In this document: piece by piece, positions 1 to 30,275 of the stretch
How positions within the stretch are numbered: position 1 is the first letter of the stretch
Layout of the letters: every line of letters starts with the position of its first letter
Virus record (IMG/VR): IMGVR_UViG_3300025138_000212
Span: 1-30,275 of that record
DNA: 30,275 nucleotides
DNA from: a virus
Strand: one strand, 5' to 3'
Translations under genes and position numbers: made by a program
The notes under the pieces: model-generated
Databases searched by the model: none
Seen by the model: the letters and a program-made list of their open reading frames with translations, nothing else
Told to the model about the DNA's origin: nothing

Positions 1-398
1 TCTGGAGTATCTAACCTGTTAATCTGTCGACCATAATAACTTGGCTTAATCTTAGATTCATTTATGTTATTATAGATAAGTACAGCTGTGTCCATATTCC
101 AAAATCTTTGAAATATCTCGAGAAAAGTTTTACCAGAATCCACAATATCATCAACTAACAATAACTTTTTATTTCTAAGTAAAAACCAAGTAACCATACT
201 TGAATCTTTTAATATTGAAGACCAAGTTAAAGTTTTAACAGGAAGACCTAACCTATGAGATAAGTGTACAGCTGGAATCAATCCACCTCGTTCAACACCA
301 AGTATATAATCATATTTTACTTTTGAATTTTCTATTTGTTTGACTAATTTATTAAGATCTTTTTTGTATTCATTATAAGGATAATTAATAGTTTTCAT
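1..398 (-). CDS. Phosphoribosyltransferase, C-terminus cut by left window edge
   Basis: The reading frame opens at an ATG at 398 and stays open to the window edge, giving 132 visible codons of the N-terminal part. Residues 79-91 (LLLVDDIVDSGKT) form the PRPP-binding loop of type I phosphoribosyltransferases: hydrophobic strand, two acidic residues, then a D-S-G-K-T loop. An upstream G-V-E-R-G-G segment at residues 34-39 fits the early PRTase loop that contacts pyrophosphate. The family transfers a base onto PRPP in nucleotide salvage, or acts on related substrates; the base cannot be read from the sequence, though hypoxanthine/xanthine-type salvage enzymes have similar loops. A GGAA stretch lies before the ATG. 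The gene follows QueE with a 42-base gap, so the two may be co-transcribed with the gp55 cluster. The family call is firm and the substrate is unknown. Confidence 0.85.
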   Translation of the reverse strand, partial: MKTINYPYNEYKKDLNKLVKQIENSKVKYDYILGVERGGLIPAVHLSHRLGLPVKTLTWSSILKDSSMVTWFLLRNKKLLLVDDIVDSGKTFLEIFQRFWNMDTAVLIYNNINESKIKPSYYGRQINRLDTP

Positions 399-440
399 AT
401 GTTCCAATTATAGATTATAAAGTTAATAATGGCAATGGCA

Positions 441-1346
441 CTAAGTTCCTATTGCATTTCCAAACAAGTACACATGCACTCTTGCAGCCACATTATATCC
501 TCTTTTAAATGCTTTTTCAGCTACTTTCCCTGCACTAGCAGTTTGTTCTTCTTCTCTAGCTCCTGTTGGCATTATCCATACTGGCCAATCAACACCAGCC
601 TTTCTAAACTGTTTAACTACTGATTCCATTTCTTCCCACTCACGTTCTTTTTCTCCAACTACAAACTTGAGTTGACCTTTTTTACTTACTTGTAAATATT
701 CTGATACAATTTCTGGTTTGATTGCTCTACTTGATTTCTCGCCTGATACGGTAAATAATTTAGGACTGCAACTAAAAAATATTTCTGTATCTATACTTTT
801 ACCCCAATCGAGAAAGGCTGGTTTTAACTTTTGTGTACCATTGGTTTCAAATGTCATAGAACCTGGTAAGTTATTTTGTCTTTGTAGCTCTTCGTATATT
901 CCAATAGTTGCCATCTGTCCTGTAACCATTAAAGGTTCTCCTCCAGTGATACATAAGTGTTGATGAAACTTACTTACTGGATGTAAAAACTTACCTTCTG
1001 GGTTACTTTCATTCTTAATTATATTGACTATCTTATTTGCAAGAGCAGACGGTGTTTCATGACCCATTAGACCTTTAAACTTCTTTGCCCATGTATAACT
1101 TGAATCACAACCTTTTTCCCATACGGGTAAATCTTCAACCCGCTTAACAGACTTAACATCAAAGTCTAAGAATGGAAGTTCGTACGTGTCTGGATTAGTT
1201 GGATCGGATTGACCAAAGCCATTGCATTGCAAATTACAAAGAAAAAATCTTATCCAGGCTGTTGGTGCTCCTGTGTAATGACCTTCTCCTTGAATGCTAT
1301 AAAATATTTCACTATAATGATATTTCTTTTCAGTTATATTTGACAT
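441..1346 (-). CDS. queE: QueE-like radical SAM enzyme (7-carboxy-7-deazaguanine synthase family)
   Basis: The 301-residue protein opens with the QueE signature YSIQGEG (residues 16-22), then G-A-P-T-A-W-I-R-F and the cluster-binding cysteines. LCITGGEPLM is the radical SAM GGE segment that contacts the SAM amino group. Family members convert 6-carboxy-tetrahydropterin to 7-carboxy-7-deazaguanine, a precursor of queuosine in tRNA and of deazaguanine marks in some phage DNA. The cysteine motif is odd: C37 and C41 are spaced as usual, but the third cysteine is C80, followed by the expected D-S-S-Y-T-W, so about 36 extra residues sit inside the motif (CX3CX38C). Similar long forms are, as far as I recall, typical of T4-like phages. 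No QueC, QueD or transglycosylase is visible here. NrdG-type activase is the main alternative and fits less well. Confidence 0.85.
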   Translation of the reverse strand: MSNITEKKYHYSEIFYSIQGEGHYTGAPTAWIRFFLCNLQCNGFGQSDPTNPDTYELPFLDFDVKSVKRVEDLPVWEKGCDSSYTWAKKFKGLMGHETPSALANKIVNIIKNESNPEGKFLHPVSKFHQHLCITGGEPLMVTGQMATIGIYEELQRQNNLPGSMTFETNGTQKLKPAFLDWGKSIDTEIFFSCSPKLFTVSGEKSSRAIKPEIVSEYLQVSKKGQLKFVVGEKEREWEEMESVVKQFRKAGVDWPVWIMPTGAREEEQTASAGKVAEKAFKRGYNVAARVHVYLFGNAIGT

Positions 1347-1354
1347 TCATTTTT

Positions 1355-1903
1355 TTATTTCTTTTTTATTTCTTTTCTCTCAATCTCTATAGTATCCATT
1401 TGTCTCTGCATTAAGTCAATAACTTGTGAGACATATTCTTCGTTACCATCAGAATGAACAAGTAGTTGTTCTAAGTCTATATTTTCTAAAATTTTATACT
1501 TAGTTGCTTGTTGCTTTTTTTCTTTTTGAATTCTTCTAACAAAAGCAAAATAAATTATTTGAGTATAATATGCAAATGGATTTTTAGATTTTTCTGGATC
1601 AAATTTATCAACTGCTACTAAACAATTTTCAATACCATCAGATATCATATCATCTCTATAAGTATAATTTATAAAATTTGCTTTGTAAGAAAGATGAGTT
1701 GCTATTTTTAAAAAGCATTCACCTAGATAATTTGACACTATAGGTTTAGAAATATCATTATCTTTGGCTTCATTAACTTTATTTTTATATTTTATTAGTT
1801 CTTCTAAAAATTTACTATTATCTACATAGTGAGTACTTTTAGGATTACTAATGGATAGTTTTTCCGGTTTCAGCTCTTTTGAGTTGTTGTTCATAATCTT
1901 CAT
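1355..1903 (-). CDS. 55: Late transcription sigma factor gp55
   Basis: This 182-residue protein matches T4 gp55, the minimal sigma factor that directs host RNA polymerase to phage late promoters of the TATAAATA type with gp33 and the sliding clamp gp45. The diagnostic core is DDMISDGIENC followed by FDPEKSKNPFAYYTQIIYFA and RRIQKEKKQQ, a sigma region 2-like helix set that contacts the -10 element. The N-terminus is asparagine- and serine-rich and the C-terminus is charged (EIERKEIKKK). The ATG at 1903 is used here; a second ATG three codons later (1894) is equally possible, since neither has a strong ribosome site. The start lies 56 bases inside the upstream Sm-like gene, an unusually long overlap. 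Seven exact copies of its expected target octamer occur in this window. Confidence 0.95.
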   Translation of the reverse strand: MKIMNNNSKELKPEKLSISNPKSTHYVDNSKFLEELIKYKNKVNEAKDNDISKPIVSNYLGECFLKIATHLSYKANFINYTYRDDMISDGIENCLVAVDKFDPEKSKNPFAYYTQIIYFAFVRRIQKEKKQQATKYKILENIDLEQLLVHSDGNEEYVSQVIDLMQRQMDTIEIERKEIKKK

Positions 1904-2234
1904 CTACACTTTCTGTTTTAATTTCTTCACTTCCTAAAATATCTTCGGTACCATCACCATCTATGAAACTATTATATTGATCAACTGCATCATCTGCAAC
2001 ATCAGTCATAACTACTACAGAATCAAATAAAACATTCATTGAACCAGTCTTAGCAATTCTCATCCAAGGAACCATACTAAATTGTTCTATAACAACAAAT
2101 CCTTTAGATACATTGATAGTTTTGATTTCAACTGGATCTACTATACAAATATGTCTTTGATTAAGATTAGTAGAATCTGTATCTATTTTTCCAATTAATT
2201 GTTCCCCAGTAATTAATTTAAATAATTTTAACAT
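1848..2234 (-). CDS. Sm-like (Lsm-fold) conserved phage protein
   Basis: The 128-residue protein starts LFKLITGEQLIGKI, the strand-turn-strand pattern with a central G-E that is typical of Sm/Lsm small barrels, followed by DPVEIKTI and a W-M-R-I strand at about residue 57. The last 35 residues are acidic and polar and probably disordered. Proteins of this kind are common next to uvsW and gp55 in marine T4-like phages but have no assigned role as far as I know. Sm-fold proteins usually bind RNA or form rings; whether this one does is unknown. Its ATG overlaps the UvsW stop by 7 bases and its own 3' end runs 56 bases into the gp55 gene, so the three are very likely translated from one message. 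Confidence 0.6.
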   Translation of the reverse strand: MLKLFKLITGEQLIGKIDTDSTNLNQRHICIVDPVEIKTINVSKGFVVIEQFSMVPWMRIAKTGSMNVLFDSVVVMTDVADDAVDQYNSFIDGDGTEDILGSEEIKTESVDEDYEQQLKRAETGKTIH

Positions 2235-3697
2235 ATGTTAACCTCTGTTGTAACATAATCAAAATCTTCATCTGCGTAAATTTTTATTCTTTCGACCATA
2301 TGTAATAAAGTATAATTTTTTCTTGATCTCCAACTTAAATCATCACCTATATCAAATAATTTACATTTATCCTTATTACTTCCTATTCTTAAACCTCTAC
2401 CAATTGATTGAAGATTTCTTATTCTTGATTTAGAAGGTGAAGCAAATATTATATTGTGTAAGTTTTTAATATTTATTCCTGTAGAGAAGGTTCCAAACGA
2501 AGCAATAATTATAGCATCAGATTCACCTTCTGTTATCTTTCTTGCATTCTCTCTTTGTTGTGTCTCTGTTCCACCGTAAATAAAAAACACTTTTCTATTC
2601 TTTGTTTTTTCTTGTATCATATTATTTAAAATTTTACCATGTTTTTCTACAAATTGAAATAATACTAATGTGTTTCCTTTTTGATCTAAAGTTAAGTTTC
2701 TAATAAACTTATTTCTTTGTTCATATTGTACTATAAAATCCATTTCTTGTTGATAAGTAAAATTTTTAATTGCCTTTCTAACTTCATCTGAATACTTTAA
2801 AATTATACCAAATATTTTTAAATCAGCTAATTGCTTAGTTTCTATTAAGTTTTTAGTAGTTGTAGTTCTATATACTTGACCAAACAATCCTTCTAAGACT
2901 AACTTATGAGTTTTGGACCCATCTAATGTCCCAGTTGTTCCAATCCTATATGGTGTTGTATAACATTTATTCATTATAGTTGTTAATGATTTTGCTTTGA
3001 ATAAATGACATTCATCTCCATATACAGCTTTGAATTCAGAAAAGAAAGTCTTAGGTAATCTGTGAATAGATTGCCATGTGGATATAGTAACTGGCATATC
3101 ATTAGTTTTACTTACTGTTCCATATATTCTATAACAGTTATAACTTGCTTGCCAAGTATCGTTTTTTGCATAATCTTGAAAGTCTGTATAAAGTTGTTCT
3201 ACTAATGAAGTTGTTGGAACTACTATCAATTGTTTTCTTTCAAACTGTTGATGCCATCTTAGTAGTATATAAATTATTAACGACTTACCTGATCCAGTTG
3301 GAGATAGTAATAGTCTTCTACCATCATTAATAGATTCATATACTGCTTCTATTTGATAATCTCTAACCTTTAAAGGAATGTTAAGATCATTAATAAAACT
3401 TTTTAACTTCTCAATAGATACTGCATCAGCTGTCTTTGCATACTCTGAATCATCATATGTGTATTGATTAACTTCAGCAAAATGTTTTACGTATGGTTTT
3501 AGACCTGTGTATATTTCTTTTGTAAATAAAGAAAACAAATGTAATTGACCATCCCAAACTCTATTTCTATACATTGGGGTAAACTTTGCACCTGGAACAT
3601 CAAAAGAAAAATGTGAGTGTAGTTCTTGAGCTATATCTGGTTCACATTTAACTTTAATATGTACATCATTTTTTTTCGTTATTGAGATGTCTGTCAT
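2228..3697 (-). CDS. uvsW: UvsW-like superfamily 2 DNA/RNA helicase
   Basis: At 489 residues the protein is close to T4 UvsW (about 500). T4 UvsW unwinds branched DNA and R-loops, drives recombination-dependent replication and helps shut off origin replication late in infection. Visible motifs are the Q-like R-D-Y-Q-I-E-A at 112-118, Walker A SPTGSGKS at 132-139, the DEAH-box variant D-E-C-H at 228-231, motif III T-G-T-L near 255, and motif VI Q-S-I-G-R-G-L-R near residue 435. The first 90 residues (with P-M-Y-R-N-R-V-W-D-G) correspond to the UvsW N-terminal substrate-binding domain. It lies beside UvsY, as in related marine phages. Its ATG at 3697 sits inside the end of a small upstream ORF and has no clear ribosome site, which suggests translational coupling. 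Confidence 0.96.
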   Translation of the reverse strand: MTDISITKKNDVHIKVKCEPDIAQELHSHFSFDVPGAKFTPMYRNRVWDGQLHLFSLFTKEIYTGLKPYVKHFAEVNQYTYDDSEYAKTADAVSIEKLKSFINDLNIPLKVRDYQIEAVYESINDGRRLLLSPTGSGKSLIIYILLRWHQQFERKQLIVVPTTSLVEQLYTDFQDYAKNDTWQASYNCYRIYGTVSKTNDMPVTISTWQSIHRLPKTFFSEFKAVYGDECHLFKAKSLTTIMNKCYTTPYRIGTTGTLDGSKTHKLVLEGLFGQVYRTTTTKNLIETKQLADLKIFGIILKYSDEVRKAIKNFTYQQEMDFIVQYEQRNKFIRNLTLDQKGNTLVLFQFVEKHGKILNNMIQEKTKNRKVFFIYGGTETQQRENARKITEGESDAIIIASFGTFSTGINIKNLHNIIFASPSKSRIRNLQSIGRGLRIGSNKDKCKLFDIGDDLSWRSRKNYTLLHMVERIKIYADEDFDYVTTEVNIC

Positions 3698-3812
3698 AGG
3701 TTCTAGTTATCATTTTACCATCAAAATCCACATAAGATACAACATATGTGTTTGAAGATTGTTTTTCTTCTTTATCTAGAGGTTTAGTGAATTTTTGATC
3801 AGAATGCGCCAT
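3666..3812 (-). CDS. Small 48-residue ORF between uvsY and uvsW
   Basis: An ATG at 3812 opens a 48-codon frame ending in TGA at 3666-3668. The product begins MAHSDQKFTKPLDKEEK and continues with an alternating hydrophobic stretch YVVSYVDFDGKMITRTYD, which reads like a short beta hairpin, then a charged tail. It overlaps the end of uvsY by 14 bases and the start of uvsW by 32 bases, and it fills exactly the space that would otherwise be a 101-base gap in a region with almost no gaps. There is no strong ribosome site, but the start lies at the uvsY stop, which favours coupled translation. I do not recognise a family. It could be a chance ORF, although its composition and position argue that it is coding. 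Confidence 0.55.
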   Translation of the reverse strand: MAHSDQKFTKPLDKEEKQSSNTYVVSYVDFDGKMITRTYDRHLNNEKK

Positions 3813-4239
3813 TAGTGAATTTCTGCCATTCTATTGCTGATTTGATATCCCATGTTCTTGAATTAAGTGATCTTAGTATTTGTTCTAAAGTAAATAATAA
3901 AGTTTTGTAATACGCTACTTTATCTTGTAACATATTCAAATCTTCATCACAAGTTAAGAACTCTTCCATTTCATTCTTTAAAGGTTTATTGCCCATATAC
4001 TGTGGAAGATTTAATCTATCAAGTTCAGTTTGAGTAAGTTCACCACGATAATATCTGTATTTAATTCTACGCATATTATTGTAATCACTTTCAGCTTTTC
4101 GTTGCTGGAGTTTCACATTTGATAAAAGTGTTAGATACTTGGCATGAAGAGTTGCTACTTTAACTGCTTCGCTGCCAAGATCTAAATTATTTATCTTGGA
4201 ATCTGATTTCCATTCTGCTTGTATTTCACTTAGTTTCAT
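3799..4239 (-). CDS. uvsY: UvsY recombination mediator
   Basis: The 146-residue protein aligns by eye with T4 UvsY (137 residues): N-terminal KLSEIQAEWKSDSKI, a helical middle with many K and R, the tyrosine-rich RIKYRYYRGE before residue 70, and a C-terminal helical part including YYKTLLFTLEQILRSL and the A-I-E-W end. UvsY loads the UvsX recombinase onto ssDNA covered by gp32 and is a hexameric helical protein, which fits the long amphipathic helices here. It is followed by a small ORF and uvsW and preceded by a glycosyltransferase whose stop codon directly abuts this ATG (TAGATG). UvsX itself is not in the window. Confidence 0.9.
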   Translation of the reverse strand: MKLSEIQAEWKSDSKINNLDLGSEAVKVATLHAKYLTLLSNVKLQQRKAESDYNNMRRIKYRYYRGELTQTELDRLNLPQYMGNKPLKNEMEEFLTCDEDLNMLQDKVAYYKTLLFTLEQILRSLNSRTWDIKSAIEWQKFTNGAF

Positions 4240-5142
4240 CTATAGAGTTTCTAAATCTATAGTCTCCATTTCTTCTTTCTTTCCGTCAACTGTTACACTT
4301 TTTGTTGAAACTGCTTCAGCAGGTTGATCAAACTGAATAATCATTTCTGGATTACCTTGGAAACAGAATGAACCATAATGATTCAAAGATATAGATGGAT
4401 CTAACCAAATCTGTCCATTCATCTTTTGCCATCTTCTACAGAAAGTATAATCTTCTGAAAGATATCTTTTATCTACTGGATCAATCATTGTATCAAATAA
4501 AGCATAGAACTTATCTTTAAGATCTACACCACCCATTTGTACATCATTATTATATTTAATTTCTGGATACTCTTTTACTAACTTTAGAATAGCTTCACGT
4601 TTAATCATCATAAAACCTGTACCAGCATCATGAAGTTCAATCAAACCATTTTCTACTGCAACTTGTTTATTCTCTCTATCAGAAAACTTAAAGTTAATAG
4701 CATAATCAGAACCAAGTGCTCCAATTTGATTTGGTGATAACTTCTTAGAAGGATCAAGAACAATTGATTCTTTTATATGAGACCAATTGACACCTTTCTT
4801 TGGATAAGCACCAACTGCTACATCCTTATCATGTAACCAAAGTTTTAAAATATCATCTACTTGGAATTCTATATCAGCATCAATAAACATTAAATGTGTA
4901 TAGTCTGAATTTAAGAAATAAGCTAACAGAACATTTCTTGCTCTTGTAACTAATGATTCATTTGCTATTGTACCAAATGCTAGAGGAACTTTATGACCAT
5001 TAAACCATGTCATAAGTTTTATAGTTGATCTAAAGTAAGGCTCTGTTAGAGCTCCACCATAGCAAGGTGTTGCTATGAAAAATTTATTTTGTCTAAGTTC
5101 ATTTAAGTCAATCTTAACTTGACGCGTTTGTATGCCTGCCAT
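4240..5142 (-). CDS. GT-A-type glycosyltransferase-like protein
   Basis: The 300-residue protein begins its fold with FFIATPCYGGALTEPY at residue 21, continues with a V-T-R-A-R-N segment, and has the nucleotide-sugar and metal site F-I-D-A-D at 86-90 (DXD = D88-A-D90) after a hydrophobic strand. The later segment DAGTGFMMIKREA and the D-Y-T-F-C-R-R-W block near residue 235 also fit family 2-like glycosyltransferases, in which the second block contacts the acceptor. Such genes commonly sit between the capsid gene and uvsY in marine T4-like phages. The acceptor (virion protein, DNA or host glycan) cannot be told. A GGAG ribosome site precedes the ATG by 6 bases. No membrane segment or signal peptide is visible, so it acts in the cytoplasm. 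Confidence 0.8.
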   Translation of the reverse strand: MAGIQTRQVKIDLNELRQNKFFIATPCYGGALTEPYFRSTIKLMTWFNGHKVPLAFGTIANESLVTRARNVLLAYFLNSDYTHLMFIDADIEFQVDDILKLWLHDKDVAVGAYPKKGVNWSHIKESIVLDPSKKLSPNQIGALGSDYAINFKFSDRENKQVAVENGLIELHDAGTGFMMIKREAILKLVKEYPEIKYNNDVQMGGVDLKDKFYALFDTMIDPVDKRYLSEDYTFCRRWQKMNGQIWLDPSISLNHYGSFCFQGNPEMIIQFDQPAEAVSTKSVTVDGKKEEMETIDLETL

Positions 5143-5157
5143 GATATCTCCATGTAA

Positions 5158-5748
5158 TTAAAGTGGTTCTATTTCAAATGTTCTAAATTTAAATGTTGCT
5201 ATACCTATAAAAAATTCTACTGCTGAACTTGTTATATCAAAGTCTAATGCCTCTACTGCAATTGGGAATAAATCCTTGTATATAATATTAGTCTTCGGAT
5301 TGTTTGCTGAATCTAAAATAGTTAATGTACCATCCGAATAAGCAGCTGGTTCTGTTGTACCTTGAGCTGTAGACAAAAATGGAAATCTATTCAATCTTTC
5401 ACCAACGAATCCTTTATATTGATTATAGCTGTCTGGAAACCCAAGGGCAACAAGCCATTCCAATAATTCAGTATAATTTACCATATCTTCTGAAATAAGA
5501 AAACGTATCGTAAATTCAGCATAGTTTAACTTATCTCCAATCCTTGGGACATCTAAGAATGGTGTTGGTTGTATTGCAAAACCTAAATTTAACGAAGGAA
5601 GATTAGCAGACTGACAAGTATATGCCACGTGAGGAAGATCTTTGATTACAAATTTAAATGCGTTTGGACGAAGAAAGTTAAATACTTGTCCTGGATTAGT
5701 AGTATTTACACTACTAATTATGTTTGGTAAATTAGTTGTATATGCCAT
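5158..5748 (-). CDS. Tail-tube-like virion structural protein
   Basis: The start used here is the ATG at 5748 (MAYTTNLPNI), giving 196 residues. A longer frame opening at a TTG at 5796 is rejected because its first 16 codons lie in the gp23 terminator and the late promoter. The body has the pattern of the gp19 tail-tube fold: FRPNAFKFVIKDLP, a Q-S-A-N-L-P-S-L segment, P-R-I-G-D-K-L, an F-T-I-R-F-L strand, N-Y-T-E-L-L-E-W-L, and a final strand pair F-P-I-A-V-E-A-L-D-F. The window also encodes a canonical gp19, so this is a second member of the fold, perhaps a gp54-like tube initiator or another baseplate/tail protein. Its late promoter sits 5 bases before the ATG and no Shine-Dalgarno sequence is visible, which suggests a leaderless mRNA. 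Confidence 0.75.
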   Translation of the reverse strand: MAYTTNLPNIISSVNTTNPGQVFNFLRPNAFKFVIKDLPHVAYTCQSANLPSLNLGFAIQPTPFLDVPRIGDKLNYAEFTIRFLISEDMVNYTELLEWLVALGFPDSYNQYKGFVGERLNRFPFLSTAQGTTEPAAYSDGTLTILDSANNPKTNIIYKDLFPIAVEALDFDITSSAVEFFIGIATFKFRTFEIEPL

Positions 5749-5753
5749 GTGTA

Positions 5754-5761
5754 TATTTATA
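5754..5761 (-). promoter_or_regulatory. T4-type late promoter (TATAAATA) for the tail-tube-like gene
   Basis: On the minus strand TATAAATA is followed by TACAC and then ATG. In T4 the octamer spans -13 to -6, so +1 would be position 5748, the A of the start codon. It lies directly behind the gp23 terminator. Confidence 0.8.
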
Positions 5762-5764
5762 ACC

Positions 5765-5793
5765 AAAAAAAAGGCTCCTAAAAGGAGCCTTTT
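5765..5793 (-). terminator. Rho-independent terminator after gp23
   Basis: An 11-base perfect inverted repeat (arms 5769-5779 and 5783-5793, three-base loop; core AGGCTCC/GGAGCCT) is followed on the minus strand by a run of eight T. It begins about 20 bases after the gp23 stop. The other strand also has four T after the stem, so weak bidirectional action is possible. It separates the heavily expressed capsid message from downstream genes. Confidence 0.92.
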
Positions 5794-5812
5794 CAATTAA
5801 AAACTAAGATTC

Positions 5813-7150
5813 TTACATTAAGTTAACAACTTTACTGAATCTGTAGTATTGGTTACGCTGTGCTGTAAATGCGTCTGCATCAGATATGCCACCTGCAGAT
5901 GAAAGAACATATGGATTAGCAATCATTCCATAACGTGTCTTAAATCCAATTTTTGGTTGGAAGCTGTCAGGATCTACTGCACGGACCATTTGTAATGGTA
6001 CATATGGGCAATAGAATATTCCAGCATCATAAGGTGATGTTCCTTTGTATCCAACTGTATAGAACTGGTTAGCAGATCCTAAGTTAGCTGAATAAGGATC
6101 AATATACACTCTTAATCTACCGTTAATTGTACCAGCAAATGTATTACCAGTGTCATCAACATTTAGATTAGATTGTAATGCAGGAGTATAATCAAGCACA
6201 CCTGCCATTGATAGAGCTGAAGCTACATCAGATGAGCAGAGTACAAAGTTACCTTTTCCTCTACGAGTATCTTGACCAATGTGGTTTGCATCTCTTTCAA
6301 TGTTGTATAAAAGTCCTTTGAATCTTTCAACTGACCAACGACCGTTTGAGTCGACGTCTAAGTTAAATGTTCCTGGAACCGCTGTATCTGAAGAACCAGC
6401 TTTAGCCACAATGTAGATCTTACGAACTACTTCACGGTTAATTTCAAACATAATCTCTTGAGATAGAATATTTGAAAGCTCTGTTTCAGCATCAAGACCG
6501 TGAACTGCTTTTAAGTCTTGAGCAAGTTCTAAAGTATACTCAGCTTTTAGAGCTCTTGTTCTTGCTGTTACAGTTGTCTTGTCAATACTGAATGACATTT
6601 GACCAAATGCATTATTGGCTTCATCACCCAATGCTTCAGCAAAAGCTGTTGTCATTGCGTTACCTTGAGCATAACCTGCATCAGATGGATTATTTCCTGT
6701 TGCAAATGGTTCGCCGTTAGTACTAGTCATTGCATTACCTAGTGCTGAATGAGCACCAGCAGCAAAGTTAGTATTAGCTTCATTAAACAATGCTTCTGTG
6801 TAACCACCATCTGTACGGTTATTACCATATAATGATCTCATTGCAAAGATAAGACCGGTAGGTCCTGTCATTGGTTGTACACCTGCGATATCATACGCAA
6901 TAAGATTTGGCATAGCCCTTCGGACTAAACCTATTAATATTGGATCATATCTATCAACACCTGCAGATGCAAATGAGTTGTTAGCTGGTGCTACCTCATT
7001 AAGCATTTGCTTTTCTTCTTGTAGAGCCTTCTCTTGGTTCTCAAGAAGTACAGCAGTAACTTGCTTTCTGTAGCTTTGATCTATTTTGGGAAGATCTGGA
7101 TGCTCCAATATTGGATCCCATTTCTTCATTGCACTTTCTGAAAGGTACAT
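5813..7150 (-). CDS. 23: Major capsid protein gp23
   Basis: The 445-residue protein is the HK97-fold major capsid protein of T4-like phages. It shows the conserved series WDPILEHPDLPKI, VDRYDPILIGLVRRAMPNLI, D-I-A-G-V-Q-P-M-T-G-P-T-G-L-I-F-A-M-R, and near the end F-K-T-R-Y-G-M-I-A-N-P-Y. It is shorter than T4 gp23 (521), as in other marine relatives. A likely gp21 cleavage site of the (L/I)XE type is L50-N51-E52, which would remove the N-terminal 52 residues during maturation; this is inferred. An AAGGAG ribosome site lies 6 bases before the ATG. No promoter lies in the 21-base gap to gp22, so it should be transcribed from the late promoter at 8315 or further upstream. A strong terminator follows. 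Confidence 0.98.
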   Translation of the reverse strand: MYLSESAMKKWDPILEHPDLPKIDQSYRKQVTAVLLENQEKALQEEKQMLNEVAPANNSFASAGVDRYDPILIGLVRRAMPNLIAYDIAGVQPMTGPTGLIFAMRSLYGNNRTDGGYTEALFNEANTNFAAGAHSALGNAMTSTNGEPFATGNNPSDAGYAQGNAMTTAFAEALGDEANNAFGQMSFSIDKTTVTARTRALKAEYTLELAQDLKAVHGLDAETELSNILSQEIMFEINREVVRKIYIVAKAGSSDTAVPGTFNLDVDSNGRWSVERFKGLLYNIERDANHIGQDTRRGKGNFVLCSSDVASALSMAGVLDYTPALQSNLNVDDTGNTFAGTINGRLRVYIDPYSANLGSANQFYTVGYKGTSPYDAGIFYCPYVPLQMVRAVDPDSFQPKIGFKTRYGMIANPYVLSSAGGISDADAFTAQRNQYYRFSKVVNLM

Positions 7151-7171
7151 TTCTAACTCCTTGGTTGTGAA

Positions 7172-8281
7172 TTACTTCTTAAATAATTTTGTTTGTCTGG
7201 ATATTGCGTTCATATATTTAGACATTGTATCGCTTGGATCTAATTCTGGTTGAGATGTTTGACTATCTTCAACTAGAGTGTCTTCGGGTGATTTTGATTT
7301 AGCTTTGTTAAAATAGTTTTCTCTAATTACAGAAACTTTTTCAGCAAAAGATCCATCATTTTCATACTCTACACCTTCAACTAATTTGTATAATTTTTCT
7401 TTCTCTGTCGAAGCTAAATCTTTAGATTGCTCTTCTAAAACAGCATCTATTTTGTAATTAACTAACTCACCTGAAAGAGTAATATTATCTTGTACGGATT
7501 CATCTAATTCAGTAGTTAATACATCAACTTTGTCCGTAAGATCATTAACAACATCATACTTGTCTTCAGGAACTTCAATATAGTTCTCTTTGAATAATTT
7601 TTGTAAGCCTGACATAAACTCTTCAGCTATCTCAGTCTTTAATCCGTTTTCAACAGCTAGTTGGTTTTCATCTAGCCATTCTTTAACAACATAGTTCAAA
7701 TAGCTATCAACTTTTTCAACTAATGCTTCTTTGTATTCAACTAACTGTTCTACATTCTGCTCTTCTAATTTTTCTGTTAAAGCAGATATCTCATTATTGC
7801 ATCTAGCAATAACTGCTGCTTCAAAAATAGAAGTTGCTTTGTTTCTAAACTCTTCAGAAAGATCATCCCCGAATATAGAATTTAATTCATTACTGATATC
7901 AACTTCAGCTAATTCTTCTTCTTGCTCGTTTTCTTCCATAGCTGGAACTTTCATTGATTTAGCATCACCTTTCATAGATATCGAAGCCTTTTGATCACTC
8001 TGACCAGATGAAACAGCAGCACCAAGATTTTTAGTATCTTCTTTATAATCTTGAACTGTTGGCTTTGGAGATGCTCCTAAGTTTGATTGAATAGCTGTAT
8101 CGCCCGCATTGGACGCTACGCTTGCTTTTGATGTATCTTTTTTCATACTCTGTGAAGCTGCCATGCCAGTTTGAGCTACACTACTAGCTGCTAAATCCTG
8201 TTGATCAGCTTCATTTAACTGCTTGCCTTTTTTATTAGACTTTTTTTCTAGCAGTTCTTTAACTTTTGACTCGACTGACAT
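7172..8281 (-). CDS. 22: Prohead core scaffold protein gp22
   Basis: The 369-residue protein is very rich in E, K, S and A, has no cysteine except near residue 160 (R-C-N-N-E), and is mostly predicted helix and coiled coil from about 130 to 320. Its position between gp21 and gp23 and the composition match the T4 main scaffold protein, which fills the prohead core and is later chopped by gp21. Tripeptides of the gp21 consensus occur, for example L-A-E before V-D-I-S. The first 120 residues are low-complexity (S, A, Q, K). A TTAGGAG ribosome site precedes the ATG, and the late promoter at 8315 lies about 34 bases upstream. The assignment rests on synteny plus composition. Confidence 0.9.
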   Translation of the reverse strand: MSVESKVKELLEKKSNKKGKQLNEADQQDLAASSVAQTGMAASQSMKKDTSKASVASNAGDTAIQSNLGASPKPTVQDYKEDTKNLGAAVSSGQSDQKASISMKGDAKSMKVPAMEENEQEEELAEVDISNELNSIFGDDLSEEFRNKATSIFEAAVIARCNNEISALTEKLEEQNVEQLVEYKEALVEKVDSYLNYVVKEWLDENQLAVENGLKTEIAEEFMSGLQKLFKENYIEVPEDKYDVVNDLTDKVDVLTTELDESVQDNITLSGELVNYKIDAVLEEQSKDLASTEKEKLYKLVEGVEYENDGSFAEKVSVIRENYFNKAKSKSPEDTLVEDSQTSQPELDPSDTMSKYMNAISRQTKLFKK

Positions 8282-8314
8282 TCTTGTCTCCTAATTTCTT
8301 TTGTTACTTAGATT

Positions 8315-8322
8315 TATTTATA
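8315..8322 (-). promoter_or_regulatory. T4-type late promoter for gp22-gp23
   Basis: A perfect TATAAATA lies on the minus strand in the 49-base gap between gp21 and gp22, with a short leader ending in TTAGGAG before the gp22 ATG. It gives scaffold and capsid genes their own late transcript. Confidence 0.85.
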
Positions 8323-8330
8323 AAAAATAA

Positions 8331-8975
8331 TTACTTGATAATATTTAAAAACTTCTTAAAAACCTCTAATTTAGCTTCATCAAGCTGTTTTTTAGATGTT
8401 TTTTTAATATACTGTTGTGCTTTTTCAATTTGATATTGTGTCCATTGACCATTATTACAAATCCAATCTGAGTTTTCCATAATACCATTTACAAAAGCAT
8501 TTGGAGCAGAAGGGTCAGAAACTATATCAACTGTTGACAATTGAAAGTCATCTTGTACTTCATTAACTCCATTTTTTTCTTTTAGAGAACCTACACCTCT
8601 TGAAGAAACACCAAGTCTTACACCTTCATCTAAAAGGCCTTCAGCTATTTTTCCCATAGGTGTTCCAAGAATTTTAGCTTTACCATAAACTGAACCATCG
8701 TGATTAATTTTGAGTTCATTTATTAAATGGGAAACTTGATTTAAGTTAACTGTTGGAGTAGGAGGATGACCAAGTTCACCTAATGATCTTTTTTCATTAA
8801 TTAACTCTTGATATCTTCCAACTTCTTTTTCCATAACAGATTTAGGATAAATTCTTCCATTTTTGTTAGGCTCATCATAGCCCATAAATTTACCTTCAAT
8901 GTAGTAATGTTTTTTGCCATCTACATTTTCTTTAACATAATTAATATCTTGATTAAGTTCTGTTATGAGTTTCAT
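8331..8975 (-). CDS. 21: Prohead core protease gp21
   Basis: The 214-residue protein is the T4-type prohead serine protease, which cleaves scaffold, core and capsid proteins after assembly. The family markers are G-R-I-Y-P near residue 40, the catalytic histidine in LGELGHPP (H70), G-K-A-K-I-L-G-T-P-M-G, and the catalytic serine block LGVSSRGVG (S124/S125), followed by V-D-I-V-S-D-P-S-A-P-N-A-F. The fold is that of herpesvirus-type assemblins. The C-terminal 45 residues are basic and helical, and in T4 this end is removed by self-cleavage. The ATG overlaps the stop codon of the upstream gene (TAATG) with a GATAGGAT site before it. Confidence 0.97.
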   Translation of the reverse strand: MKLITELNQDINYVKENVDGKKHYYIEGKFMGYDEPNKNGRIYPKSVMEKEVGRYQELINEKRSLGELGHPPTPTVNLNQVSHLINELKINHDGSVYGKAKILGTPMGKIAEGLLDEGVRLGVSSRGVGSLKEKNGVNEVQDDFQLSTVDIVSDPSAPNAFVNGIMENSDWICNNGQWTQYQIEKAQQYIKKTSKKQLDEAKLEVFKKFLNIIK

Positions 8976-9475
8976 TAAAATGGTATCCTATCTCTTGCTT
9001 GTAATTGTTGTAGATCTGGATCTTCAAATGAGGATCCTTTGCTAAGTCCTATTGTAACAAAACCTTCGGATGTTCCTGTAAATTTAACTTTTACATTTGC
9101 ATTACCACATTCAATACCGTAACCAGCATAATCAAAACTACCTTGTCCTGTACCAAGTACTAACAAATTAGCATGATCACCTTTTTTACCATCAAACTCT
9201 CTACTAATAGTTGCAATACCAGATAGAGAATAAGTAACACTTGTAATAGTTAATCCATCTCCAGAACTACCTGCTTTGTTGAATGCTTGTAATGAATGAC
9301 CATTTGATGCTTTGTACAATACATTACTTGTTCCAGAGACATTAGCACAAATATTACCTGATGCATCAACTTTATTATGTACGCAATGTACTACAACATT
9401 TCTTTTTTGACACATAAGAATATTAGCATCACCGATATTAAGAAATCTTGTACCTCTATCGTTTGCAGCAGCCAT
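8975..9475 (-). CDS. Unknown protein between core genes and gp21, probable head component
   Basis: The 166-residue product is not recognised. It is mostly short alternating hydrophobic and polar stretches typical of an all-beta protein (RNVVVHCVHNKV, ANLLVLGTG, VKVKFTGTSEGFVTIGLS), with a C-terminal tail ending in R-D-R-I-P-F. There is no signal peptide or membrane segment. It is placed in the head-assembly operon between two presumed core proteins and the protease, and its stop overlaps the gp21 ATG. Genes in this slot of marine T4-like phages are often virion proteins of unknown role, so a capsid decoration or inner-head role is possible but not shown. The ATG has a GAGGATAACAG leader, with the preceding gene's TAA inside it. 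Confidence 0.6.
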   Translation of the reverse strand: MAAANDRGTRFLNIGDANILMCQKRNVVVHCVHNKVDASGNICANVSGTSNVLYKASNGHSLQAFNKAGSSGDGLTITSVTYSLSGIATISREFDGKKGDHANLLVLGTGQGSFDYAGYGIECGNANVKVKFTGTSEGFVTIGLSKGSSFEDPDLQQLQARDRIPF

Positions 9476-9478
9476 CTG

Positions 9479-9940
9479 TTATCCTCTAGCTTTCTTTAAT
9501 TTCCTCAACAACTTAAAGTCGTGAGCATCTATTTTATTATTTCTATTTTTATCAATTTTATGTTGGTTACCAGATAGTTCTTCTTCTACTGAATCATCAT
9601 TGACTTGCTTTAATCTATCAATCATTTCCACTATATCTTCTGTGAAAGCAGTTTCTATACCATGATTAAACTCAACTGAATACCAATCTATTTTACCTTG
9701 TTCATTAAGTTGTGAAAAATCATTTAAGACTATTCCTTCACCAAATATATCATGAAATACTTTTTGATTGACATACTTAGTTGTATCTTCTTTCATAGCC
9801 ATCTTTGTGGCTGTTGCATACATGACATCCTTGGCATCTTTGCCATATCTTTTTCTAAAGCCAGAAAAGTTTTTCTTCATACCTTTAACGATATCTTCTT
9901 TTTCTTCTTCATCTTTTTTTGTCATTTTATGCTCAGACAT
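9479..9940 (-). CDS. Presumed prohead-core protein with SH3/Tudor-like unit and EF-hand-like loop
   Basis: The 153-residue protein starts with a highly charged 20 residues, then R-K-R-Y-G-K-D-A-K-D-V-M-Y-A-T-A-T-K-M-A-M-K, a motif I associate with phage head proteins. Residues 60-107 (F-G-E-G-I-V ... W-Y-S-V-E-F-N-H-G-I-E-T ... T-E-D-I) form one SH3/Tudor-like unit similar to the C-terminal unit of UvrD-type helicases, and this unit is repeated twice in the next upstream gene. Residues 130-141 (D-K-N-R-N-N-K-I-D-A-H-D) match the 12-residue EF-hand/dockerin calcium loop, with acidic or Asn ligands at 1, 3, 5, 9 and 12. Its position between gp20 and gp21 is that of T4 gp67/gp68, so a prohead-core role is likely by synteny. 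Ribosome site AGGATATAAA. Confidence 0.65.
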   Translation of the reverse strand: MSEHKMTKKDEEEKEDIVKGMKKNFSGFRKRYGKDAKDVMYATATKMAMKEDTTKYVNQKVFHDIFGEGIVLNDFSQLNEQGKIDWYSVEFNHGIETAFTEDIVEMIDRLKQVNDDSVEEELSGNQHKIDKNRNNKIDAHDFKLLRKLKKARG

Positions 9941-9948
9941 TTTATATC

Positions 9949-10764
9949 CTAGTAAGCTGAAGTTTGTCCAGATCCAGCCTTTTTAACCATTGGACTGGCT
10001 TCTTTCATTTCTTTCGGATTCAATCTAGTTTTAGGAAGATTCTTTCCTGCTTTCGCATCTTTTTCAGCAGCTTTAACTGCTTTATTAAAACTCATACCTT
10101 TACCAGAAGTCATTTTATCTGTTACCATTGACTTCATAGCACCTTCAGTAGCAAATGTACTTTGTGCCATTTCTATTTTTTTATCAGCAAGTGAGTTGCT
10201 AATCTTTTGACTAATAGCATTCATAAATGATTCTTTAGCTGCAGTACTTTTATCATCAATAATATAATCAACAAAGTTTTCTACGAAGTTTTCAGTAACT
10301 TCTTCTTTCATTTTTTTCTTTTTCTTCATCATATGACCATGATGAGATTCATGCATAATTTTTACATCTTCGGTTTGTATAGTTTCAATACCATGATCGA
10401 ACTCAACATTATACCAAGCAATATTTCCATCTGCATCTGGTATACTATGTTGTCCTTCAAGAACATATCCTTCTCCAAACTCAGGATGAAGTACATGCTT
10501 AGCACACATATGCTCAGAATAAAATTCATCAATCTGTGCATTCTTTTCGTCATTATCATAATGCTCATGCATTGACTCTTCAATTATTTCTAACTCGGAA
10601 ACTGGAACATTTTCGACTACATACTCATCAAACTCTACATCATAATGAGTGACTGTGCCATCTTCCAACATTGTGTGTTGTTCTGGTATACAATAACCTA
10701 TACCATACTCTTCACTCTTTACCTTTGATGCACAATCATGTTTTTTCTTCTTTTTGTGTTCCAT
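9949..10764 (-). CDS. Presumed prohead-core protein with two SH3/Tudor-like units
   Basis: The 271-residue protein begins MEHKKKKKHD and carries two related units: residues 18-62 (Y-G-I-G-Y ... H-Y-D-V-E-F-D) and 90-137 (F-G-E-G-Y-V ... W-Y-N-V-E-F-D-H-G-I-E-T). Both share the F-G-x-G ... V-E-F pattern with the next gene downstream. A His/Lys-rich linker follows (residues 138-155), then a helical segment at about 157-205 with A-K-E-S-F-M-N-A-I-S-Q-K-I and A-D-K-K-I-E-M-A, which resembles the gp68-type core-protein helix of T4-like phages. The tail is basic and Ala/Lys-rich. The gene follows the portal gp20, has an AAGGAAAAGG site before its ATG, and is preceded by its own late promoter. The core-protein assignment is by position plus the helix motif. 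Confidence 0.65.
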   Translation of the reverse strand: MEHKKKKKHDCASKVKSEEYGIGYCIPEQHTMLEDGTVTHYDVEFDEYVVENVPVSELEIIEESMHEHYDNDEKNAQIDEFYSEHMCAKHVLHPEFGEGYVLEGQHSIPDADGNIAWYNVEFDHGIETIQTEDVKIMHESHHGHMMKKKKKMKEEVTENFVENFVDYIIDDKSTAAKESFMNAISQKISNSLADKKIEMAQSTFATEGAMKSMVTDKMTSGKGMSFNKAVKAAEKDAKAGKNLPKTRLNPKEMKEASPMVKKAGSGQTSAY

Positions 10765-10794
10765 GACCTTTTCCTTGACTTAAAATGTTTTTAT

Positions 10795-10802
10795 TATTTA
10801 TA
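10795..10802 (-). promoter_or_regulatory. T4-type late promoter for the core/gp21 cluster
   Basis: A perfect TATAAATA lies on the minus strand just after the gp20 stop. The predicted +1 at about 10789 gives a 25-base leader containing AAGGAAAAGG before the ATG at 10764. Confidence 0.85.
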
Positions 10803-10806
10803 CTAT

Positions 10807-12351
10807 TTAGCTCTGTTGTTGTCCATCTTCTGCTGCTTGTTGTACAGCTTGTGGATCTACTTCTGATTGATCTGGTACATTTTGTTCTATTTCAGAAGTA
10901 ATTTCATCAACTTCATTATCAGTTAATCTTAAAATATTTTTTCTAACATAATCATCACTATAATATTTTCCTATGAAAGGTTGTGCTTGAGATAACAATT
11001 CAAGTCTGTTTCTCATATTTTCAGCATCTTTCATTTCTTGAAAATGTTGATCTTGTGCATAAACATAATCCATATTTTCCTTCATATCATCAAAATCAGA
11101 ATCAGTAACTATATTTTTAAGAATTAACTGTGTTCTCAATAAATCATTAAACAAATGATTAAACTTTTTTCTTAATCTATTAATAAACTTTGCAAACTTA
11201 ATTTCTTCATGAGTAATCTCAGCTTGTCTTCCAAAGTTAAAACCAGATTGTTGTTGAAATCTTGAAGTAGGAATATTAAGTGATTGATATACTTTAGTTT
11301 GAAAATATTCAATATCTGCTATTTCTCCAAGATTAGTACCACCTGGAAGTGTTGTTATTTCTGTACCTCTTCCCCCTTCTCTTCTTGGTAACCAAAAGTC
11401 TTCAAGCATTGTCATAAACTTACGATCATCTTTAACATCACCTGTAGCAGAATCATATACAATTTTATTTCGATATCTAGCCATGATATCTCTCATATAT
11501 TGCTCTGCTTTTAATTTTGGTAAATTACCAACATCAATATAAAATATTCTTCTTTCTGGTGCTCTAGCTATTCTGTATATAACTAACGAATCAGCCATCA
11601 TCTTTAATTGATTAACTGGCTTGATTGCTTTATGTAAGTATCCAACAACTAAGTTCCTATTCAAGTCCATAATTCCTGATGGACAGAAAGCAATAGTGTC
11701 AGGTGCTATTTTTATACCAGCTCCAGCTGCTCCAGTTCTAGGAGGAATACCTGGAGAGTAGCTTATACCATGATCATTATAGATATAGTATTCTTCTACT
11801 TTCTTAATTAATTCTAAACCGTTTGGTTGTTTCTCTTTTTTTACTTGTCTTACTTTTTTAATTTTTCTAGGATCAATATATCTAAGTTCTTGAATACCAC
11901 TTGTAGTATTTTCTGCATCAATCATTTTTTGATAATATACTCTACCATCTATATACCATCTTCTAAAAATATCATGTGCTTTATCTTTGAAATCCAATAA
12001 CTTGAGTATTTCATGAAATTCATCTTGTATTGTTTTCTTTAAGGAAGCTGAAAATTTTAACTTTTCTAAATTTAAAGATACAACTGGTTCATTATCTACA
12101 GCTGCAATTCCTTCAGATATAATTTCTTCAATAGCATTGTCACAATCAGGATAACTTGCTATTTCTCTATACCTTGAAATTAACTCTGCCTCAGAACGAG
12201 TAGACGCATCTATATCAACATAGGTTCCGTAGTAACCTGCTGATGTTTGAGTGATCGCACCATCATCAGGAACCGGAGCAACTATATTTTGATTAGTTAG
12301 ATCCGGTTTCTGTGACCGTTCGATAGTGAAACCAAATAAGTTTATAGCCAT
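10807..12351 (-). CDS. 20: Portal vertex protein gp20
   Basis: The 514-residue protein is the dodecameric portal through which DNA enters the head and to which the neck attaches. Recognisable family blocks are Y-R-E-I-A-S-Y-P-D-C-D-N-A-I-E-E-I, R-R-W-Y-I-D-G-R-V-Y-Y, R-Y-I-D-P-R-K-I-K-K-V-R, V-I-Y-R-I-A-R-A-P-E-R-R-I-F-Y-I-D-V-G, F-W-L-P-R-R-E-G-G-R-G-T-E-I-T-T-L-P-G-G and the helix after I-P-T-S-R. Length is close to T4 gp20 (524). The last 25 residues are acidic and glutamine-rich. The leader contains AAAGG about 14 bases before the ATG. It follows gp19 after 15 bases, as in T4. Confidence 0.98.
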   Translation of the reverse strand: MAINLFGFTIERSQKPDLTNQNIVAPVPDDGAITQTSAGYYGTYVDIDASTRSEAELISRYREIASYPDCDNAIEEIISEGIAAVDNEPVVSLNLEKLKFSASLKKTIQDEFHEILKLLDFKDKAHDIFRRWYIDGRVYYQKMIDAENTTSGIQELRYIDPRKIKKVRQVKKEKQPNGLELIKKVEEYYIYNDHGISYSPGIPPRTGAAGAGIKIAPDTIAFCPSGIMDLNRNLVVGYLHKAIKPVNQLKMMADSLVIYRIARAPERRIFYIDVGNLPKLKAEQYMRDIMARYRNKIVYDSATGDVKDDRKFMTMLEDFWLPRREGGRGTEITTLPGGTNLGEIADIEYFQTKVYQSLNIPTSRFQQQSGFNFGRQAEITHEEIKFAKFINRLRKKFNHLFNDLLRTQLILKNIVTDSDFDDMKENMDYVYAQDQHFQEMKDAENMRNRLELLSQAQPFIGKYYSDDYVRKNILRLTDNEVDEITSEIEQNVPDQSEVDPQAVQQAAEDGQQQS

Positions 12352-12366
12352 TACAAAATTTTACCT

Positions 12367-12942
12367 TTAACCTAATGCTGCGCCAAGAATACTACCCAAA
12401 TTTGTTCCTCCACCTGATGTTGCAAATGACTGATATTGCCAAGTAACAGTGAAAGTAGAAATTTGATCGTTAGCTCCAAAGTCCAATGCTACTGGAGAAA
12501 TGTCAACAGGGAATGCATCTAAAAGTGTATAACTCTTTAATACATTACCGTTTCTATCTAACTGGAATATATCTACGTTTCTTTGATACTCTGCTGGATT
12601 TAATCTACCTATTTTAGTTTGTAAATCTTCCATACCATTCATCCATTGTTCCATAGCATTTCTTACTGACATTTGAGAGTCATTAAGAACTGTTATTGTC
12701 CATGGGGCATATATTCTATCGCCAGCAAACTTAACTTCTCTTCCTCGATATAATACAATCGCTGGATTAATTATTTGTCCAGGAAGTTCTGCTATGTTTA
12801 CTAAGAATGGAGATTTTTGAACAGCTGTAGCTGCATCCCCAACATAAGTTGGAAACGAAAGCTGTACAGCAAACTGATTAGGCCTAAGCCCTCCGTTGGT
12901 AAGGGCAGACTTAAATCTTTCTACATTAAATACTGATGACAT
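12367..12942 (-). CDS. 19: Tail tube protein gp19
   Basis: The 191-residue protein is the inner tube subunit of the contractile tail, on which the sheath assembles. Family blocks are L-R-P-N-Q-F-A-V-Q-L-S-F-P at about 18-30, A-E-L-P-G-Q, Y-R-G-R-E-V-K-F-A-G-D-R and W-T-I-T-V-L-N-D, then A-F-P-V-D-I-S-P-V-A-L-D-F and a closing W-Q-Y-Q-S-F strand. Length is slightly above T4 gp19 (163) because of a Gly/Thr tail. A strong AAGGAG site lies before the ATG. It sits between sheath and portal as in T4. The protein at 5158-5748 is a distant relative with the same fold. Confidence 0.97.
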   Translation of the reverse strand: MSSVFNVERFKSALTNGGLRPNQFAVQLSFPTYVGDAATAVQKSPFLVNIAELPGQIINPAIVLYRGREVKFAGDRIYAPWTITVLNDSQMSVRNAMEQWMNGMEDLQTKIGRLNPAEYQRNVDIFQLDRNGNVLKSYTLLDAFPVDISPVALDFGANDQISTFTVTWQYQSFATSGGGTNLGSILGAALG

Positions 12943-12953
12943 GTTTTATCTCC

Positions 12954-14684
12954 TTAGCCGCCGACTTCTTCGAACGAGATACCTGTTCTCGTTGCAACGA
13001 AGTTTAGTTGTATAAAGTTAATTGCTCTTGCAGGCTTAATAAAGATATCGGCAATAAATTCATTTCTATCAATAACTTCGCCAGTATTGTTTGTTTCATC
13101 ACAAACTACCTTAAAGTCCGTTATACCTCTTCTGCCTTGAATATCTCTTAGGAATGGTTCTACTAGATTCCTAAACTGCGATCTTGTAAATGCATCATTG
13201 AATTCAAACAACTGAAACTTAGCAGCTGTAGCTATTGACTTTTCTAATACAATAAACAATCTTCTGACGTTTATTCTATCAAAAGCTGAAGGTTTAGCAA
13301 GTAAAGTTTTATCACCAAATAGCACTGTTCCTTGACCTGGGAAAGTAACTACTGGATTAACTCCGTTCTTATAAAGAACATCTCTTTGAGTTGCTCTTGG
13401 TGAGAAAGGAAGTTTTATTACATTCTTAACTTGTCCTCTATTGAATCCTGCTGGAGAGAAGAATGGATCTGCAACAAAGTCTGTTCTTACACAAAGTCCT
13501 GCTGTATCACCATTTAATGGTACATATCTAAATTTATCATTGAATCTATCAAACTGATACTTATATCCTGAATCCATTGTAGCATAAGATGATGAAGGTA
13601 ATAAGTTTCTAAACGCTACTACATCTGTAGGCTCATCTCCTGCATTGTTTACTACGTCTGCTGATTCTGGTGATATAAATACAACACAATCTTTTCTTAC
13701 TTCAGCTATTTGATTAATAGCATGAATAGCAACTGTACTTGATACTTCTCCTAACGGAAGAAGTGATATATCAAATAAGTCGTCATTTAAGAATGTATTA
13801 AGTGCTGTTGTTATGTTTCCATCTGTTGGACTATCTGAAGATACACCACCTATTAAGGAAACTGTAGCATTTGCATTAGCTGCTCCTCCATTTGTCAACT
13901 TAAATTGTGTTCCAGATGCAGTTGTACCCCAAGCTGAACCTTCTGTAGTTACATTAGAGTGACTTAAATGACCTCTCCACCAAATGTATTCTGATGTATT
14001 ATTAATTACATCTACATAATAGTTTGATGAACCATCATCTTTTTTAGCATCTGATGCTTTAGAGACCAATTGAAATTTCTCTAAGATTTCTCCTTTGACA
14101 CCTGTCCAAGCTCCATCTTCGTCTACTACACAAACATGAAGTTCGTCTCTAGTACCTCCTCTAACATTAGCATATGTAGAAGTGTTAGGTGAAACATCAA
14201 ATTGATTTGTAAATTCCCAAGTAGCAAATGTGTTTGCATCACACATTGAAACTCTTAATGAGTTACCAAGTACTCCTGGATATTTTGCTGACCACATTAC
14301 AGCAGCGCTGCCTCCACTATAAACAGCATCATAGTCGTCTTCATTTTTAATTAAAGCCATTACTGGATTACCCACAGCACTATTTCCAATTGTTGTATTG
14401 GCTGCTGAGTTTAATGCTACATCTTCTCTTACTACTCTGATAACTTGTAAATTATTTCCATAAGATAAAAAGTTTGCAGCAGTAAAAAATGATTTGAAAG
14501 TTGTATCGTTAGGTATCTGGAATGTTTCAACAAGATTAGCTTCTGAGTCAATTAAAGTGACCTCATCAACTGGACCCCATTGAAATGCTCCCACGAAACC
14601 ACCTGCCGTCGTAGAAATAGCAGGTACGATAAGAGTTAAATCTTTTTCTGTTACCAAAACTCCTGGTGAGAGTTGGAAAGCCAT
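12954..14684 (-). CDS. 18: Tail sheath protein gp18
   Basis: The start used is the ATG at 14684 (MAFQLSPGVLVTEKD), 576 residues, preceded by GAAGGAG. An upstream TTG at 14714 would add ten residues but lacks a ribosome site. The protein is the contractile sheath subunit. The N-terminal SPGVLVTEKDLT with V-P-A-I-S-T-T-A-G-G-F-V-G-A-F-Q-W-G-P is the sheath signature, and the C-terminal part (F-I-V-L-E-K-S-I then A-F-T-R-S-Q-F-R and I-F-I-K-P-A-R-A-I-N-F-I-Q-L-N-F-V-A-T) is the conserved core that clamps onto the tube. The middle, about 130-330, is more variable and corresponds to the surface domains. A late promoter about 58 bases upstream overlaps the end of the terminase gene. Confidence 0.97.
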   Translation of the reverse strand: MAFQLSPGVLVTEKDLTLIVPAISTTAGGFVGAFQWGPVDEVTLIDSEANLVETFQIPNDTTFKSFFTAANFLSYGNNLQVIRVVREDVALNSAANTTIGNSAVGNPVMALIKNEDDYDAVYSGGSAAVMWSAKYPGVLGNSLRVSMCDANTFATWEFTNQFDVSPNTSTYANVRGGTRDELHVCVVDEDGAWTGVKGEILEKFQLVSKASDAKKDDGSSNYYVDVINNTSEYIWWRGHLSHSNVTTEGSAWGTTASGTQFKLTNGGAANANATVSLIGGVSSDSPTDGNITTALNTFLNDDLFDISLLPLGEVSSTVAIHAINQIAEVRKDCVVFISPESADVVNNAGDEPTDVVAFRNLLPSSSYATMDSGYKYQFDRFNDKFRYVPLNGDTAGLCVRTDFVADPFFSPAGFNRGQVKNVIKLPFSPRATQRDVLYKNGVNPVVTFPGQGTVLFGDKTLLAKPSAFDRINVRRLFIVLEKSIATAAKFQLFEFNDAFTRSQFRNLVEPFLRDIQGRRGITDFKVVCDETNNTGEVIDRNEFIADIFIKPARAINFIQLNFVATRTGISFEEVGG

Positions 14685-14741
14685 ATTAATTCTCCTTCGT
14701 ATAATGTTATGCAATCATAACAAAGTATTTTTGTCTTCTTT

Positions 14742-14749
14742 TATTTATA
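14742..14749 (-). promoter_or_regulatory. T4-type late promoter for gp18-gp19-gp20
   Basis: A perfect TATAAATA lies on the minus strand overlapping the last codons of the gp17 gene. The leader of about 52 bases ends with GAAGGAG before the gp18 ATG at 14684. Confidence 0.82.
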
Positions 14750-16400
14750 ATATCTTTTCTTTTAAGTATTCTTGTAAATCTTTTTGGTAATCATCCCTCA
14801 ACCAAAAATCTCCATCTCTTACTTCAAACTCTGGTTCTTGTTTATCATCAATAAATCCAAAAGGTGTTAATTCTTCTTCAATTTGCACCATTTTTTGTTC
14901 ATATAATGCTTGTCTATTATTAGCATTCATTAAATCTTTAAATAATGGGTCATTAGATGCCCAGGAAAATAAAACTAATGTCATAATTAAATCATCATGA
15001 TATCCTTCATCAGCTTGAAAAGATCCTCTTTGTTCTACAAATGTAGAAAATTCCGATATTATATCGACATCAAATATTAATAATTTATCATCTTCAATAA
15101 GTGATTTAAGAGTTGAACAACCAATACGTTTAATTTGTTTGCTTGTTGTTACTCCAAGTTTAGCATTTCTTCCACTACTTGATAAGAATTGACCATATCT
15201 TGAGTCATGACCAACCCACATTAAGTTTTCATATTCAAGTTCGTTATGAATTATGTCAGCTACTTGCTGACCAATATCATTTATCTCTACTAAGATTTGG
15301 GCATAATTATAATCTTTAGCAACCTTTGTAATTATGTTAGGATAAAGCAATGGAGATATTCTATTATCTTTAAACTTAGCAACAACCTTAAATGGATATG
15401 ATGTTGTATCAACAACTGTAAAAGCAGAATAATCTCCTCCTACACCTCTTGACGTATCTACTGCTATGAAATAAAAATGATCTTTTACAGGCTCTTCTAA
15501 TACATCAAAATTTTCTTTGCTATGTATAAATGATGTTGAAGATAATTTAGCAATCTTATCTGCACTAATTAATGTGTTGCTTGATCCTAAGAATGTACAA
15601 AGTACCTCTTGATTAAATTTTAGTTCACCAAGTACTTTCTTTTGTTCTTCTGCCCAGTCTTCATCTCTTCCTGGTATTTTCCAATAAGGTATTTGTAAAC
15701 TTTTAAATCCATTTCTATCTTCTTGTGCATCATTCCAATACTTCCAAAAATGATTATATCCTAAAGGCGTAGATGTCATTAAAACTTTTGTTGTTTCACC
15801 AGCCATAATAGTAGGATAAGTAGAAGTAAAGAATTCTTCTGCAACATTATTAGGTACAATTGCGGCTTCATCAATATATAACCAGTTAACAGATTTACCT
15901 CGAATACCTGATATTGAAGTAGCTGAAGTAAATATCTTACTTCCATTTTCTAACTCCACATCACCTTTATTCCACGTCTTAACACCTTGTTGCATCCAAA
16001 GCGGTAGATTTTCATACATTATTTGATAACGATATAGAACCTCTCTAGCGGAGGCTGACTTGTTAGCTAGAATAGCAACTGTCTTATTTGTTTGGAATAA
16101 TGTGTAATGAAGAATGCATGCAGCTGATGTAATTGTCTTACCCTGTTGGCGTCCTTCCATTATGATAACTTTTCTGTTATCCATAATAGTTGCTACTTTT
16201 TCTTTTTGACATTCATATAACTTAAATGGCACTAATCCTGAATCAAGAGAAACTATTTGACAATAAGATTCAATAAAATAAATTGGATCAGAACCACATC
16301 TTATAATTTCTTCAACTTGCTCTTTTGTGTATTGATGTTCCCAGCCAATCTGTTTTAGATTACTGTTACCATTATAAGAGTTATTCTTTAGTTTTGACAT
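14745..16400 (-). CDS. 17: Terminase large subunit gp17
   Basis: The 551-residue protein is the DNA-packaging motor and nuclease. ATPase motifs: Walker A with adenine-side residues E-G-R-Q-Q-G-K-T at 82-89, Walker B L-Y-I-D-E-A at 174-179, coupling motif T-S-T-P at 209-212. Nuclease (RNase H fold) residues: D315 in IAVDTSRGVGGDYSAF, E372 in Q-I-L-V-E-I-N-D, and D469/D470 in GYHDDLIM. The N-terminal F-K-L-Y-E-C-Q block is the adenine motif. Length is a little below T4 gp17 (610). The start overlaps the gp16 gene by 20 bases. Its 3' end contains the late promoter of gp18. Confidence 0.98.
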   Translation of the reverse strand: MSKLKNNSYNGNSNLKQIGWEHQYTKEQVEEIIRCGSDPIYFIESYCQIVSLDSGLVPFKLYECQKEKVATIMDNRKVIIMEGRQQGKTITSAACILHYTLFQTNKTVAILANKSASAREVLYRYQIMYENLPLWMQQGVKTWNKGDVELENGSKIFTSATSISGIRGKSVNWLYIDEAAIVPNNVAEEFFTSTYPTIMAGETTKVLMTSTPLGYNHFWKYWNDAQEDRNGFKSLQIPYWKIPGRDEDWAEEQKKVLGELKFNQEVLCTFLGSSNTLISADKIAKLSSTSFIHSKENFDVLEEPVKDHFYFIAVDTSRGVGGDYSAFTVVDTTSYPFKVVAKFKDNRISPLLYPNIITKVAKDYNYAQILVEINDIGQQVADIIHNELEYENLMWVGHDSRYGQFLSSSGRNAKLGVTTSKQIKRIGCSTLKSLIEDDKLLIFDVDIISEFSTFVEQRGSFQADEGYHDDLIMTLVLFSWASNDPLFKDLMNANNRQALYEQKMVQIEEELTPFGFIDDKQEPEFEVRDGDFWLRDDYQKDLQEYLKEKIL

Positions 16401-16815
16401 CTACTACTTCTTTTCTTTTGTCTTCAATTTGCTTGATAAGATCTGAAGTCGATCCAGTAAATAAGATATTATTTTGAGTTTTAATAGTAGTCTTATCATC
16501 TTCAATATCCTTTAATTGTTTATGAATATCCAATAAGTCTTTGGCAGTTTCACTTTGTGTCTTCATTAATTGACCAGCCACTTCAAAATCTCTACCTTTT
16601 TCTGAAGACTTTGCAATTGATATCATCTCCTTTATTGCATCATTATTTGTATTAATAAGATCTCTTATTGTTTCTCTTGTTAAATCAAAATCACTTTCTT
16701 TTTTATCATTACTAGTTTCTTCTATTTTAGCTAAAGGAAGAGGTTTTGGAATATCTTTGTTAGCATCAAAAGGTTCCATATTAAATATTTTTTCAAGTTT
16801 TTTAAAATCATCCAT
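16381..16815 (-). CDS. 16: Terminase small subunit gp16
   Basis: The 144-residue protein is acidic at the N-terminus (I-F-N-M-E-P-F-D) and then almost wholly helical with long charged coiled-coil segments (about residues 45-105), like T4 gp16 (164 residues), which forms rings that recognise DNA and stimulate gp17 ATPase. Weak sequence conservation is normal for this family, so the call rests on the order gp15-gp16-gp17, length, helical composition and the I-F-N-M-E opening seen in relatives. It overlaps gp17 by 20 bases and gp15 by 1 base. Confidence 0.9.
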   Translation of the reverse strand: MDDFKKLEKIFNMEPFDANKDIPKPLPLAKIEETSNDKKESDFDLTRETIRDLINTNNDAIKEMISIAKSSEKGRDFEVAGQLMKTQSETAKDLLDIHKQLKDIEDDKTTIKTQNNILFTGSTSDLIKQIEDKRKEVVDVKTKE

Positions 16816-17561
16816 TAGAAATCCTCAAAGTCTTCAACAAAGGTAGTTACATTACCCGAAGTTTCACCAGCTCCAGCTTTTACAGAATATCTTTGTACTC
16901 TTTCTTGCAATTCTTTATCATTAAAGTAATTAACTTTAGCAAAATTAATAAGACCTTGTTTAGTTATTGGACCATAGAAATTAAGTTTAATAGTAAACAT
17001 TAATGTCCATATTATCATTCGTCTACTGTAAAAATCACCTTCATATTGATCATCATAACTTATATTTTCAAGTACTATTGGTAAGTCATTTTTTAAATTT
17101 AATTCTGGAACTGCAGTGATACTCAAGTTAAAATCTGGATTAAAATATGGTAATATTTGTTCAATTATTTGTAATCCATCATCTTGATTTTTAACATAAC
17201 AATACAATGCAACGTCTATGTTATATGGTGAAGGTGCATATTGAGTTTCTGCTGTTTTTGAATTACTAATTTGTCTATTTTGTTGAATGTAACTTACTCT
17301 TCTATTTGGATCATAACCAATAGACATCATTTCAAATGCCATTCTTGGTAATAAAACTTGTACATCTTTTTTAACTTCAGTGTCTGGTATAGATTCTATC
17401 CTGGCTAAAAACTTTTGTCTTGGAGCGTATGCTAAAGGAACTTTTAAAGTTTGTATTAAATTACCATCAGAATCTTTTCTATCTATAAAAATATTATTAA
17501 AAAGATTACCAAAAGAAATAATAGCTTTTCTTATAGATGAGTGATAAAATTTTTCTAACAT
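16815..17561 (-). CDS. 15: Tail sheath stabiliser/completion protein gp15
   Basis: The 248-residue protein has the gp15 opening FYHSSIRKAIISFGNLFNNI, followed by V-P-L-A-Y-A-P-R-Q-K-F, L-P-R-M-A-F-E-M and Y-D-P-N-R-R. In T4 gp15 forms the hexameric ring that caps the tube and sheath and joins the tail to the head. Length is close to T4 (272). The C-terminal end after residue 225 is polar and likely flexible. Start and stop each overlap the neighbours by one base (TAATG), which shows tight coupling within the gp13-gp17 operon. Confidence 0.94.
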   Translation of the reverse strand: MLEKFYHSSIRKAIISFGNLFNNIFIDRKDSDGNLIQTLKVPLAYAPRQKFLARIESIPDTEVKKDVQVLLPRMAFEMMSIGYDPNRRVSYIQQNRQISNSKTAETQYAPSPYNIDVALYCYVKNQDDGLQIIEQILPYFNPDFNLSITAVPELNLKNDLPIVLENISYDDQYEGDFYSRRMIIWTLMFTIKLNFYGPITKQGLINFAKVNYFNDKELQERVQRYSVKAGAGETSGNVTTFVEDFEDF

Positions 17562-18304
17562 TATCTATATTCTCCAAATGGATTTTTTTCACTGAAATCT
17601 AGTACACCATCTGCTGCTAAACTAAATGCATCATTTTGTGCAGCATCATCTATATTTTCAATATTAAAGATTTCTAACATCATTGAAGAATTTGAAGTGT
17701 ATTCAAGTAAAACTCTATCTCCATCTTCCATAAGAATATCAAAGTTTCTAACATCTAAACTATCTATTCTTTCTATGTCATCAACATCAAGCCTATCTGT
17801 ATTAACTCTTTCAGAACTATATTGATACAATTCACAGAACAAATTGTAAACATATAATTTTCCTAATTGAAAAAATGGATCAGTACCTTCAACTCTTCTT
17901 ATTTCAAAAAATGATTTAGTTTTTGGAAAGAATAACAAATCTCCTTCAGCTGGACGAGCTGCTAATTGAACACTTCCTGCTCTTGCAACAGATTGGTCCC
18001 ATCTTCTTCTCGAAACTGTAAAGGTAGCCTGATCTCTTAATTCAACACCAAATTTTGTTAATAGGTCACCTTCACCTGTAAATCCATTAACATCTGATAG
18101 ATACATTTCTAATGGATATGCTTGTGTGTATTTATTTAAAGGATCTTCATTTAAAATTGTGTCTAAATTTACAGTTGATCTAGGCATGTAAAAAATTTCA
18201 AAGCCATAAATTTTTAAACATTCAATGATAAGATCTTCATGGAGAAGCTGTTCAGAGCTTCTTCCAATAGTTGTGCCTGATTGAAAGTAGTGATTAATAG
18301 TCAT
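17561..18304 (-). CDS. 14: Neck protein gp14
   Basis: The 247-residue protein matches the T4 gp14 neck/head-closure family: E-D-L-I-I-E-C-L-K-I-Y-G near residue 28, Y-M-P-R near 40, N-E-D-P-L-N-K-Y, then F-G-V-E-L-R-D-Q-A-T-F-T-V-S-R-R-R-W and P-A-E-G-D-L-L-F-F-P. With gp13 it closes the portal after packaging and receives the tail. T4 gp14 is 256 residues. The end (N-P-F-G-E-Y) is also conserved in relatives. It follows gp13 after only two bases and overlaps gp15 by one base. Confidence 0.94.
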   Translation of the reverse strand: MTINHYFQSGTTIGRSSEQLLHEDLIIECLKIYGFEIFYMPRSTVNLDTILNEDPLNKYTQAYPLEMYLSDVNGFTGEGDLLTKFGVELRDQATFTVSRRRWDQSVARAGSVQLAARPAEGDLLFFPKTKSFFEIRRVEGTDPFFQLGKLYVYNLFCELYQYSSERVNTDRLDVDDIERIDSLDVRNFDILMEDGDRVLLEYTSNSSMMLEIFNIENIDDAAQNDAFSLAADGVLDFSEKNPFGEYR

Positions 18305-18306
18305 TA

Positions 18307-19056
18307 TTACATTCTAAAAAAGTCAACTGGTTCTTGGTATTTTGATTCTACTTCTTGTTCTAAACTTTGTATTTCTTGAATAGCTTCATCATATATAATT
18401 TGACCATTCAAGGTTACTCCTCCTGGCATTTGAACACCATTAAATTTTTTAAGATTATTACCCCATTGTTTTTTCATTTGTGCAGTAACATATTTTTTCA
18501 AATATAAATCATTATATACATCAGTATATGTATCTGGGTTCAATATTCTATAACACTCAACCAATATAAATTCACCGATAGATGTATCCATTTCCCAATC
18601 CATATCAATATGCAATCTATTTTGATGTCGATTAAATCTTACAGGCTTTTGACCCACTAGCATTTGATTAAGTAAAGATAATTGATTTTGTACTTGCACA
18701 TAATATACAATATCAGTTGATTGTAAAGAATAAATATCATTTAATAATATTTGATATCTAACATCAAACAAATCAATGCCCCTTGTTCTTGAATCAAAAG
18801 GCAATACTCTTTCTACACCAATAATTGCATCAGTAAGTTCAATATATCTATTTGTTCTATCATCTGCTGTAACTTGATGTTTTAAATATATTCTTTCAAC
18901 ACCATCAAAATGAAACTGTTGAAAGAATTGTAAACTTAATTCTAATATATCTTCGTCTTGATCCGGATCAGTATTTATTTCTATAACAGGATCGCCTAGT
19001 TGTCTTTTGGCATATGCTATAAGTTCAGTTCTTGAAGCTGGTCTGCTTGTACTCAT
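18307..19056 (-). CDS. 13: Neck protein gp13
   Basis: The 249-residue protein is the second neck component. Conserved features are A-K-R-Q-L-G-D-P-V-I-E-I-N at about 15-27, then D-E-D-I-L-E-L-S-L-Q-F-F-Q-Q-F-H-F-D-G-V, V-L-P-F-D near 85, and the C-terminal K-K-Q-W-G-N-N-L-K-K-F. In T4, gp13 (309 residues) binds the portal and helps join head and tail; the marine form is shorter. It overlaps the upstream BppU-like gene by four bases (ATGA), so the late promoter at 19413 probably serves the whole run from there to gp17. Confidence 0.94.
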   Translation of the reverse strand: MSTSRPASRTELIAYAKRQLGDPVIEINTDPDQDEDILELSLQFFQQFHFDGVERIYLKHQVTADDRTNRYIELTDAIIGVERVLPFDSRTRGIDLFDVRYQILLNDIYSLQSTDIVYYVQVQNQLSLLNQMLVGQKPVRFNRHQNRLHIDMDWEMDTSIGEFILVECYRILNPDTYTDVYNDLYLKKYVTAQMKKQWGNNLKKFNGVQMPGGVTLNGQIIYDEAIQEIQSLEQEVESKYQEPVDFFRM

Positions 19057-19391
19057 CTAGTAATCTCCGGCGTAACTATAACTATTCCTTCTGCTATTCT
19101 TTCAACTTCGTGCGGAGCAGCGTCTGCTACTAATTCAATATCATAAAGATATCTAGCAGCTGTGACATTAGTTGTAGTATTTGAATTCATTGTAAGAAAT
19201 ACATTTCCATCTGTTCCACTTGGTATTGTTGCAACAAATGCAAAACTATTTGAAGATTTAACTGATCTTCTAAATTGTGAACGAGCAGTATGTCCAGAGA
19301 TATCTCTAACAGTACCTGTAGTATCCTTTATAGTGACATTTGCTTTGAAAGTAGTTCCTTGATCTAGGAACAAATTGAAAATAGTTGCCAT
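19053..19391 (-). CDS. BppU-like small structural protein
   Basis: The 112-residue product has F-L-D-Q-G-T-T-F-K-A-N-V-T-I-K-D near its start, then D-I-S-G-H-T-A-R-S-Q-F-R-R, V-F-L-T-M-N-S-N-T-T, and Y-L-Y-D-I-E-L before the end. This is the pattern of BppU-type N-terminal domains (an Ig-like beta sandwich used in upper baseplate and fibre proteins). Small one-domain versions are frequent beside the neck genes in marine T4-like phages, with no proven role. A GGAG site lies before the ATG and a late promoter lies 22 bases upstream. It overlaps gp13 by four bases. Confidence 0.7.
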   Translation of the reverse strand: MATIFNLFLDQGTTFKANVTIKDTTGTVRDISGHTARSQFRRSVKSSNSFAFVATIPSGTDGNVFLTMNSNTTTNVTAARYLYDIELVADAAPHEVERIAEGIVIVTPEITR

Positions 19392-19412
19392 ATGTTCTCC
19401 ATTGTATGGTAC

Positions 19413-19420
19413 TATTTATA
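19413..19420 (-). promoter_or_regulatory. T4-type late promoter for the BppU-like/gp13-gp17 run
   Basis: A perfect TATAAATA lies on the minus strand. The predicted +1 at about 19407 leaves a 16-base leader that still contains GGAG before the ATG at 19391. Confidence 0.87.
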
Positions 19421-19428
19421 ATAACTTT

Positions 19429-21321
19429 TTATACAACTTTTATTATTACAACTCCCGATCCACCATTTCTACTTGTGTCTAGTAAAGTATCTGCAGTTGC
19501 TCCGTTTTTAGTAGAATTACCTCCACCACTTCCTCCCCCTGTAGCCTGGGCTCCTGCTTCTGATGGTTTGTTTGCAGGAGCTGGTTCTCCTTGTCCAGGG
19601 AACATATTTCCACCTCCATTACCACCTCCCCCTAATCCACCTCTACAAATATTTGGTCTGTTAGATAAATCATTTGCAGGAGCAGGATTTGCTTCAACAC
19701 CTGCTGTATAAAATGAACCACCTCCTCCTCCACCATAATATCTTGATCCAAGGCCAGCAATAGTATTAATAACACCATTACCACCTCTTGCTTGATTAAC
19801 ACCTGGATTACCAGAGAATCCTGTTTCACCAGCACCTCCACCTCCTCCAGCAAAATAATTAGGAGCAGCAGGTGATTGAGCAGCTCCTCCTGTATTTCCA
19901 GCACCACCTGCAGAAGGTCCAAATGCTGGACCAGCATTACCTGATCCTGAAGCACCTCTTCCACCTAATGGATTAGCAACTATTGAAGAAGTTCCGCCGC
20001 CTCCACCATATGCATCAAGACTAAATGCAGTTGTATTTCCTCCTACAGATCCGTATGAAATTGGAGAAGGATGATTTGTTGGAGATCCTGCACCTCCACC
20101 TCCAATAATTATAGGATAATTAGTACTTGCTGAAACTGGATGACCAGAAGCTGCAAAATAACCACCTCCTCCTCCTCCTGCACCTCTACTAGCACCACCA
20201 GCACCACCACCTCCAACAACGAGATAATCAATAGAAGTAGCAGGACCAGAGTTCCAAACTCCAGAATTAGTAAATGTAATAATTTCATCTGCAGAAGCTA
20301 CAGCTTTATATTTAAAAATAACTATACCACCTCCACCACTTGCACCACCTCTTTGACCTTGACTTTGATAACCGACAGTACCTCCTGCACCACCTCCAGT
20401 TGCATTTAATCCATTGCCTCCTTCTTGATAAGGACCAGAAGGAGCAACTCTTCCACCATTCCCTCCACCACCTAACCCACCAATGCCTGAATCATGTGTA
20501 ATAGTTGGAGTAGATACACCTCCGCCTCCTCCACCTCCACCGTAATAAGCAGAAGTTCCGGATATAGTTGTAACAACACCATTACCTCCATTACCACCTC
20601 CTGCATTTGGATAACTATGAGAATCAAATCCATTTTGTGCACCGCCTCCACCTCCACCGCCTCCACCATATCTAGTAGAACCAGGTGCAAGAGCTCTGCC
20701 ACCAGCCCCACCTTGTACATTTATTGCTCCGCCATTTGGAGTTGCAGTATCAGTTGGAGCTGCTGTTAGTGCTGGGAAGTTTCCAGGAGTTCCACCTTCA
20801 GGATAACCAGGTGCAGGTACTGTACTACCACCTTTGCCTCCTGCTCCACATCCTCCTCTATGACCTAATCTTCGAATATCTCCAGGGCCACCTGAACCTC
20901 CACCACCCCCATTTGTACCAATTGCTGTACTTGCAGGAGATCCATATGGACTAACGCCAGCTATTGATGAACCAAAACCATTAGAGCCTCTAACTATAAG
21001 AGGTGGTCTAAGTCCTGCACCTCCTGCTCCAATAGTAATTGTTAAAGTTTGACCAGGAGTTACAGTCAATCCAGTACCAATTCTAACTCCACCTGCTCCA
21101 GCGCCCCCCAATCCTTTAACACCACCTACACTACCACCCCAATTATCTCCACCACCACCTCCTCCTCCAGCTACAATCAAATATTCTTCAATTTCAGTAA
21201 CACCAGCTGGAACTGTAAAAGTGCCTGATCCATAAAATATGCTAGCAACATCAGATAATGATATACCAACACTACCAAATGCTTTAAGTGATCCTAAACC
21301 TAGAGAAGAAAGAATTGGCAT
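19429..21321 (-). CDS. Glycine-rich tail fibre/adhesin A
   Basis: The 630-residue protein has a 27-residue leader (MPILSSLGLGSLKAFG) and two copies of a module. Each copy starts with a short beta strand pair (SGTFTVPAGVTEIEEYLIV near residue 32; NSGVW ... SIDYLVV near 350-370) and then runs into long G-G-G-G-X-G-G blocks with scattered N, P and Y. The copies end in a strand such as G-G-I-V-I-F-K-Y-K or G-S-G-V-V-I-I-K. Such glycine-rich modules resemble the polyglycine-II adhesins (gp38 type) of T-even phages and the glycine-rich fibre domains of marine phages, so a receptor-binding role is likely. It follows the stalk protein at 21328-22029, with which it probably pairs. No signal peptide function is proposed. 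Confidence 0.82.
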   Translation of the reverse strand: MPILSSLGLGSLKAFGSVGISLSDVASIFYGSGTFTVPAGVTEIEEYLIVAGGGGGGGDNWGGSVGGVKGLGGAGAGGVRIGTGLTVTPGQTLTITIGAGGAGLRPPLIVRGSNGFGSSIAGVSPYGSPASTAIGTNGGGGGSGGPGDIRRLGHRGGCGAGGKGGSTVPAPGYPEGGTPGNFPALTAAPTDTATPNGGAINVQGGAGGRALAPGSTRYGGGGGGGGGAQNGFDSHSYPNAGGGNGGNGVVTTISGTSAYYGGGGGGGGVSTPTITHDSGIGGLGGGGNGGRVAPSGPYQEGGNGLNATGGGAGGTVGYQSQGQRGGASGGGGIVIFKYKAVASADEIITFTNSGVWNSGPATSIDYLVVGGGGAGGASRGAGGGGGGYFAASGHPVSASTNYPIIIGGGGAGSPTNHPSPISYGSVGGNTTAFSLDAYGGGGGTSSIVANPLGGRGASGSGNAGPAFGPSAGGAGNTGGAAQSPAAPNYFAGGGGGAGETGFSGNPGVNQARGGNGVINTIAGLGSRYYGGGGGGSFYTAGVEANPAPANDLSNRPNICRGGLGGGGNGGGNMFPGQGEPAPANKPSEAGAQATGGGSGGGNSTKNGATADTLLDTSRNGGSGVVIIKVV

Positions 21322-21327
21322 AATTAA

Positions 21328-22029
21328 TTAAGCGTGTTTTGATTGTGCAACTAACATTGTGAATGTTGTATCTGCAGTTTTTATTATTGAGAAAGTGTAA
21401 ATATCTATTGAATTAGCATTGCCAGCACTGAAAGCTGTACCACCTTGATATTTTGGAGTAATAGCTGAGTTATCTACTTTAAATGCATTTATGTAGTATG
21501 GAGAACCAGTATTTGTAACCATGACAGCAGCTGATATAGTATTACCAATTGTCATAATAGAATTTAAAGTAGTTGATCCATCAGCTCTAAAATTAATTGT
21601 AAAATTAGTATCTGCTGCAGCTGTACAATAATAAACTGAATTAGTTAACAAATCAATATTTGTAGTAGCATCAAAAGCTGCTGTTAATATTGATGTATCT
21701 TCTTGTAAATTTACTAATGGAGCTATTTTAGCTGATGAAACTGCATCAGCAGCTATTTTTTCATTTGTAACATTAAGAGCAGCTATTTTAGCAGTTGTAA
21801 CATTAAGAGCAGCTATTTTACCAGTTGTTACATTAAGATCTTTTATTTTGAGTGTTTCTACAGCATCTGTTGCTACATTAGCAGCATTGACAGGAAATTT
21901 TCTAACATTAGTATTTATTTTGTCATTAGTAACAGCCACATCTGCTATTTTAGCAGTAGTTACTATTCCATCTGATAAATCATCTGCGTTTAAAGGTTTA
22001 GTGGTCGGAGTAAATCCTATGTAAGCCAT
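21328..22029 (-). CDS. MAYIG-type fibre stalk protein A
   Basis: The 233-residue protein opens with MAYIGFTPTTKPL and then carries a run of about ten-residue repeats ending in K-I (T-T-A-K-I-A-D-V-A-V, L-N-V-T-T-G-K-I-A-A and so on, residues 20-105), which in phage fibres form a trimeric beta-helical or coiled stalk. The C-terminal half (about 110-233) is a beta-rich head ending in I-D-I-Y-T-F-S-I-I-K-T, similar to the end of the protein at 25442-26440. It is probably a fibre or fibre-connecting subunit for the glycine-rich protein that starts 7 bases downstream. It has its own late promoter and an AGGAT ribosome site. Confidence 0.78.
   Translation of the reverse strand: MAYIGFTPTTKPLNADDLSDGIVTTAKIADVAVTNDKINTNVRKFPVNAANVATDAVETLKIKDLNVTTGKIAALNVTTAKIAALNVTNEKIAADAVSSAKIAPLVNLQEDTSILTAAFDATTNIDLLTNSVYYCTAAADTNFTINFRADGSTTLNSIMTIGNTISAAVMVTNTGSPYYINAFKVDNSAITPKYQGGTAFSAGNANSIDIYTFSIIKTADTTFTMLVAQSKHA
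21751..21840 (-). repeat. Three tandem 30-base repeats in stalk protein A
   Basis: Units 21751-21780, 21781-21810 and 21811-21840 differ at only a few positions and encode the ten-residue unit (A-A-L-N-V-T-x-x-K-I). In-frame 30-base copies allow stalk length change by slippage or recombination. Confidence 0.9.
21831..21897 (-). repeat. Dispersed repeat shared with 25951-26017
   Basis: Sixty-seven bases match 63 of 67 at 25951-26017 in the other stalk gene, with the last 44 or so identical. They encode F-P-V-N-A-A-N-V-A-T-D-A-V-E-T and the start of the K-I repeats. Confidence 0.9.
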
Positions 22030-22062
22030 ATAAAATCCTATAATAATATTTTAAGTATTTAT

Positions 22063-22070
22063 TATTTATA
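22063..22070 (-). promoter_or_regulatory. T4-type late promoter for stalk A and fibre A
   Basis: A perfect TATAAATA lies on the minus strand in the 43-base gap after the oxygenase gene. The leader ends in AGGATTTTAT before the ATG at 22029. Confidence 0.85.
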
Positions 22071-22072
22071 AT

Positions 22073-22768
22073 TTAATTACTCACTTGTTGTAAAACATTT
22101 CCCGATTTTCCTGGCGCAATTTCTTTTTTAGGTTTTAACATATTCTTTGGTGTTGCATCACCTCCAGTATGTAATCCTGTTAAAGAGTCATCATCACCTA
22201 TATAACCTTTTAAAAATGTGTTAAAAGATAAACTTATTCTTGTTTGGTCAGCTTCTGTTGGTGCAACCCAGTGCTCTAAACTTGATGGAAATAAAACTAA
22301 CGATCCTGTTTTAACAGGAAACCACCAGCTTTCTGAATTATATAAATTCCAATCTCTTGGAGGGTGAATCTTTATAGTGTGATATGTTTTTGGATGAAAA
22401 AAGAAAATTTTATCTGTTTCTACTTCGGCTTGCACATAATAAACACCAGATATAAAACTATTTGGATGTCTATGTTTATGATGCCACTGACCTTTTTTAG
22501 TGTAGTTTGCCCAAGATTGTGTAACATAAGGTTCTACATCAAACTTTGGTTTATATATTTCATCAAAGTATTTCTCAACACATTCATTAATCCATTGGTT
22601 GAGATTAGATAATTTTTTATCTCTTAAAAGATATCTATAATGACTTGTAGTATTGCCTTCATTTGGTTTTTCATCTAAATTTAGAAGAAACTTTTTTTCT
22701 GATTCTGTTAAACCTTCTTCATGATTAAACCATCCTACAGGGATGGGGAACAAATTGTTTAATTCCAT
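22073..22768 (-). CDS. 2OG-Fe(II) oxygenase-like protein (first of a pair)
   Basis: The 231-residue protein opens with L-F-P-I-P-V-G-W, typical of the putative 2OG-Fe(II) oxygenase group often called 2OG-FeII_Oxy_5. Candidate iron ligands are H99 and H101 in W-H-H-K-H-R-H-P-N-S-F (with S-G-V-Y-Y-V following, the usual strand), and H166 in F-P-S-S-L-E-H-W-V. R177 in Q-T-R-I-S-L-S-F-N fits the 2-oxoglutarate carboxylate ligand. These enzymes hydroxylate proteins, nucleic acids or small molecules; the substrate here is unknown. The gene starts at the stop of the chaperone-like gene (TAATG). The last 45 residues are polar (Gly, Lys, Pro) and probably disordered, beyond the catalytic fold. Confidence 0.83.
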   Translation of the reverse strand: MELNNLFPIPVGWFNHEEGLTESEKKFLLNLDEKPNEGNTTSHYRYLLRDKKLSNLNQWINECVEKYFDEIYKPKFDVEPYVTQSWANYTKKGQWHHKHRHPNSFISGVYYVQAEVETDKIFFFHPKTYHTIKIHPPRDWNLYNSESWWFPVKTGSLVLFPSSLEHWVAPTEADQTRISLSFNTFLKGYIGDDDSLTGLHTGGDATPKNMLKPKKEIAPGKSGNVLQQVSN

Positions 22769-23124
22769 TATATAGATCCACCTTTTCCTTGTTTATCATC
22801 TTGTTGAGAATCCATAGCCTTTTCAATTTGTTTAAATTGACCAGTCATTTCTTTTATTTGTTTTTCTGTCCAAACTGTTGGTATTGAATCTTCAAAATCT
22901 TTGATCTTCTGCATTGTTTCTTCAACATCTTTCCAAGTTGGTTGAGGTCTATCATCATCCCAACGAGAAAAAGATGAATTGGATATTTCCCATTTTGCTC
23001 CAGGTCTTAATAAATGCATTGCTGTATTAACACCATAAAGTCTGTATATTTTTTGTTGTGAAGCTTCAGATAGTTCATTTTCATCAACTGGTTTACTAGT
23101 ATCTATTTTCTTTTTCTTTACCAT
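22768..23124 (-). CDS. Tail-fibre-assembly-chaperone-like small protein
   Basis: The start used is the ATG at 23124 (MVKKKKIDTSK), 118 residues, because it has AAAGGAG at good spacing. An ATG at 23154 would add ten residues and overlap the upstream gene. The middle has L-R-P-G-A-K-W-E-I then S-R-W-D-D-D-R-P-Q-P-T-W-K-D-V-E-E, a pattern close to small phage fibre-assembly chaperones, in which 'LRPGA' and 'P-T-x-x-E-V/I' recur. The rest is helical and the tail is Gln/Asp/Lys-rich. It lies between two oxygenases in the fibre region. The chaperone role is inferred from motif and position. Confidence 0.6.
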   Translation of the reverse strand: MVKKKKIDTSKPVDENELSEASQQKIYRLYGVNTAMHLLRPGAKWEISNSSFSRWDDDRPQPTWKDVEETMQKIKDFEDSIPTVWTEKQIKEMTGQFKQIEKAMDSQQDDKQGKGGSI

Positions 23125-23134
23125 TTTTTCTCCT

Positions 23135-23716
23135 TTACCAAGCCCAAGATACATAAGAATAACGAGAACCTTTTGTTACAGGTTTTACTTCATGAGGATA
23201 CATGAAATTGCTAGGAAAGATCAACAGTGACCCTCTTTTTAATTCAATTTCTTGATCTTCCCACATTATTAGTTCTCCTCCTTCATAATCATCATTTAAA
23301 CAACCAAGCAATGATAATGTTGGAATTCCTTTTCTGTCTCCATCAAACATAGAATGTATATGATCACAATGGAGTTTCATTTGTGTAGATTCATCATATT
23401 TGTTAAATCTTAACTGAGAATAACCACTCCATCCACTAAACCAATCGTGGACTTTAGCTCCAGCAACATCAGGAAGTTCATTAAGATATCTCGTTAGACC
23501 ACTGTGTAATTTCTCTTGAATTTCTTGTCTTTGTTTTATGTTTGACCAAGATACAGATAGTTCATTATCATAACTAACATGATCGCCTGAACCTACTTGA
23601 TAGAATTGATGAGTTGACCACTCTGCTTTTTTTAGAGCTTTTACTGCTTTTTTGCAATAATTTTCATCTAAAAAGTTTTCATAATTACCAACATACTTTG
23701 TTAAATCTTTTTCCAT
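23135..23716 (-). CDS. 2OG-Fe(II) oxygenase, prolyl-hydroxylase-like (second of a pair)
   Basis: The 193-residue protein has the double-stranded beta-helix pattern of prolyl-4-hydroxylase-like dioxygenases. Q-L-R-F-N-K-Y leads into the metal motif H116-C-D118 (HXD), then T-L-S-L-L-G-C-L-N, Y-E-G-G-E-L, G-S-L-L-I-F-P-S-N-F, the distal ligand H175 in Y-P-H-E-V-K-P-V, and R185 in K-G-S-R-Y-S-Y-V-S-W as the 2-oxoglutarate ligand. The complete HXD-H-R set argues that it is an active enzyme. The acceptor is unknown; free proline, protein proline or nucleic acid are all possible. It is not close in sequence to the oxygenase at 22073-22768, so the two belong to different subfamilies. The next gene starts 11 bases on. 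Confidence 0.88.
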   Translation of the reverse strand: MEKDLTKYVGNYENFLDENYCKKAVKALKKAEWSTHQFYQVGSGDHVSYDNELSVSWSNIKQRQEIQEKLHSGLTRYLNELPDVAGAKVHDWFSGWSGYSQLRFNKYDESTQMKLHCDHIHSMFDGDRKGIPTLSLLGCLNDDYEGGELIMWEDQEIELKRGSLLIFPSNFMYPHEVKPVTKGSRYSYVSWAW

Positions 23717-23748
23717 TATATAACCTTACAATAATATTATATTTTTTA

Positions 23749-25440
23749 CTACTGCGCTGTAAGTTTTATTACTATAAATCCAGAACCACCATTACCTGCA
23801 TCCCATCCATCTCCAGGGGCTGAACCACCACCTCCTCCGCCACCACCTCCTAAGCCTTGAGCAGCATCAGGAGCACGTTGAGTTATATTGCTAGAAGGTC
23901 CATATCCTCCATTAGCACCACCACCAGCACCACCAGCTGTAGCTGAGTTTGGAGCTCCAGTTCCTCTACCACCACCTCCACCTCCAGCATAAGTTACTGG
24001 TGTTCCTGTTAATGGTGAAGCTACACCATCACCACCAGCACCTTGAGACGTTCCACCAGCATTTCCAACTTCACTTGCTCCTCCTCCTCCTCCACCAACT
24101 CCTGCTGGAGTACCAGGAGAAGGTCCTCCAGTAGATGCTCCACCAGCATTTCCTTGTGGAGAGCTTCCAGCACCACCAGGCTGAGCAGGAGCGTAACCGC
24201 CGCCTCCACCTCCTGAACCTCCTGCTACTCCAACAGAAGAACTACCTCCACCTTCTCCACCACCTCCTCCACCAGTAGAAACTATATTAGTAATAGCAGG
24301 ACTAGAAATTGAGGAATCAACTCCATTTACACCATTAACACCATCTGTATTTTTTCCACCATCTGAATGAGCAGCACCTCCTGCACCAACAGCAATAGTT
24401 AAAACATCACCTGCTGATACTGAAACACCGGATGCTGTTCTAAAACCACCAGCGCCACCACCACCTCCATGATTACCTCCACCACCACCTCCACCAGCGA
24501 TTACTAAATATTCCATTTTAGTAATACCATCTGGAACAGTAATTACTCCTGAATTTGCAAAACTGAATACTTGATCTAATGCTGATGATGTATATTTTAC
24601 AATTACAATTCCACTACCACCTGTACCTGAAAGTATAGAAGCATCACCAGCACCACCACCACCTCCACCAGTAGCTTGTGTTCCATTCTGAGCAGTAGGA
24701 TTAGGGGAATGGCCATTATCTTTTCCACCAGACCCTCCACCTCCAGCACCACCTGCTCCAACAGCTGCTGTTCCACCACCAGAATCTGCTCCTCCTCCTC
24801 CACCTCCTGCATAAGTTACGGGTGTTCCTGAAATTGAGTTTGCAAGACCTGCACCACCTGCTCCACCAGTAGCTTCAGAGTTACCTCCAGCAGCATTTGC
24901 TCCACCTCCTCCACCACCAGTACCGACAGCTCCAGGACTTCCAGTACCACCAGCATTCCCTGTTGGAGAAGTTCCAGCACCTCCTGCGTATCCTTGATGA
25001 GCTCCACCACCACCAGAACCACCAGCTCTACCAGCTTTTCCGAGACCTCCTCCACCTCCTCCACCTAAAGAAGTTAATGTAGAAAAACCACCTGGCGCAG
25101 CTATAGAACTAGATCCACCATCATTTCCATTGCTTGTTGATGTATTAGTTGATAATCCAGCTCCTCCAGCTCCAACTGTAATAGTTAATGTGCCTCCAGC
25201 TGGAACAGAAACTGTTGCTGTTCTATAACCACCTGCACCTCCACCACCTCCAGTATGTTGACCACCACTGCCTCCACCACCAACTATCAAGTAATCAATT
25301 TCAGATACATCAGCTGGCAATACTAAAGTACCTGAAGCAGCAAAAGATCTTATTAATGTTTGTTGTAAACCACCACCAGCAGCTCCTTTGTTGAATCCAA
25401 ACGTCCCTAATGAAAACGCAAGTGCACTTAATCGTGGCAT
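23749..25440 (-). CDS. Glycine-rich tail fibre/adhesin B
   Basis: The 563-residue protein begins MPRLSALAFSLGTFGF, echoing the MPILSSLGLGSL start of fibre A, and has the same two-module plan. A-A-S-G-T-L-V-L-P-A-D-V-S-E-I-D-Y-L-I-V opens the first module near residue 35, and A-N-S-G-V-I-T-V-P-D-G-I-T-K-M-E-Y-L-V-I opens the second near 290. Each runs into G-G-G-G-x-G-G arrays and ends in a strand such as S-G-I-V-I-V-K-Y or S-G-F-I-V-I-K-L. It has no cysteine. It follows stalk protein B by a single base. It is probably a receptor-binding tip or adhesin by analogy with gp38-type glycine-rich adhesins. Confidence 0.82.
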   Translation of the reverse strand: MPRLSALAFSLGTFGFNKGAAGGGLQQTLIRSFAASGTLVLPADVSEIDYLIVGGGGSGGQHTGGGGGAGGYRTATVSVPAGGTLTITVGAGGAGLSTNTSTSNGNDGGSSSIAAPGGFSTLTSLGGGGGGGLGKAGRAGGSGGGGAHQGYAGGAGTSPTGNAGGTGSPGAVGTGGGGGGANAAGGNSEATGGAGGAGLANSISGTPVTYAGGGGGGADSGGGTAAVGAGGAGGGGSGGKDNGHSPNPTAQNGTQATGGGGGGAGDASILSGTGGSGIVIVKYTSSALDQVFSFANSGVITVPDGITKMEYLVIAGGGGGGGNHGGGGGAGGFRTASGVSVSAGDVLTIAVGAGGAAHSDGGKNTDGVNGVNGVDSSISSPAITNIVSTGGGGGGEGGGSSSVGVAGGSGGGGGGYAPAQPGGAGSSPQGNAGGASTGGPSPGTPAGVGGGGGGASEVGNAGGTSQGAGGDGVASPLTGTPVTYAGGGGGGRGTGAPNSATAGGAGGGANGGYGPSSNITQRAPDAAQGLGGGGGGGGGSAPGDGWDAGNGGSGFIVIKLTAQ

Positions 25441-25441
25441 G

Positions 25442-26440
25442 TTATGTGAAGTTAGTTAATGATACGAGAGTTTGATATGATGAACCACCAGTTTTTACAA
25501 CACTGAATGAATATACATCAAGATTTGATTTACCTTCTGTTATATATCTAAGTGTGCCAGCTGTATTTGAACCTGTGCCTGTTAATCCAGAAAACATAAA
25601 GTTATTGGTTGCGCTACCATCTATTTGAACTTTAGTAATATTTGCTTGTGTGGCAGCATTATTAGTAATCATTACTACAAAAGATGTTGCATTTCCAACT
25701 GAAACACCCTTCATGTTAATAAAGTTAACAGTATGTTCTGATGATTCATGACTGTTAGCAGTAAAATATACTACACCATTATTTTGATTATCAACAGTTA
25801 TAATTGGTTTATCACCACCTTTTACATTACCACCATAAAGATTTGCTTGTTCTTTAGTTGCACCCATAAATGTAGCTGTGCCTCTAACAATAATATTAGG
25901 AGATATCTTTAAATTGGTTATAGCATCATCTGCTATTTTAGCAGTAGTGACATTAAGATCTTTTATTTTAGCAGTTTCTACAGCATCTGTTGCTACATTA
26001 GCAGCATTGACAGGAAAAGTTCCAGTTGTTAGTTTGGCTTGTGTGACTTCGCCATCTTTTATTTGTGGTGTTCCAACTGCATCAGCAGCCAGTTTAGTAT
26101 GAATAACAGCATTTGCTACTAACTTTGCAGATGTAACAGATAAATCATCAGGAGTATTAACATTAACTACACCAGTTTCTCCTAATAAAATAGCAAAAAA
26201 AGTTGCATTTGTATTGGGCGCTTCAGTAAATGTAATTCCAGATGATGAAGTTGTATATGCAGTCGTAGGTTCTTGTAAAACACCATCAATAGAAACTAAT
26301 AACTGTTGAGCACTTTCTATAGTTACATCAGATGCATTTGATTGAACGGCAAATGTAGTAGTAGAATCATTGAAACCAGATGAAATATCATCTAATTTCT
26401 GAAACTTACCTGTAATTGGGGATTTACCAATATAAGCCAT
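25442..26440 (-). CDS. MAYIG-type fibre stalk protein B
   Basis: The 332-residue protein opens MAYIGKSPITGKF. It has an N-terminal beta domain (about 20-95, Q-L-L-V-S-I-D-G-V-L-Q-E-P, T-A-Y-T), a form seen in many marine phage fibres, then K-I/K-L decad repeats (about 100-185) like those of stalk A. A C-terminal head ends in L-D-V-Y-S-F-S-V-V-K-T, matching stalk A's I-D-I-Y-T-F-S-I-I-K-T. It shares a 63/67-base DNA stretch with stalk A. The extra N-terminal domain distinguishes the two. The ATG directly follows the TAA of the previous gene, so it is translated by coupling. Confidence 0.8.
   Translation of the reverse strand: MAYIGKSPITGKFQKLDDISSGFNDSTTTFAVQSNASDVTIESAQQLLVSIDGVLQEPTTAYTTSSSGITFTEAPNTNATFFAILLGETGVVNVNTPDDLSVTSAKLVANAVIHTKLAADAVGTPQIKDGEVTQAKLTTGTFPVNAANVATDAVETAKIKDLNVTTAKIADDAITNLKISPNIIVRGTATFMGATKEQANLYGGNVKGGDKPIITVDNQNNGVVYFTANSHESSEHTVNFINMKGVSVGNATSFVVMITNNAATQANITKVQIDGSATNNFMFSGLTGTGSNTAGTLRYITEGKSNLDVYSFSVVKTGGSSYQTLVSLTNFT
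25951..26017 (-). repeat. Dispersed repeat shared with 21831-21897
   Basis: This is the stalk B partner of the repeat at 21831-21897. Only four adjacent positions differ, so the two stalk genes are recent relatives or exchange DNA here. Confidence 0.9.
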
Positions 26441-26878
26441 TTAGATTAAAACCCATCCTTTTGTTTTTGGATCGTCAGTATCAGCAGCATATACATGTTC
26501 AAGCCATATGTAACTATTACCAGCTGTCATTTGATCATCAGTGAGAGTAGGTTGTGTTATAGGACATTCAAATGCACAAGAAGTTGTATTCATAGACCAA
26601 GAAGTCCAGGCTGTGTTAGAAAGTGGATTAACAAATGCACCAGATACTGCAGCTGATGTATTTAAGTTTGCCCAGAATTCATATCCAATTCCTGCATATC
26701 TTTTTCTAAAACTTGAATTATAACTAGTTTGTTTCCAAGTTCCACTAAATAATTTTTCACAAAATGCAGCGCCAATGTGCTCTTTTTCATTTCCAGAGGC
26801 GTCTGCTGTATCTCTATTGCCGACAACAATTACTCTTGTTACTACATTGCTGTCATTAATCTCAGCAAAATGAGCCAT
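26441..26878 (-). CDS. Small conserved fibre-region protein (MAHFAEI family)
   Basis: The 145-residue protein starts MAHFAEINDSNVVTRVIVV and continues with H-I-G-A-A-F-C, G-T-W-K-Q-T-S-Y-N and R-K-R-Y-A-G-I-G-Y, a combination I associate with small proteins encoded among fibre genes of cyano- and pelagiphages. It lacks a signal peptide or membrane helix. There are three cysteines, two of them (C-A-F-E-C) close together near residue 103. The function is unknown; a fibre tip, adaptor or structural role is plausible from context. A late promoter and an AGGAG site precede it, so it opens a new transcript that continues into stalk B. Confidence 0.65.
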   Translation of the reverse strand: MAHFAEINDSNVVTRVIVVGNRDTADASGNEKEHIGAAFCEKLFSGTWKQTSYNSSFRKRYAGIGYEFWANLNTSAAVSGAFVNPLSNTAWTSWSMNTTSCAFECPITQPTLTDDQMTAGNSYIWLEHVYAADTDDPKTKGWVLI

Positions 26879-26917
26879 TAAAATTTCTCCTGTTTAAAAA
26901 AATAAAAAACATATACT

Positions 26918-26925
26918 TATTTATA
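26918..26925 (-). promoter_or_regulatory. T4-type late promoter for the 26441-22073 gene run
   Basis: A perfect TATAAATA lies on the minus strand, 40 bases before the ATG at 26878, with CAGGAG just upstream of that ATG. Confidence 0.85.
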
Positions 26926-26933
26926 TAATTATA

Positions 26934-29165
26934 CTACCCTGTAATCTTTATGACAACAATTCCTGATCCTCCTGAACCACCTTCAGCACCTGCATGGCCC
27001 ATTCCTCCACCACCGCCTCCTGTACCAGCTGTTCCGTCCGTTGCTGCAGAAGGAACTCTTGAACCTGCTCCTCCACCTCCAGCACCACCATTTCCAGCTG
27101 TAGTTCCACCAGTTGGGTTACTAACTCCTCCACCTCCACCACCACCATAAAATACTGGAGTACCGGTAATAGGATTTGCAACACCTACACCACCATCTCC
27201 TCCTTCTTGATTAGTACCAGGAACAGAGTTTTCACCTACTGCACCAGCTCCTCCACCTCCTCCTCCATTTACGAAAGATCCAGTTCCACCATCATGACCT
27301 TGTAAAGCACCTGTATCACCTGCTACGGCTAAACCATTTGTTGGTGCTGCACCATAAGCAGAACCTCCGCCAGAAGATCCAGCTTTGCCTGGAATATTGC
27401 CTGGTGTGGGACTTTGACCAAGCATTCCACCTGCACCTCCACCCATTCCAAGACTTGTTGTTACTCCAAATTGACTAGAGCTATTGCTACTACTTATAGA
27501 AGAATTTGAACCTGATAAAGCTGGATAAGTGGGAAAACCAGCTCCACCAGCTCCTATAGCGACTGTTAATAATTCATTAGTAGAGACTGAAGTTGACCCA
27601 GTTTTTACACCACCTCCACCACCTCCTCCTCCACCACCAGAACCGCCTCCAGCTCCTCCACCACCTACTACAAGATAATCAATGGATTTAGCACCAAAGT
27701 CATTTTTCCATACACCAGACGCTTCCATTGAAAATACTCTATCACTATTTTTCTTTTTAAATTTAATGAATATTATGCCGGATCCTCCACCACCACCTGG
27801 ATCTTGAATAGCACCACCACCTCCACCACCTCCAGTATTAGCTACACCTGATCCACCAGCAGGTGAACCTCTGTTAACAGTATCGTTAGCTCCATCCCCA
27901 GCACCACCTCTAAATTCACTAAACTCATGAGCATTACCACCTTTACCACCTCCAGGAGATGTACCAGTAGGTCCATCACCACCTCCACCGCCTCCTGCAA
28001 ATATTTGAGAAGTTCCTGTTATACTAATTGTTATTCCATTACCTCCATTGCCACCTCTAGCAGGATCTGGTGCTGAACCAATACAATTGCCACCTACACC
28101 ACCAGCTCCACCACCACCTCCTCCAGCATAGGTTATTCCATTCCAACTTCCACCAGCAAAACCTTGTGAGGTTGATGTCTCGCCTGCAGCAGTTACTCGA
28201 GTTATAGGCAATGAATTTCCCATAATATTAACTCCACCACTTCCATTTCCTCCTCCACTACCTCCAGATTGACCTCTTGGTGTTCCATATGAACCGCCAC
28301 CGCCACCACCATGTGATTTAATTGTTATGTTTGCAAGAGTATCAGCTGCACCACCCATACTTGCTGATCCACTTATTGGATGGTTTGTGCAATAGTAATA
28401 AAGTTGAGGTGCAGGTGTTGCTACTTGTAATTGAACTCTAGAACCTGGAGTTCCTGCTGCTGTTGATCCTGTAGTTCCTTCTGAGTGACCTGTAGCTGAA
28501 GGTTGATTAGTTGTTACGCCAGTGTCATAGGCAGTAGCAGATGGTCCTCCTGGTGTAAGTTCTGATGAAGAAAATCTAAATGGATGTCCACTGTTCAATG
28601 GATGTGATTGATCAAATCTGTATGTTGATCCTTCATATAATTTTAAAGTTTCTGCTTCTACATTGGCAGTTACACCTTCAAATTCATTAACAGTTTTTAC
28701 ATAGTATCTATTGCCTGATCCTGGCGAAACAGCTGCTCCAACAGCTACATAATATAGAACATTGGCTTCTGTTCTAAATGCTGATGCTTCACCATTTGCA
28801 CCAGCTACTGAAGGAGTACCTGGAATTCCAGCTCCTCCCCCTATTTCAACAGGATATATTTTACCTGGTATAACTGGCATACCTGCACCAAATCTTACTC
28901 CGCCACCGCCACCGCCACCTCCTGCATCTGTTGCGCCAGCTCCACCACCACCAATTACAAAATATTCTGCAATCTCATTAACATCAATTGGTACTTGAAA
29001 TGAACCAGAACCTGTGAATTGTAATAAAACATCAAAATCAATTGGCCAATTACCTTGTGATGCAGCATTTAATTGCTGTCCAAGTGTAAACATACCACTA
29101 TTAGTACCAAACTTTGAAGTAGTAAATTCTGTTGATCTAATTATTCCGCCTGTATATCTACCCAT
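26934..29165 (-). CDS. Glycine-rich tail fibre/adhesin C with cupredoxin-like insert
   Basis: The 743-residue protein has a distinct N-terminus (MGRYTGGIIRSTEFTTSKFG, residues 1-45), then two glycine-rich modules opened by G-S-G-S-F-Q-V-P-I-D-V-N-E-I near residue 53 and A-S-G-V-W-K-N-D-F-G-A-K-S-I-D-Y-L-V-V near 480. Inserted in the first module at about 136-275 is a non-glycine-rich beta domain with F-E-G-V, L-K-L-Y-E-G-S-T-Y-R-F-D-Q-S, H-P-F-R-F and Y-Y-Y-C-T-N-H-P. H194, C259, H262 and M270 are placed like the ligands of a type 1 copper site. The protein ends in I-V-V-I-K-I-T-G. The module-2 junction shares near-identical DNA with the next upstream fibre. AGGATAGAA precedes the ATG. Confidence 0.82.
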   Translation of the reverse strand: MGRYTGGIIRSTEFTTSKFGTNSGMFTLGQQLNAASQGNWPIDFDVLLQFTGSGSFQVPIDVNEIAEYFVIGGGGAGATDAGGGGGGGGVRFGAGMPVIPGKIYPVEIGGGAGIPGTPSVAGANGEASAFRTEANVLYYVAVGAAVSPGSGNRYYVKTVNEFEGVTANVEAETLKLYEGSTYRFDQSHPLNSGHPFRFSSSELTPGGPSATAYDTGVTTNQPSATGHSEGTTGSTAAGTPGSRVQLQVATPAPQLYYYCTNHPISGSASMGGAADTLANITIKSHGGGGGGSYGTPRGQSGGSGGGNGSGGVNIMGNSLPITRVTAAGETSTSQGFAGGSWNGITYAGGGGGGAGGVGGNCIGSAPDPARGGNGGNGITISITGTSQIFAGGGGGGDGPTGTSPGGGKGGNAHEFSEFRGGAGDGANDTVNRGSPAGGSGVANTGGGGGGGAIQDPGGGGGSGIIFIKFKKKNSDRVFSMEASGVWKNDFGAKSIDYLVVGGGGAGGGSGGGGGGGGGGVKTGSTSVSTNELLTVAIGAGGAGFPTYPALSGSNSSISSSNSSSQFGVTTSLGMGGGAGGMLGQSPTPGNIPGKAGSSGGGSAYGAAPTNGLAVAGDTGALQGHDGGTGSFVNGGGGGGAGAVGENSVPGTNQEGGDGGVGVANPITGTPVFYGGGGGGGVSNPTGGTTAGNGGAGGGGAGSRVPSAATDGTAGTGGGGGGMGHAGAEGGSGGSGIVVIKITG
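27681..27719 (-). repeat. 39-base dispersed repeat shared with 30038-30076
   Basis: It matches 37 of 39 bases at 30038-30076 and encodes S-G-x-W-K-N-D-F-G-A-K in fibres C and D, which points to duplication or recombination between the two genes. Confidence 0.85.
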
Positions 29166-29167
29166 TT

Positions 29168-30275
29168 CTATCCTGTAATCTTTATAACAACAATTCCTGA
29201 ACCACCATTAAAACCATTGCTAGTACTACCTTTTCCAGCACCTCCTCCTCCACTTCCGGAATTATCGTCTGCATTTGAACCATTTTGATCATTGCCTTCT
29301 CCATTACCACCCCCACCTATAGCTAATGGTGCTCTTGCACCTCTTCCATAAAATGAGTCATTATTCCTAATTCCTCCACCACCTCCTCCAGCATATCCTA
29401 CTGTTGAACCTGTTATTGCATTATTAATACCATTTCCTCCATCACCACCCATAGGACTTCCATATCCTATTGTAGGAGATGCTACTCCATTTGATAAATT
29501 TCCAATAAATCCTTCTTGAGCAGCTCCACCTCCGCCACCTCCTACTGTTTGATCATAGGCACCTGAACTACCACCACCACCATCTCCTCCTTTAAATCCT
29601 ACACCAGGCGAAGGTTGATTTGAAGCACCACCTATATATTTTGGAGCTCCTCTTGCAGGTTCACCCGCAGAACCTCCACCACCTGATCCACCGGCTTTAC
29701 CATTTCTTGCTTGATTTGGAAACTGGGTGGAAGCATCAGCATTAATTCCTGCACCACCTCCACCACCTATAGCATTAGCTATATTAGTAGATAAACCAAG
29801 ACTACTTTGTATTAAAGTTGAATTTGAACCATTAGCACCATCATTAGCATCAGCAACATTTGTGGAACCTCCTATACCAGTTCCACCGCCTCCTCCAGCT
29901 CCAACTGCAATAGTAAAATCTTGTCCTAATAATGAAATATCTTGAGTTCCACTTATATAACCACCAGCTCCACCTCCACCAGCACCACCTCTACCAGTCC
30001 CTCCTCCACCTCCACCACCAGCAACACATAAATATTCAATGGTTTTAGCACCAAAGTCATTTTTCCATATACCAGATCCTGTAAATGAAAATAATCTATT
30101 ACTATTTTTATTTTTGTATTTTATTACTACAATTCCTGATCCACCAGTTCCTCCTAAATGAGTCCCAATCGGTAGTGCGTATTGAGATCCACCACCTCCT
30201 CCTCCAGTATTTTCTGCACCATCTTGACCGTCATATGGTGAAGCACTACCACCATTACCTCCACCACCAACACCT
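29168..30275 (-). CDS. Glycine-rich tail fibre/adhesin D, N-terminus beyond right edge
   Basis: The frame ending at the stop at 29168 stays open all the way to the right edge, giving 368 visible codons; the start is outside the window. An internal ATG at 29452 exists but the glycine-rich frame continues unbroken above it, so it is not the start. Visible are the tail of a first module (G-V-G-G-G-G-N near the edge, ending G-S-G-I-V-V-I-K-Y-K), then the second-module opening T-G-S-G-I-W-K-N-D-F-G-A-K-T-I-E-Y-L-C-V-A, then G-rich arrays to the end I-V-V-I-K-I-T-G. This is the same plan and ending as fibre C, which starts only two bases downstream. It is probably a paralogous adhesin. Confidence 0.85.
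   Translation of the reverse strand, partial: GVGGGGNGGSASPYDGQDGAENTGGGGGGSQYALPIGTHLGGTGGSGIVVIKYKNKNSNRLFSFTGSGIWKNDFGAKTIEYLCVAGGGGGGGTGRGGAGGGGAGGYISGTQDISLLGQDFTIAVGAGGGGGTGIGGSTNVADANDGANGSNSTLIQSSLGLSTNIANAIGGGGGAGINADASTQFPNQARNGKAGGSGGGGSAGEPARGAPKYIGGASNQPSPGVGFKGGDGGGGSSGAYDQTVGGGGGGAAQEGFIGNLSNGVASPTIGYGSPMGGDGGNGINNAITGSTVGYAGGGGGGIRNNDSFYGRGARAPLAIGGGGNGEGNDQNGSNADDNSGSGGGGAGKGSTSNGFNGGSGIVVIKITG
30038..30076 (-). repeat. 39-base dispersed repeat shared with 27681-27719
   Basis: This is the fibre D partner of the repeat at 27681-27719 (37 of 39 identical), located at the junction between the two glycine-rich modules. Confidence 0.85.

Follow-up and report, generated by a model that had tools for sequence, protein, structure and literature searches.

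Genes of the locus

The 30,275-nucleotide window analysed here (IMG/VR record IMGVR_UViG_3300025138_000212) is a fragment of a T4-like phage. All of the open reading frames listed in an initial annotation were recovered at the same coordinates on the minus strand, with the genes and their order as it had described them. In coding order, and all on the minus strand, the locus runs as follows. Fibre D (29168..30274) is a glycine-rich open frame to the window edge, with its 5′ end beyond it; over 368 aa it shares 99% of its residues with a fibre of 627 aa in a near relative, L003. Fibre C (26934..29165; 743 aa), also glycine-rich, is 100% identical in L003 and matches the glycine-rich domain PF21722 in two stretches (E 4.5e-20). 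The small protein p145 (26441..26878; phrog_7759) comes after these fibres, and its relatives have a glycine-rich fibre at most 5 kb upstream in 68/68 loci. Stalk B (25442..26440; 332 aa, phrog_18673, E 3.2e-32) is followed by fibre B (23749..25440; 563 aa, PF21722, E 1.8e-44), which has two TNF-like plus glycine-rich modules.

Next is a block of three genes: oxB (23135..23716), a PF13640 2OG-Fe(II) oxygenase (E 1.2e-14); chap (22768..23124; 118 aa from its likely true start, phrog_21526, E 5e-16); and oxA (22073..22768), a 2OG-Fe(II) oxygenase of PF13759 (E 3.9e-23) and TIGR02466 (above cut-off). Beyond the block lie stalk A (21328..22029; 233 aa, phrog_5906, E 1.1e-23), the glycine-rich fibre A (19429..21321; 630 aa, PF21722 in two stretches, E 4.7e-27) and, between fibre A and the neck gene, p112 (19053..19391), whose matches (phrog_1084, E 2.4e-21; phrog_3304, E 4.4e-16) are to L-shaped tail fibre assembly.

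The initial annotation had described two fibres of two-module plan, possibly serving as alternative adhesins. Both stalk-fibre pairs are present, fibres A and B each carry two PF21722 stretches, and A, B and C all score far above the gathering score of this domain. However, the window encodes four glycine-rich fibres, as fibre C and the incomplete fibre D precede the block. Two alternative adhesins are not shown. The four fibres are co-oriented, and the window shows no invertible fibre switch of the Mu Gin type: the only inverted repeats found are one 21-nt pair at 81% and one palindrome, and no recombinase was seen among the identified window genes and the families searched.

The window's fibres are predicted to be tandem TNF-like and glycine-rich modules, like the cyanophage Pam3 adhesin gp24 (7YPX; PMC9608196), to which they also have a sequence-profile match. 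A model of fibre B (pLDDT 85) has 7YPX as its top PDB match (Foldseek E 6.7e-6), at a target TM-score of 0.48 for this predicted model, followed by the Bxb1 tail tip and ALK/LTK domains. Unlike Pam3, this phage has tandem modules and several fibre genes.

Stalks, cassette B and exchange of fibre bodies

The features that suggested a duplicated stalk-fibre cassette are real, but that label misdescribes the locus. The gene order is repeated, both stalks begin with MAYIG and fibres A and B with MP-x-L-S. The best 67-base stretch shared by the stalks (21830-21896 and 25950-26016 of the window) is identical at 63/67 positions, while the maximum from 100 codon shuffles is 44. Residues 23-228 of stalk A align to residues 122-327 of stalk B (35% identity, E 3e-18). 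That said, a clean duplication of the pair is rejected, because stalk A lacks the head of about 90 aa (phrog_18673) that makes up residues 1-86 of stalk B, and because the nearest relative found for fibre B is not fibre A but a fibre that another phage carries in slot A (59%).

Comparison with near relatives explains the arrangement further. DNA homology to L003 ends at 26183 and 23723, and the stretch between (23724..26182) is replaced by 51 bp in L003 and is also missing in L002; at this site both relatives have the stalk B head alone, as an 88-aa open reading frame. Cassette B, i.e. the stalk B body with fibre B, is therefore a strain-variable insertion that may be present or absent, and no stable duplicate. 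In one of these two relatives slot A holds a fibre-B-like body, which shows that bodies move between slots. What stays the same across L002-L004, though the cassettes vary, is the oxB–chap–oxA block.

Linkage of chap and oxA to glycine-rich fibres

Translation signals couple the three genes of the block. The oxA start overlaps the chap stop (TAATG), and the chap start is probably at 23124 rather than at 23154 where the frame opens, because a Shine–Dalgarno AGGAG right after the oxB stop precedes the ATG at 23124. The 20-nt overlap of oxB and chap was consequently dropped as evidence of coupling, as the true chap start most likely follows the oxB stop.

The two oxygenases differ, as first noted. 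Relatives of oxB conserve H116, D118, H175 and a following arginine (HxD...H plus the 2OG-binding Arg); oxB has this pattern in common with protein prolyl/lysyl hydroxylases and PiuC-type PKHD hydroxylases, which are also its profile matches. The family of oxA is separate and uncharacterised. An HxH...H...R pattern is invariant among its relatives (H99-x-H101, H166, R177), where 2OG-Fe(II) oxygenases usually have HxD/E as the first motif.

The description of chap as chaperone-like is not backed by a clear family match. The window protein has no Pfam match, its model (pLDDT 65) has no fold match in the PDB, and sequence and fold searches gave no convincing homologue of known function. Three of 24 chap relatives weakly match XkdW (PF09636; best E 2e-4) of the Bacillus prophage PBSX, where xkdW adjoins a tail-fibre gene.

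What characterizes chap and oxA is their company. Many marine and freshwater phages have, directly behind their genes for glycine-rich adhesive tail fibres, a small gene together with an iron-dependent oxygenase, and the order glycine-rich fibre, chap, oxA, p145 is conserved over many diverse contigs. At loci chosen by oxA, the gene immediately upstream is chap in 48, a glycine-rich fibre in 26, p145 in 2 and another gene in 1, with 2 further loci at contig ends; oxA thus directly follows chap, fibre or p145 in 76/77 testable loci. A glycine-rich fibre lies within two genes of oxA in 68/77 cases, against 111/858 for the other genes of the same loci. Chap relatives away from contig edges are directly downstream of a glycine-rich fibre in 60/71 cases; the window is an exception, as oxB directly precedes chap. 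Loci collected with other seeds contain the fibre–chap–oxA cassette as well, and so do annotated phage records. Prochlorococcus phage P-RSM4 and Synechococcus phages S-CAM8 and S-MS29 have a glycine-rich fibre, p145, chap and oxygenases together, and the cultured Pelagibacter phage HTVC023P also carries the arrangement. Mosig and HTVC008M have fibres and several 2OG oxygenases at the corresponding position, upstream of the neck gene. The suggestion that the block is tied to the fibres is therefore strongly supported by gene order for chap and oxA, which do not occur equally often away from them. For oxB it largely fails: its relatives are mostly in replication modules, with a fibre context in 24/87, and give no support for a fibre-specific enzyme.

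The replication-module setting of most oxB relatives, and the photosynthesis or nucleotide genes beside distant relatives of oxA, which are often away from fibres, suit the published reading, in which the 2OG oxygenases of phages serve metabolism or DNA repair (PMC3037559, PMC9146016, PMC13184970). Here they would reside by chance in a variable host-recognition island, with 2-oxoglutarate drawdown, nitrogen or iron physiology and AlkB-like repair as candidate roles. We consider this unlikely. It leaves unexplained why, in contigs that differ widely, almost every locus chosen by oxA has this gene right after chap or a glycine-rich fibre, and why chap varies with fibre architecture: beside oxA, chap accompanies fibres of at least two modules in 142/143 cases and one-module fibres in 3/32, a rule whose tree-based support comes from few independent changes.

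At loci chosen by their fibre, no oxA is nearby in 28/63, and of 49 multi-module fibres 29 have chap and oxA, 5 have chap only, 15 have neither and none has oxA only. Modification thus would not be essential for this fibre type, and, given the 15 fibres with neither gene, the idea that every multi-module fibre uses chap as its chaperone is rejected in that form. The five with chap alone, together with frequent recombination at fibre loci, could indicate that chap, oxA and p145 are hitch-hikers in a recombination hot spot that do not act on the fibre. We regard this as improbable, given the 29 fibres with both genes, the lack of any with oxA but not chap, and an order that is kept in diverse contigs despite different flanking genes. 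More doubtful still, and very improbable in our estimation, is that the oxygenases block superinfection by modifying a host surface molecule (e.g. receptor or lipopolysaccharide) and sit beside the fibres since both act on the same receptor: in pelagimyophages the same island does also hold glycosyltransferases with a suggested role in changing the host surface (PMC7029224), but surface-polysaccharide genes are not linked in the loci examined, and why chap should depend on fibre architecture is unaccounted for.

Putative maturation of fibres by hydroxylation

The synteny suggests instead that these phages alter the chemistry of the fibres with which they bind their hosts, and do so while the fibres are being assembled. 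The region would then be a T4-like phage's receptor-binding locus, in which exchangeable fibres with tandem TNF-like and glycine-rich modules form an array and oxB–chap–oxA serves as a constant processing block behind p145. We infer that chap may bind multi-module fibre chains while they fold, and that oxA, here perhaps with oxB, would hydroxylate side chains in exposed glycine-rich loops to give the mature adhesin. Around this block, the comparison with L002 and L003 shows gain or loss of an entire stalk-fibre cassette and exchange of fibre bodies. The residues concerned, and any effect on adsorption, are likewise conjectural. Judged on gene order, hydroxylation of fibre residues by oxA while chap assists assembly has about an even chance of being right.

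NTPxxSPSQGN could be a candidate for the modified loop. Counted per 270 aa, pieces of this motif occur about 2-6 times as often in oxA-linked as in unlinked fibres. Common descent of the linked fibres might account for the excess, and in the fibres of the window the motif is weak; it is a lead only.

Pam3 offers a partial parallel. Its small fibre-partner protein gp25 is needed for assembly there, and the accessible part of that account mentions no oxygenase (PMC9608196); chap has no detectable homology to gp25. For the host recognition cluster of pelagimyophages and cyanomyophages, the available portion of the description deals with glycosyltransferases and metabolic genes and does not describe oxygenase cassettes linked to fibres (PMC7029224). 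A literature search found no paper proposing fibre modification by phage 2OG oxygenases.

We advance a broader proposal more tentatively, as possible but somewhat short of an even prospect: that a widespread, unrecognised form of adhesin maturation exists, where a dedicated 2OG oxygenase, encoded beside the fibre, hydroxylates TNF-like plus glycine-rich fibres post-translationally and a small partner protein takes part if there are several modules. In marine phages, few unexplained 'metabolic' genes are as numerous as 2OG oxygenases: nine copies are reported from one cyanophage genome (PMC9146016), and seasonal marine viruses show an enrichment (PMC11561400). Linking one subfamily to a fibre type provides a concrete, testable substrate. 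If the proposal is true, many 'auxiliary metabolic' 2OG oxygenases of marine phages would be virion-maturation enzymes, not agents of host metabolism, and host range predicted from fibre sequence alone would miss a chemical layer.

Composition of the fibre locus

The region is a modular adhesin array, in which one strain-variable cassette is combined with a constant, widely conserved fibre-linked block. The window, an entire IMG/VR virus record of 30,275 bases, comes from a T4-like phage. It carries, in order, a T4-type late gene series (neck, sheath stabiliser, terminase subunits, sheath, tube, portal, protease, scaffold and major head protein), and the closest terminase to its own, with 50% identity, is that of Pelagibacter phage Mosig. 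The fibre locus adjoins the neck gene, directly upstream, a slot that is likewise occupied by fibres and 2OG oxygenases in Mosig and HTVC008M. Elsewhere in the window, a QueE-like radical SAM gene (444-1346; phrog_2076, E 4e-53) adjoins the late sigma factor gene and might be part of a DNA-modification pathway.

The initial annotation described a duplicated stalk and fibre pair, split by an oxygenase-chaperone-oxygenase block. We confirmed all of its ORF positions, and the 63 of 67 bases shared by stalks A and B are exact and far above chance expectation. The stalks have their C-terminal part in common, but stalk B carries an additional head of about 90 residues, and the window hosts four glycine-rich fibres (A to D) rather than two. 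In structure prediction, fibre B (mean pLDDT 85) resembles the Pam3 fibre gp24, a Bxb1 tail-tip protein and the TNF-like and glycine-rich domains of ALK/LTK. For the cyanophage Pam3 protein, this likeness in predicted fold is joined by one in sequence, to a profile built from 30 fibres (E 5e-5).

Linkage of the block to glycine-rich fibres

We scanned viral contigs with the genes of the block, i.e. chap, a small gene called chaperone-like in the initial annotation, and the 2OG-Fe(II) oxygenases oxA (PF13759/TIGR02466) and oxB (PF13640), then called ORFs and built profiles locally. In the resulting counts, which are not independent because many of the contigs are mutual relatives, a glycine-rich fibre lies immediately in front of chap relatives in 60 of the 71 cases away from a contig edge, and oxA and the small protein p145 (phrog_7759) usually come next. 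When oxA alone served to select loci, its immediate upstream neighbour was chap in 48, a glycine-rich fibre in 26, p145 in 2 and another gene in 1; two lie at contig ends. Relatives of p145 have such a fibre at most 5 kb upstream in 68/68 loci, and loci from further seeds give the same picture. Annotated records host similar arrangements: fibre, chap, oxA and p145 in DSL-LC04; a one-module fibre, p145 and oxA, without chap, in ctNMl277; a glycine-rich fibre leading into p145, chap and an oxygenase array in P-RSM4, S-CAM8 and S-MS29; and oxygenase arrays behind glycine-rich fibres in Mosig, HTVC008M and HTVC023P. The association first proposed between oxygenases, chaperone-like gene and fibres is real; its structure had been misread.

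Only 24 of the 87 oxB-family proteins in the oxB scan are near a fibre, chap or oxA. Among the other contexts inspected, a recurrent one in T4-like phages is a replication module of hsp20-like gene, oxB, dCMP deaminase and DNA polymerase (e.g. L109:9464-10567 and similar loci), and glycosyltransferase-like genes are an alternative. More distant oxA relatives are also remote from fibres in some cyanophages. The fibre link is therefore confined to chap and a subfamily of oxA, and is not a property of all phage 2OG oxygenases.

Next to oxA, the presence of chap follows the architecture of the fibre. For the 175 complete fibres in this position, with module number judged from length (divide at 400 aa), chap accompanies 142 of the 143 with at least two modules and 3 of the 32 with one. 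In the sole multi-module miss, L059, an oxA paralogue is inserted between fibre and chap; of the one-module cases, L040 and L061 may be fragmentary, while L259 is a genuine exception. A C-terminal extension of about 45 residues, with an end like FTAGTGSISW, is present in most one-module fibres; multi-module fibres stop at the last module strand. This extension (L163-L239) looks like the first strand of another module. The oxA tree needs 11 changes of chap, and of six independent supported pairs an average of 4.9 agree with the rule and none oppose it, which is suggestive and not significant. The rule is tempered by a scan in which fibres alone were chosen: 49 complete multi-module fibres were accompanied by chap and oxA (29), chap alone (5), oxA alone (0) or neither (15). 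Chap plus oxA therefore behaves as an add-on, optional and nested, that fibres of this type do not require.

Cassette exchange among close relatives

Three contigs (L002, L003 and L004) are close relatives of the window, and a scan with p145 found no others. Identity to L003 is 98% across p145 and fibres C and D. Homology to this contig ends at 26183 and restarts at 23723, so that L003 has 51 bp in place of the 2.46 kb of the window with fibre B and the body of stalk B. Of stalk B it retains just the head, as an intact 88-aa ORF (L003:9123-9389) that matches baseplate and tail-fibre families and may be a functional cap or a relic; L002 shows the same state, ORF included. The more distant L004 carries both cassettes, with a one-module fibre B followed by a second p145, and a fibre A of 1,267 aa. 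The L003 fibre in slot A, the position of fibre A in the window, is 59% identical to window fibre B versus 38% to fibre A, and its DNA matches that of fibre B at 79% over 960 bases; fibre bodies therefore switch slots. The order oxB-chap-oxA is constant in all four contigs, with L002 breaking off inside oxA.

A putative role in fibre maturation

In earlier papers, phage 2OG oxygenases are taken to serve DNA repair or nitrogen/2OG modulation (PMC3037559, PMC9146016), metabolism, with 'ferrochelatases' as frequent neighbours (PMC9599517, PMC11561400, PMC10436341), or iron uptake (PMC13184970). There seems to be no support for the 'ferrochelatase' label: such phrog_2954 proteins beside 2OG oxygenases (L244:11702-12472; L487:9985-10626, minus strand; L488:7313-7933; L241:9003-9593) match no Pfam family, ferrochelatase included, at E up to 1, and phrog_3531 appears to join their domain to a 2OG-oxygenase-like half. 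The 2OG oxygenases at window 23135-23716, L487:10619-11188 and L231:10001-10600 also match phrog_2297 and phrog_274, whose names, 'DNA endonuclease' or 'DNA endonuclease V', may be misannotations. A proposal of fibre hydroxylation was not found in the open-access full texts searched, and the novelty of the idea is provisional because subscription journals were mostly outside this search.

The oxB protein has a complete HxD...H...R set; in profile comparison it matches PiuC and the protein hydroxylases that act on prolyl and lysyl residues. In oxA, which matches two uncharacterised structures, HxH...H...R is invariant. The oxB stop abuts the ribosome site of chap, whose own stop codon overlaps the start of oxA (TAATG). 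The simplest reading of this purely genetic evidence would be co-translational fibre maturation: the fibre chain would be synthesised, a multi-module chain would be held by chap, and the oxygenases would hydroxylate exposed loop residues before the trimers lock. The need of such fibres for an assembly partner is supported by Pam3 gp25 (PMC9608196), although homology between gp25 and chap is not demonstrable. Putative hydroxylation of the fibres is our leading explanation.
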